The notes beneath the pieces were generated by a model that worked only from the letters and a program-made list of their open reading frames with translations, was not told where the DNA came from and searched no databases. From NCBI RefSeq assembly GCF_040954645.1, contig NC_092813.1, positions 17,710,136 through 17,774,135 on the forward strand: a DNA stretch of 64,000 nucleotides, given 5' to 3'. Shown here piece after piece: positions 1 through 64,000 of the stretch. The first letter of the stretch is position 1. Each line of letters opens with the position of its first letter. Source of the DNA: Diabrotica undecimpunctata. Taxonomy: Eukaryota > Arthropoda > Insecta > Coleoptera > Chrysomelidae. A program made the position numbers and the translations under genes.

Positions 1-1
1 G

Positions 2-599
2 GTTATAAACATGATCTCAAAAAAGCCAGACAAGAAACCCCTCCCAATGTTTTTGGTAACCATCAAAGCAGAAGAGGACGCACAAATAAAAAACATTTCT
101 GACCTATGTTACATGAGGATCAGCGTAGAGGACGAAATGAAGACAAGACATGAAACAATACAATGTTTCAATTGTCAAGGTTTCTACCACAGTTCAAAAT
201 CTTGCCACTGTGGCTCGAAATGCGTGAAGTGCGGAGAAAATCACCTTAGTAGCGAATGCGAAAAGGACAGAGAAACGGACCCAAAATGCGCTAACTGCGA
301 ACAAGCGCATACAGCGAATTATCGCGGATTCCCAAGAGCTCCCAAGAAGAAAGCCGCCCCACAACAACAAAGGGCAAGGCCCATTAACACCAGCAACACC
401 AATAAAGGTGTTAGCTACGCTCAGGCTACTAAACAGCCTGAAAGCGTGACAACAGAAAAAAACAGCTACAAACGAAGCAGCAGCACTAATCGCTAAATTC
501 AACGCTGATCTAAATGCCAAAATGGCACATGTCTCCAACATGTTAGATCAAATGCAACAGGTAATGACAGCCATAGGAAACATAGGTCAGAAATGTTAG
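2..599 (+). pseudogene. LINE ORF1, gag-like zinc-knuckle protein (partial)
   Basis: The product is an RNA-binding LINE nucleocapsid-like protein. Cysteine-rich knuckles are visible, starting CFNCQGFYHSSKSC, followed by CVKCGENHLSSEC and CANCEQAHTANYRG, as in Jockey-clade ORF1. The reading frame is open to the window edge, so the N-terminus lies upstream. The long frame stops at 496 (after SSTNR), but the reading clearly continues in another frame to a stop at 597-599. The shift falls at the A7 run 456-462. ORF2 begins inside the stop (ATGTTAG, 593-599), an arrangement compatible with termination-reinitiation. Inference: damaged or mis-assembled copy. Confidence 0.8.
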
Positions 600-1342
600 T
601 ACACCAAACGGAAGATCTTCGCATTGGGTCATGGAACTCCGGCGGAATATTCAAAAAAATCAACCTTCTGGATGAAATGATAAATGGATTAGAGCTCGAT
701 ATCGTAGCCCTACAAGAAACCAAATTAGTGGAAAGGAAGAAAACAAAATTTCCCGGCTACGATATCTACAGGACGGATCATAGAGCGTTATCAGGTGGAA
801 CAGCCATACTTGTGAAAAAAGAAATCGAACATGAACACATCCCAACACCAGATGGACTGGTCACAATGGAAGCCACACTCATAAGACTAAAAGCCAACAA
901 CGACTCACTAAAAATAGTGTCTGCATATGTCAGACCTAACGAACCGATCCTAGATGAAGATTTGAGCCTAATATTAAACTCAGAAGAGCCAACCATAATA
1001 ATAGGAGACCTTAATGCAAGATCTCCCAACTGGTACGACAGGACGACCAACAACAACGGACGACGACTATGCAGCCATCTCGAAAACAGACCAAATACGT
1101 ACGTGATCGGTCCAACAGAGCCGACATGTTTTCACGGACAACTTCCTACTTACCTAGACATTGCAATCCTACACAACGTGGGTCAACAATACGAGATACA
1201 CTCTCTAAACGAAGGCGATTCGACACACAACTTAATCGTCCTGACCCTGGGCGCAATAGAAACAAACTATTTGCAGCCCAACAACAGAAAAAAGACAAGT
1301 TGGATAAACTACAAAGGAATTGTGAGCTGTGAACATCGGTAA
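593..1342 (+). pseudogene. LINE ORF2: AP-type endonuclease domain
   Basis: This is the N-terminal APE-like endonuclease of a LINE ORF2, which nicks target DNA to start target-primed reverse transcription. Visible motifs: RIGSWNSGG near the start, the ETKL glutamate, the GDLNARSPNWYD block, the TYLDIAI segment and the terminal GDSTHNLIV, which stands where SDHxP is usual. The endonuclease D/N and E landmarks are present. The frame breaks near 1325; the text resumes in a different frame with NIGNIPTINN. ORF2 overlaps the ORF1 stop by 7 bases. Confidence 0.82.
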
Positions 1343-2190
1343 TATCCCCACAATCAACAACATAACAGAATTAAAGGACAGCGTAATAAAACTAGAAGAA
1401 ACAATTATCAACGCTATCGATGCCAGCTCCAAAACCGAAACTATAACTAGACAAAAAGGAAGATTCAGGGACATAAGTATAGAACTTAAAAACTTAATCA
1501 AGCAGAAAAACCGGAAAAGAAGAAGAGCCTACCGCACTAGAACGGTAGAAGACAAAAGTATTGCAAATGAGCTAGATAGGGAAGTGAAAAAACAACTTCA
1601 AAATCATCGAAATGAAAGCTGGGACTCCTATATCGAAGAGTTAAATCCAAACAAATCTAATTTCTGGAAACTATCAAAAATCCTACGAAAGGACAAAAAC
1701 CCATACCCTCTCTACACGGAGTAAACGGGATTGTCCACACAGAAATCGAGAAAGCAGAAGTCCTAAAAGACGAAATAGAAAGGGCGTGTAGAAACAACGA
1801 ACACCCCAACGAAGACATAGACTTCGAAGAAGAGGTAGAGAGGACAGCAAGAAGACTAAAAAGGAGAAAAGGCAAAATAGGGATACTTCATACATCTCCC
1901 GAAGAAATAAAAGAACTCATAAAGCAGACCAACGCCAAAAAAGCCCCAGGTCCAGACAACATCACAAACAGGGCGCTGAAAAACCTACCTGCAAAAGCTA
2001 TTGTTTATATTACCAACATCATAAACAATATGCTGAAACTAAGATATTTTCCAGACAGATGGAAGGAAGCTCACATAATCATGATTGCTAAGCCAGGGAA
2101 AAATGGCACATTTCCTCAAAATTACAGACCAATCAGCTTACTATCATCAATAAGCAAGATTACAGCATTACAGACCTTATCTTGAGACCT
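1329..2190 (+). pseudogene. LINE ORF2: linker and N-terminal RT
   Basis: This is the continuation of the preceding endonuclease. Residues from NIGNIPTINN to KILRKDKNP form the basic linker of Jockey elements. A one-base shift near 1700 moves the frame; reading then continues through KKAPGPDNI (RT block 1) and NYRPISLLS (RT block 2). After SISKI, near 2160, the palm with the catalytic DD motif is missing. The junction holds a short direct repeat (GAGACCTT twice) and TACAG on both sides, suggesting deletion with filler DNA. Not functional. Confidence 0.75.
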
Positions 2191-2773
2191 TGAGACCTTA
2201 CAGGCTGTAATGTTTAGTCATAGAAGAAGTGTACCAAACCGTGAAATCACGATAGACAACACCCCAGTAGAATGGAGTAACCAGGCAAGATACCTAGGAG
2301 TGTTACTTGACAAGAAGCTAACATTCACGGAACATGTCAATCAACAGGTATACAAAGCCAAAGCGCTAAAAAGTCAGCTCTCAACGCTCATAAGCAGAAG
2401 AAGCAAACTAAGATTTAAAACCAAAATCAGGGTTGCAAACAGCATCATCATGCCATTCTTAACGTACGCCTCAGCAGCATGGGGACACACCTGCAAGTCG
2501 AACAGAATGAAGATTCAGAGATCTCAAAATCAAATCATACGAGACACCTTAAAAATACCAAAATACGTACCACTAAGGTACGTATTCAGAGACTCAGGAC
2601 AAACCAGGATCCTACGGACGCTAGATGATAGAGCATATGATATATTCAATGGACTAACAAACCACCCTAGTAGAATGCTAAGAGAGCTGACGAACTACAA
2701 CGAAAAAATCAGGACGGTACACAGAAGACCAAAGCAGCAAATAGCAAGATATAGGGAGATCCCAAACGAATAA
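2191..2773 (+). pseudogene. LINE ORF2: RT thumb and C-terminus
   Basis: This is the C-terminal part of the same ORF2. YLGVLLDKKLTF is the conserved post-palm motif of Jockey-type RTs, followed by TYASAAWGHTC and a helical C-terminal region, ending at a normal stop (REIPNE). No RNase H domain follows. The part between RT block 2 and YLGVLLD, including the active site, has been deleted. Confidence 0.8.
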
Positions 2774-3104
2774 CAAAGGATGTAATGGTGCATAGTCGTC
2801 AAAACCTCAAGATGAAGAAAGATAGAACACCGACCAAAAAAACTCTGGCGAGAGGGTACGCTTTTTCTTTTAGGTTTTTAGGTTTTTAGGTAGATATAAG
2901 CCCAATATACACCGGGGTGAGTGAGAGCAGTATACACTTGGGAATGCTCACCCCAACACACGCACACAAATAGGATTAAGGAAAAAAAAGGAAAGAATTG
3001 TTGCCCAGGCATATTATAGTTCCGAACCTCCAAGGAAGTCCACAAAAAACAAAAAAAAAAGAAAAACAAAAAAACAAAAAAACAAAAAAACAAAAAACGG
3101 TCCT
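2774..3104 (+). other. LINE 3' UTR and A-rich tail
   Basis: Noncoding sequence follows the ORF2 stop and ends at about 3042-3098 in repeated A runs separated by single C bases, a LINE-type 3' tail. The minus-strand ORF here is a translation of this low-complexity run. Confidence 0.6.
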
Positions 3105-3860
3105 TATCTAAATCACTTTGGATTCATCCAATTTTTTAAATCTCGTTCACTATACAATTTTGTAACTTCAATTTCAACACAGACCAAATATGGAGGGCCC
3201 ATCAGACTCTACATATACCGTTTTCAACGGACTAGGCCCCTAAGGCGGATCAGGCGAATACTGATATTCTCGCGAGCACTGAGGTCTTGTGCGGCATACA
3301 AGGGCTCAGTGCTCGGCCGGCGAGGAGAACAAAATTTATTTTGCCAAATCGGCGGCCGAGTGACCGAGCACACCCTCTTTTCCGAACATAGAGTCGTCAG
3401 CCAAGGCTGGGGGCTCTATGGTCGGAACACACGCTTTTTTCTTTTGTTTTAGGGACTCAAGTCCCGAAGTCATGATAGAGTAACTTCAATAGAGTCAGTA
3501 ATGCAAATAGGGAGAAGAGCCTAGATGTGGCTACCCCTACAGTTAGGTGGCATAACCACAGTCATTAAAAACAGAGGGTGTTCCATTACCCAGGAGACCT
3601 TAAGTAACTTTCATTCACTCAGATCATAAGCCTCCTCACGTAAGTCACACGATGAGGAGGGGTGGAGGAAAAACCTGGGGGTCAGATAGGTACCACTTCG
3701 ACTAGCGAAGTGTGACCGGTTTGATCTTCGGACATGTGGATCCCATTCTTAGATTGGTATACACATGTTCCTAGAGGCAGGGTTGATCACTGCGTGTGTG
3801 TGTGTTGGCGCCTGAGGTGAACCAAGGACCAGACTGCAAATAAGCATTAAAGCTTTAAAA
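3105..3860. other. Unassigned GC-richer block
   Basis: About 750 bp with clearly more G and C than its neighbours and no ORF. It holds several short self-complementary stretches, for example the two GAGGAGG-type segments near 3630-3660 and CGACTAGCGAAGTG near 3699. A stretch near 3400-3440 resembles the style of the LINE 3' UTR just upstream (ACGCTTTTTTCTTTT). It could be the 3' UTR of another LINE. I cannot name it. Confidence 0.35.
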
Positions 3861-3899
3861 TATTACTAACTAGCTAAACAATATCTAATATTTTATTAT

Positions 3900-5576
3900 C
3901 GTAATTTTAATGATACTTATTTTTAGATGTCACCAAAAATGCTTTTTACGAATTTCTGAAGAAACACGCATTCAATTATTCCGAAACTTCGGGAGAATTA
4001 ACACAAAGAACGAACAAGATTGTTTGCTACAATCGATTATTTCAGTCCATGAAGTTGCATGTCGAAGGCGCATAACACCAGCTGATATTTATTGCATGCC
4101 TGATAGACTAGGCTTCTTTTGAATATACAATTCAGCACCAACAGGTACAAATAAAATCTGTAGAAAAGCATTTATTGCCATTTTTGGCATTACCAATGAT
4201 CGGTTGCGTCGCTTAACCACGTTAAAACGAAAGGGGCAAGTTCCTATAGATAAACGAGATAAAAATCAATCTGGCAATGCGAAGTCAGGACTTGTTATAG
4301 ATTAAATCATACAACATATTGCTTGGTTTAGGGTCAAAACTGTCCATTATACTAGTAGAGAATATAGGTATCTAAATGAAAAATTAAATATATTTATAAT
4401 GTATAAGTTGTTTAAAGAGGTTCACCCAGAACAAAACGTTAAATATTCATATTATAAAAAGATTTTTAAAGAATAATTTTCATTATTTTTGGTCGCCCAC
4501 AGGTCGACACCTGCTTTACATGTGAAGAGTTAGAAACTAAAATAAAAAGTAAATTCTTAAATAAAACAGCAAAAAGAGTGGCACTGGCAGAAAAAACTGT
4601 TTATAAGAAACGGGCAAACAAATGTTATACCAAACTTAAAACCATTTCAGAACTTTGTAAAGTAGATGATAATGTAGGTGGTATTTGCATTGATTATATG
4701 CAAAACCTGCAACTACCGGTTATTCCTGTCCAGGAAACATTCTATTTAAGACAACTTACTGGTAATGTTTTATGTATTCATAATCTAAAAGATGATAAGG
4801 TAAATTCTATGTGTATCATGGGGGAACAGGAACTAAAGGGTCTAATGAAGTTGTATCCTTTTTATTACATTTTCTTGACAACAATCCAGAATTTAAAAAT
4901 ATTAACCATTTTCACTTCTTTTCTGATGCATGTGCCGCCCAGAACAAGAACCATACAATAGTTAGACTTTTTTCTGCATTAGTTTCAACCAATAGATTCA
5001 AAAAGATTGAACAATATTATCCCACACGGGGACATTCATTTCTACCGTGTGATCGGGATTTTTCCGTTCTTAAAACGAAAATTAAAAAATCAGGACAGGA
5101 TTTACACGTTAAAAGAGTATGTAGAGCTTATCATAGCATCTAACACGAGTTTAAACCGATTTACTGTAGTTTTGCCGAATTCTGATAACATATTGAACTT
5201 AAAAGGATGGTGGCCCACGTATTTCAAAAAGACGATGCTCTCCAATGAATCTTTGGGCAGAAATATTCCAAGAGATCAAAAAATTGCTTTTAAAATATCC
5301 AACTTTCGACACTTTATTCATTCAAGTGATCACGATGGAATTGTTATTAAAAAAGAGTACATATATGGCTTGATAAATCATTATTTTCGGCTACAAAATA
5401 GAAACAAGGATGTTATTAGTTTTCCTACAAGAAAAGCATACACCGAAGGACATATTCCTATTAATATCAAGAAGATGCAAGACTTGAGAAAACTGGAAAA
5501 GTATCTACCAGATAATGAAGAAGTCAAGGACTTTTATGGAGAAATTTTTAATTTGCCAACATGCGAGGGAGATTGA
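3900..5576 (+). pseudogene. DUF7869-like family protein, decayed copy
   Basis: Reading across several frames gives a protein of a large uncharacterised family found in insects and cnidarians (I believe Pfam DUF7869; the function is unknown to me and it may be transposase-derived). Landmarks in order: PADIYCMPDRLGFF-type N-terminal region (3910-4122), YTSREYRYLNEKLNIF (about 4345-4390), VDTCFTCEEL (about 4504-4530), an acidic-cluster motif DACAAQNKNH (about 4927) and RGHSFLPCDRDFSVLK (about 5020). The C-terminus is intact to the stop at 5576. At least three frame changes and stops make it a pseudogene. A relative lies at 53221-54770. Confidence 0.7.
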
Positions 5577-6113
5577 AATGAAATAATACAACCAGATGAG
5601 TGATTAATACTGATATATTATTTTGTATGCCCATATTTTTGAATAAATGTTTATATAAAACATGTTTTCTTATTTTTACATCCTTGAAAAATGTGTATAT
5701 TTTAAAAACCCCAAAAATCCACAATAGAAAAAAAAACATATATAAAGCTAAAATTCACCACTTTTTTATGCAAACTGATAAAAACAAATTAATCTCATGA
5801 TTTTATTACAAAAGAAAAACAGGTGTTTTAAAATATTTCATGAAATAAGGTTTTTTCTAATTTCTCAACATTTTATAAAAATTGAATTATGGGGTTTCTG
5901 AAATATGTAATTCAATTATTTTGCAGATATTACGTACATTTCCTCAGATATCAACAACCTTGAATAATTAATAAAAAACGAGTCACAATATAAAACGTTT
6001 TTATTCAAAAGCGCTTTCACTGCGTATGACGTTGACAGATTATTTAATTTTCTAAAAATAAAAAGTTACGTTTATGGAAAACAATGTATTTTTTTTTAAC
6101 TATTAAGTTTAGA
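5577..6113. other. AT-rich spacer
   Basis: Noncoding AT-rich sequence between the DUF7869-like copy and the target duplication of the next LINE. I see no structure or coding signal. Confidence 0.5.
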
Positions 6114-6289
6114 AAAAAGTATTATAGGACTTTTTTGTCCTATTAAAAAGTATTGTGTGTGTGTGAGAGAGAGAGATGGCATTAGACAAAAAATCTTTTT
6201 GCCACAGAAAATTGTTATAAGGATGTTTAAATTTTTATTTTAGAATCGTTTATAAACTTGATTAGAATATTATATATAGATTTGTCAGA

Positions 6290-8235
6290 TTAAGATAACA
6301 GATTGCTGATGTTAACTGGTAGGCTAATATTGAGATCAATTAAATCTAGATATAGGCTTCGAGTCTGTTCCCTATGATTAGGACAATCGAAAAATAAGTG
6401 GTTCAAATCTCCGACAGATTTACCATCACAAGGACAGAAAGGGGTTTTATAGATTCCAATCCTATGCAGATGCTCTGGAAAGAGGCCATGGTTAAGTTTT
6501 AACCGGGTTATTAACGAAGAATGTACTTTATTATAGTTAAAATTAAAATGGGGAATATTTTTTGGTAAGCATGGATGAATAGAAAAGTAATGGTTTCTTG
6601 AAGTCTTCTGAACCTCTTTATATTTTGACATCCATCTTTCCCTGCCAATACTCCTGATAATAGAAAAAAGATCTTTAAAGTAGTAAAAATTTGTAATTTC
6701 TGATATCTCAGATGTATTTTTTGCCATACCATCCACTAATTCGTTTCCAATTACTCCATTATGTCCTTTAACCCAGAGTAAAGTAACTGTTTTTTTTGTG
6801 AATTTTAGATCATGTAATAATTTTTTGATATCAAGTATAATGGAGTTTTGAAAACTATCCAATGGATGGCTACGAATAGCTTGTAATACTGCCTGAGAAT
6901 CTGATACTATTACGATGTTCTCACAATAATTAGTGACACACCAAGTTAGTGCTTTCTGTATAGCAGCAGCCTCGGCTGTAAAAATAGAACAACATTCAGG
7001 AATATGATATTTCTCAACATAATTGCTGTTTGAAACAAAAAAAGCGAAACCAGTACTTTCAACAGTTTTTGAACCATCTGTATAAATTATTGTTAAATCT
7101 TCCCCTAATTTGCTTAGTATGGATTTGAATATCATATTAGTTAAAATTGGCAAGTCTGAATAAGAGGACATTATAATGGTTGGTTTGTCTATCAGAACTT
7201 CAAAGTCTTGTATGTAAAAAGGAAATTTTGGGAGCTGTAATATATAAGATTGAAATGAATTCGTATCGATAAAAGATTCTGCAAGAGGAGGAGAATTTTT
7301 TATTCTCCAATAAGAATTTGTTAAATTTTCTGTCAAAAGTAAACCTATTTTGTGAACCATAGTTGTATTAAACGATCTGTATGTTATTAGACGTTTGTTG
7401 GCTAACATTTGCCTACGTATGTGTAAAGGTGGTTCCTGGGCTTCTGCTAGAACTGCTTGGTTTGGTGAAGACATCATAGCTCCTAGACAAATTTTTATTG
7501 ATTTAAATTGTATTCTGTCAAGAGTTAATAGATTTGTTTTGCATGTTGAACCGTAAAGAACACAGCCGTAATCCAGAATGGATCGTATGTAGAAACTATA
7601 AAACATTAAAGAGATATTTTGATCTGCACCCCATCTTTTTTTAGAAACGAAACGCAGAAGGTTAATTCCACTTTGTTTTACGTACTTTATATGGCTGGAC
7701 CACAAGAGTTTTTTATCTAGGATCATGCCTAGATACTTATACTCTTCTGCTAAGGGGAAATTATAATCACCTATCTGGCATTTGCCTGTGACTTTTTGTC
7801 TACGTCTAGTGAAACATACAATCGAAGATTTTTCTTGTGATATGCTAAAACCCATTTGTTTCACCCACTTATCTAAGTTACTAAAGCTAAGTTTTAGATT
7901 CAACATACAATCTTCATAGGATTTATGGCTGGTATATAAACATATATCGTCTGCATATTGAATTATTTTGCATTTTTCATCCATCAAACCATGCAGATCT
8001 GCAGTATAAACATTAAATAATAAAGGACTTAGAATTGAGCCTTGTGGGAGACCGTTATATAATATTCTTGGACCGTGTAATACATTTCTATGGTCCCGTA
8101 AGTATATTTTTCTATTCACATACAAATTTATTATATTTACAGATAATCTTTTATCAATACCACACCCCACCATTTTTGAATATAATATATCCAAATCAAC
8201 CACGTCATATGCACCCTTTAAATCTAGAAACAAAC
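6290..8235 (-). pseudogene. Jockey ORF2, 3' part: RT palm, thumb and RNase H
   Basis: This is the C-terminal two thirds of a LINE polyprotein. It starts at FLDLKGAYDVV, the first catalytic aspartate block, then GLPQGSILSP, the active site QYADDICLY, and YKYLGMILDKK of the thumb. An RNase H domain follows: IIYTDGSK, FTAEAAAIQKAL, SDSQAV, and WVKGHNGVIGNELVD, giving the D-E-D-H set. It ends with a cysteine/histidine segment (CPCDGKSVGDLNHLFFDC). The 5' side is cut exactly at the Gypsy insertion; the reading resumes at 14483. Confidence 0.92.
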
Positions 8236-8239
8236 ATAG

Positions 8240-8518
8240 TGTAGCGAGATTAAATAAAACGAGCGGTTCGAATTTATATAAATATATTTATTTATAAGTT
8301 TACAGTTCGGTACTCTCTTATCAACTAAACTACTTCTAACATTGTTACCTATATATACTACAGTTACTACGTTCGAGAATATTCTGGCGTTGTCCCACCT
8401 CTAATTCGCCTACGTGACCGGTTATTCTCTCTCGCACTCGATACGCCGCGAAATTTCGAGAGTATTAGAGATGCAATGCAACCGTTACCTGGGCCATGCC
8501 AAAAGTATGTTCGTAACA
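8240..8518 (-). repeat. Gypsy 3' LTR
   Basis: 279 bp, TG...CA ended, one mismatch to the copy at 14200-14478. On the minus strand it directly follows the polypurine tract. Confidence 0.95.
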
Positions 8519-8531
8519 CTGCTCCCCTCTT
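8519..8531 (-). other. Polypurine tract of Gypsy element
   Basis: On the minus strand AAGAGGGGAGCAG abuts the 3' LTR, as expected for plus-strand DNA priming in LTR elements. The pol stop codon (8530-8532) overlaps it. Confidence 0.75.
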
Positions 8532-10437
8532 AAATCTGATCGTCCCGATCAGCAAGTCTATATGTAGGCACAGCATGGCGGAATCTACAGGACTCTCCAG
8601 CTCTGCATGAACCCTTTAGAAAGAAATAACAGTCTACTGACTTTGAAGGATACGATCTCATCGGGTTAATGCAACACACAGTAATTCGTACGCCGGTGTC
8701 TCGGAAGATCACTTCAAGCATGCTTCTGACAATCTTCCAGTCCAGATTATCTAGTGCATGGCCTATCTTGGGTAAGGCCAAATTCTTGATGTCGTAATTG
8801 CACACAATTTTCTTCAAATTAGTTAGAGCACGCCATACATCCTCGTAGCTTGCCCTGTCTTTATACGACTTCCTGGTCACCATATACAGCAAAGATCGAG
8901 AACCATCTTCTAATCGCAGTACTCTTCCAACTTTAGGTTGCTGGTTTTTTAACTCGTCCAAACGACCGAATTTCTTATAAAATACGGATGAGATTCCGTT
9001 AGTCATCTCAAGATCTTGGGCAACACAGTGGGCTAGAGAGACGTTATGTGGAACACTAAAAAGATCCTGCTGAACTTCTGTGGTCACGCCGAATCTAGCA
9101 CTCTTTCTCTCTGCGTAATTTGACATAAATTCATTAAAGCTTGGTCGCCGGTCATCTTTGATCTCATGTTGAAGGGTTCGTGCTTCTTCTGTTTCATTTG
9201 AGCCAGCATATGGTGCAAGACGATTTATGTGAACTACTTTTGGTTTACCTTTCGGCAACTTCTTAATTCGGAATATTACGTCATTTATTTTCTTTTTAAT
9301 TTCATATGGACCTTCCCATTGTCTTTGCAGTTTGGGAGACAAGCCTCGACGACGTTGTGGATTATAAAGCCAAACAAGATCACCTACTTCATAGCTTTCA
9401 CTCTTACATCGAGAATCATATTGATCTTTCATTCTGTCACTGGCTATCTGGATGTGTTGTCGGGCAAGTTCATGAATGTTGTTCATTCTTAACTTCAGGC
9501 GGTCGACATAATCTTCGCTTGCAACATGTTCTTCGGAAGGTCTGCAGCCAAACTCTAGGTCGCAGGGCAAACGAACTTCACGACCTAACATCAGGCAGGT
9601 TGGAGTCTGGCCTGTAGTTTCATTCACGGCCGAGCGGTAGGCCATTAGGAATAAATGAATATGCTGGTCCCAATCTCTTTGATGTTCTGATACAACCTTG
9701 GATAGGTGTTTACCCATTGTTCGGTTCATTCTCTCGACCATTCCGTCTGATTGAGGATGCAGGGGTGTCGTTCTGGTCTTATTGACACCAATCAATTTAC
9801 AAACGTTTTGGAAAAGGGTTGACTCGAAGTTTCGCCCTTGGTCGGAGTGGATCTCCAAGGGAACACCAAATCGGCTAAAGAATTCTTTAACAAGTACCTC
9901 TGCAACGGTAGCAGCTTCTTGATTTGGTATCGCATAAGCCTCAGTCCATTTCGTAAAATAATCCATGGCTACCAGGATATATTTATTTCCATCATTTGTC
10001 TCTGGAAGTGGACCTGCAATGTCGATTGCTACTCTTTCCATAGGACTACCAACATTGTACTGTCTCATGGGTGCCCTCTTTTTACCAGCTGGACCATTAC
10101 TGGTTGCACACAGTTCACATTTCCGGCACCATCTTCTTACATCATTTTTACAGTTCACCCAATAGAACCGTTCTCGAACCTTTTGCAGAGTCTTCGTGAT
10201 ACCAAAGTGTCCACCTGATGCACCGTCATGCAACTGACGCAATACTTCTGACACTTTACTTTTAGGTACAATTAACTGAAGCTTAGTTTCTGTACCATCA
10301 TCGTTCTCAAAGGTTCTATACAGAAGATCATCTTTCAGCACTAGGCAATTCCATTGGCTCCAGTAACACTTGACTTCTGGACTACATGCACTAATGTCTT
10401 GCCAAGAAGGTCTCTCACTTCGACGCATCCAATCCAA
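8530..10437 (-). CDS. Gypsy integrase fused to macrodomain and CCCH finger
   Basis: 635 residues. Residues about 70-110 form the HHCC zinc domain (H70, H77, C107, C110). The integrase core has D139 (AIDIAGPL), D199 (HSDQGRNF) and E235 (GMVERMNRT); the C-terminal DNA-binding part runs to VVHINRLAPY. Residues about 458-590 are then a macrodomain closest in pattern to TARG1/OARD1 ADP-ribosyl hydrolases: NVSLAHCVAQDL, VFYKKFGRLDELKNQQ, LLYMVTRKS, LALPKIGHALDNLDW. The aspartate matching the TARG1 catalytic Asp is present (D563); the catalytic Lys position reads R522-K523. A CCCH finger follows (C603-x7-C-x5-C-x3-H621). Upstream, the frame was fused to RNase H; a T9 run near 10440 shifts it. Function of the extra domains is inference. 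Confidence 0.88.
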   Translation of the reverse strand: MDWMRRSERPSWQDISACSPEVKCYWSQWNCLVLKDDLLYRTFENDDGTETKLQLIVPKSKVSEVLRQLHDGASGGHFGITKTLQKVRERFYWVNCKNDVRRWCRKCELCATSNGPAGKKRAPMRQYNVGSPMERVAIDIAGPLPETNDGNKYILVAMDYFTKWTEAYAIPNQEAATVAEVLVKEFFSRFGVPLEIHSDQGRNFESTLFQNVCKLIGVNKTRTTPLHPQSDGMVERMNRTMGKHLSKVVSEHQRDWDQHIHLFLMAYRSAVNETTGQTPTCLMLGREVRLPCDLEFGCRPSEEHVASEDYVDRLKLRMNNIHELARQHIQIASDRMKDQYDSRCKSESYEVGDLVWLYNPQRRRGLSPKLQRQWEGPYEIKKKINDVIFRIKKLPKGKPKVVHINRLAPYAGSNETEEARTLQHEIKDDRRPSFNEFMSNYAERKSARFGVTTEVQQDLFSVPHNVSLAHCVAQDLEMTNGISSVFYKKFGRLDELKNQQPKVGRVLRLEDGSRSLLYMVTRKSYKDRASYEDVWRALTNLKKIVCNYDIKNLALPKIGHALDNLDWKIVRSMLEVIFRDTGVRITVCCINPMRSYPSKSVDCYFFLKGSCRAGESCRFRHAVPTYRLADRDDQI

Positions 10438-11296
10438 TATTTTTTTTTATACATGGATCATCTGCTTGAGCGTCTTGTAGCTGTTGAGGCTGCCATTGCT
10501 CATTAATGACGGTGGTTCGTCTCACGGGGCAAAGTTGTTCTTCTAATTTAAGACAGTGATTACAATTTGCACTGCACGGCCGTCTCGAAAGGGCATCAGC
10601 ATTTGAATGAACTCTGCCAGCCCTGTGTTCGATCTCGTAATCATATTCTTGTAATCGTTCTAACCATCTTGCCATCTGACCCTCTGGATTACGAAATTGT
10701 AGGAGCCATTTTAGAGCAGCGTGATCCATGCGAAGAAGAAACTTTCTGCCATACAAGTATTTATGGAAATGCTCACAAGCCTTCACTACGCCTAGCAATT
10801 CTCTTCTGGTAACGCAATAGTTTCTTTCTGGTTTTGACAAGACTTTGCTAAAGTAAGCGATGACTTTCTCCTGCCCATCTTGGATTTGGGAAAGAACAGC
10901 TCCTATTGCACTGTTGCTTGCATCGGTATCCAACACAAATTTTCCTGCCTGTCTAGGGTAGCTTAAAATCGGTGCGCTGATCAGAGCCATTTGTAAGTGT
11001 TCAAAAGCTCTTTGACACTCTTCGCTCCATGTATATTCTTTGCCTTCTTCTGTCAACTTTGTTAATGGCTTGGAGATATTGGCAAATCCTTTGACAAAAC
11101 GGCGGTAATATGTACATAGGCCAAGAAAACTTCTAATTTCGTGTTTATCTCTTGGTACTGGCCAATCCTTAATTGCTGCAAGTTTTTCAGGATCAGCTGT
11201 TACACCATTACTTGCTACAATATGTCCCAAGTACTTCACTTCTCGTCGAAACAAGTGACATTTCTTCGGACTCAACTTCAGATTCGCTGCCCGCAA
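10415..11296 (-). CDS. Gypsy RT C-terminal part and RNase H
   Basis: This is the continuation of the Gypsy pol. It contains LSPKKCHLF and YLGHIVASNG (RT thumb), then RNase H: FVLDTDASNSAIGAVL, the RNYCVTRRELLGVV glutamate block and LLRMDHAALKW. The HRAGRVHSNADALSR motif closes RNase H, followed by a tether. It is in the same frame as the upstream RT ORF, separated only by a TAA (11300-11302) and one codon. It ends in the wrong frame because one extra A (minus strand) sits in the run at 10440-10448. Confidence 0.9.
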   Translation of the reverse strand: MRAANLKLSPKKCHLFRREVKYLGHIVASNGVTADPEKLAAIKDWPVPRDKHEIRSFLGLCTYYRRFVKGFANISKPLTKLTEEGKEYTWSEECQRAFEHLQMALISAPILSYPRQAGKFVLDTDASNSAIGAVLSQIQDGQEKVIAYFSKVLSKPERNYCVTRRELLGVVKACEHFHKYLYGRKFLLRMDHAALKWLLQFRNPEGQMARWLERLQEYDYEIEHRAGRVHSNADALSRRPCSANCNHCLKLEEQLCPVRRTTVINEQWQPQQLQDAQADDPCIKKNIGLDASK

Positions 11297-11299
11297 TCG

Positions 11300-12775
11300 T
11301 TAAAAGACTTCTGTTAGATTATTGGCATGTTCATCGAAGGATCTTTCAACTACAATTACATCATCCAAATAAACCAGGCATGTTTTCCATGTTAGACCTC
11401 TTAAAACTGCATCCATTAATCTTTCAAATGTGGCCGGGGCATTACATAAACCAAAGGGCATAACTGTGAACTGCCAAAGCCCTGATCCTATCGAGAATGC
11501 GGTTTTTTCACGATCAGCTGGCTCCATGTCTACTTGCCAATATCCACTTTTCAGATCGAGTGTGGAGAACCAACGAGAACCAGAAAGTGTATCCAAAGTA
11601 TCGTCTATTCTGGGCAAAGGATAACTATCTTTTTTAGTTACTGCATTGAGCTGTCGGTAGTCAATACAAAAACGTGTTGAACCATCTTTCTTCTTTACTA
11701 GGACTACTGGTGATGTCCATGGACTGTTTGATGGTTCAATTACCCCTTGTTTGTTCATATCTTTGATGATGTCTTCGGCTTCATCTCTTTTCGAAAATGG
11801 AAGTCGTCTAGGTTGTTGTCTGATTGGCTGAGCGTCTCCGGTATTAATTTTATGCTTTACTATGCTTGTTTTGCCATTATCCTTCTTATCCATGGCAAAA
11901 ACATCTTGAAATTCTATCAGCATAGACTTCACTTTTTTAGTTCGTTCATCATCAAGATCTTGGCACGTTTTAATCATCGTCTCAACAAGCTCCTTTGGAT
12001 ACTTAGATTTCGACGGTTTCTCATTAGTATTCATGGAACAAATCAAAGCCACGGGAATACACTGTCCGATCAAAGTTCTTTTACTTAACTTAATAGCAGT
12101 TCCCTTTAAATTCATAACTCTTACAGGAACGACATCTCGAATTCTCACCAAAGCTTTTGCCGTTAGGAACTCAGCATTATTCACATCTTCGACCATCCTT
12201 AAACTTCCCTCTCGGCAGTAACCATCCGGTCTGGTCATCAAAATTTTCTCACTATTACCGGGTATTGTTACGTCACAAGTAGTTATTAAGGTGATAACAT
12301 CTTCTTTGTCTTCATGAAACGGCAACTCTTCACCACTGATCTCGAGAACTCCATCTTTGACATTCAATACAGCCCCAACTTTCCTTAGTAAATCCATCCC
12401 CAATATGAACTCATCGGAGATCTCTGCAATTAATACTGTATGTTTCACTGTGGTCTGGCCAATGGATACTGACATATTAGCCTCGCCATATGTATTAATT
12501 ATCTCACCAGTTGCTGTTCTAAGCTTTACTGTTGCAGGCAATAATTTAAGATGGCCTCGTACTACTTCTGGCCGTGCAATAGTTCTCGTTGCACCTGTAT
12601 CTACCAAAAACGATCTACATTTATTATTGATACGACCCTCTATGTACAAGCTATGAATTCCACCTGAGGACGTAATGTTCACAGTTACTATGGGGGCTGT
12701 GTTTCTCGAGGTCGGCAGTTGCCCCTTGTTGTCGACCCGTTCTAGTTTTCCGACTGTTGTATCATTTTCTTGCAA
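11300..12775 (-). CDS. Gypsy aspartic protease and reverse transcriptase
   Basis: 491 residues. The retropepsin motif FLVDTGATRT is near residue 57, with flap and FILGMDLL further on. RT begins with the QPRRLPFSKR region and shows FCIDYRQLNAVT, FSTLDLKSGYWQ, PFGLCNAPATFERL and the active site VYLDDVIVV near the end. The ORF ends at an in-frame TAA inside the sequence TEVF-stop-RLRAANLK; the usual residue there is Gln, so a CAA-to-TAA change is likely. The start overlaps gag by 34 bases in the -1 frame. Expression could be by frameshift (GGAAAAC just before the gag stop, not a proven slip site) or from its own ATG. Confidence 0.92.
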   Translation of the reverse strand: MQENDTTVGKLERVDNKGQLPTSRNTAPIVTVNITSSGGIHSLYIEGRINNKCRSFLVDTGATRTIARPEVVRGHLKLLPATVKLRTATGEIINTYGEANMSVSIGQTTVKHTVLIAEISDEFILGMDLLRKVGAVLNVKDGVLEISGEELPFHEDKEDVITLITTCDVTIPGNSEKILMTRPDGYCREGSLRMVEDVNNAEFLTAKALVRIRDVVPVRVMNLKGTAIKLSKRTLIGQCIPVALICSMNTNEKPSKSKYPKELVETMIKTCQDLDDERTKKVKSMLIEFQDVFAMDKKDNGKTSIVKHKINTGDAQPIRQQPRRLPFSKRDEAEDIIKDMNKQGVIEPSNSPWTSPVVLVKKKDGSTRFCIDYRQLNAVTKKDSYPLPRIDDTLDTLSGSRWFSTLDLKSGYWQVDMEPADREKTAFSIGSGLWQFTVMPFGLCNAPATFERLMDAVLRGLTWKTCLVYLDDVIVVERSFDEHANNLTEVF

Positions 12776-14040
12776 TTACGGCGAATATGACCTACGTCAC
12801 CGCAATTCCAACATCTGGGCTCGCGTCTCTTCGGCATCGTGTTACGAACTACTTTTCGTACCATTTCTTCCAGACGTTCATCGTTTGGTTCGTCGCCTTC
12901 TTCGATGGTTCTTACTCGATGGCTCCGTGAAGTTTGACTAGCTGTTTCATGTTCCAAGGCAATAGCGAGCGCTTCATCCAGAACTTTTGGTCTTGCTAGT
13001 CGTAAAGCTTTCTGTAATTCACTTTCTTTTAACCCATTGACGAAGGTATCTACAGCAATTTCTTCCAAAATGTTGTCTGGTACCTCCGGATAAGCCAACC
13101 GCACTATACGAGCAACATCTGCTTCAAACTCTTGCAAATTTTCACTTGCTCGTTGAATTCTACTTCTTAGTTGCGCCTTGTAGACTTGTTGTAGATGGGC
13201 ATCTCCGTAACGTTTGTCTAGTCGAGTGAACAAGGTCTGGTAACATTTTTCTTGACCCTTAGGAATCGATCTTAGGATATCTGCAGCATCACCTCGTAAA
13301 GCAGCAGTCAAGGAAACAGCTTTTTCTTGTTCTGTCCAATGATTGGCTGTCGCAATAGCTTCAAATTGTCTAAGGTATATGGACCAAGAAGACTTTCCAT
13401 CAAATGGTGGCAATTTGAATCTCATATTATGTGTCGTTTCGTCTCTGGGTAATTCTTCTTTCACTACCGGATCTAAGGCTATTGTGTTAACTGGTGGTAG
13501 TACTTTTGTGTTAGTTATCATGGTCTCTAATTGCTTGATCTTCTCTTCTACGTCTTCTATCTTGTCGTTTACATTTTTCTGTATTTTATCAAATGTTTTA
13601 GAAACTTCTTCAAATTTTTCATTGTTCTTTTTAGAAGTTTCTTCCATCATTTGAGAAACATTTTCAAATTTCTCGTCGAATCTTCGAGATACATTTTCGA
13701 ATTTTTCATCGAATCTTTTGGAAACGTTCTCTAATTTATCATCATTTTTTTTAGAAGTTTCTTCAATTTTTTTAGAAGTTTCTTCTATCATTTGAGACGT
13801 TTCATCGAATCTTTTGGAAACAGTCTCGAATTTATCATCAGTTTTTTTAGAAGTTTCTTCTATCTTCATTAAAACTGCTTCTTCTGCTGACTGAAAATGG
13901 AATGTCTCTGGGTCATTTCCATTCTTGTTAAGAACAGTTTTTAGTCGTTCTTGGAGTATCTTCTTGGACCCGCTGCAGTCTTCATCGCGTTCTTCCAGTT
14001 GCTCACGCAACTGTTTTACTGAAAGTTGTAATAGCAGCAT
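12742..14040 (-). CDS. Gypsy Gag
   Basis: 432 residues. The N-terminal about 45 residues resemble a SAP-type helix-turn-helix (LSVKQLREQLEERDED). Residues about 55-170 are a long coiled coil made of imperfect repeats of the type ETSKKxDDKFExVSKRFDE. A Gag capsid-like region follows (FDGKSSWSIYLRQFEAIA, LRGDAADILRSIP). A single CCHC knuckle near the end has C410-x2-C-x4-H-x4-C423. The coiled-coil repeat number may vary by slippage. Intact ORF. Confidence 0.92.
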   Translation of the reverse strand: MLLLQLSVKQLREQLEERDEDCSGSKKILQERLKTVLNKNGNDPETFHFQSAEEAVLMKIEETSKKTDDKFETVSKRFDETSQMIEETSKKIEETSKKNDDKLENVSKRFDEKFENVSRRFDEKFENVSQMMEETSKKNNEKFEEVSKTFDKIQKNVNDKIEDVEEKIKQLETMITNTKVLPPVNTIALDPVVKEELPRDETTHNMRFKLPPFDGKSSWSIYLRQFEAIATANHWTEQEKAVSLTAALRGDAADILRSIPKGQEKCYQTLFTRLDKRYGDAHLQQVYKAQLRSRIQRASENLQEFEADVARIVRLAYPEVPDNILEEIAVDTFVNGLKESELQKALRLARPKVLDEALAIALEHETASQTSRSHRVRTIEEGDEPNDERLEEMVRKVVRNTMPKRREPRCWNCGDVGHIRRNCKKMIQQSEN

Positions 14041-14183
14041 CTTTGTTCAGGAACACACGTACTTTTTAAATGTTCTTTCGTACAAAGGACACTACCGAAC
14101 TACGCGGATGTTCCCGATGAACAATACTTTCCAAAGTTCAAAAGTCTTTTTCAAAAGTCACTGCTGAATTTATTTGCAAATCT

Positions 14184-14199
14184 CACACCGGACACCAAC
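14184..14199 (-). other. Candidate primer-binding site of Gypsy element
   Basis: Directly inside the 5' LTR the minus strand reads GTTGGTGTCCGGTG, starting one to two bases from the LTR. Position and the TGG start fit a tRNA primer site. I cannot assign the tRNA without a tRNA 3'-end search. Confidence 0.5.
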
Positions 14200-14478
14200 T
14201 GTAGCGAGATTAAATAAAACGAGCGGTTCGAATTTATATAACTATATTTATTTATAAGTTTACAGTTCGGTACTCTCTTATCAACTAAACTACTTCTAAC
14301 ATTGTTACCTATATATACTACAGTTACTACGTTCGAGAATATTCTGGCGTTGTCCCACCTCTAATTCGCCTACGTGACCGGTTATTCTCTCTCGCACTCG
14401 ATACGCCGCGAAATTTCGAGAGTATTAGAGATGCAATGCAACCGTTACCTGGGCCATGCCAAAAGTATGTTCGTAACA
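14200..14478 (-). repeat. Gypsy 5' LTR
   Basis: 279 bp, matching 8240-8518 except at 14242. It is flanked by the target duplication ATAG (14479-14482). Confidence 0.95.
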
Positions 14479-14482
14479 ATAG

Positions 14483-16224
14483 CATAAATTCGTTTTTTGA
14501 AAAACAGAGTTGAATATCCGTAACTAAATGTATGAGAGCATCAATGGTACCTCGACCTCTACGAAATCCATACTGTGAGTAGGGAAAAACTGAACTACTT
14601 TCAATAAAATGTTCTAATCTAAATTTTATAAGCCTTTCAAAGGATTTTGTCACACATGATAATAGAGAAATGGGTCTATAAGATGATGGAAGTTCTGGGT
14701 TTAAGTTAAATTTGAGTAAAGGGCATATGATAATATTTTTTAAAGTATCGCAATATTCTTGTTTCAACCACCAACTATTAAAGATTTGTAAGAGAACATC
14801 TTTGGCATTTGACGGCAATTTGTCCAATATCTTATAAGTAAAACCGTCCAAACCGGGGGCTGTATTTCTGCTTTTTTTAGTGCGAAATCAAGTTCTGAAG
14901 GAGTAAAAGGTTTTGACATGGAATCTACACTAGTATTAAAACGAAAAAATTCTTTAATCCTACCAACATTACCAGAGGCAGATGAAGGTGCAAGTTGGTC
15001 TAACATCTGTTTAATGAGATTTTCAGAAAGTTGAGGTTTTTTATTGTACTGATAGTTATTGGAAATTGATCTGACGGTTGACCATATTTTTGAAAGAGGT
15101 GTGCTTTTGTTTAGACTATTTAAAAAATTTATCCAACTACTTTTTTTCTTTGTTTTAAATAATCGTCTGGTTTGGGCTGCTATATTTTTATAGTTTATGT
15201 AATTATTATAGTTACTTTGGGTTCGATACGCTTTCAATGCTTCTGATCGTTTTTTTATTATGAATGTACATTCCTCATCCCACCAATAAGGCCTTGGAAT
15301 TGAGGGAGTAAAAGGTTTTTTTATGGGCATAGATTTGGAAGCAGCTAGAGAGATAGTCTGAAAGAGTAGGGCTGTCTTCTCATCGTTAGAAAGATTATTA
15401 GATGATAAAAATGTGGATAATTGTTTGTCTAAATCTGTCTGAAATAGCTTCCAGTCAGCGCGGCAATCGTTCCATTTTGTTGATGGATTAATTAGGAAAG
15501 AAGTAGGATTAATTTTAAGCTCTAGTTTAATAGGAAAATGATCGGATCCCAATGTGTCGGGATATACTGACCAGTTTATACGATTTGTTAATGAGGCTGA
15601 GGTGATAGTCAAATCAACGGCAGAATGATTGCCACTCGCGGCGATTCTAGTAGGTGTTCCGTCATTTAGAGAAACTAATTCGAAAAAATCCATGCTTTCG
15701 ACTAATATTCTACCATTACGGTCATCCGGGATCGGACCCCACATGTAATGGTGGGCATTAAAATCACCACAAAAAACTGTTTTATTATAATCGAATTGTT
15801 CAAATAAATGTATCCAATCAGTCTTTTCTACTCTGATCTCAGATGGTTTATATATAGACACAAAAGATATATTAATTTTGTTAAGTAAGACTGCACACAC
15901 TTCTATTCCGGTATTAAAATTATAGTTAATGTTAATTATTTGATAATCAATACCCTTTAGTATGAAAATGCCTACACCGCCATAGCCACTTTCACGGCAT
16001 TTTGAAACAAAATTATACCCTTTTAATTTAAAGTCTATTTGGTTTTTCAACCAAGTTTCGGATAAAATTATAATATCTACATGAGAATTATTAATATAAT
16101 TTATGAGACTATCCCTATTACTTACTAACGATCTACAATTCCATTGTAAAATATTTAAGGAAGATTGAGTAAGTTGACTGTGCATTTGGAAATTAATAAT
16201 ACGAGTGAATGCTTTCATTGTCAC
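14483..16224 (-). pseudogene. Jockey ORF2, 5' part: endonuclease and N-terminal RT
   Basis: APE endonuclease motifs in order: LNILQWNCRS, LSETWLKNQ, FCGDFNAHHYMWG, SAVDLTITSA and GSDHFPIKLEL, giving the usual N/E/D/H set. A linker rich in W and basic residues follows, then RT block 1 and YRPISLLSCV, YGFRRGRGTIDAL. A one-base deletion in the T7 run at 14872-14878 breaks the frame between FALKKAE and LDGFTYK. The 3' side ends at the Gypsy insertion and resumes at 8235. ORF2 starts at 16224, overlapping ORF1 by 32 bases. Confidence 0.92.
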
Positions 16225-17545
16225 TCGTCGCTAAATTATCCGTTTCTCTGTTATTACCTGTTTCTTCTAAATTATTAGAAATAAGTTTTCTTAATTCATT
16301 TTCTAAATTGCATATAGGTTGAGATTGATTATTGGTATACATAAGTTGATTAATATGAGATGTGACAAGTAATATAAGTTTCTCTTTATAGTCAATAAAT
16401 TCGTCCCTGTAGGGATTGGGTATTATAGGATTAGATTTAGGGGTAGGTCTTTTGATAGAAGTTGACGCAGAGGTATGGGGTAAAATTGGTGGAGAAGTTG
16501 CTTTACGTTTATTATTTGTAGAAGTATGAATAGTTTTCCTTACCGGTTTATTTAATGTGAAATTAGGGACATTGTTAGACGAGGTAGGTAAACTGGGAAA
16601 ATTGGAAGTGTTATTTAGAATAGAAAATCTATTATTAGTTATTATTTTTGCGTAACTTGGATTGTTATGTAATTGTTCTGCTTCTCTGAATGTTATATTT
16701 TCTGATGCCATTATTGCTTTGATTTTCTTCTGTTTTTCGTATATTGGACATTTTCTAGACAACGAGGTGTGATCGTTGGTTTTACAATATATGCAATGAT
16801 TATTTTCATTACGAGTTTCTACAGTATGGGTGGTGTCTGTACATTTTTTACATCTACTGTCCTTAGATTTACATTGTTTTGAGGAGTGACCATATCTGAG
16901 ACATTTATAGCATTGCACTACCGGGTGTATGTATGGATCTACTGAAAAGTTGCATAAATTAATTATTATGTTTTGTGGAACCTCGTTTCCCAAAAATTCT
17001 ACAATTATCATTTGTCTTGGTACTAATTGAGTTGTGCCATCGTTGTTCGTTACTTTTCGTTGCATCCTTTGAACATTTACCACTTGTCTCTCGGATATTA
17101 TCGCATCCTTTAAATAATTCTCCGAAAAGAAAGTATCAACCATACGGACTATGCCCTTTCTATGTGTATAAAATTTTGGAATATAAGCTATAAGATCATT
17201 TTTATTTATTAAATCATGATTAATTATTTTATTTGCTATAGAATAAGTTTTAAAAATGACTTTTACCCTATTAATGCCAACTGTTTTTATATCAAGTACA
17301 TCATTTTTAATGGACGAATCATTTAACAAAAAATGTCCTACCTTCATTGGAAATAACCTACCGATATTTTTATTTTTGTGTTCAATATATACAAAGAATG
17401 GGGCCTTATCGCTGGGTTTATACCGGTTTTCAAAATCAATTAAAGTATTTACAGACCTGTTATCATCAATATTAGTTTTTTCAGACGTGTTTACGGAATG
17501 TAATTCATCGGGCGGTCTATGACCTCCAATAGCATCTTCTTCCAT
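16193..17545 (-). CDS. Jockey ORF1, gag-like protein
   Basis: 450 residues, intact. An N-terminal domain (about 45-170) includes FFVYIEHKNKNIGRLFP and NRVKVIFKTY, the RRM-like part of Jockey ORF1. Three zinc knuckles follow (CYKCLRYGHSSKQC, CKKCTDTTHTVET, CIYCKTNDHTSLSRKC). The C-terminal third is S/N/P-rich and low complexity. It probably binds element RNA. The same N-terminal fold appears in the orphan fragment at 52560-52840. Confidence 0.9.
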   Translation of the reverse strand: MEEDAIGGHRPPDELHSVNTSEKTNIDDNRSVNTLIDFENRYKPSDKAPFFVYIEHKNKNIGRLFPMKVGHFLLNDSSIKNDVLDIKTVGINRVKVIFKTYSIANKIINHDLINKNDLIAYIPKFYTHRKGIVRMVDTFFSENYLKDAIISERQVVNVQRMQRKVTNNDGTTQLVPRQMIIVEFLGNEVPQNIIINLCNFSVDPYIHPVVQCYKCLRYGHSSKQCKSKDSRCKKCTDTTHTVETRNENNHCIYCKTNDHTSLSRKCPIYEKQKKIKAIMASENITFREAEQLHNNPSYAKIITNNRFSILNNTSNFPSLPTSSNNVPNFTLNKPVRKTIHTSTNNKRKATSPPILPHTSASTSIKRPTPKSNPIIPNPYRDEFIDYKEKLILLVTSHINQLMYTNNQSQPICNLENELRKLISNNLEETGNNRETDNLATSDNESIHSYY

Positions 17546-17693
17546 ACTTAGATTTTTTGGAATACCAAATTATGGGCCTAATTTGCACTAAACAAATTCA
17601 CAAAATAACACAATAGCGATCACTATCAAACTCGCACCGACAGCAATATCAAAACAAACCGTTCTCTACGGCTATCGACTCGGGTATCTGATT
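17546..17693 (-). other. Jockey 5' UTR
   Basis: Short noncoding leader between the right-hand target duplication and the ORF1 start. Jockey elements carry an internal promoter here; I do not see a defined core element. Confidence 0.5.
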
Positions 17694-17765
17694 AAAAAGT
17701 ATTATAGGATAAATTGTGTATTATATTCATAGCTTAAAGGAACGTACTATTTTCGGGGACACCTT

Positions 17766-17782
17766 GTATATATACATGTATA

Positions 17783-17873
<91 letters not shown>
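17766..17873. repeat. (TA)n microsatellite
   Basis: About 100 bp of nearly pure TA. The next LTR element starts directly after it, and its other end is also (TA)n, so the element probably landed in this tract. Confidence 0.95.
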
Positions 17874-17875
<2 letters not shown>

Positions 17876-19268
17876 ATACGATTAGGGTTTATAGAAAATA
17901 ATTTATAAGTTATATACTACATAATATTAGATATTTGGTTGTTTTAAATAAGTTATATACTAGAGAATTTAATAAAAATTATTTATGTGAGGGTATTTTT
18001 AAGAAATTATCATATAATAATTGCAAAAAGTTGTATTTTAATGTTGTAAATATATTTAAGTGAGCCATGTGCATAGGCAACCAAAAATACTCTCGAAGTG
18101 ACGTTTAAGAATATTTACGAATATAAAGTGGGGTTATAATAATATATTGTTTGAAATGTGTATTTTATTAAATTAGAGTGTTAGTTACTAATTTGAATGT
18201 TTATTCTGATCTGAAAAGCCTAAATGTCAACAAAATTATCAATGGAACATTAACGAATTCTCCAGAGTGCAGAGTGTGACCATTGTTTACGGCCGAACAT
18301 TCTGGAATAATGATTATGTCGGTGGATGGAACAGATATTTTTTCGAGAACATCCATATCGAAGAAATAGAACGAAATTGGAACATGATCTCTTACCAGAT
18401 GGTTCTAGAATATCCAAAAAGATATAAATACCCGTGATTTGGATTCAAGATGAAGTTTTTAGTCAGAAGTCAGGCCAGTTCATTATGAAAGTTAGTAGAC
18501 ACATTTAGTTAGTAAATTGTTCAGAATTTTCAAGAAGTCAGTCAGAAAAGTTTAGTAAGAAATATGAAAGTTAGTTGGAGTCAGTGAATCAAGTACAAAT
18601 AGTCCAATTGTTTAATATAGTGAGTTAAATGAAGATTAAAAATTATGCATATAATTTAATGCACATTTATAATTATACACAAATAATTATTGAAGATTAA
18701 AAAAAGTATATTGGAAGAAATTAAATTATATTATGGTTGGAGATTAGTATAAATCAACTTATAATAATTGGATATTGGTATATTGAAAAGAAGAATAAAT
18801 ATAAATGCTGGTGGAGAAAAATATATCTTAAATTGGTAGAAGCTGATAATTGGAAAAAGAAATTTCACAAAAACAAGGATAACCGAAGTACGAAGACATT
18901 CAGTGGTGATTAGAATATATATAGTGGAAAACAGTTCATTTAGGCATTCAGTGAAAGAAAGGTACAAAATTTTGTTAATATAATTTAGTTAGTGTTATAA
19001 CAATTTCAATTTTGAAGATATTTTGTTTAAATTTAACATTGTCTATAGAATTTAATTAGTTTTATAAGAACATCAATTTAAAGATAGTTTATTTTAAATT
19101 TACATTGGCTAGGTTAAATATATATGTGTGTTTCATAATAGTTATAATAAAGATAATTTAAAAAAGTACTTACAAGCTAATTCTTTGAGAACCGCGATAA
19201 AAACCCTATATATTATATTATTAAAAATACTCATTGCTCATCATTCAAACAAAAAATACATCATAACA
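17874..19268 (+). repeat. Left LTR of second Gypsy-type element
   Basis: Starts TGATACG, ends ATAACA; matches 24866-27686 less its insert. The transcription start and polyadenylation site are not identifiable by eye. Confidence 0.92.
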
Positions 19269-19271
19269 ATT

Positions 19272-19289
19272 TGGCGCCCAACGTGGGGC
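19272..19289 (+). other. Primer-binding site, tRNA-Lys type
   Basis: TGGCGCCCAACGTGGGG, three bases inside the LTR, matches the 3' end used by tRNA-Lys-primed retroelements. Confidence 0.85.
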
Positions 19290-19411
19290 TCTCTATTTAA
19301 AAGAATTAGTTTGGGAAGATAAGTGCTCTCATATAATTAAATTAATTATCAGTAAAAAGAAAAAATTATAGATTTTATTTTTAAATATATTTGAACAAGT
19401 AAAGTCTCAAA

Positions 19412-20958
19412 ATGTCTCAAGGAAAGAAAGGTACAAGAAGCAAAAAGAATGAAGAAGATGTGGAAGTAGAAACACAACCTATACAAGAGGAGAGTTTAGT
19501 TCAAGTTCCACAAGATACTACAGAAATGAATCCAGAAAGAGAGGAAAATGTCAATATGGCAGCTTTGATGTCATTAATGATGCAGATGAACAAGACAATG
19601 GAAGAGAATACGAAAAAAATAGAACAAAAAATGGAACAGAATTTAAAAGAAGTCAAAGAAGACATAAAAAAATGGAACAGAAATTGGAAGAGAATCATAG
19701 AAAATTAGAAAAGAAAATAGAAGATAATAATAATAAAATTGTAAAACAAATGGAAAAACAAATGAAAAAAAAACTTGAAGCTGCAGAGAAAAAAGTAGCA
19801 AATGAAATAAAAAGTATACGGAATGACTACAAGAAAAGGATAGACAATGAGAGGACAGAAGTAAAGAGGATTATTCAAGATAATAAGATAGATATAGAAC
19901 AGAAAATAGAGTTACAGAAATGTAACTTAGAAGTAAAAATTAACGAAGACAGGAGAAACACAGAAGAAAAATTAGACGATATACAACAAAATATCCAAAT
20001 AAATAGTAATCAAATAAGAAATGTGGAACAGAGAATAGATGATATTTCACAAATGAGAGACATAGGGAGACCTTACTTAAATTTAACAAATGAGACTGGG
20101 ATTAAATTCTCTGGTAATATAAAAAATTTGCATCCTAGAGTATACATAAATAGTTTAAAACATAAATTAAGATTTGTGAATAATATTAATGATATTAAAA
20201 ATTATATTAGAATGACATTAAATGACAATGCAGCAACTTGGTTTGCTAGTATTGAGAATGATTTAGATAATTTTCAAACATTTGAAAATAAATTTTTAAA
20301 TTATTATTGGGGTGAACTAGAGCAAGCCAAGTTTAGAGAAATTCTATATTTTGGAAAGTATAATCAAAATTTAAAATCAAATATGGTAGATTATGCATTG
20401 AAATTGATAACAGTTGCAAAATATTTAGAACCACCACTTAGAGAGGATAAAACAGTCTTAAATGTATCTAGACATTTTGATGCTGATGTTGTGCAAACCG
20501 TAACTGTACAAAATATTCAAACAATAGATAGTTGTGTTAATTTTATTCAAAGAATACAAAGAGGCAATATGACAAGTAATAATAACAACAAAAAAAACAA
20601 TAATAACTTTCAATATAATAAAAATGATAATCAACAATATAGACAATCATATAATAATTATAGATATGGTAATAATTTACAAAATTTTAATAATAATAAC
20701 AGTAATTATAATAGACAACATTTTAATAACAGTACTAATAATAATAGACAAGATTTTAATAATCGAAGAAATACAGAGCGACCTAACTATAACAGACAGG
20801 TAAATTGTGTACAAAGGAATAGGAGCTGCGAAGACAGGGAACGAAATAGTACAAGGCAAGAAAATGTGAGTAGAAGTCATAGTAGGGAAAGACATAGGAC
20901 ATCAGATCCAAGTGGTCAGATACAATCTGACAATTCTAATAATCAAAATTTTGTGTAG
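19412..20958 (+). pseudogene. Gag of second Gypsy-type element
   Basis: Starts MSQGKKGTRSKK. A strongly charged coiled coil (KMEQNLKEV and similar repeats) fills about the first 220 residues. A capsid-like region follows (TGIKFSGNIKNLHPRVYINSLK, ATWFASIENDLDNF split here only for description). The tail is extremely Asn/Arg rich with no CCHC knuckle in the Gag frame. The frame shifts at the A7 run 19666-19672 (DIKK then MEQK), one base short. Everything else is open to the stop at 20956-20958. Confidence 0.85.
20946..20952 (+). promoter_or_regulatory. Candidate -1 ribosomal frameshift site (A AAT TTT)
   Basis: The canonical X XXY YYZ heptamer AAATTTT lies in the Gag frame, two codons before the Gag stop. 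The pol frame is exactly -1 and is open from before this point. I did not find a clear pseudoknot just downstream. Confidence 0.65.
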
Positions 20959-22742
20959 TAAACTTTCTGAATTACAAGTTAGGCCATTGCTATTATGAAA
21001 AACCTTCTGAATTTATTTCTTTAGATGAAGAGAAAATTATTGAATCTATTAATTTAATTTATATAAATGCTTTGGCCAAAAATAAAATGATTAAAATTAT
21101 GATAGATACTGGTTCAGAAAGTACTTTAGTCTCGGAGAATTTTATTTTTAATACATTAAAACTATCAGATATAATAAAGATTCCAAAAATTAAAATTATT
21201 GGTGCAAATAATAAGAAGTTGGGTGAAATTGATAGACTAGCCAATTTTAAAATTAATATTCTTAAGAAAGAAATTAATATGCAAGGATTTATTGTCAAGG
21301 ATTTATGTGTTGATATATTAATGGGAAATGATGAATTGGAAAAGAAGAAAGTAAAGATAGATTTTGAAGAAAAAATGGTAACTTTGGAAGGGCAAATAAT
21401 TAAATTTATGCAGAAAGATGAGGTGGAAGAAGGAATAAGAGTTGATAGGATATTATTAAAAGAAAATAGTGATGTTTATGAAGAAGAAATGTATTTTGAT
21501 GATAGGGAAATGTCCCAAAAGAATGTAAAGAATAATTATTGTAGTGAATATTTAAGGAATGGAAATTTTAAGCAGATGGATGCCTACGAGGCGGAGTGCG
21601 TAAAATTGGAAGCAAGGAATAATGAGTACATAATGAAGAATAATTTTATTTGTAAAGAAGAAGATATAATGAAAGTTTTAAATTGCCCTGAAGAATATAA
21701 ATCAATAGTCATTTCCATATTGCAGCAACACAAGGGACTTGTCAATAAAGAAAATAGAATTGCACAAAATTATATCCATAGTATAAAAGTTAAAGAAGAA
21801 AAAGATTTTAAAACAAAATCATACCCAATACCATATAAATACAGAGAAGAAGTAAACAAAACAATTAATAATATGTTAGAAGATGGGATCATTGAGAAGG
21901 CAGACACACGTTTTATTAACCCCATAGTAGTAGTACGAAAAAGATCAGGTGAAATCAGGTTATGTTTGGATGCAAGGAATATTAACAAGATTACTGAAAA
22001 GCAATTTGAAGCACCAATGAGTATAGATGGAATATTAGGAAGAATTACAGGAATGTCATTTTTCACTAAAATCGATTTACAGCATAGTTTCTGGTTAATA
22101 CCTCTAGAAAGAAAAAGTAGACAGTATACAGGATTTCAGATAGATGGAGTAGTATATCAATTCAAAGTAGTACCATTTGGACTTCAATCATCTTGCAGTG
22201 CTCTATGTAGATGTCTTCATGATATTTTGGATCAATATGAACATTTTGTAATTCACTACATTGATGATATCTTAATTTTTTCTAAAACGGCTGAAGATCA
22301 TGAGAAACACCTAAAAATTATAATAAATAGATTAGACAAAGTTGGACTAAAAATAAATCAAGAAAAATGTACATTTTTTCAAAAAGAAGTAATATATTTA
22401 GGTTATAAACTTAATACTAAGGGAATCGAAATGGATCCAGAACGGACACAAATCATTCAGGAATATAAAACACCACACAATTTAAGAACTTTAAGAGGAT
22501 TTATTGGAATAATTAATTATTATAAAAGGATGATACCAGATCTAAGTATAAAAGAAATTCCATTACTTGAACTACTGAGAAAAGGTGTAAAATGGAGATG
22601 GGATCAGAGAAGAGAACTAGCATTCCAAGAAATTAAAAACATTTTTCTGTCAAATTTAAAAATATATTATCCTGACTACACACAGCCATTCATATTAAGA
22701 ACAGATGCATCCATAGAGAGATTATCAGGGGTATTATTATAA
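20953..22742 (+). CDS. Pol, first part: protease and RT
   Basis: The pol frame is open from the slip site, with a short cysteine/histidine segment (CVVNFLNYKLGHCYY) and no need for an ATG; the first Met (21072) is inside. Protease: MIDTGSESTLVS and VDILMGNDEL. RT: RLCLDARNINKITE, FTKIDLQHSFWLIP, PFGLQSSCSALC, and active site HYIDDILIFSK. RNase H begins with LRTDASIERLSGVLL, then a TAA (22740-22742) stops the frame; the downstream ORF is in the same frame, so this is one nonsense change. Confidence 0.88.
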
Positions 22743-24260
22743 ATACATGATTGGGTCGAATACCCAATACAATTCATTTCAAGAATCACAAAGCCACATG
22801 AAAAGGGTTACTCAGTTTCAGAATTAGAACTAGCAAGTATAATACACTGTGTCACAAAATTAAGATTTTATTTGTTGGGTAATGAATTTACAATAGAAAC
22901 AGATCACCAAGCTTTAACGTCTATATTAAATAACAAATATGGAAACAGTAGAATACATCGGTGGAGTCTAATACTTAGTGAATACTGCTTTGAAATCAAA
23001 TACATTTCTGGAAAATCCAATATAGTGGCAGATGCTTTATCAAGGTTAGAAAATACACCACAAAAAGGGCAGCGAACAATAAAAATTGGATTAAATCAAT
23101 TAGTAGAAAGTACTGGATTATATTCTAAAGAAGAAATTATAAGAGATCAGATCAATTTGAGTGGAAAACAAAAAGTCCTTAAGAAAGATGGAGTTTATTA
23201 TAAAATAATAAATGGCATAGAAGTATATGTAATAACTAGAACTTTAGCAAAGAAAATATTGAAAAATTTACATAACAATTATATGCATATTGGTTCAAGA
23301 AAGCTATGGATGCTATTTAGGGACAATTATTTTGCAAAGAATGACATAAGTATAGCAAAAGAAATTACTACCCAATGCCCAATATGTCAACTAAACAAAG
23401 AAAAGAATTTCAAAAACCAGAACACATATAAATCTAATGTTGTATATAAAAAACTAAATACAGTTTCCATGGATTTTATTTCAAATTTAGTTCTCAGTCC
23501 AACAGGAAAAAAGCATATACTAGTGATAGTTGATTTATATACAAAATTTATTAAACTATATCCCTGCTCCAGAACAAATGTTAAAACATTAAAATTATAT
23601 ATTAATCAATTTTTCGAAGAAAGAGGACCATTTAGAAATTGCATAATAGATAATGCTACATATTTTAACAACCAAAAATTTCGGACATTTTGTGAGAAAA
23701 AGGGAATCAACATTCATTTTACAAGTATCAGACATCCTCAGGCAAATCCTGCAGAAAGATATATTAAAGAAGTTATAAAATATTTAAGGATACTGTGCCA
23801 AAATCAACACGAAACTTGGCAGCAACATATACCACAAGTAGAGTATTTTTTAAATAATACACATAATTTGAATACAGAAGAAGTACCAGAATATTTATTG
23901 TTTGGCCATATAGGAAACAGAAAGTGGATTAGTGAATATAATCAGGATATGTTAGAACAAGTAATGCAGAAAGTGAATAACCGAATTAGGAGGAAAGCTG
24001 AAAAATATATCAGAAGACAAAATCGAAATATAAAAAAACCAATCACATTTCAAAAAGGAGACCTAGTGTTAATTCGTTCACTTAGAAAAAGTAATGTTAA
24101 AGAAAATCGTTGTAAAAAATTACAACCAATGTTTGAAGGTCCATACATAATTGAAAATCAGAATGGACTAAATAGTTATGTGTTAATAGATGCAGAGAAC
24201 AGACTAAGAGGCATGTTTCATATCAACGACATTTTTCAATATCATGAAGAGATTGAATAA
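22743..24260 (+). pseudogene. Pol, second part: RNase H and integrase
   Basis: Reads on in the same frame after the TAA: LELASIIHCVTKLRF, TIETDHQALTS and ISGKSNIVADALSRLE complete RNase H. Integrase follows with the zinc domain (H..H and CPICQLNK), core Asp in SMDFISNLV, Asp in IIDNATYFNN and Glu in NPAERYIKEV. The C-terminal domain includes GPYIIENQNG and ends at a normal stop. It has no extra C-terminal domain, unlike the other Gypsy in the window. Confidence 0.85.
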
Positions 24261-24865
24261 TGATTTCTATACCTTTAACACAAATATAATAACACTAATA
24301 ACTTACTGATATATCCATTTTATTCAATAGACTTGATTTGTTAAATGGTAGATGGTAGATTTCATTATTTTGAATCAATTTGACATCATACTTGTTGAAT
24401 TTTGTATATATGGAAATTAATTTGTACCCTAAAAATCATAATTTGGGGTTAGACACAAAATTGATACTATAATTGCTATAAAAATGTCTTTCTAATATAA
24501 TAAAGTGAAAAAAAACTTACCAATTTATATTGATGAAAGTTATTTTGAATGGAAATAATTCCTAGATTTTGTCTATAAACAAACAGAACACCATATCGAT
24601 TATATTTTTAATTAAGGTTATATTTTATTCTCTGATATCGCATCCATTGCCCCATTTGACATGACAGTTTGACCATAGAATAGCCGAACTGTGTTCCGTT
24701 GTTCTCTGCTTTGACATAGACAGCGAACAGGGATGTATTTAACACATTTTAAATAATAAAAAAAAAATTGAATTATTAATTTATTAAATTTAATAAGGTA
24801 TGAGAAAATTAATATTTAAAAAAATAATAAGTAAATTATTTATTTTAAATATTATTTTGGGGTAT
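24261..24865 (+). other. 3' noncoding part of second Gypsy-type element
   Basis: About 600 bp between the integrase stop and the right LTR, no ORF. It ends in TTTTGGGGTAT before the LTR, the only purine-rich stretch here that could be a polypurine tract. Confidence 0.5.
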
Positions 24866-25796
24866 TGATACGATTAGGGTTTATAGAAAATAATTTATAA
24901 GTTATATACTACATAATATTAGATATTTGGTTGTTTTAAATAAGTTATATACTAGAGAATTTAATAAAAATTATTTATGTGAGGGTATTTTTAAGAAATT
25001 ATCATATAATAATTGTAAAAAGTTGTATTTTATTGTTGTAAATATATTTAAGTGAGCCATGTGCATAGGCAACCAAAAATACTCTCGAAGTGACGTTTAA
25101 GAATATTTACGAATATAAAGTGGGGTTATAATAATATATTGTTTGAAATGTGTATTTTATTAAATTAGAGTGTTAGTTACTAATTTGAATGTTTATTCTG
25201 ATCTGAAAAGCCTAAATGTCAACAAAATTATCAATGGAACATTAACGAATTCTCCAGAGTGCAGAGTGTGACCATTGTTTACGGTCGAACATTCTGGAAT
25301 AATGATTATGTCGGTGGATGGAACAGATATTTTTTCGAGAACATCCATATCGAAGAAATAGAACGAAATTGGAACATGATCTCTTACCAGATGGTTCTAG
25401 AATATCCAAAAAGATATAAATACCCGTGATTTGGATTCAAGATGAAGTTTTTAGTCAGAAGTCAGGCCAGTTCATTATGAAAGTTAGTAGACACATTTAG
25501 TTAGTAAATTGTTCAGAATTTTCAAGAAGTCAGTCAGAAAAGTTTAGTAAGAAATATGAAAGTTAGTTGGAGTCAGTGAATCAAGTACAAATAGTCCAAT
25601 TGTTTAATATAGTGAGTTAAATGAAGATTAAAAATTATGCATATAATTTAATGCACATTTATAATTATACACAAATAATTATTGAAGATTAAAAAAAGTA
25701 TATTGGAAGAAATTAAATTATATTATGGTTGGAGATTAGTATAAATCAACTTATAATAAGGAAAAGACAGTTAAGATTTTATTTCACGTATAGGGA

Positions 25797-25859
25797 GCTT
25801 GCGCATCCGTTTATATGTATTTCAGCCCAATAGGCATCATCAGAACGGCTTTCGCAAGC
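25797..25859 (-). ncRNA. Type I hammerhead ribozyme, copy 1
   Basis: On the minus strand: stem I GCTTGCG-aaag-CCGTT, core CTGATGA, short stem II, GAAA, mini stem III, then stem I partner. One base change in stem III (ATAT in place of GTAT on one side) weakens it against the other copies. Confidence 0.75.
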
Positions 25860-26194
25860 GCTCTGAACGTGAAATAATTCTTCTCTGTCTTAGGAAGCAA
25901 CTATAACATGGCTTCGTATAGACGCAATGTAGCGACATCTGATAATAAAATCGTAGACTAATTTTCGAAACCAAATTCAAGAATTCCGCTTTAATCTGTG
26001 CCTTCTAAGAATTGCAAGGCAAAAACAGACGTTGATAAAGGTGTTAAGAGAGACATGGGGAATCTAAAACTTGCATTCCACAACATATCTTTTCAACTAA
26101 GCAAAATTCTTAGCGAATTGGTTTCTAGTACTCGTACAGAGTATATCGAAATAACAAGGAAAAGACAGTTAAGATTTTATTTCACGTATAGGGA

Positions 26195-26257
26195 GCTTGC
26201 GCATCCGTTTATACGTATTTCAGCCTAATAGGCATCATCAGAACGGCTTTCGCAAGC
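26195..26257 (-). ncRNA. Type I hammerhead ribozyme, copy 2
   Basis: Same layout as copy 1 with intact mini stem III (ATAC/GTAT). Stem II is GCCT/AGGC with a 3-base loop. Confidence 0.8.
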
Positions 26258-26592
26258 GCTCTGAACGTGAAATAATTCTTCTCTGTCTTAGGAAGCAACT
26301 ATAACATGGCTTCGTATAGACGCAATGTAGCGACATCTGATAATAAAATCGTAGACTAATTTTCGAAACCAAATTCAAGAATTCCGCTTTAATCTGTGCC
26401 TTCTAAGAATTGCAAGGCAAAAACAGACGTTGATAAAGGTGTTAAGAGAGACATGGGGAATCTAAAACTTGCATTCCACAACATATCTTTTCAACTAAGC
26501 AAAATTCTTAGCGAATTGGTTTCTAGTACTCGTACAGAGTATATCGAAATAACAAGGAAAAGACAGTTAAGATTTTATTTCACGTATAGGGA

Positions 26593-26655
26593 GCTTGCGC
26601 ATCCGTTTATACGTATTTCAGCCCAATAGGCATCATCAGAACGGCTTTCGCAAGC
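26593..26655 (-). ncRNA. Type I hammerhead ribozyme, copy 3
   Basis: Minus strand. Stem I pairs GCTTGCG with CGCAAGC and CCGTT with AACGG around internal loops; core CTGATGA and GAAA intact; the expected cleavage follows TATA next to AACGG. Confidence 0.82.
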
Positions 26656-26868
26656 GCTCTGAACATGAAATAATTCTTCTCTGTCTTAGGAAGCAACTAT
26701 AACATGGCTTCGTATAGACGCAATGCAGTGTGATTAAAGCGGAATTCTTGAATTTGGTTTCGAAAATTAGTCTACGATTTTATTATCAGATGTCGCTACA
26801 TTGCGTCTATACGAAGCCATGTTATAGTTGCTTCCTAAGACAGAGAAGAATTATTTCACGTTCAGAGC

Positions 26869-26931
26869 GCTTGCGAAAGCCGTTCTGATGATGCCTATTG
26901 GGCTGAAATACGTATAAACGGATGCGCAAGC
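26869..26931 (+). ncRNA. Type I hammerhead ribozyme, inverted copy
   Basis: Plus strand: GCTTGCG (26869-26875), CCGTT, CTGATGA (26885-26891), GCC/GGC stem II, GAAA (26905-26908), mini stem III ATAC/GTAT, predicted cut after 26916, AACGG, CGCAAGC (26925-26931). Confidence 0.82.
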
Positions 26932-27682
26932 TCCCTATACGTGAAATAAAATCTTAACTGTCTTTTCCTTGTTATTTCGATATACTCTGTACGAGTACTA
27001 GAAACCAATTCGCTAAGAATTTTGCTTAGTTGAAAAGATATGTTGTGGAATGCAAGTTTTAGATTCCCCATGTCTCTCTTAACACCTTTATCAACGTCTG
27101 TTTTTGCCTTGCAATTCTTAGCAGGCACAGATTAAAGCGGAATTCTTGAATTTGGTTTCGAAAATTAGTCTACAACTTATAATAATTGGATATTGGTATA
27201 TTGAAAAGAAGAATAAATATAAATGCTGGTGGAGAAAAATATATCTTAAATTGGTAGAAGCTGATAATTGGAAAAAGAAATTTCACAAAAACAAGGATAA
27301 CCGAAGTACGAAGACATTCAGTGGTGATTAGAATATATATAGTGGAAAACAGTTCATTTAGGCATTCAGTGAAAGAAAGGTACAAAATTTTGTTAATATA
27401 ATTTAGTTAGTGTTATAACAATTTCAATTTTGAAGATAGTTTGTTTAAATTTAACATTGTCTATAGAATTTAATTAGTTTTATAAGAACATCAATTTAAA
27501 GATAGTTTATTTTAAATTTACATTGGCTAGGTTAAATATATATATGTGTGTTTCATAATAGTTATAATAAAGATAATTTAAAAAAAGTACTTACAAGCTA
27601 ATTCTTTGAGAACCGCGATAAAAACCCTTATTATATTATTAAAAATACTCATTGCTCATCATTCAAACAAAAAATACATCAT

Positions 27683-27686
<4 letters not shown>

Positions 27687-27752
<66 letters not shown>
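27687..27752. repeat. (TA)n microsatellite
   Basis: Pure TA between the right LTR and the palindromic element. Confidence 0.95.
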
Positions 27753-27759
<7 letters not shown>

Positions 27760-27835
27760 GTGCACTCGTAAGTGAATGGGATGTTTTCGGTTAATTTGGA
27801 GATAAAAAAGACAAGAGTTGTGCTACTTTATCTAT

Positions 27836-27890
27836 TTATTGAAGACGTTTCGCCTATTGTTCAATAAGCATCATCAGTTCATCTAAAAGA
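27836..27890 (-). ncRNA. Hammerhead-like motif, left arm
   Basis: Minus strand CTGATGA, stem II GCTTATTG/CAATAGGC, then GAAAC and GTC. An extra U before stem II and a very short stem III make self-cleavage uncertain. Confidence 0.5.
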
Positions 27891-28329
27891 GTGTTATTAG
27901 CGATACATCTAATATGAAAAAACAATGATCTTACCTTTAAAAGATCTGTAGCATTAAAATGTTATTATTGCAAAGAAACATCAAAAAATTAATATACTAA
28001 ATATATCAGCAAAAACACAGAAACACAGAACGCCGGAAGATTCCCAATTTAACTAATTTGTTTTAAATTTCACTTATGAAAACATTGATTGAAAAATCAA
28101 TCAATCAATCAAAATTTTTCAATCAATGTTTTCAAAAGTGAAATTTAAAACAAAATAGTTAAATTGGGAATCTTCCGGCGTTCTGTGTTTCTGTGTTTTT
28201 GCTGATATATTTAGTATATTAATTTTTTGATGTTTCTTTGCAATAATAACATTTTAATGCTACAGATCTTTTAAAGGTAAGATCATTTACTTAATTGTTT
28301 TTTCATATTAGATGTATCGCTAATAACAC

Positions 28330-28390
28330 TCTTTTAGATGAACTGATGATGCTTATTGAACAATAGGCGAAACGTCTTCAATAAATAGAT
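28330..28390 (+). ncRNA. Hammerhead-like motif, right arm
   Basis: CTGATGA at 28343-28349, stem II to 28368, GAAA at 28369-28372, candidate cleavage triplet GTC ending 28376. Stem I TGAA/TTCA. Same reservations as the left arm. Confidence 0.5.
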
Positions 28391-28497
28391 AAAGTAGCAC
28401 AACTCTTGTCTTTTTTATCTCCAAATTGACCGAAAACATCCCATTCACTTACGAGTGCACATTTTTTTATATTAAATTAAACGGTCATATACCTTAA

Positions 28498-28500
<3 letters not shown>

Positions 28501-28559
<59 letters not shown>
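28501..28559. repeat. (TA)n microsatellite
   Basis: Second TA tract flanking the palindromic element. Confidence 0.95.
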
Positions 28560-28562
<3 letters not shown>

Positions 28563-28839
28563 GAATTGTTATTAACAGCGCAACAAATATATTTTAATTG
28601 TAAATTAAGAATTTTATAGAACAATTTCCAGTAGTAGAAAAGTCAAGATATGTGGTTTAATAATCTAAACCTTTGACTTGTCAAGTAAATTGTAGTACAA
28701 ATTAAAATAGTTGTCAATAAGTTAATAAAAAGTTTTTTTTTATTAACTTATATGTAGGGTTATTAGCGGGTTTTACAGATTTTACAGTTGTTATTAAATA
28801 TACTAATTACAAATTGCGTATTAAATTACAAATAATAAA
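28560..28839. other. AT-rich noncoding segment
   Basis: No ORF. A T run near 28731-28740 could be the minus-strand poly-A end of the LINE that follows, but no target duplication was found. Confidence 0.4.
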
Positions 28840-29600
28840 TTACCAAATTCCAAAATGATACATATAATATAACTTAAATTTTGTGTAGTAAACGTATGTC
28901 CTTGAAAATTGTAGTTTAGTGCCAATCCTAGTTTGAACGTTTTTAAGGTTAGCCTTATTAGAATTCCACATTTGTTGCCAATTTTTTAGACAGTGCTGTT
29001 TAATAATGAGCTGGATATCACTGAATTGAATTGTAGTCATTATTTCAGTTTGTTCGTTAGTAGCATATTTCTTTGCTAATTCATCTACTTTTTCATTTCC
29101 TGCGATACTTGTATGTGATGGTACCCAGAAAAATTTAACGTTCACGTGTCTATTTTGTAGGTGATAAAGTGCTAATTGTATTTGTTGCAGGATTGTTGGT
29201 TGTAAAGAGTCAGTAATGATAAGCAAGTTTGAGCTTGCATGACTCTTACACATGTCTAATGCTTTTAAAATGGCGATTGCTTCTCCCGTGAAAATGCTGC
29301 AGAATTGAGGGATGCGAACTGCATATTCAGACTTTCATAGAATAAAGGCCGCTGCATGTCCGTTTTTAGTTCTTGACGCATCAGTAAAAATCTTGTTATA
29401 ACCAGTGTATTCTGATATCCGTTCTTGATATAATTTGTTAATGCTTATGGGATTTGTGGTACTCTTTGGATAGGCCGTAAGGGATATATCAATAGTGAGA
29501 AAATTAATAGTCCAGGGAGGTGTAGTTCGTTGTGAAGGATAATAATGTGTCAGATGCTCCATGTCAAAACCATATCTCGTTAAACGTTCTTTAAGGGGTG
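28840..29600 (-). pseudogene. Outer Jockey ORF2: RNase H region
   Basis: Two ORF pieces: KIFTDASRTKNGHAAAF (29335-29562) with the first RNase H aspartate, then SNLLIITDSLQPT, VKFFWVPSHTSIAGNEKVDELA (quoted region 28840-29253). The D and H motifs are visible. The end (VYYTKFKLYYMYHFGIW) departs from the usual cysteine-rich tail, so the 3' part is mutated or replaced. Confidence 0.75.
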
Positions 29601-29822
29601 GATATTTAATTTGTTGATGGCAATGAGTAGATGTATATATTTTTAAAGAAGTGGATAGTTTGTGTTATTAGGGTTGGAAGACAGTCTCGTAGCATAATTT
29701 AAAGAAATGTGTTGTCTTCGTATTGATAGGAGGGATTCATCTAGGATAACCTGAAAACTTGAAACAGGACTAGTTCGGTAAGTACCCAGAATAAGTCTTA
29801 AACATGTGTTTTGTATAATGTC

Positions 29823-31150
29823 TCATTTTTTAAGAATATAATTACTAGCAATTGAATAGCATATTGCACCATAATCCAGTTTACTTCGGATTAATGATTG
29901 GTATATATGCAGCAATTTTGGGGTGTCCGCTCCCCAAGATCGGTTTGATAGAATTTTAAGGAGATTTATTTTAGATTGGCAGGAAACGACTAGCTTTTTA
30001 ATATGTTCTGCCCATGTTAGCTGACTGTCCAGTCTCAGGCCAAGAAAGTCAATGCTCTCTACTTGTATTAGGTTGATACCATTTAGAGTAAGTGTAGTTT
30101 TGCAATCAGTTTTTCTTTTATTAAATACGATGAAACGAGATTTATCATCTGAGAACGTAAAACCAGTTTTTTGGGACCAGTCTTTTAGTTTATGCAGAAA
30201 TGATTGCAAAATTTTTGAGGCTAGTGTAATATTGCAGCTACTAGTATATAAAACTAAGTCATCTGCATACAGATCTGCTTTCAAAGGTAGCTTTATCTCT
30301 TGAGCGATATTATTAATTGCTATTAAAAATAGAGTGAAGCTTAAGGTTGAGCCCTGTGGAATACCGTTTTTAAGACATTCTGTTTGTGAAGTAATTCCAT
30401 TCACACGTACTTGAAATACTCTATTATTCATGAAATGTTTTACAAAAGCAAGAAAATTTCCTTGGATACCCCAGTTAGATATGGTTTGTAAAATGTTGTA
30501 TCTCCATGCAGTATCAAATGCTTTATTTTTATCAAAAAATATGGCAATTACTTTTTGGTTATTTCTAAAAGACTCACATAATATTGTCAATAGCTACTAC
30601 GGCATCATGAGCTGATCTGCCTTTTCTGAAACCGCTTTGAATATGGCTTAATAATCGGTTTTTTTCAAAAAACCATATTAATCTGTTATTGAAATTTTTT
30701 TCTAGTAGTTTGTATGTATTATTTGTAAGAGAAATTGGTCTATAGGAAAGAGGGTCAGTTTTTGATTTGAAAGGTTTTAAAATGGGAATAATTGTTGATT
30801 CAGACCAGATTGATGGAAATTTTTTATTAAGGTAAATGTGATTGAAAATGTCTAAGAGAATTAATTTTCCTGTGTACGGCAAGTTTTTGATAAATATTAT
30901 TAGTATATTATCAGGACCCGATGAAGTGTTTTTTGATTTATCTAGAGCTTTTTCAAATTCTTTATATATGATGGGAAAATTTAGTGGATTATCACTATCT
31001 ACTATAGATATTTCTGTCATTTCACGTTTATTTTTGAAATCTAAAAATGCGGGATCGAAGTTTGGATTGCTTGAATTTGTCTTATATATAGCTGACATAA
31101 TATTACTAATTTCTTGTTTGGAAGATATTAATTTGTTTTTATAAGAAAGA
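29823..31150 (-). pseudogene. Outer Jockey ORF2: RT domain
   Basis: RT blocks in order: SSGPDNILIIFIKNLP, SYRPISLTNNTYKLLE, SGFRKGRSAHDAVV (30574-31098); then IFFDKNKAFDTAWR, GIPQGSTLSFTL, active site LYADDLVLYTS and DFLGLRLDSQLTWAEH (29823-30590). The two pieces overlap by a one-base shift near 30580. The Asp set of the palm is retained. Confidence 0.85.
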
Positions 31151-31200
31151 GTGTTAATGTGAATTGAGTCTTGTTCACCTCTTAGTGTACCTACTTTATT

Positions 31201-32265
31201 CTAGATTGTAGTCATAGGTGTTGATGAATTTATGGTGGAGACATAATTTGACCATTTTTCTTTTTTACTTTTTTTAATAAGATATTTAGTTTTTGCCCTA
31301 AGTTTTTTAAAGTTGTTAACATTTTTTGTTGTTTTATGTCTTTTTAAAACATTGAAAGCATGTTTGCTAGATTTCATAGCTAAAGCTATTTCTTCATTCC
31401 ACCATGGTACTGGTTTTTGTTTACAAGGTTTTGTTTTTCCCACTGCAATATTAGCGCATTTTAGTATAATATCATTGAAGTGATGAAGAGACAAATCTAT
31501 GCTTTCTTCTAAAATAAAGTTCGTAATTTAATTATTTATTAGATCTCTATATAAGTCCCAGTTTGCTGAGTTTAATTTCCATTTTTGGTAAACAGGAATA
31601 TTCGGTTGATCATGCCCAATGATTTCAATTGTTAGAGGAAAATGATCACTATAATAAAGACTATTCCAAGAAAAACTTGTAGCTAATGAGTGATCACACA
31701 ACGAAATATCGATGGCAGAAAAAGTACTATTGTGGGAGCTAAAATGAGTAGGTTTACCAGTATTCATTAATATTAGATTTTGATTATCTATTAATTTCTG
31801 TAGAAGTCTACCACATTTGTCTGTTTTTATACTACCCCATGTGATAATATGACAATGAAAGTCACCAAGTATTAGTTTGGGAGCAGGAATATCATCGATT
31901 AAGCGCTGTAAGTCTTCAAGTACATTTTCATTTGGATGAGGGAGGTAAATGTTACATATGTTAATAGGTCTGCAGTTGATATTGCATGATATAGATACAG
32001 CAACGGCTTCCAAATTAGTGTTTAGGTGAATTTTTCTTGCTTCTACACAATTTTTTACGAAAATACTTACTCCGCCGATGGCGTGTTCTGTGTAGCGATT
32101 TTTGAGAAAGCTAGTGTAGTTTTTAATATGTAAGTTTTTAGTTTTAAGATGTGTTTCCTGTAAACAGATTACTAGGGGAGACAATTCTTTCATTAAAATA
32201 TTAAGAGATTCTACGTTGTTGTAATATCCGTTTAGGTTCCATTGTAAAATAAATGTATTAGCCAT
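31201..32265 (-). pseudogene. Outer Jockey ORF2: endonuclease and linker
   Basis: The ORF2 start is probably ATG 32265 (MANTFILQWNLNGYY), overlapping the ORF1 stop region by a few bases. APE landmarks: LQETHLKTK, LILGDFHCHIITWG, SAIDISLCD, YYSDHFPLTIE. The linker PVPWWNEEIALAMK (31201-31494) is separated by a stop or shift near 31500. Typical Jockey architecture. Confidence 0.85.
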
Positions 32266-33236
32266 TTTGGGTACCTGACTGAGAAACAGAGATATCACTT
32301 TCTATATCCGATGAGGAATCAGTGATATTGAGTTGTAATCTTTTTCTTAGCATTGTTAATTTGGATTTTATACCGCGGTCTAAAATATGATTATGTGCAA
32401 ATAATAGAATATTTTTAAATGATATCATATCCGTTGTGTAGTTTTCTACAATGGAGTTAGGGTTTTATGAGTTTAAGGCATTTTGTAACGCATCACAGAT
32501 AACATTAAAATCAAGAGGAAATTTTGGGGACCTAGACTCAAATTTATTTTTAATGGTCTCTAACTCTTTAATAATATCAGAGGGTGAGGCTTTTTGGAGT
32601 TTCATTATGTGTTTAGGTTTTGCAAAAGAAGTTGTGGCAGTCGATGTTTCTTGTATATCAGGTGAGGTAGATATTTGTCTTTTGGTTGTGTGAGGAGGTA
32701 CTTCGGTATTTAATGGGGGAACATTTGTTTCATTGGTTTTTTCTGTCTACAAAGTGTGTTCTTCTAATGATGGTTGATCAGATACTAAGGTTTCAGTGTT
32801 AAGAATTTGAACGTTAGTGTGGTCGGTATCTATTAAGGGAGATTGTTGTGGAATTACAGTCTCAGGTTGATATGGGCTATTAATGTTGAGGGTTGTTTGT
32901 TGACATGTTGATGGACAATCAGTTTCTTGATGTCCTTTTGTTGCACACTTAGTGCAATTTAAGTTGTCGAGGGTAAATTATATACGGTAGTTGGTGTTGT
33001 CATAGTAAATTGTAACAAAGTCTGGGATAAGGATAGTATCATCAGGAGTAACAAACACTTGGCGGCGAAAGCTTAAAACATGGCTGTATGCAGTATCCGG
33101 CATGCCTACTTTCAAAAAAGTTTTTCTAGATACTGTTTGAAGTCCCAGCTTTTTCAGTTCATCTTCTATCAAAGTGTTTGAAACGGTAGGGCAGACATTA
33201 GAAATGACGAGTCTTGTGGCTGGGGTGATTAATCTT
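32258..33236 (-). pseudogene. Outer Jockey ORF1, C-terminal piece
   Basis: Reads TRLVISNVCPTVSNTLI, then FRRQVFVTPDD (in 32978-33172) and a stop, then continues through a knuckle CTKCATKGHQETDC and an S/T/P/Q-rich region to the stop at 32258-32260. The N-terminal part lies at 38776-39090, beyond the inner LINE. One internal stop at least. Confidence 0.75.
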
Positions 33237-33334
33237 TTTTTTTTTTTATTTAGAAAATCGCATCGACCAAATGGCCATTAGCGAAAAATTAGTGGATTAC
33301 ATTAGGTACAATTACTTCATTACAATTTGGTTTA

Positions 33335-34447
33335 TTAAATATTGTGGTACTTATTAATGTCTTTCAAGAAATTCAGAGTATTGTTAAAGTTACAGTCTGC
33401 ACCTAGAGCTTCTATAAGTGTTCCTGGTATCTTGTTATTGTTTCGTTGTTGATTGTAGAGGGGACATTTACATAGTAGGTGCCTTATTGTTAGTGTCATA
33501 TTACACGTTTCACATCGCGGCGGTTCGCACTTTTTAATTAAGTAATCATGCGTTAACCTAGTATGTCCGAGTCTGAGGCGCGTTATTATTATTTCTTGGC
33601 TTCTTGACTTAGGTAACACATTCCATGCCTCTATGCTACGTTTCACTTGTTTTAATTTTGAATTCGACACATTCCATTTATTTTTCCACGCACTTAAGAT
33701 TGATTTTTTTATATAAGCTTTTATATCCGTTGATACTGATGTGTTTACGATCTCGGAAACGTCACTCACTATCGCGTCTTTCGCACTATGGTCAGCAGTT
33801 TCGTTGCCTTTTATTCCTATATGGGATGGGATCCAGATGAAATTTATCTCATTATGATCGATATAAGCCTGAAGAAGGACTGTTTTAATTTTTTTTAAAA
33901 GCGGGTTTTTTGGATACTGTTGTCGGATGCTTTGTATGACACTAAGTGAGTCTGTTAAGATAATATATTTGGAGTTTGTTGTCAGATTGATTAGTTCTAT
34001 GGCGCGATAGAGAGCATACAGTTCAGCTGTATAGATAGTACTAACATTAGATAGTTTGAATTTAAGGACCTTCTCTGGAGTTACTACAGACGCTCCCACA
34101 ACTTTCTGATGATTTTGAACCATCAGTGTATATCTGGGTATGATTTTTATAACGACTAATGATTTTTCTAAAATGGGAAATAATTAGATCAGGATTAGTG
34201 GAGTTTTTATCAAATGACGTAAGTTCAAAGTTATATGATGGTATGTTTTGAATCCAAGGTGGATTATGATCATATGTGTATGGAAGACATTCAGGTATGA
34301 CAATATCAAACAGATGCAAATGGTCTTTTATTCTTTTATAGAAAGGTTTATTAGAACGGTGATTTGCATTAAGGTTTGGGTAATTATCAGTAAAAGTATT
34401 TCTATAGACAGGATTTTTTGCATTATCCTTAATTTTTGTTGCATATG
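33335..34447 (-). pseudogene. Inner Jockey ORF2: RNase H and C-terminus
   Basis: IYTDGSKSSE (34062-34319) then, after a one-base shift near 34100, KFKLSNVSTIYTAELYAL, ILTDSLSVIQ and FIWIPSHIGIKGNETADH complete RNase H. The C-terminus LGHTRLTHDYLIKK and CETCNMTLTIRHLLCKC is the usual Jockey tail. Another shift near 34448 separates it from the RT. Confidence 0.85.
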
Positions 34448-35956
34448 TTAGACTAAGACTCTTCTATCATTTAACGACAATTTAATTGCTTCGCAAAGTA
34501 AACTTTCAATCGGTGTTGTACAAAAGGCTCCCAGGCATATTCTGAGTGCTGTGTTATGAATAGTATCGAGCTTTTTAAGTACTGATTTCGATGCTGAGTC
34601 GTAAGCTATAGCCGCGTAGTCTAGCTGTGATCGTATAATAGTTCTGTATATAATTAGCAATGTACTCCTGTCTGAACCCCAATTCTTGTGTGCTAGAATT
34701 TTTAGTAAATTTAATCTTCTGTAACATTTACATGCTAGATTATTGATATGTTCTTTCCAATTCAACTTTCTGTCAAAAGTAACTCCTAGCAATTTTAGCG
34801 AATCTTTTTGTTGTAGTGATTGGTTGTATAGATATAATGAGATTGGTGTACTGACTTTGTTTTTAGAAAATACTATATATTTAGTTTTAGTTGTTGAAAA
34901 GATAAATCCAGATTCCTTTGACCATTTGTCAATATCTAACAAGAAACTCTGTGCAAGTTGTGAGAGGTTGTTTAAGTTTTTGCTTTGACCAAATATTACG
35001 AGATCGTCAGCATATAAGCGGCCTTTAAGTGGAAGTTTTAAATTTCTTAGAACATCATTTATGGCAATTAAAAATAGCGTAGGACTTATAACAGATCCCT
35101 GAGGAATTCCATTTTCCAATTCCACTTTTGACGACAAATTACCATTTACTCTAACTTGGATATATCTTTTATATAAAAAGTTTTTTATAAATGCAAGGCA
35201 ATGTCCTTTGATTTCTAAATCGTACAGTAATCTGATGATACGGTGGCGCCAAGCTGTATCAAAGGCTCTTTCAATATCGAAGAATATTCCAATACATTTT
35301 TGATTAAGGGAGAAGGCTTCATGTACACTGCTTTCTAGGTCTATAATATTGTCTAGAGTTGATCTATTTTGTCGGAAACCACTTTGTTCAGGAATAATAA
35401 TATTTCGATCTTCAAGTGTCCAGAGGAGACGACGGTTGACCATTTTTTCTAACAGTTTGCATGCAGTACATGTTAGCGCAATTGGTCTATAAGACTCAGG
35501 ATCTGTTTTGGAGCATTTTGGTTTTAATATAGGTATTATAATAGAATCTCTCCATGCTGTTGAAAATTTCTGTTCTGTCCAAATAATATTAAATATATTA
35601 AGAAGATGATTGTGTGCATTCTCAGGTAAATGCTTAAGAAAAACCATTGGGATGTTATCTGGACCCTCACTAGTCTCTTTAAATGAGTTTAATGCATCTT
35701 TGTATTCATTTATACTAAATTTGGTGTTTAAAGCATCTGTGTCATCTACAAACGGTATAATTACATTGCATTCTTCGTTCTGTTTAAAGCTGATAAAATT
35801 ATTATTATAATTGCTTATATTAGATCTATTTTGATACGTATTAGCAAATTCTTCTGCTATTTCTAGGTCATCTGTGATTATTTTATTATCTTTCTTTAGT
35901 TGAGTGATTTTGTTATAAGCCGGTATTCCAGATATTTTTTTGACATTCTTCCACAT
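34448..35956 (-). pseudogene. Inner Jockey ORF2: RT domain
   Basis: 502 residues without a break: SEGPDNIPMVFLKHL, SYRPIALTCTACKLLE, SGFRQNRSTLDNI, IFFDIERAFDTAWR, GIPQGSVISPTLF, active site LYADDLVIFG and LKLLGVTFDRKLNWKEH. All palm motifs are present. A shift near 35960-36000 cuts it from the endonuclease. Confidence 0.9.
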
Positions 35957-35999
35957 TTCAGACAGGGGTCCTACTGTTTATACTGGACACAAATTGAGC

Positions 36000-37025
36000 C
36001 TACGAATTTCTTTTTGAAGTTTTTACTACTAACTGAGCTTTAGCTTTAAGGTTTTGAAATTCTATTTTATTGTTAAGTGTTTTATGTCTTTTGTATTTGT
36101 TAAAGGCTTTTTTGGAAGCTTCGATCAATGTCTTACATTGTTCATTCCACCAAGGAACTGGTTTATGTTTTGTAATAGGTGCAGTTTTCTTAATGGTTTC
36201 TTCGGCTGCTTTTAATATGATGCTGAAGAAGGTTTCGATGTCTGTGTCAATACTGTTGGATATTTTACAGTTTGTGACATGTTTTTCTATGATATCTTCA
36301 AATAATGTCCAATTTGCTTCCTTCGTTTTCCACCTAGGGGCGTGCTTTCCATTTTTGGGCTTGAACAAGTTATTGGTGATTATTATTGGGTAATGGTCAC
36401 TGTTATAAGTGTAGTCTAATCTGTTCCATGTCATTAATGCAGAGAAGTTATTATCCGCTATCGTTAAGTCCAAGGGCGTTGATTCGCCTGTTTGTATATT
36501 GAATCTTGTAGGGCGTCCATTATTCAACAGTGATAAGTTATACTGATCTATTAATTCTTCAATAATAAGTCCTCTTTTGTCGTCATATGTAGAGCCCCAA
36601 ATACTATTGTAAGCATTAAAATCACCTGTTAAAATACGCGGAGAAGGTATTTGTCTCACGAGGTTAAAAAGGTCCTGTTTATCAATTGGTTGTCCTGGGA
36701 GTAAGTAAATCGTGCAAATATTTATTTTTGTGGTCCCTTCTAGAGAAATAGCTACAGCTTCTAAATGTGTTTGTAGGGGTAACCTACTTGCGGTTAATTT
36801 GTTATTTACAAGAATTGTCACTCCACCGCTTGCTATTCTTTGGTTTACTCTATTTTTTAAAAAACTTTGATAATTATGTAAACAAGTTTCTTGGTTGCTC
36901 TTAAGATTCGTTTCTTGAAGACAAATAATATCTGGTAGATACTCTGATTGTAGAATTTTTAACATCGGTAAGTTATTATAGTATCCGTTTATATTCCACT
37001 GAATAATTGAAATAAACGACGCCAT
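36000..37025 (-). pseudogene. Inner Jockey ORF2: endonuclease
   Basis: ORF2 starts MASFISIIQWNINGYYN at 37025. Motifs: LQETNLKSN, ILTGDFNAYNSIWG, TPLDLTIADN, YNSDHYPIII, then PVPWWNEQCKTLI of the linker. The ORF1 stop is 36 bases upstream. Confidence 0.9.
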
Positions 37026-37060
37026 TTTTACTTTCTAGTTTTAAAAAAGTTTTAATTTTA

Positions 37061-38376
37061 TTAAGACTCTGGGTCTGTGTCAAGTAAAATGTCATTTTCG
37101 TTGTCGGTAGAAGAAAGTTCGTCATTTAGGTGTTTTGTGATTTTTTTTCTAAGTTTGGTGCATTTGATTTTAAGAGATCTATCTGTTATGTGAGCATATA
37201 AGTTACTAATCATTGCTAGTAATCCAGTAAAATCATGTGTATAATTAGTTATAGTGGTGATAATATTTGGAGAACCTGGTGCGTTTTCTACCAGATCTAT
37301 AAATTGGTCGTGATTAAGGATATATGGTGGTGAATGTTCATTTATTATTGTTTTTAGGTCAGTATCAGAACTTTTCTTGGGTTTTTTGTTGGGTTTTTGT
37401 GTAGGTTTCCTAAAATTTATTTCTGTTTGTTTATCTTTTTCTGACAGAGCTGGTGTATATGTTGGTGAAGGTGATAGAATTTCATCTACGTCACGCTTAC
37501 GGCTTGTCTGTTGAGTAATATCTAGTGATTAGCGCTGTTATTTTCTGGAGGTGTAATGGTATTGGTAACTGAGGATGCTTTTGGTTCGACATGTTCAGGA
37601 TTTGTACTGTTTGTTAAGGAAGTAGATTGCTGATTGGGAAGTTTTTGTATGGTGTCCATTTGTGAAGGAGTATTTAACGATGTTGAAATAGTTTGAGGTG
37701 TGGGTGTTGGTTGAGAGTTTGTGGGATTTTTACAATTATTAGCATTATGTCCTTGCTGTTTGCAGTTAAAGCATAACTGATTATCTTGCGATAAGAAAAT
37801 TCGATAGGATTTGTTATCGTAATTAATCAAAAAAGATTCTGGTAAAGGATTTATAACAGGGTTGATAAAAACTTGTCTTCTAAAACTGTAAATATGATTG
37901 AATTCCGGTAAGGTAGAGCTAATACGAAGAAAGGTCATTGATGACACTGGCTTGAGACCTAGGTTTTCTAATTCGTGAATAAGAATATCATGGGGAATTG
38001 AGGGGCATACATTCGATAGAACTAACCTATCCGCTGGAGTAATATATTTTCTAGCTTGAACTGGTTCACCATTTATTAGTATTATACCATCATATACCTG
38101 CATAAAGTTATCCACAATTTCTTTGCTCGCTAGATACATGCATACTCGAATATTGGAGAGCCTTGAAGAAAATTAGATGTTTTTGGGCTGTATAAGTGCT
38201 CCTAGTGGTATGAGGTAGTCCTGTAGGCGTAATCCATCCTTTGAAGAGAAAACAATCGCTTGTTCAGGACTAGGATATGTATGTTGGCTTAGAACTTTTG
38301 AGTAGGATTTAACTGTGTTGGTATGTTGTGGTACAGAGTTAATTACGTTGGAACTTCCATCTGATGTTACGGACAT
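37061..38376 (-). pseudogene. Inner Jockey ORF1
   Basis: Starts MSVTSDGSSNV at 38376. After LIQPKNI an in-frame TAA stands where the related element has Leu (TTA), so one base change stopped it. The reading resumes with LASKEIVDNFMQVYD, ADRLVLSNVCPSI, SFRRQVFINP and a knuckle CFNCKQQGHNANNC. A shift near 37522 moves the frame; it continues (TQQTSRKRDVDEIL) to a stop at 37061-37063. Confidence 0.82.
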
Positions 38377-38775
38377 GATGAATCCTCTATATGCGATTTT
38401 AACAGGACTTTATTTTATATATAGATTAAATCAAATAAAGTCCGACTCTGTTTATTTTAAAACTAGTTGATCGGCTGGTAATTACCAAATTAGCTGAATA
38501 ACGATAAGAGTACAACTAGTTTTTTGGTTAATTTGTAACTACAGTTATTGATAAGAATATGACATTGATGCTTAAAAGTGATATTTCTAATCAAACTATG
38601 ATTAACTGGAAAGAAGTACTTACGGCACTTAACAAATCACTGTAAACTTCTTTGATATATCACTTTTAATTATTTAAATTTATACTTTTTCTATTAAAAA
38701 CTATAAAAGTTGTGGAGCTTAAAATTAAGTCGACTTTAATGCCTGACATTCATGGCCGGATCGGTGATTAATCTT

Positions 38776-39090
38776 CTAATTTCAATTTTTGTATTGTTCA
38801 ATGTTAGTTAATTAACTGCTTGCAGTAAAGAATCCACGACATTAGTACTGGTGAGGTAAATATATACTCTATTGTTTGAGATACGTGAGGCAAATAGAAT
38901 ATTTTTTGGTTGCACTAAATGTCCCACAGCAATAATGTATTCATGAATTTTGACGCCATTGATACTAGAGAGAACAACAGCTTGCTCTTTGGTCGGATAT
39001 TTGAAAGAAGTAAGGGCACTGGCATATGTATTTGGTTGGTTGGTATGGTGAGATGCCGAAGCTTCTCCATCAGGATTTCCATCCATTTTT
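38776..39090 (-). pseudogene. Outer Jockey ORF1, N-terminal piece
   Basis: The likely start is MDGNPDGEASASHH (near 39084), since the upstream part of the longer ORF looks like 5' UTR. YASALTSFKYPTKEQAVVLS and HLVQPKNILFASRIS align with the inner ORF1. The frame is cut by the target site of the inner LINE. Confidence 0.8.
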
Positions 39091-39209
39091 GAATTTATTC
39101 CGCATACTTCGCCAACTAGATCCTCGAGACGGCCCTGTCTCGAAAGCCGGTAGGAACAGAAGGTAAGAACAAAAAGTGGTTTCTTATCGGTACTCTTGGA
39201 TATCAAGTT

Positions 39210-41041
39210 TTGAGGTTAAAGTATTAATCAATAGTTAATATTTAGAAATATGCTACTCACAGTTATAATTTATAGCAAAAATTAGCACACTAACTATACT
39301 GGTTTCACTGATACACTTTAAAAAAAATATTTGTTTAAATTTTTAGAAAAATATTATTAATTCAGAAGACGATTTAGTTGCTGTATTTCAGTACTATCTC
39401 CAGGACCGAAATCATAAAAATAAGTTTTAAATAAATATAATAAAATTTCAATTTAAATATTTAATTTTCTTGTAAGCCGTTACTTTTGTTATTCTGCAGC
39501 TGTGTAATGATGCAGTAGTCCGTAGAGTGACGAGTAATAAAAAGCATTGTTTTAAAAAGTCATTTGTAAATTTAATGAAATATTCAGACAACACTTTTCC
39601 TTGGTCCTTTATATACAATCTTTGGTTGGAGCCTTTTACTGCAACATTTCCCATTCTCTTGAATGCTAGTTTGCATTATTTTAAGCTTTATGTCTCGTGT
39701 TAAGCTTGCATATTAATCAAGGTGGTTAGCTTTTAAGAGCTTTGCTTATTAACTCTAAAGGTTCCTTTTGGTATATTAATTAACTTGTTACAATTTTCGG
39801 CAACTGATAAAACACATTATTCTATGTGTAATGTTTGAGCTAAGATTTTATGGTTTGTCAAAATTAAATAACTTTCTATAGTTATTTGGATTAAAAATTA
39901 GGCTACACTCGACTTGTGTGATATGACTGGAAATGTGTGATAGCACAGTTTTTATGATAGAAGATTACCTGACATGGGGGTGTTTATATCAACATTAGTT
40001 ATTTACTTCTTCACACAAATTACAACTCACACGTTATTTATTTTTAAAAACGAAACGCATTTTTGGGGACTCACACAAATAGTGTATTCGTCCAGGTACT
40101 AAACCAAGTAGGGGAATTACCGCGAGCTATTCACTTGTCTAAATTTCTTCGGTTAATCTATTGTTTCGTTTCGGTTTGACGATTGACGATTTGACGTATT
40201 ATAAGCAAAGCAAAGTAAGTTAATGTTTATGTTACCGTTGATACACTTTCGCCAAAGATGAATTATTTAATTAAGATGTCGTTTCAAATAGACCAATACC
40301 AAAAATGTCCAGAAGTTAGTTAAGGAAGTGTGGCGTAATTATTATAAGTTACAAAAAAAGTCCGACAAAAAACTTAGTATTATTACCTCTAAGTAAATTG
40401 AAGAAAAATTCGAAGCAGCGACTAAGAATAAATCCGATCTACTACGTTTTTTTAAGATAAGTTATGAAACCTGAAATGTTTTGGTACAAAAACACTTTGG
40501 AGCTCAAAAGTAACTTTTATAGCAAAACAGATTTAACTGCAACGATGAAGATTTGACACGACCAAACACGACAGACGTTGGTTGATGCGGTGTTGCCTAA
40601 TCGAATATTATTTTAGAGGTTGTCCGTCCATTGAACTGTAATATTAATACTCCATAATTAATGTAATGAGTTTATAATTATATTTATTATCAGAGCACTA
40701 ATATCAGAGTTAAAATGTTTGAGGTAATTGATAAAATATGTTATTTGCTAAAGTTATTAGTCATAATAATTAAAATGAACTGAATGGATGGAAGTCTATT
40801 AAATTAGAAAGCTAAATTTGTTTCATACTGAGAATTGTGCGATATTTAGTTAAAATAAATTGTTTCCAACGGTTGTGGAAATAAGCTTATAAAAATAGAT
40901 TTACCTGTTTTTATTTTCAAAAATCATCAAGGTCGCTATTTTCGCTGATGGAATTTAATTGTAAATCGTCGCTATCTAAATCTTCCTCTGGATTAATAAC
41001 AATACGATCTACGACTACATCAATTAGTGGTTCCTTTGATA
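39210..41041. other. AT-rich region without recognised genes
   Basis: No convincing coding region. Near 40300-40450 a short plus-strand reading (VWRNYYKLQKKSDKKLS, broken by stops) looks protein-like and could be a decayed fragment of an insect gene or element, but I cannot identify it. Confidence 0.4.
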
Positions 41042-42110
41042 TCAATTCACGTTCAGTTGCGATTTGTCTGTTATTTTTTCGACTCCTCCACAGGAAAGGT
41101 TTGAAAAAATTCGTCCGACAGCTGCTGGATTGACGTAAATGTAAAGTTTACATTTCTGGCTCCCACCTGATTTCAAAGCTGCCCAAACCATTTGAATAGG
41201 ATTTAAATATGAATAGTATGGTGGGAGTCTAAATACATTATGTCCTTGTGCTCGTATAATTCTATCGATTGAATATTTTACATAACGTGGTTTATGCAAT
41301 TTTATTATGTTATAGAGATCAGGCTTTAACATAGAGGCAGTACATGTAATATTTCTTTCCTGAAGCCATTCTTGCATAACACACTTATCGTTGATAAGTG
41401 TGTTCGATGCAGATGTGAGACATTTGTCTTCCTGTGTTTTATAGTATGGCGCATTATCTAATACTACGAGTATTACACTATTCGGAGGGAAGGTACACAA
41501 ACGATGTTCGTCCAACCATTTTTTAAAATTTACATAGTTCATGTCATTATGATAGTCTTCAGATTTTGACGTCGACTTCTACCTTAAATAAGAACCAGGA
41601 ACAAAACCTTGTTCATTTCCTGCCCCAACAATAATTAAACGTTGCTCTTTTGATACTTTTTTTTAAGTCCATTATTACTGGTATCACACAATTTGTTTTT
41701 TGCAATATGGCTCGTAAGTAAATAGGTTTCGTCAGTAAGCACTATAAATTTATTTGCATCTCTTGCCTTCTTGATTTTCCTCAGATATTGCAGCCTTAAA
41801 TGTCTAATTTAGTGTTTCTCTATCAACATGTTTCTGTTTTTTCCAGCGAAACCTAAATTTGTAGAATTCCATCCTCATACTTTCTCTACTTCCTGCATAA
41901 TTCAATTCATTTACAAATTTTTGGTGAATTTTATTAATTGTGAAAACGTGTTTATCGCAACGATAAAAATCATATATTTGTCTCCATAATATACTTTGAT
42001 CACATGGATCTAGCTGTATTTTTGAGGACTTTTTTTGTCGTTTATTAGGTATGGGGAATCAGGGGGTTTCTCCATTTTCAACCTCACGACCTTCTTTAGC
42101 GATTTTTCTG
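41042..42110 (-). pseudogene. Mariner-like (IS630-Tc1 superfamily) transposase remnant
   Basis: The N-terminal half is recoverable only across stops: RKIAKEGREVENGE, SKIQLDPCDQSILWRQI and SRESMRMEFYKFRFRWKK, then TDETYLHTS with the first Asp near 41740. RLIIVGAGNEQGFVPG and YHNDMNYVNFKKWLDE lead into the last ORF (41042-41542) with VVLDNAPYYKT (second Asp), GHNVFRLPPYYSYLNPIQMVWA. The third catalytic position reads Gln in place of Asp/Glu. Dead copy. Confidence 0.75.
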
Positions 42111-42239
42111 ACGCTGGATAAACTAAAACCTATAACAATTGAATATTATATTAACTTTTTCCTCTTATTCGATTATTTTCTATCTTTCTATAACACAACC
42201 TCTCGTTATGTTCGATTTATACCAAAAAAAATGGTAATC

Positions 42240-42305
42240 TAGGTATGCAAAACATTTATATATAAATATATGTATATATATTATACATATTTTATATATA
42301 TACTC

Positions 42306-42369
<64 letters not shown>
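42240..42369. repeat. (TA)n-rich microsatellite
   Basis: Interrupted then pure TA, adjoining the second foldback element. Confidence 0.9.
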
Positions 42370-42372
<3 letters not shown>

Positions 42373-42469
42373 GAAAAGACGACCGTCAATCCAATATAAA
42401 CTAAGGAACACTCGAAGAGTGGTGGGTTTTTCGGTCAAAGTGGAGAAATAAAAGACAAACAAGGTGGCT

Positions 42470-42530
42470 ACTTCATCTATTTATTGAAGACGTTTCGCTT
42501 CTTAACCAAGAAGCATCATCAGTTCATCTA
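42470..42530 (-). ncRNA. Hammerhead-like motif, left arm of second foldback
   Basis: Minus strand CTGATGA, perfect 7-bp stem II GCTTCTT/AAGAAGC with a 4-base loop, then GAAAC GTC. An extra U before stem II. Confidence 0.55.
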
Positions 42531-43238
42531 AAAAGAGCAATATGAAAAACCAAACATCCATGGAAAAGTTATTATAAGTTGGTTACCTTAAAAAGATATG
42601 TAGCAGTCAAAGATTTAAAATGTGTAAGTAATGTGTGTAATGTGTGTGTGTAATGTGTAATAAGTAGACTTCGGCAAATATGCATATTGCATATTTTGCA
42701 TATTGTGCATATTTTATGCAAATATTTCATATTTTGGCATATTTGTATAAAAGTTTGCATAAAGTGCATAAAAGTTCAGATTTTTATACTGTATTTGAAA
42801 ATTTTTAAACATACCAATTTATTTCAATTCTTGTATAAAATTTTGTAGTCATTTTAATCAAGAAATGATCTAAGTACGTAATCTCTACAGGTACAAAACA
42901 TTTACAATTTCAAAGAAGATCAATTTAAGTAGCCCTCAACATTCTTAGAAAGTCTCGGTCACTGAGGCATTCAGTTATTGGATAATCGCTAAGGGTTCGC
43001 TCATTTGCATTTTATGATCTAATCCCCAAATCTATCTACAATTTATTGTATCTTAACAGCAGGTAAACGGCTAATAGTTTTGTTCCTAATTTAGGGATTT
43101 TCCAAAATCTCCCAGTTTATTGAATTAGGTACCTAAACATTTCTAATTTGATGCGCAGATTTGTAAATCATTTTTGTTTTGATATTCAAAGCGTAAACAC
43201 TCGTTGTGCGTACCAAAAAGGAAGATTGTGATTTTATA

Positions 43239-45320
43239 ATGCCTAAAACAACCAGTGCTTCAACTTGGATTAAACCTTATCAAGAGCTGTCTATGGATAT
43301 GGGAAAAATCTACTGTTCAGTCTGTGGCAAAATTGTAAGTATCTAATATTTTCTATTAAATATCTAATATTTCATACATACAGGGTGTTTCCAAATGACA
43401 CTTACAACGTTTGACTGTAGATACTTCTCGAAAAATTGAACAAAACGATATAGTTAATGAGGGGTCAAACTTATTTACTTTTCGAGATACAGGGTGTTAA
43501 AATTAAAAAAAATTAAATTCTTTTAGTTAATAACAACAATAACTTTAAAACCAATAAACGTATTTACTTGAAATTTAGTACTCGTAGGTTGTTTTTAAAT
43601 GAAAAATAGCTTCCTTTAGTGAGAAAAAATTGTCCATGGTACAATACAATGGTGTGTATGTAGAAAAAATTTTCACCTTTACTTTTTTTGTGAAGTCAGC
43701 TATTCTAAAACACAATTATTTTTATTGTAATTGAATTAACAAAAAAAAAAACTTTTGTTGAATTTTAAAATAAGTTATATGATGTACTAATGGTTAGTAA
43801 CAAAAACTAATTTGTGGATTAATACTGCATTTAAAACACTTAGCGAGTGTTTTTTTTTTCAAACCAGTTATTTGATTAACCAAAAACACCTTGTATATTT
43901 TTATATTTTAAAGGTTGGGTTAAAATAAAGGTTTTTATTTTTATTTATAGATAGCATGTGAGAAGAAATTTCAGATAGACCAACATGTGAGAACTGCTTC
44001 ACACATTGCAAAAAAAGGAGGAAAACATCAAACTTCAATGGCTAAATGTTTCCAATCTACTTCAAAAAAATTAGATGAACAAGAAACTTTTAATGAAGAC
44101 TTGTGTCGCGCATTAGTGTCTGCAAACATACCGCTTTCAAAATTAGCAAATGTAAATTTTAGTTCGTTTCTAAAAAAATATTGCAAACTTAATGTTCCAA
44201 GTGATCGGTCTCTAAGAAGAAATAATGTGAACGGGCTATACTCGTCGGTGTTAATTAATATTAAGGAAGATATTGCAGATAATTATTTTTACATATCTGT
44301 AGACGAAACCACTGATTCCTCAGGAAAGTATATTGCTCATTTATTGATTGGTGTTCTTAAAGAAGATACCTTACCAAAATCTCATCTTATTTCATGCCAG
44401 CAACTTGAGAAAACAGATGCTTTAACAATTTCGCGTTTTATACAAGAAACATTAGCAACTTTTTTTCCCTGTCCACAACTATTCCTTCTAATAAATTACT
44501 GCTTATTTTATCGGATGCTGCTCCTTATATGGTGAAAGCAGGACAAAATTTAAAAATATTTTTCCCAGATTTAATACATGTTACTTGTGTAGCGCATGGA
44601 TTAAACAGAGTTGCAGAGGAAATACGAAAAAAGTTTCCTCTTGTAAATACCATGATATCCAGTGTCAAAAAAGTATTTCTTAAATCTCCTATAAGAATTC
44701 AACTTTATAAAGAAATGCTACCTAACATTCCTCTTCCACCACAACCTATTTTAACGCGATGGGGAACATGGTTAGAAGCAGCTAATTTTTATGCAGATCA
44801 TTTTGTTAAAATAAAGAACATAATTAATACGTTAACAGATGAAAGTTCCCAATCTCTTTTGGATTCTAAACAAACTTTTCAGAGTAACTTGCTTCAACAA
44901 GAACTTTCATTTATAAAATCAAATTTTAGTTTTGTTCAAAAAACAATTACTCAGTTAGAATCACCAAAACTGTCATTGTTCGAATGTACAGCATTAATAA
45001 AAGAATTTGCGTCATGTTGTCGGAACGTTAGAGGTAATATTGGAAAAGATATTTTAAAAAAAATTGAAGCTACTATGGAAAAAAATAAAGGTTACCATAT
45101 TCTTTCTGAAGTAGTCAGTGTTCTAGCTGGAAATATTTCGGAAACAATTAATTTAGAACCAAATGTTTTGGTTAGTTTGAAAAATGCTCCCGTTACATCA
45201 GTTGATGTTGAACGAAGTTTTTCCATATATAAATATATGTACTCAGACAGAAGCCACAAGTTTTTGTTAGAAAATTTTGAACACTACTTGGTCATTTATT
45301 GTTACCATAATTCTAAATAA
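43239..45320 (+). pseudogene. hAT transposase, two exons
   Basis: Exon 1 (43239-43334) encodes MPKTTSASTWIKPYQEL up to CSVCGKI; exon 2 (43951-45320) continues IACEKKFQIDQHV...ASHIAKK, so the intron divides a C2H2/BED-type DNA-binding finger. The catalytic region includes YFYISVDETTDSSGKY and, in the second ORF, VTCVAHGLNRVAEEI. The C-terminus TSVDVERSFSIYKYM is the hAT dimerisation motif. A one-base shift at the T7 run 44460-44466 breaks it between FIQETLATFFP and LILSDAAPYMVKAG. Related insect sequences are annotated as CGGBP1-like. Confidence 0.85.
43335..43950 (+). other. Predicted intron of hAT transposase
   Basis: GTAAGT donor and TTTATTTATAG acceptor join two in-frame halves of the finger. 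Inside are two ACAGGGTGTT sequences (43381 and 43489), a motif common in dispersed insect repeats. Confidence 0.75.
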
Positions 45321-45654
45321 GTTTATTCATACTTAAAAATGATGTAGTTACTTAAAATAAATGTAAATCTTAATGAATAGTAGGAAATATTTACTTATGT
45401 ATACTTTTTTTTTTAAATAAAATTGTTACTATTTTACGATTTTTTTATTTATTTGTATGCATATTTTGTAAAATATTTGCATATTTTCGGGTAAACACGT
45501 GCATATCTATGCGCATATTTTCTACATTTTTATTTGCATATTTGCCAAAGTCTAGTAATAAGCTTCTTTACGCATTTTATATCTTTGACTGCTACATATC
45601 TTTTTGAGGTAACCAACTTATAATAACTTTTCCATGGATGTTTGGTTTTTCATA

Positions 45655-45715
45655 TTGTTCTTTTTAGATGAACTGATGATGCTTCTTGATTAAGAAGTGA
45701 AACGTCTTCAATAAA
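45655..45715 (+). ncRNA. Hammerhead-like motif, right arm of second foldback
   Basis: Same motif on the plus strand; stem II GCTTCTT/AAGAAGT with one G-T pair. GAAAC GTC follows. Confidence 0.5.
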
Positions 45716-45791
45716 TAAATGAAGTAGCCACCTACTTTGTGTTTTATTTCTCCAGTTTGACCGAAAAACCCACCACTCTTCGAGTGTTCCT

Positions 45792-45797
<6 letters not shown>

Positions 45798-45868
<71 letters not shown>
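45798..45868. repeat. (TA)n microsatellite
   Basis: Pure TA at the right border of the second foldback. Confidence 0.95.
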
Positions 45869-45873
<5 letters not shown>

Positions 45874-45879
45874 TACTCA

Positions 45880-46485
45880 CTTTTACGGAGGTAAAATGTA
45901 ATTAATTAAAGGACACTATACATATTGCAGTTTTGCCATCACATTCTTCAGAGTATGTTTTAACTTTTTTAACTTTTCTATCGGCCTTTCTACTAGTCAT
46001 GCTTCTTCTTAAAATTTTGTAGCATTTTGTACACTTTCTTCTCTTTGTATTATCTACATCGCTTTGCCTGAGATGGTATTTTTGGGTGTAACTTGTTGTG
46101 AGGGTTACAACAGTTCTTTATTTGCAAATTTCTTCGCGAACTCCAGTCTGAACTCAAGGATAGGTTGTCACTTTTTTTACGTTTTCTATTATTTAGCAAC
46201 TAAGCATTGACTACTGCGGTATAAAATGAGGTATTAAATATTCATTCCACTGCCACTTTCCTGTACCACTTCAGAATTTTGCGTATTGGGCTTTGGTAAG
46301 AAGCCACTTGATCACTAAAATCAACACTCTTTTTCACCAAGTTATAATCGAGAATAGTTTGTGGTTTTAGTACTTGTGTATAATTTTTCTTTTCATTTGA
46401 TTAAACCAAGATACAACTATTATGTTTAAATGATGTAAGGAATAAAACTGGTCTTTTGTCGACCCATTTTGTCACTTGTAAAATC
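45880..46485 (-). pseudogene. piggyBac-like transposase, C-terminal part
   Basis: Minus-strand text across frames: KWVDKRPVLFLTSFKH, LDYNLVKKSVDFSDQ (the conserved DYN..GVD..DQ motif, Gly replaced by Ser), KWYRKVAVE, YTAVVNA and a cysteine-rich end KRRKCTKCYKILRR with CDGKTAICIVSFN. Several stops and shifts. The next part is found past the foldback at 48466. Cut-and-paste family with TTAA targets. Confidence 0.78.
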
Positions 46486-48465
46486 AATAATAGTCTAGGC
46501 GGGATCTGTTTTGGATTGGACATTTTCCATAGGAAGCTATTTTTTTGCTGGAATCACTTCAGGATGTGCCCAATATCGATAATCATGATATGCGCCAGTC
46601 GCAAACCCTGTGCTAAATTTTTTATTTAACAAAATCTAAAAAAAATTGAAAATTTCTCATTTTTTTGCTCCTATTTTCGTTTATAATTCGGAAAATATTG
46701 ATCCTAGAGAAAAAATTATAAAAAGTTAAAAGTTTCGTCATTAAATTTTACACAATATTTTGTTAGCTAGAAATTGAAAATTTATTGTTTATTGTTGAAA
46801 AAATAGCAATAATTGGAAAAAAAAAGTTTAAAAAAATGAAGTTAATCCTTTAAATGTTTTCGACTTTCTAAACTTGACCTACAAGCTCCATATTCCGCCT
46901 AGAAAAACCTTTTAATATGTTTAAAACGTACGCTAAATTTTGTTTAGATCGGTCGGATAGCTTTTGCATAATAATTTTGCAACCCAGCCTAATGAAAAAA
47001 AAAATCGCAAATTTTCAAATTTATAGTAGGCCCTAAATAAGGCCCTTAGATAGATGCAAATTTTTGTACACATAAAAGAAGGCTTAAACTTTCAAACGCT
47101 TTTTATAAAATTCAAATCGGTTCACTGAGAGAGTCTAGAAATTTTTTTAAAGTTTTAAGCATTTTTTAGGCTTATAAACAAATTGAATAACTTTACTGGT
47201 CATTAACTCATACACTAATAGTGGGGGACATTCACTCGAAATGTGAATCGGCGAGTTCAAAATCATAGCGCGCGCTAAAAATTGCATTACCTCGGCTTCT
47301 TGTTAACCAATTTTCCTCTTTTTTTTTGAGTCGATGTCTCGAACGACAAGGATTTTAAATATCATATTTTCAAATATCATTTTTAATTGCAAAATTGGGA
47401 AATTTGCAAATTGTATGTTAAACAAGCAATTGCATTTTTTTTCATGCATTTTTTTGAGCTTGCAATTTATACATTGAAGTAAATTGTTACTTTTAGTAAA
47501 CAAATATGTATTTATAAATTGATAATAAATAATTTAAATTGATAAAACAAAGGCGAACGAAAAAAAAATTTTTTTTTTTTCATAAATTAACTTTATTTTG
47601 ATTTTTTTTTGGAAGGACAAGAATCTTCAGGTCTGACCTTGACCTTCAATATCTCAGCAACCAGTAAGTCGAATGTATCGTTTTTTTTTAAGAAACGTCT
47701 TTTAATGTTCTTTAAGTGTATAAATTTTGAAATTGATATGTTTAAAGCTCGTAAAGTTATTCAATTTGTTTATAAGCCTAAAAAATGTTTAAAACTTTTA
47801 AAAAATTTCTAGGCTCTCCTAGTGAACCGATTTGAATTTTACTAAAAGCGTTTGAAAGCTTGAGCCTTCTTTTATATGTAAAAAAAATTGCAACTATCTG
47901 AGGGCCTTATTTAGGGCCTACTATAAATTTGAAAATTTGCGATTTTTTTTAGTAGGCTGGATTGCAAAATTATTATGCAAAACCTATCCGACCGATCTTA
48001 ACAAAATTTAGCACACGTTTTAAACATATTAAATTGTTTTTCTAGGCGGAATATGGAGCTTGTAAGTCAAGTTTAGAAAGTCGAAAACATTTAAAGGATT
48101 AATTTCATTTTTTTGTACTTTTTTTCCAATTATTGCTATTTTTTCAACAATAAACATTAAATTTTCAATTTCTAGCTAACGAAATATTATGTAAAATTGA
48201 ATAACAAAACTTTTAACTTCTTATAATTTTTTTTTAGGATTAATATTTTCCGAATTATAAACGAAAATAAGAGCAAAAACATGAAAAATTTTCAATTGTT
48301 TTCAGATTTTGTTAAATAAAAAATTTAGCACAGGGTTTGCGACTGGCGCATATCGTGATTATCGATATTGGGCACATCCTGAAGGGATTCCAGCAAAAAA
48401 AAATAGCTTCCTATGGAAAATGTCCATTATAGTCTGAATTTCTACAGATCCCGCCTAGTCTATAA
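46486..48465. mobile_element. 2-kb foldback element with about 0.7-kb inverted arms
   Basis: TAGTCTAGGCGGGATCTG at 46486 region and its near complement at 48450 mark the ends. Arms run about 46487-47196 and 47753-48465 as inverted copies; the centre (47197-47752) is unique and noncoding. It splits the piggyBac transposase. No transposase inside. The target duplication is not clear. Confidence 0.8.
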
Positions 48466-48720
48466 TGGGGTTAAGTTTCATCGTGAGTAAGTGGTTGCAA
48501 ATTTTTTAATCGAGATTTTGGTTTTACATGTTTTTATAGTAAAACATCTGCACATGAATAATTCGTTTCTTGAACAATGATTTCAATTCATCGACCAATA
48601 TTCTAAAATAAGGTGTTATTACGTCGTCCGCTATATTATAAACTAGTTCTCTTTCACAAAGCATTGGAAATATGGTTTACATTCTATATTTAGAAAAATC
48701 TTTTACTGCAAGTCTTGTTC
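48466..48720 (-). pseudogene. piggyBac-like transposase, central piece
   Basis: Minus strand YFRILVDELKSLFKKRIIHV matches the piggyBac VDE..xFKGR region (catalytic Asp part), followed by VQMFYYKNM and stops. It aligns upstream of the 45880-46485 piece, consistent with one transposase split by the foldback. Confidence 0.6.
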
Positions 48721-49180
48721 AAACTAAACTAAATTAATACACAAAACAAATTAATCTACATTTTTTTTTATAGAAATACACATTCCTGTCGGATTTTTAT
48801 TAGTGCGGCATGAGTCACTGGTGTCTCTGGACCTCTTATCGCATTACAAACATAATTCTCAATTAGCAGTGCGGTACAAGATAAATTTAGGTCGTATAAT
48901 CTTAAAGCTGTAATAAGACCATAAGACCGTATGTTATAAATAAATATATATCTATAAGAATTATCTTGAAAGATGAAAAAATACAATAAAAAAGTGCAAT
49001 ATTAAGTGTTATTTAAAAAATGGTAAGTCATTCACGGGCGTACAGTTAAAAACAAAAGTTTTCAGTGTTCTATTGCTTGAATATTATTATCTGGTATTCT
49101 GAAAATGTTGACATTTTTTCCTGGTCTGATCTTCCTCAACTAACGTCATCTTTCTTAATTGGTGGGTTGTGTTGTTCAGG
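48721..49180. other. AT-rich noncoding
   Basis: No coding signal; a short minus-strand ORF (48768-48986) has no recognisable motif. Confidence 0.45.
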
Positions 49181-49345
49181 TCTCTTTAAGTGTTTTTGTT
49201 GCTATCCATACTGAATGATCTTCTTTAGACAATGTACTAATGTAGTGTTCAAATGTGGCATTGCGTGCATCATGTAGCGCTGATCTTAATTGTCTGATTA
49301 CTCGATTATATTTGTGTTCGTCATTAAGATTTTGGCTTCTTGGTC
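49181..49345 (-). pseudogene. Jockey-type ORF2 linker fragment
   Basis: Minus-strand YNRVIRQLRSALHDARNATF and HYISTLSKEDHSVWIATKTL match the basic linker between endonuclease and RT of Jockey LINEs (usually ...YSLWKATKRLK). Stops on both sides; a small remnant. Confidence 0.65.
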
Positions 49346-49479
49346 ATCTACCTCTTGCTCTTCATTTTTCGACTATTAGTTGTATAATATAATTCGGACT
49401 ATTATTTGTGTTTTCTTGATTTGGAATTGTTAATCGTGTAGCTCCATATAAAATAGTAGAAGATGAAAACGGCAGCATA

Positions 49480-50169
49480 TTCATCCATAAAAAAAGGAAA
49501 CGCGATAAAGATATCTGAAACAACTATTTTATGTTATAAGAGATAAAATAGTCCGCAGTTACCAAAACAGGTGAACAGGGCACTATAAAGAGGAAATGAA
49601 ACAGCTTGAAAAGGGAAAAGAAGTAACCTTAGACCAAATACCAGCAGGAATTATTCAACTGAGGAAAAAAATTAAATGGATAACAATATTCACTCATTTA
49701 CAGAAAAGAAGGTGACCCGCAAAAATTTTAAGAACTTCTTTAATAGCCTCCAGTCAACAATTTCCTAATCATGTTTAAAAAACGTACGGAATGCACTGTA
49801 TATACCAACCCAAGTCGTCAACATACTTGTTGTTGTAGTTATGTATTACGATCAACTAAAAGGTTAGGCACGGCTCCCCTTGTATAGGTACACAGGCATG
49901 CACCCGTGCGGGAGAAAAAATATTTGTCATACCGTTACATTATGTCACATTTTAACGTTGAATATTTTATGGTCCCCTTTGGGTTGTAAAATGAATGATC
50001 GACTTTTTCTCGCACAGATTCCGCCTATGTAACTTTACAAAGCGAGTCGTTTGCTGGGTATTAAAGAATCGTCTATGGCCATCATATAATTTTACGCTAA
50101 TATTTCACGTTCTACGACGCATCCCACGTATGACACACTGTCTTGTTTAGGAAATTTTTCGAGTTTATC
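49480..50169. other. No recognised feature
   Basis: AT-rich, low coding content in all frames. Confidence 0.4.
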
Positions 50170-50525
50170 ATATCTTCTTCTTTGAGTGCCTCTCCCATCG
50201 GAGATTGGATATCATTAGGGGATTCTAATTTTATTTACTGCTGTTTTGAATAATTCGTTAGTGGTACAGCCAAACCACTCTCTTAAATTTCTCATCCAGG
50301 ACATTCTTCTGCGGCCTGGATTTCTGCGTTCTTGGATTTTTCCTTGCATTATATTTTGTAGGAATGTGTACTTTTGTCCTCTCATCAGGTGGCCAAAGTA
50401 TTCAATTTTTTTCTTTTTTATATTCAGTATACGGCGGTAGCACCACATCTCAAAGCTTTCAAGATTTTTAACATTCTTCTGTTTAAGAGTCCATGCCTCA
50501 ACACCGTAAAGCAAAGTACTGAATA
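50170..50525 (-). pseudogene. RTE-like RT C-terminal fragment
   Basis: MLYGVEAWTLKQKNVKNLES then MWCYRRILNIKKKKIEYFGH and RRNPGRRRMSWMRNLREWFG form the typical end of RTE-type endonuclease-RT proteins (LYG.E.WT, RR..RI.W, GRRR.SW). The catalytic domain is missing. Confidence 0.8.
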
Positions 50526-50696
50526 CATACTAAGTAGTTAACTAAAAGTGGACGTATGTAAAGAGATGTACGACGTAATCGTATGGTATTCGCTAAATCC
50601 TGTAACGTAATATGCCACACACCTCTGTGCGTTAATTCGTTTTATTGCTGCCAGTTTAAGGTGTTATTAGATGCCGCCATGTTTAATTTCTCTCCA

Positions 50697-51585
50697 CCAT
50701 CGTATTATCTCCGTTAAATCCTATCATTTTAGGCTCCATATGTCATGATTAGACCTATAGGACCGGAGATACGCAACTAAGGCTCTTTTGATATAACATA
50801 TATAGGAGCAAAGATATATACCTAAGGTCCTTTTGACGTGTTGATGTAAATGATTTCTACGTCGTAGTATTCTATTGGTTTAATGGTACCATTTGAGGTA
50901 CTGTACGTCACGATTGGACTAATAGGATCGAAGATACATAACTAAGGCCTTTTTGCCAGGCTACTCTATTTAATGTTTATATCTCATTATATTCTATTCG
51001 TTAAATTCTATCAATTGAGGTACGAAAAGTCACGATTGGACTAATAGGACCGCAGATACATAACTAAGGCCCTTTTGACAAGCTGATGAATTTTATTTTT
51101 CTATCTTATTGTATTCGATTGGTTAAATCCTATCATTTGAGGTACTGTACGTCACGATTGGACCACTAAAAACGAAGATACGTAACTAAGGCCCTTTTGA
51201 CGTGATGCTGTATTTGATTTCTATGTAATTGTATTCTATTGGTAAAGTGCTATCATTTGAGGTATCGTACGTCACGATTGGACTAATAGGATTGAAGATA
51301 TAAAACTAAGGCCATTTTGACATGCTACTTTATTTAATGTTTATACCTCATTGTATTTTATTTGTTAAATCCTTTCATTTGAGGTACTGCACGTCATGAT
51401 TGGACTAATAGAACTAAAGATACACAACTAAGGCCCTTTTGACATTGTTCTGCATTTGATTTTTCTATCCCATTGTATTCTTTATGTTAAATCTTATCAT
51501 TAGAGGTACTATACGTCACGATTGGACTAATAGGACCGAAGATACGTGACTACGGCCCTTTTGACATGTTGCTGTATTTAATTTT
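50697..51585. repeat. Tandem array, 121-122-bp unit, about 7 copies
   Basis: The phrase ACTAAGGCCCTTTTGAC recurs at about 50824, 50944, 51066, 51188, 51308, 51430 and 51552, spaced 120-122 bp, with CGTCACGATTGGACTAATAG in most units. A shorter first unit starts near 50697. Copies differ at many positions, so the array is old. Confidence 0.88.
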
Positions 51586-51625
51586 TTTACAGAATGACGG
51601 TATTAGATTTTTGCTTTGATACAGT

Positions 51626-51690
51626 GCAGTGACAACCGCTGATACGTATTTCGACCTCCTTAGGTCTCGTCAGAACGGTATAGTCACTGC
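51626..51690 (-). ncRNA. Type I hammerhead ribozyme
   Basis: Minus strand: stem I GCAGTGAC-tata-CCGTT pairs with AGCGG-tt-GTCACTGC; core CTGACGA; stem II GACCT/AGGTC with loop AAGG; GAAA; mini stem III ATAC/GTAT; cleavage expected after ATC. All conserved core bases present. The best ribozyme in the window. Confidence 0.9.
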
Positions 51691-51980
51691 TCTGAACCAA
51701 AACAAAAATCTCTCCCGTCCTAGACAATAGTTATTAAAATAACTATATACGGACGTAACTACGCCATCTAAAAACAAAAAGAGAAATCAAACGATTTCTA
51801 CTTAGCGAAACCGAATTCAAATCTTAACCACTGTGTTTCCTAAAATTTGCGAAACAAACAGCTGGATAAATTACTCGGCAAGGGAATCTAAAATTGCATT
51901 CCACAAGCCGTTCATCCTGGTCAAAATTCGTAGTGAATTCAGTTTCTGGTACTTCAAACGAAGTAAATAACAAAACAGAA

Positions 51981-52044
51981 TGACCAAAACCGCTGATACG
52001 TATTTCGACCTCCTTAGGTCTCGTCAGAACGGTATAGTCACTGC
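51981..52044 (-). ncRNA. Type I hammerhead ribozyme, second copy
   Basis: Core, stem II and stem III identical to the first copy. The outer stem I is weaker (TGAC against GTCA) because of the changed 3' flank. Confidence 0.82.
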
Positions 52045-52090
52045 TCTGAACCAAAACAAAAATCTCTCCCGTCCTAGACAACCTGTCGAT

Positions 52091-52559
52091 CATGGCCTTT
52101 AATTTTTACTTGGCTCGTCGTTTAAAACCGCGCGTGTATCACTACTGGCGAGCAAAACCGGCAGTTTTCAGCGACCGTTGAAGTGAAAAGATCAGTTTTT
52201 AATCATGGATATGCGAACTCTCAGCCACGACTTTTTATTAGAATTTATATATTGTTTACGAGACTGTGTTTGTTTATGGAAATGTACATCGCCAGAATAC
52301 AAAAACAAAACAACGACTTACCGCATATGTTAAACTCTTAAATAGCCAACGTCTAGGGCGTCTCCGCTTTTTTTTTGTAATTTCGTAGTATGTTATAGCG
52401 AAGTAACATAAAACTTCACTTTCAGTTGAACACGACATGTTAGCTGTGGACGGTTGACAATCACTGTTTTGCTCGCTAGTCGATCAGCACCAACGAGCCG
52501 CGAGTAAAACCGTTGTTCTTAAAACCGCGGTATTATGGCTCGCTCGTCGATCACCCACT
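52091..52559. other. No recognised feature
   Basis: Moderate GC, with ACCGCG/CGCGGT segments and GCTCG repeats near 52110 and 52500-52540; no ORF of note. Confidence 0.35.
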
Positions 52560-52840
52560 TTATTCTTTTAAATTTTTATTTGTGACCAACTTATTAGCTT
52601 CTGCTATTGAATTTAATATTACTTTAACGCGATTTCTACATATTCCCTTAATTTCCTGAATGCTTTGTACGTTTAGATTTTTGTGTAAAATATGTCCTAC
52701 AAACATAGGATGCAAACGACCCAAACTTTGCTGATTAGTTTTTTCAACATAAACGCAATAATTATTTGACGAGTACTTATCTGGATTTATTGAGTCAAAC
52801 ACTTTTGGTTCGTCCTGCTTAACATCTATTGTTCCCATTT
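52560..52840 (-). pseudogene. Orphan Jockey ORF1 N-terminal domain
   Basis: NNYCVYVEKTNQQSLGRLHP, MFVGHILHKNLNVQSI and RNRVKVILNSIAEANKLV match, part for part, the N-terminal RRM-like region of the ORF1 at 16193-17545 (VYIEHKNKNIGRLFP, NRVKVIFKTYSIANK). Only about 100 residues remain; zinc knuckles and ORF2 are absent. The reading ends NKNLKE and stops. Confidence 0.7.
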
Positions 52841-53220
52841 CCATGACGGCTTTCCATATTGGAAAAACTATCACTTTCACAGATAACTCCACTTTCACCA
52901 TCTGGCGTCTTATTTTTTACGCTCCCCATGGGGGAGCGAAGTTTTTAAAATCTAACTTATTTAAATTGTCTTAATAAATTTAGTAACACGAAAAAGCAAA
53001 AACTTGAACACTAATTAATACCAAATCGATAAGCCGGTTATTGTTGTTTGACTTCTCTCTTTGAAGGTTCAAACGAAACTGGCATGATCAGCTTAGTACC
53101 ACTTGCTAAACTTTTTCATAAAATTGAGAGATTCCTAATGAAAATTCTGACTCTTGACTTGAATGAATAGACTATTCATAACTAAAGTTTAATTAATTCC
53201 TCCTTTTTTATGTAAATGCA

Positions 53221-54770
53221 GGTACTCAGCCAGAGGTCTTCCTCTGTACACCACCTGTCATCACCGAGCTGGATACCAGTGCCAGCTTTTAACAATGCAT
53301 GATGTCATGGAGTTTCACATAGCCTTTAACTCCACCCCAGAAAAAAACAAGCAAGATGCGTTCATTTTGAAATACTGTCGGACCGGCCCAACCAACTCCT
53401 TATAAGCGTGAGCCTATAAAGGGGAAAACCACAATCTTCCAATATTTGGTTGTAAACCACGCTGACAACAATCTCAATTTTGCAAGGATGCTTTTCTCAA
53501 CGTGTTGCAGCCCATTAATAACCTGTTCCGAAAATTCAAGAACGGTGTATCTCATATCCCAGTGAAAACCCGAGGCGGAAACCACAAGGAAGTTAAATTT
53601 GCTCCGAAAAGAGAAATAAAAAGTTCATTTTTAGTTTTTAAGCTACTGAATCGCATTATTCACGACATCACTCATCACGTGTCTACCTACCATCAGATCT
53701 GAATATCGCCAAAATGTGGAAAATGTTTAGTTATAGTAAAGAAGAAACTGAGAAGGTTACTTAGGAATTTTTCAGGAAAATATTTTGCTCAGATTACAGC
53801 ATTGAATTTTCCTATACTATCATGGATGAATGCGGTACTTGCCTAGAATTACAATACCTTTCAAGTGGAAAGTCCAAACCTCTTCCACTTGGAAAAAACG
53901 GAAGAAGAAAAACAGTGTCTAAAAATAAAAATGGAGTTACACAAGAAACAGGCCCAAGCCTTCTTGCACCACCTTCAAGAAAAACCACAAGGATGTTTTA
54001 TGTTGAGTTTTGATTGTCAGAAGAACCTTGTTTTGTCAAATGTAACTTCAAATCAAAGTGCGTACTATTCACGACAGTTTTACTGTTATAACCTTTCATT
54101 ATATTGTTCTGAAGCTATCTTCTTGTGGCATGTTAAAGTAATTACTATTTAAATGAGAATAAGCCACAATTAAAGGTTAAAGTACGTTTATTGACGTTTC
54201 AATTTTCACTTCGGAAATCGTTTTCAACATACAATTTATTTATAATTTACTCATGTTTGTATTTTGAGAACGATTTCCAAAATGGAAATTGAAATGTCAA
54301 TAAACGTACTTTAACCTTTAATTGTGGCTTATTCCCATTTAAATAGTAATAACCTTTCAGTAGTTAAAGGATTATCAAATGAATCCCTGAATCCCAGTAC
54401 TGTCTCAATTTATACCTGGACGGAGCAAAAAAATTATGCAACAGGGTTTCTTCCATTGTATTCAATGCGTTGAGATCAGCTAATCTCTCAGGATATGACT
54501 TCATTCGTTTGGTGGCTGATGGTTGCGCTGGACAAAATAAGAATATAAATATTTTAACTATGTGCTGCAAGTTTCTTGATAGCTGTGCTCCAACAAGCAT
54601 ACGAAAAATTGAAATAGTTTTTCCTATAACAGGGCACTCATTCCTTCCTGCCGACAGAGTATTTGAGATCATAGAGAAAACATTAAAAAAAATCAACAAA
54701 ATTGCGAAAAAGAAGAATATCATGAAATTTTTAAGAAATATTGTACGACTAAGTTGATTGGAAGGGATTG
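53221..54770 (+). pseudogene. DUF7869-like family protein, second copy
   Basis: Across frames: QDAFILKYCRTG (near 53355), VKTRGGNHKEVKFAPKR (53560), SHYSRHHSSRVYLPSDLNI (53650), IFCSDYSIEFSYTIMDECGTC (53785), LHKKQAQAFLHHLQEKPQG, YYSRQFYCYNLS, then a MITE, then TVSIYTWTEQKNY, VADGCAGQNKNINI and TGHSFLPADRVFEIIE. It matches the 3900-5576 copy motif for motif. The end runs into RTE sequence near 54770. Stops and shifts throughout. Confidence 0.72.
54099..54348. mobile_element. MITE-like foldback insertion
   Basis: About 250 bp flanked by an 11-bp direct repeat ATAACCTTTCA (54088-54098 and 54349-54359). It contains long inverted repeats: AATAAGCCACAATTAAAGG and its complement, with CGTTTATTGACGTTTC in each arm. 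Leaving out insert and one repeat lets the surrounding reading frame run on (YNLS then VVKG). No ORF of its own. Confidence 0.85.
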
Positions 54771-55093
54771 AGTACCGTTGGTACCGAAGATGCTGCAGAA
54801 TAACAAGAATGGATAGGAGAAGTAATGACGAAATAAAGCAAAGAACATCAATAGAAACAGACATACAGACAGATATATACAGAACAAAAAAGACTAAAGT
54901 GGTATGGACATGTAAGAAGAACTAGCAACAGCAGATGGATAAAGAGAATAACCGAATGGAGCCCCATAAGAAGGAGGAAAAGAGGACGACCCCGAGAATC
55001 CTGGAGGAACGAAGTAGACGACGTCATGAGTAAGAGAGGCCTAAACGATGGAGAATGGGACTACAGAGAGGGATGGAAACGGTTGAGCGAGTG
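54771..55093 (+). pseudogene. RTE-like C-terminal fragment
   Basis: RRCCRITRMDRRSNDEI, then after a shift LKWYGHVRRTSNSRWIKR and KRGRPRESWRNEVDDVMS, ending EGWKRLSE and a TGA near 55092. This is the standard end of an RTE endonuclease-RT protein (WYGHV.R, RGRP..SW). 5' truncated; the 3' end runs into (TA)n, which may be its tail. Confidence 0.82.
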
Positions 55094-55118
55094 AAGGCAG
55101 TGAATACTGTCGAATCAG

Positions 55119-55122
<4 letters not shown>

Positions 55123-55209
<87 letters not shown>
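55123..55209. repeat. (TA)n microsatellite
   Basis: Directly follows the RTE fragment. Confidence 0.95.
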
Positions 55210-55212
<3 letters not shown>

Positions 55213-55429
55213 TTTGGGAATTGCACTCAAAATCTTAATTATATTGTTAGTTAAGCAATTTACGTAAGGTAAGTTTTTGTAAATAACGGAATCTGTTGGT
55301 CTGTTATCACATTACCTGTTATATAAGTCTGAGTTGTAGATAAGTTGCTTGAGAATTTTACTAGGAGAGTCATTATTCCAAAATATGTTGTATAATGGCT
55401 TTAAATTCTTTTGTAAGAACATTTCATTC

Positions 55430-56303
55430 TTCTTCTTCTTCTTAGAGTGCAGTCTCCCTACGGAGGTTGGCAATCATAATAACTATTTTTATTTTTGAAC
55501 TTGCTGCTCTAAATAAATCAATCGATCTGCACTGATACCAATAACGTAGATTCTTCAACCATGAAATTCTGCCTTTAGCCAACAGATCTTCTTCCTTGAA
55601 TCTTTCCCTGTATTATGAGTCTCAAAATTTCATATTTTGGTCCCGTCATCACGTGGTCTAGGTATTCCAGTTTTCTGGTTTGTATAGTGGTGATTAGTTC
55701 TGTTTATTTACCAACCCTCTCCAGTACTTCTTTATTTGAAATTCTATCAGTCCATGATATTTTTAATACTCTGCGATATAACCACAGTTCGAAAGCCTCG
55801 ATTCTTTTTAAATTGCATTTTTTTAATGTGCAAGTCTCAGTTCCATATAATAATATTGAAAATATATAACAGCGAATGGTACGTAGTCTGATCTCCAAAT
55901 TTAGATTTTTGCATCTTTGGAGTGGCTTCATTCGTATAAATGCTGATCCGGCAATCTCTATTCGCTTGTTTATTTCTGCAGTATGATCATTTATTTCATT
56001 GATCAAAGTTCCCAAGTACTGATATTTTTCTACTTGTTCTATCACGTTACCATTAATTGTCAATAGGTGATGTATATTTTGTGTAATTAGCATGTACCTC
56101 GTTTTCTTAGCGTTTATAGTAATTCCCATCTTAGCACTATTTATATTTAAGCTTCCGATAACATGTTGTAGATCTTCTATATTCGTTGCTATGATCACAG
56201 TGTCATCTGCATATCGTAAGTTGTTAATTAATTTTCCGATAACGGTAACTCCCGCTTTGATATTATTGAGCGTGTTTTGGAAAATTTTGGAAAAAAAAAA
56301 CAC
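55430..56303 (-). pseudogene. RTE-like RT: active site to C-terminus
   Basis: LINNLRYADDTVIIATN is the RT active site; MGITINAKKTRYMLI, YQYLGTLINEINDHTAEINK, RCYIFSILLYGTETCTLKK and ELWLYRRVLKISWTDRISN follow. Beyond 55704, in other frames, MQGKIQGRRSVGRRQNSWL completes the RTE end. Confidence 0.88.
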
Positions 56304-56339
56304 ATCCCTGTCTAACTACTTTACAGATCTTCATTTCTT

Positions 56340-57019
56340 CTGATCTTCTTCTTCATTTTTACAGATCTTTCCTACTTTATCGAAAGCTTTTTCGTAGTCA
56401 ACAAAGCACAAGTGTAGACCAACGTTTACATCCCGACATCGCTGAATCAATATGTTGATGGCAAATAGTCCTTCTTGAGTTCCCATTTCATTTCGGAACC
56501 CGAACTGCGTCTCGCTAATATCCTCCTCTAGCCTTTCATATATTCTCTTATGTATTACTTTCAGCTGTACTTTTAAAGTATGACTAATGAGGCTCAGTGT
56601 TCGATAATCAGAGCACTATTTTGCTGCTTGTTTTTTTAGGGATGGTTTTAAAAGCTGACTTCAGCCACCCTTGTGGAATTATTCCCGTATCGTACACCGT
56701 GTTAAATAAGTCTTAAATAAGTCAATACTTCTAAATTATTCTCGTTTACTAGTTTTAATAGTTCTACTGGTATTTCATCTAATCTAGCCGCCATATTGTC
56801 TTTAGAGTTTTTGATAGCATATTTGATTTCATCTATCGTGATCTTCTGTCTCTCTAAAGGTTTTAATTCTTGTATTTTCTGCATTTCACTTCTTTCATCT
56901 TGGAAAAGTTCTCTAACGTACTCCTCCCGTTGTCTTAATTTCTCTGGTAAAACTATTAGTAGTACTCCTTTTTTGTCTTTTATGTGTCCTTGCTCTCTAT
57001 TTCGACCCATTCCAGTCAC
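56340..57019 (-). pseudogene. RTE-like RT: N-terminal blocks
   Basis: GHIKDKKGVLLI, REEYVRELFQDER, KNSKDNMAARLDEIPVELLK (usually ..KA.G.D.IP.E..K) at 56702-57019. Then, in other frames, ISETQFGFRNEMGTQEGLF, AINILIQRCRDVN and LCFVDYEKAFDKVGK (first palm Asp) near 56390-56530. Several stops. Confidence 0.82.
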
Positions 57020-57212
57020 TTCGCTTATTTTTTGTGCTTATTTCTCATATCTTATTTTTACAATTTGTATGTTTTGTGTATATGTTATGTTTTTATGTTA
57101 ACTTTATTTATGTACTTATAGTTTTTACTAAGCATAGATTGTATTTGACGCATTTCAGTACTTGTAAAAGTCAGATGAAATAAATAATATTGATTGATTG
57201 ATTGATTGATTG
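57020..57212 (+). other. Short insertion ending in (GATT)n
   Basis: AT-rich segment without ORF ending TGATTGATTGATTG at 57189-57212. It interrupts the RTE reading. The pattern resembles a short CR1/L2-type 3' end with its tandem tail; not certain. Confidence 0.4.
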
Positions 57213-57469
57213 GGTCTAGTTTTTCTATCTCTTTACATTGTTTCATTAAATAGATTTCCTTAGCTGTTTTGATTTTTTCCTTTCTTTATACTTCATGTAG
57301 ATTTTTTCCTTTACATTTCCTTCTTTCTTCTATCTGTAATAGTATTTCTTCTGTCATCCACTGTTTTTTAGCCTCTGACCTATGTTGTATCAAACTTTTT
57401 TGAGCTGGTTTCAGTAATGTGTTTTTTATATTACACCACTTTTTATTTACATCCATAATTTGTTTGTTG

Positions 57470-57790
57470 TCATTTACTTAGTGTTTTTTGCATATTAACA
57501 TTCACGTTATTTTTTAATTCGTTTTTTATTTCTTCGTTTTTTGGCATTCTTACATTAGTTTTTGGTTGTTGTTTTCTGAGTTCAGTTCTTTTTAATTTTA
57601 TTTTCACGTCAGCAACTAACGGATTGTGGTCTGAGTTATTATCTACTCCAGGATAAATTTTAAGTGAGGTTATAGAGTTTTTATATCTGCTATTTACGAG
57701 TATAAAGTCTATCTGGTGTTTTTCTGTATGTGAAGGAGACGTCCATCGCAACAACAGTCTTATATTTTTGGCTTTTCGAGTGCCGAGAGA
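57470..57790 (-). pseudogene. RTE-like endonuclease, C-terminal part
   Basis: LLRWTSPSHTEKHQIDFILV and YPGVDNNSDHNPLVADV are the late APE motifs (QID and SDHNP). The linker KLKRTELRKQQ follows. The upstream two thirds are not found. Confidence 0.82.
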
Positions 57791-59739
57791 AATAATTTAC
57801 AAATCTTTCAGTCATCACTTACCCCTATTTAATAAAAATAACTCAATTCTTTTCTGGCTATTAAAGAAAGCTGATTAATGGCACTAGTTCATATAAAATC
57901 TGGGCATTTATAAAAATATAGATGTTGCCTTTTTATTGATTGTCAAAACGAAGATGTAGTGATTAAATTTATGAAACAAAGTAAGAAAAATCAAAATGTC
58001 GCTATTTATTTTTGTAAACAATGACCCTGTTTAATGATAGATCCTTCTTGTTTTTCTGTGCTCAAATTATTAGTTTTAACACCTTTTATTTTGCCCTTTT
58101 TAGATGAATCTGCAAATATATATTAACACTTTCAGTCCCAGAGGTACTTAAAAGTACCAGTAACCGGAATCATTCTTATATCCCAGATATTGTTATCATA
58201 AAGATAATACTTTTTTAATCAAAAGAAGATCCTATAAACATTTTTTATTAAATTTTAAACAATTTAATTTCCATAATTGATGTGTTGTTACTAAAACAAT
58301 ATGATACTAAAAAGTACCCCTGTGATAAATTCAAAATGGAAGAAAAAATTAAAGCATATTATAATAACTATACATTTCAATTATTTATCTAATAGTATAT
58401 GAAACAGTTCTTATTTTGGTTAATACATAAAAAACTTTACATAAAGAGCAAATTGACATCGGTTTAGATTGTATTTTGTTCATACTAAAAACTTCACATC
58501 TTCCCCTTCGATCATCAAATTTTGGCCAGTGATTTCTTCTATTGGACAATGTTATTTCCGAAGAAACGCTAAAATTATGCCGCCGTTTTTTTTCTCTTGC
58601 AGTCTTGGTTGTTTTGTGGGGGAAAGCAAAACAGAGGCTACTAGTAAGGTCTCTACGAAAATCCAAACAAAACACTGTAGACGTTCGTACAACCAACGAA
58701 ATCGCGTTGTTCAAGGTTAGACTTAGATGTACCGCTGGGAAATAATCGCTTAGTCGGAATAGTTTTAATGTAAAATAAATGAAGTGGTATTTAGGTGTAC
58801 CGGTGGGACCTAAAGGTCGACAAATTATAGTTTCGTCGACGATTGAAAGAGCAATGGGGGCTTTTCAACCACTAAAATGTAATTCACAGAATTTCTCACT
58901 GATGATGGGCTTAATTAAGTTTTCACTGATGATGGTCTAATAGGACCAAAAACTTCCTGAATAATTGTAATCCGTTTGGATGTTTTCATTATTTTATTGT
59001 TTTTTAATAAATATACCAATTACATTGAAGGTTTTTTTATTTCATTGTAAAACTTTTTTAGCTATGTTATACAGCCAACTACTGGGAATTATTCAATTTT
59101 AAGTTCTATGACTAATAACCTAATAACAACGACAAAATTTAAAAAACCAATCAAGTTTATTATCGTCAACTCTACAACCCCCAAGAAATGGGAATTCACC
59201 AAAATATATTAAACACATTCATTAGTGGTTGTTGAATAATCAAGGGAGGTTTTAGTTAATTAGGTTATAATGTTAGGTATCTCGAGATAAATCGACGATG
59301 AAAATAGTAAGTTAGAAATGTGTTCCAGAACTAATCACATAGTAGAAGCAAGTAATTGAGAAGTTTCAAGCGCCGTCCTCTAATGACTTTATTTACATTT
59401 TGACTGTACTTTGGTAGCGTAAAATAAAGATCATGGGTAAATCTAAGGGCAACTGGCATATACTAAATTATTTCGAATCTTTGTTACTCTAAATCCCAGA
59501 CTAAATGCATAAATAAACAGGTTACGAGATGTTTATTTACAAGTTTGCTTGTAGGTGAATCGCGAGAAGGACCTTGATAATTAGGATTTATAATTCAAGT
59601 TCCGGTATTTAATTATAAAGTATGATCAAGAATTAAGATGGAAATTGCATATTCCACCTAGCTACACACTATTTGGCAACTGCTTTCACCTCTCTTGTTA
59701 AACATATACTTAACTGCTACTTTACTGCCTTACTCTGCA
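57791..59739. other. No recognised gene
   Basis: Overlapping ORFs on both strands at 58385-58745 have no domain I recognise. Near 58900-58950 two copies of TCACTGATGATGG occur; the second continues TCTAATAGGACC then AAAA, which looks like a hammerhead core that has lost its GAAA. The rest is AT-rich. Confidence 0.4.
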
Positions 59740-60000
59740 ACACTCTTTTCTTAATTTTAATTTTAATTTTGTTAAAGAATCCTTCTTTGTGCGAATAATA
59801 TATACTGACGATTCTAAGAACAAAGTTAGTTGCGCTGTCACGCCTTCTAAAAATATTATCAAGATCTCGACACTTTCATCAATTGGCAGTATTTACACAG
59901 CCCAGTTAATGGAAATAGTTATGAATATAGTTAATGGAATAGTCATGAACTCAATAACAACGACACGTACTTCTCCAGATATCAGATATCTGTTCTGAGT
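59740..60000 (+). pseudogene. Jockey-type RNase H fragment
   Basis: FVRIIYTDDSKNKVSCAVTP and SSIGSIYTAQLMEIVMNIVN match the start of LINE RNase H (YTDGSK with Gly to Asp, and the AEL Glu as AQL). About 70 residues, with the catalytic Glu replaced by Gln. Confidence 0.65.
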
Positions 60001-60179
60001 CTCTTATGTCCCCAATTACGCAATTTATCCATAACCCTACTTCGAAGGAGTTTGCTTGACGATCATCATTGGGAGAACTGATTATCAGTTCATTAATGTC
60101 TGTGTCCCGTTTTACGTTTTGAATCTTGACAAAGGCAAGGGTTTAATGCCGAAACGTTGATTGCAATTATACAGAGTGT

Positions 60180-60470
60180 TTCAAACTTTGTAGATGGAGA
60201 TGGTTGTATAATTTTTGGCCGAATATAATACAGTTTTCTTCTCAAAAGTTGAATTTTTGGTAGAGTAGTCATGATTAGGTCTCGCTGGAAAAACAAGAGG
60301 GAAACGTTAAAATCCCGTGATTTTTGAAGTAGCTTCTGCAATGTGTTATTCTACTGAGGCCAAAAAGATAGCGTATTACTCTTATTTGTAATTTAAAAAT
60401 AACATCAGATTGGGCAGCTGTACTAGAACCCCAAAACCATATTGAAGATGAAACTCGAACAAAGAAAAAT
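60180..60470 (-). pseudogene. LINE RT C-terminal fragment
   Basis: IWFWGSSTAAQSDVIFKLQI, RVIRYLFGLSRITHCRSYFK and NHGILTFPSCF match the RT tail with WG.S, LQKR.IR and GILTLPS. Downstream (60105-60165) is a degenerate HHR-like phrase GGC...GCCGAAACGTTG. Confidence 0.65.
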
Positions 60471-60544
60471 GCGTTACTTTGGAAGATGCTAAATTGATTT
60501 GCTTCGAAACAGATCTTATTATTTTGATGCTCATTACAGAGCAT

Positions 60545-60671
60545 CTGGCGTCCAACGAACAGCGTAGACGCAGAACGATTCTTCAGCAAATATAATATTG
60601 TAGTGACAGATCGAAGAACAGCTCTTAAAGAGTTGAATGTCGAAATTACAACGATGTTAGCTTTTAATTAA
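60545..60671 (+). pseudogene. hAT transposase C-terminal fragment
   Basis: NSVDAERFFSKYNIVVTDRR and LKELNVEITTMLAFN end at a stop near 60671: the hAT dimerisation motif, distinct from the hAT at 42665. GCGAAATTTT and GCGAAAATTCCATACCCC follow within 130 bp and may be its terminal repeat. Confidence 0.75.
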
Positions 60672-60919
60672 TATTTTTTGTTGTTTTACTCGTAGTTAAA
60701 AATAAATACGAGATAAATGCGAAATTTTGTAATTATAAAAAAAGTAAATGCGAAATTCATGTTTTCTATTTGCGAAAATTCCATACCCCTACATCTAATA
60801 TATTCCTTCATGCCTAGTTTCTCTTTAATAAAGTAACAACTTGTATAGGGGTGTAAATTGGGGTTGAGTTGGTAATAACTACATAATGGCATTTATTTTC
60901 TATAATTTTTGGCTTTTCT

Positions 60920-61080
60920 TCTGGACTTGATTAGACATGTTGAGGGATTTCAGTTTGGGTACCTGAGGTGACATAAAACATATTTTTCTTTAATACTTCT
61001 TTTTTCGTTGGTATAGTAGATAATTTGTTGGTAAGATTACTCATTTGATTAGATATTTCACTGACGTTTGAAGAGAGCTT

Positions 61081-61155
<75 letters not shown>

Positions 61156-61460
61156 CGGTATTTAGGCGTTCCACGCCCTTCCGGTAGGGATCTATGGAGG
61201 AGTATCACCTAGCCGCAAGCCCTTATCTCTTGCCGTACTGCTCCACCATAGGCCGATCAGATACCAGCATATTAGAGACTAAGCCGCAGATTCATTTTAG
61301 AATCCTTTAGATGGGGTTAGAAAGAGAGCTTTTCTAACCCCATCTTAATCTCAGTTGAATTTAAGTCTTGGATATGAACCTTCATAGTATCCTCGGAACG
61401 GCCGAAAAAAACTGACGATAATCTTGTTTCATCTGCCTTATAGATTTTAAAATATTGTTA
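60920..61460 (-). pseudogene. Coiled-coil ORF, split by a SINE-like insertion
   Basis: The minus strand reads SSVFFGRSEDTMKVHIQDLN, then after removing the 61086-61321 insertion continues KLSSNVSEISNQMSNLTNK, LSTIPTKKEVLKKNMFYVTS and stops. Heptad-like and hydrophilic. I do not recognise the family; it could be ORF1 of a LINE or a host gene exon. Confidence 0.5.
61086..61321 (-). mobile_element. SINE-like insertion with (TA)n tail
   Basis: A 15-bp target duplication AAGAGAGCTTTTCTA (61071-61085 and 61322-61336) flanks it. The left part is (TA)n (61086-61153), the right part about 168 bp GC-richer and noncoding, including GGCGTTCCACGCC and TCTATGGAGGAG. On the minus strand the (TA)n is the 3' tail. 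It could be a SINE or a 5'-truncated LINE end. Confidence 0.75.
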
Positions 61461-61498
61461 GTAAAGTATTGTCATTACCTTGTTTTTTGAAACATTCT

Positions 61499-62329
<831 letters not shown>

Positions 62330-62890
62330 TTATGAAACACATTTCCAAGAAAACACGTTTTGAATGGTTTTTTTCCTTAGCCAGAATACAGGAATCTTCG
62401 AAATTAATGTATACACCAATAGCTTAGGTGTGAGAACTGGAATATAGGGTAGGCAACCATACGTTATTTTAGATTGTGGTAGCTCTGATGTGTTCTGTGT
62501 CAATGTCTGTGTCAGTTGTCGGACCTCATTATTATGAAAATTTTGGTTGTCAGAAAATTGCAAAGGAAAAGGAGAACCAAAAATGGGTTTATTCAAAAGC
62601 CCTGTAGGATAGGAGTTCTCTTGTAGTATAGATCTCAACTTTTTTAGTCCCTTGTCCCTGAACTCGATGTGTGATAAGTTGATAACCCTAGTTTTAAGGG
62701 CCAAAACCAAATTTGTTTTCATCTTAGATGGATGTTGAGAATAAAAGTTTATGAAAGGGTTACTAAAACAAGATTTACGATACCACTCCGTCCTTAGTAT
62801 GCCATCACTGCCACGATGTATAAGCATGTCTAAAAACGGAATCATATTATCAGCTTCCTTCTCAACCGTAAACTTTAAGTGTTCACACTG
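62330..62890 (-). pseudogene. Penelope-like RT, C-terminal half
   Basis: EHLKFTVEKEADNMIPFLDM, LIHRGSDGILRTEWYRKSC, NPFINFYSQHPSKMKTNLV and KTRVINLSHIEFRDKGLKKL are the late RT motifs of PLEs (PFLD, .Y.K, N..S.HP..K). It ends in the linker before the endonuclease (CLPYIPVLTPKLLV). The 5' truncation point at about 62890 abuts an oppositely oriented PLE 5' part. Confidence 0.82.
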
Positions 62891-62904
62891 GTTCTGCTAG
62901 CGTA

Positions 62905-64000
62905 GATTTCCTAAAACAATGGGCCAACTTTAACATCAAGCTTGCATCACTCAACAACAGAAGGATTTTCCTTCTAAAATGTAAAAAAATCTTTGTTTTC
63001 CTGTACACATAGAGAATGGAAAGTTTAACCTCAATAACTTGTTACATCATAAAGGAGGTAAATTAGGTAGTAAAATTCAAAACTTTAATTCAAATTTAAA
63101 AACTAAAATCTTAAACTTGGAAATTTCAGTAACAATAAATGATATTACATACATAGAAAAGAACGTACATCAATTTAAAAATATATTAGAGCAGCATTTA
63201 CCTACTCCTTTACTACAAGAATTCTATAGAAGAGAAAAAATCAAATACAATAAAGTTTTTTTCCAAATTAGAAATAACAATATCAAAAAATTTAACAAAA
63301 TAAAAGTAGAACAATTTTCAAAAATAACGCTCCAAGAAAAATGGTTCAAAAATCTAACTAACATCACTTTTCCTTATAATGTCAAAAAACTTTTGTCTTT
63401 GGGTCCAAAATTTGGCCTATTCCCTAGTGCTAGAGATTTTAAAATGTCTTCTCTTCTCTCAGATATTGAGATTCTTATTTCTGGTCTAGAACCCCAAGAG
63501 AAGGACATCTTGAGATCTTAAAGCACTAATGTTATTACTAACTTTCTACACAAAACAAGTAAAGAAGGACACTTTTTGAATACAATATACAATGAGTGCA
63601 AACAATTTTTAAAATCACATCCAAAAATTTACATTGTTAGAAGTGACAAGGGAAATGTAACAGTGACAATGTATAAGAATGATTACATTGAAAAAAGCAA
63701 TAGTTTACTAAATGACACAAAAAGTTACATCAAACTTAAGAACAGTCCAGTGTGCACCCTCCAACAAAAGGCAAACAAGCTGGTTTCGGATTTAGCTTCT
63801 TCCAAATCCATAACAACAGAAGTTGCAAAATCTTTGAAAATTTACAATGCAGTTGCACCCAGGTTTTATAACTTCCTAAAGTGCACAAACCCACTTTTTC
63901 AATGAGGCCTATTGTCTCTTCCATTGATGCTCCTAATAGAAAACTTGCTAAACATTTTACAGATATCCTCACAATTTCCTACAACGAATCCAATGAATTT
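62905..64000 (+). pseudogene. Penelope-like element, N-terminal part, runs off window
   Basis: VDFLKQWANFNIKLASLNNR, then (after a shift at the A7 run 62983-62989) HIENGKFNLNNLLHHKGG, LQEKWFKNLTNITFPYNVKK, LLSLGPKFGLFPSARDFKM; after a stop near 63520, IYIVRSDKGNVTVTMYKNDY (PLE block ADKGN), and near 63880, in another frame, [20 protein letters not shown]. The RT palm lies beyond the edge. Three lesions are visible. Confidence 0.85.

What the first reader, a model, noticed from the sequence alone, without database searches (positions are those of the whole stretch)
8530..9070. Gypsy pol with an in-frame TARG1/OARD1-like macrodomain and a CCCH zinc finger
After the integrase C-terminal domain, with no stop, the ORF runs on into about 130 residues that match macrodomain motifs of the TARG1/OARD1 type (NVSLAHCVAQDL, KKFGRLDELKNQQ, PKIGHALDNLDW) and then a perfect C-x7-C-x5-C-x3-H finger. 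The pol stop overlaps the polypurine tract, so the extension fills the whole 3' end where other elements carry env or nothing. TARG1-type domains remove ADP-ribose from proteins; PARP enzymes act in antiviral and anti-transposon defence, so a captured host hydrolase could help the element. I do not know a described element with this set. The catalytic Asp is kept (D563); the Lys position reads Arg-Lys.
Basis: partly seen in the sequence, partly recalled or inferred. Interest (0 to 1): 0.88.

Follow-up and report, generated by a model that had tools for sequence, protein, structure and literature searches.

The report
Retrotransposon integrase with captured macrodomain
An abundant, recently active jumping gene carries, fused to the end of its integration enzyme, a protein domain taken from an animal ADP-ribose enzyme plus a zinc finger; the domain keeps its shape but has lost key catalytic residues, which suggests it was turned to a new job.

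Summary
The window has a 6,239-bp Ty3/Gypsy element (minus strand 8240-14478) with 279-bp LTRs differing at one base and a CTAT duplication, inside a Jockey-like LINE. Its last pol frame runs from integrase into a TARG1/OARD1 macrodomain (39% identity; PDB E 4e-28) and a C-x7-C-x5-C-x3-H finger, ending at the polypurine tract. It is no chance fusion: all 150 matches scored (of 6193 candidates) cover the whole extension at 96-100% identity. A second family, 42-45% identical, has the same architecture in 12 of 12 loci picked by integrase domain. Both macrodomains form one clade within animal TARG1, so one capture is likely. The hydrolase reading is not supported: family A has Arg for catalytic Lys84 and Ala for Gly123 in 41 of 41 copies; family B keeps the Lys but lost Asp125. 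Yet the fold is kept under constraint. Best reading: a repurposed, probably non-catalytic integrase C-terminal module for chromatin or nucleic-acid tethering, analogous to a chromodomain. That function is inferred. No paper describing such an element appeared in eight library searches.

The parts
8240..14478 (-). Complete Ty3/Gypsy LTR retrotransposon, 6239 bp, nested in a Jockey-like LINE
   Evidence: LTR pair and empty-site reading of the LINE ORF
14200..14478 (-). 5' LTR, 279 bp, TGTTACG...GCTACA
   Evidence: 278 of 279 bases equal to the 3' LTR
8240..8518 (-). 3' LTR, 279 bp
8236..8239 (-). target-site duplication CTAT, 3' copy
14479..14482 (-). target-site duplication CTAT, 5' copy
14181..14197 (-). 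candidate primer-binding site TGGTGTCCGG..., tRNA not identified
   Evidence: read directly; not tested against tRNAs
12742..14040 (-). gag (Retrotrans_gag, zf-CCHC; SAP-like N-terminus just under the Pfam cut-off)
11300..12775 (-). pol: aspartyl protease and reverse transcriptase, overlaps gag in another frame; ends at an in-frame TAA 11300-11302
10415..11296 (-). pol: end of RT and RNase H; frame changes at an A-run near 10418-10446
8530..10446 (-). pol: integrase, linker, macrodomain, CCCH finger in one open frame
10096..10269 (-). integrase H2C2 zinc-binding domain
   Evidence: Pfam PF17921, E 3.2e-21
9754..10044 (-). integrase core; D139 and D199 inside, E235 just after it
   Evidence: Pfam PF00665; residues
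9211..9312 (-). integrase C-terminal GPY/F (p58_C) domain
   Evidence: Pfam PF22938
9088..9207 (-). linker between integrase and macrodomain; pN/pS above 1 among family-A copies
8668..9087 (-). TARG1/OARD1-type macrodomain, catalytic site degenerate
8872..8874 (-). R522, at the position of TARG1 catalytic Lys84
8749..8751 (-). D563, at the position of TARG1 catalytic Asp125
8575..8631 (-). CCCH zinc finger C603-C611-C617-H621, most like CPSF4 fingers
   Evidence: Pfam PF00642 22.6 bits over 20.5; CPSF4 E 3.5e-6
8519..8531 (-). polypurine tract AAGAGGGGAGCAG overlapped by the pol stop TAA (8530-8532)

Best explanation
A Ty3/Gypsy lineage captured, probably once, an animal TARG1-type macrodomain, gained a CCCH finger, and carries both fused in frame to the integrase C-terminus. 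The macrodomain has since lost the TARG1 catalytic set and serves as a folded, probably non-catalytic module. With the finger it most likely helps integrase, or the released C-terminal Pol piece, hold chromatin or nucleic acid, in the position where chromoviruses carry a chromodomain. Shown: the fusion, fold (by model), copy spread, two families, one clade, and constraint on the macrodomain. Inferred: loss of hydrolase activity, and the tethering role. Unknown: whether protease separates the module from integrase.
For: All 150 scored genomic matches (window included; 6193 candidates) cover residues 1-202 of the extension at 96-100% identity, with a stop listed in 2 of 150. All 40 fetched copies end at the same TAA and are open through the extension; one has a stop, in integrase. 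LTR pairs were measured in 9 of 10 copies: 5 identical, 4 at 98.2-98.8%, so recently active. Family B: 12 of 12 loci fetched for their integrase C-terminal domain carry macrodomain and CCCH; 10 of 12 are uninterrupted. One A copy against one B copy: macrodomain 43% amino-acid identity over 135 codons with pS 0.85 and pN 0.37. Within-family macrodomain pN/pS is 0.23 for A and 0.18 for B. Zinc ligands 41 of 41 in A. Element macrodomains form one clade (100/95) inside a clade with human OARD1, the host gene and L010 (100/98). Fold modelled alike in both: TM to TARG1 0.97 and 0.92. Active-site losses.
Against: No functional data. CCCH-tail pN/pS is 1.27 in family A, with few variants, and 0.50 in B with shared variants 3.5 synonymous to 8.5 not, so constraint there rests on invariant ligands and survival in both families. 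The macrodomain shared-variant test in A is weak (9 synonymous to 8 not, p 0.038). A copies were chosen by similarity to the extension and, by me, mostly from rows with long open frames; B loci were also mostly long-frame rows; both choices lower pN and stops. K84R and the loop changes were not assayed. Target preference could come from integrase alone. The finger's confidence in the models is low. Pfam Macro does not list family B at E up to 1.
Confidence: 0.5

Rival explanations
1. Counter-defence enzyme: the macrodomain removes ADP-ribose put on element proteins, RNA or cDNA by host PARPs.
For: Clear TARG1 ancestry; Asp125 kept in family A in 40 of 41 copies. Drosophila parp-1 mutants mis-express several mobile elements, Gypsy-type ones among them, mostly upward (PMC7712786, passages). 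Predicted proteins of insect-associated RNA viruses hold macro folds like this model (listing).
Against: Lys84 is Arg in 41 of 41 and Gly123 is Ala in 41 of 41 of family A; family B lacks Asp125 and the GxG loop. By contrast Lys84 is kept in 60 of 63 and Gly123 in 62 of 63 relatives from viral contigs. The published active-site pattern fails in both families (PMC6397177, section 5 read).
Confidence: 0.12
2. ADP-ribose reader: catalysis is lost but binding is kept, drawing integration complexes to PARP-active chromatin or DNA breaks.
For: Adenosine-site residues D20, L21, P118 kept in both families and F22 in A; model near identical to TARG1 bound to ADP-ribose.
Against: The pyrophosphate loop GxG is altered in A and shortened in B, and loop 1 is altered in both.
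Confidence: 0.2
3. Separate accessory protein: protease frees macro-CCCH from integrase and it acts on element RNA (packaging, stability or translation).
For: Fast-evolving linker between integrase and macrodomain in family A; CCCH fingers most like the RNA-processing protein CPSF4 by sequence.
Against: No cleavage site identified; the in-frame position is equally expected for a lasting fusion. Linker pN/pS is below 1 in family B (0.44).
Confidence: 0.2
4. Passenger: captured sequence without function that rides along until it decays.
For: Active-site loss; weak site-count test in family A; CCCH-tail variants show little constraint.
Against: Two families 42-45% identical keep fold, finger and frame; macrodomain pN/pS 0.18 in family B, sampled by integrase; a decayed relic shows the fusion is old.
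Confidence: 0.06

Closest known systems
TARG1/OARD1 (C6orf130) macrodomain enzymes
   Same: Modelled fold (TM 0.97 A, 0.92 B), 39% identity, one clade with animal TARG1
   Different: Fused to integrase; Lys84, Gly123 and loop 1 changed in A; His32, Cys33, Asp125 and loop 3 lost in B; CCCH finger added
Chromoviruses (Ty3/Gypsy with an integrase C-terminal chromodomain)
   Same: Ty3/Gypsy element with an extra domain after the integrase C-terminal region (hallmark in the PMC3605345 abstract, seen in the search listing)
   Different: No chromodomain among Pfam hits; the added module is macro plus CCCH
412/mdg1-like Gypsy elements
   Same: GPY/F integrase C-terminus (Integrase_p58_C), 4-bp duplication, no env between pol and LTR; the likeness to mdg1/412 is recalled
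   Different: Macro-CCCH extension; strong ATAT target preference, a property that PMC5408687 (passages) calls exclusive to errantiviruses and their two-ORF derivatives in Drosophila. Clade not tested by an RT tree
DarG antitoxin and phage TARG1-like macrodomains
   Same: Related macrodomain (NF048014 E 4e-8, far below its cut-off; 63 relatives from viral contigs)
   Different: Mostly keep the catalytic residues; outside the animal clade in the trees, except L010; fusion partners of these 63 not examined
Kadipiro virus VP8 predicted structure
   Same: Best viral fold match, 36% identity
   Different: Reovirus-type RNA virus of mosquitoes (recalled), other partner domains; seen in the listing only

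Membership tests
Ty3/Gypsy LTR retrotransposon | paired LTRs and target duplication | tested here: met
   279-bp LTRs, 1 mismatch, TSD CTAT
Ty3/Gypsy LTR retrotransposon | gag, then PR-RT-RNaseH-IN order in pol | tested here: met
   Pfam domains in order
Ty3/Gypsy LTR retrotransposon | primer-binding site for a tRNA | tested here: inconclusive
   TGGTGTCCGG after the 5' LTR; tRNA not identified
Errantivirus | env gene after pol | tested here: not met
   pol stop abuts the PPT
Chromovirus | chromodomain at integrase C-terminus | tested here: not met
   no chromodomain among Pfam hits up to E 1
TARG1/OARD1 family | TARG1-type macro fold and sequence homology | tested here: met
   fold by model only
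TARG1/OARD1 family | catalytic Lys84 | tested here: not met
   Arg in 41 of 41 family-A copies; Lys present in family B
TARG1/OARD1 family | catalytic Asp125 | tested here: inconclusive
   kept in 40 of 41 of A; lost in B
TARG1/OARD1 family | published pattern TKx(30,35)Px[IL]GxGxD | tested here: not met
   window reads TR...PKIGHALD; family B reads TK...KL(E/K)CRQLD; pattern from PMC6397177
TARG1/OARD1 family | ADP-ribosyl hydrolase activity | not testable with these tools
   needs an assay
CCCH zinc finger | C-x(7-8)-C-x5-C-x3-H | tested here: met
   PF00642 over cut-off in A (window) and B (L206); ligands 41 of 41 in A

The most novel reading that the evidence does not exclude
A captured, catalytically disabled TARG1 macrodomain plus CCCH finger forms a new class of integrase targeting module: it reads ADP-ribose or nucleic-acid marks and steers insertion, and it may underlie the strong ATAT target preference seen in this GPY/F-type lineage.
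Probability: 0.2. Interest if true: 0.87.

Novelty: new variant of a known kind. Interest (0 to 1): 0.74.

Why it matters
It shows a retrotransposon lineage that took an ADP-ribose enzyme domain from an animal gene, fused it to integrase, and kept the fold while dismantling the active site in different ways in two multi-copy families. If the module steers integration, it would be a second route to chromatin targeting beside the chromodomain, and a natural experiment in turning a macrodomain hydrolase into a binding module. It also ties ADP-ribose biology to transposon biology in a testable way.

Tried and rejected
Chance fusion: rejected by genomic copies and a second family. Capture from phage: rejected by the trees (midpoint-rooted, and warns that long branches meet at the DarG-like rows). 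Neighbouring Lys as substitute nucleophile: position 85 is Lys in 28 and Arg in 13 of 41 copies, so not conserved. The extension alone found no relative in viral contigs, nor did the integrase; the two genome-contig scans found none. Relatives came through alignments that included OARD1 or viral-contig rows. The protein database was off, so other insects could not be checked, and the clade of the element was not tested by an RT tree. Family-A copies picked by integrase could not be fetched.

Rows dropped: of the 63 relatives, six (L006, L049, L055, L066, L073, L081) were left out of alignment A4, one (L006) out of the tree, and 29 out of the tree (34 used). In the target-site count 5 of 37 loci were dropped: 2 without a found LTR end and 3 with broken ends. 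One of 10 LTR pairs could not be compared because no 5' LTR was found. Of the 150 rows, 30 loci were fetched and looked at.

Full report
What is there. The window copy is a full LTR element on the minus strand, 8240-14478. LTRs 14200-14478 and 8240-8518 are 279 bp each with one mismatch, flanked by CTAT. Joining the two flanks gives one open LINE reading frame, so the limits are exact. gag (12742-14040) has Retrotrans_gag and a CCHC knuckle; pol has protease, RT, RNase H and integrase. In this copy pol has an in-frame stop (11300-11302) and a frame change at an A-run (about 10418-10446). The last frame, 8530-10446, is open through integrase, linker, macrodomain and CCCH, and its TAA overlaps the polypurine tract.

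The domains. Pfam's Macro model is weak here (E 0.11), but human TARG1/OARD1 is hit at E 4.4e-28 with 39% identity. An AlphaFold model made with 57 relatives from viral contigs (55 TARG1-like, two DarG-like) gives pLDDT block means above 90 across the macrodomain; TARG1 4j5s is the best PDB fold, TM 0.97 by target length, rmsd 0.8 A. The finger passes the zf-CCCH cut-off and is most like CPSF4 fingers by sequence; it is low-confidence in the model.

Not chance. The window lies in a 1.74-Gb assembly of 2867 contigs, the largest 209 Mb. Of 16 contig ends fetched, 6 carry TTAGG arrays, as in many insects (recalled). A search with the extension listed 6193 candidates and scored 150, the window among them; all 150 match over its whole length at 96-100% identity, 2 with a stop; 40 of the 150 sit in open frames of 1413-1414 aa (recount). 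A search with an integrase piece alone scored 150 of 7885 candidates; 59 of 150 have the 1413-1414 frame, a length that fits pol with the extension, though those extensions could not be fetched. I fetched 40 copies, mostly from rows with long frames: all keep the extension open and end at TAA; one has a stop in integrase. LTR pairs could be compared in 9 of 10 such copies: 5 identical, 4 at 98.2-98.8%; in 8 of the 9 only about 166 bp of LTR aligned to the window LTR.

A second family. A search with Integrase_p58_C (150 scored of 6630) led to 12 loci that I picked for varied frame lengths and scores, mostly long frames. All 12 carry a macrodomain and CCCH after integrase, 42-45% identical to the window; 10 of 12 are uninterrupted, L213 has a stop and L214 a frame change. 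The L206 macrodomain hits TARG1 (E 7.3e-23) and models as TARG1 (TM 0.92), though Pfam Macro does not list it. A decayed relic (L183) holds integrase pieces (54-59%) and a macrodomain-CCCH end (52%), so the fusion is old. I found no related Gypsy family without the module, but did not sample for one beyond these loci.

Origin. A search with human OARD1 (150 scored of 4796) had as its best hit L153: a 683-aa frame with 50% identity to OARD1 and the intact pattern TKKK...PTLGCGLD. The 29 other loci fetched were element copies; the other 120 rows were not fetched. I read L153 as the host's own TARG1-type gene. In trees, family-A macrodomains join L153 (97/82); A and B together form one clade (100/95) within a clade holding human, L153 and L010 (100/98), with the exact link to L153 unsure (92/16). 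This fits one capture from an animal TARG1 gene. The L153 frame shows no CCCH finger in Pfam at E up to 1, so the finger may have come separately.

Active site. Against TARG1 residues listed in PMC6397177 (section 5 read): in family A, 41 of 41 copies have Arg at Lys84, Ala at Gly123 and Thr at Gly41; Ser35 is Ala in 40 of 41, as in L153; Asp125 is kept in 40 of 41. In family B, Lys84 is kept but His32, Cys33 and Asp125 are lost and loop 3 is two residues shorter (L206; the same motifs read in the other loci where the frame holds). Among 63 distinct relatives from viral contigs, Lys84 is kept in 60, Gly123 in 62, Gly41 in 59. K84A TARG1 cannot rescue cells from DarT (PMC8501950, passages). So neither family keeps the TARG1 catalytic set, and they lost it in different ways.

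Selection. Family A pairwise pN/pS over 41 copies: integrase 0.073, macrodomain 0.231, linker 1.6, CCCH tail 1.27. Variants shared by two or more copies: integrase 34 synonymous to 4 not; macrodomain 9 to 8 (p 0.038); CCCH tail 0 to 3. These copies were chosen by similarity to the extension and mostly for long frames, which biases macrodomain pN down. Family B, 12 loci sampled by integrase: macrodomain 0.179, integrase C-terminal domain 0.212, linker 0.443, CCCH tail 0.496. Between one A copy (L110) and one B copy (L206) the macrodomain is 43% identical with pS 0.85 and pN 0.37, much like the integrase C-terminal domain (49%, 0.90, 0.32). The fold is under constraint; support for the finger is its invariant ligands in A and its survival in both families.

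Target sites. In 32 family-A loci with clean LTR ends, the four bases after the 3' LTR are ATAT in 21, ATAC 4, CTAT 3, CTAG 1, others 3, against 1.6% ATAT in the window (p 3e-30). Only the 3' side was read, save for the window and one more copy, where both sides agree. Eight of the 32 lie in AT microsatellites. No flank resembled another (E 1e-8, simple repeats masked), so these look like separate insertions. Family B, with LTR ends judged from where copies stop aligning: ATAT in 3 of 12, other ATA in 3 of 12. A review calls sequence-specific, palindromic targets exclusive to errantiviruses and their two-ORF derivatives in Drosophila, and GPY/F-bearing 412 and blastopia non-specific (PMC5408687, passages). 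This lineage has GPY and no env, so the preference is notable; it may be due to integrase alone.

Mechanism. The most likely reading is a repurposed, non-catalytic module extending integrase, like a chromodomain in place and perhaps in role. The steps from module to tethering are inference. Hydrolase, reader, cleaved accessory protein and passenger are rivals. In Drosophila, PARP-1 loss changes expression of Gypsy-type elements among others, mostly upward (PMC7712786, passages), so ADP-ribose links are plausible but not shown here.

Novelty. Library searches showed no paper on a macrodomain in an LTR retrotransposon among the rows listed; they cover open-licence papers only, several matched far more papers than were listed, and I saw listings, not full texts. 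Repbase was not searchable.

Noticed in passing
6290-8233 and 14330-17569 (-): Jockey-like LINE (endonuclease, RT, RNase H) split by the element; its ORF2 reads straight through the empty site.
   Followed up: yes
12742-14040 (-): Gag N-terminus resembles a SAP DNA-binding domain (23.7 bits against a cut-off of 23.9) and has a repeated coiled stretch.
   Followed up: no
L166, L155, L173, L182: Deletion derivatives (4 of the 29 element loci L154-L182 compared) lack about 170-185 integrase residues, including the second Asp and the Glu, yet keep macro-CCCH in frame; 16 of 150 rows share a 921-aa frame.
   Followed up: partly
rows with frames of about 1780-1870 aa: Some copies may have gag and pol in one open frame, unlike the window copy (7 of 150 rows and 16 of 150 have such lengths); sequences not checked.
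   Followed up: no
L154-L182, L089-L096: Strong ATAT target preference, often in AT microsatellites, in a lineage with a GPY/F integrase.
   Followed up: partly
L153 1024-3075 (-): Likely host TARG1-type gene with a long charged N-terminus and a C-terminal region of unknown kind.
   Followed up: partly
L010 512-1030 (+): TARG1 with 48% identity to human in a 79-kb IMG/VR contig; groups with human in the trees, so perhaps a eukaryotic virus or host DNA.
   Followed up: no
19453-24257 (+): Another Gypsy-type element with RT and integrase in consecutive frames.
   Followed up: no
L184-L203: In 9 of 10 family-A copies the first 112 bp of the LTR (U3) do not align to the window LTR, so the family has at least two U3 types.
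   Followed up: no
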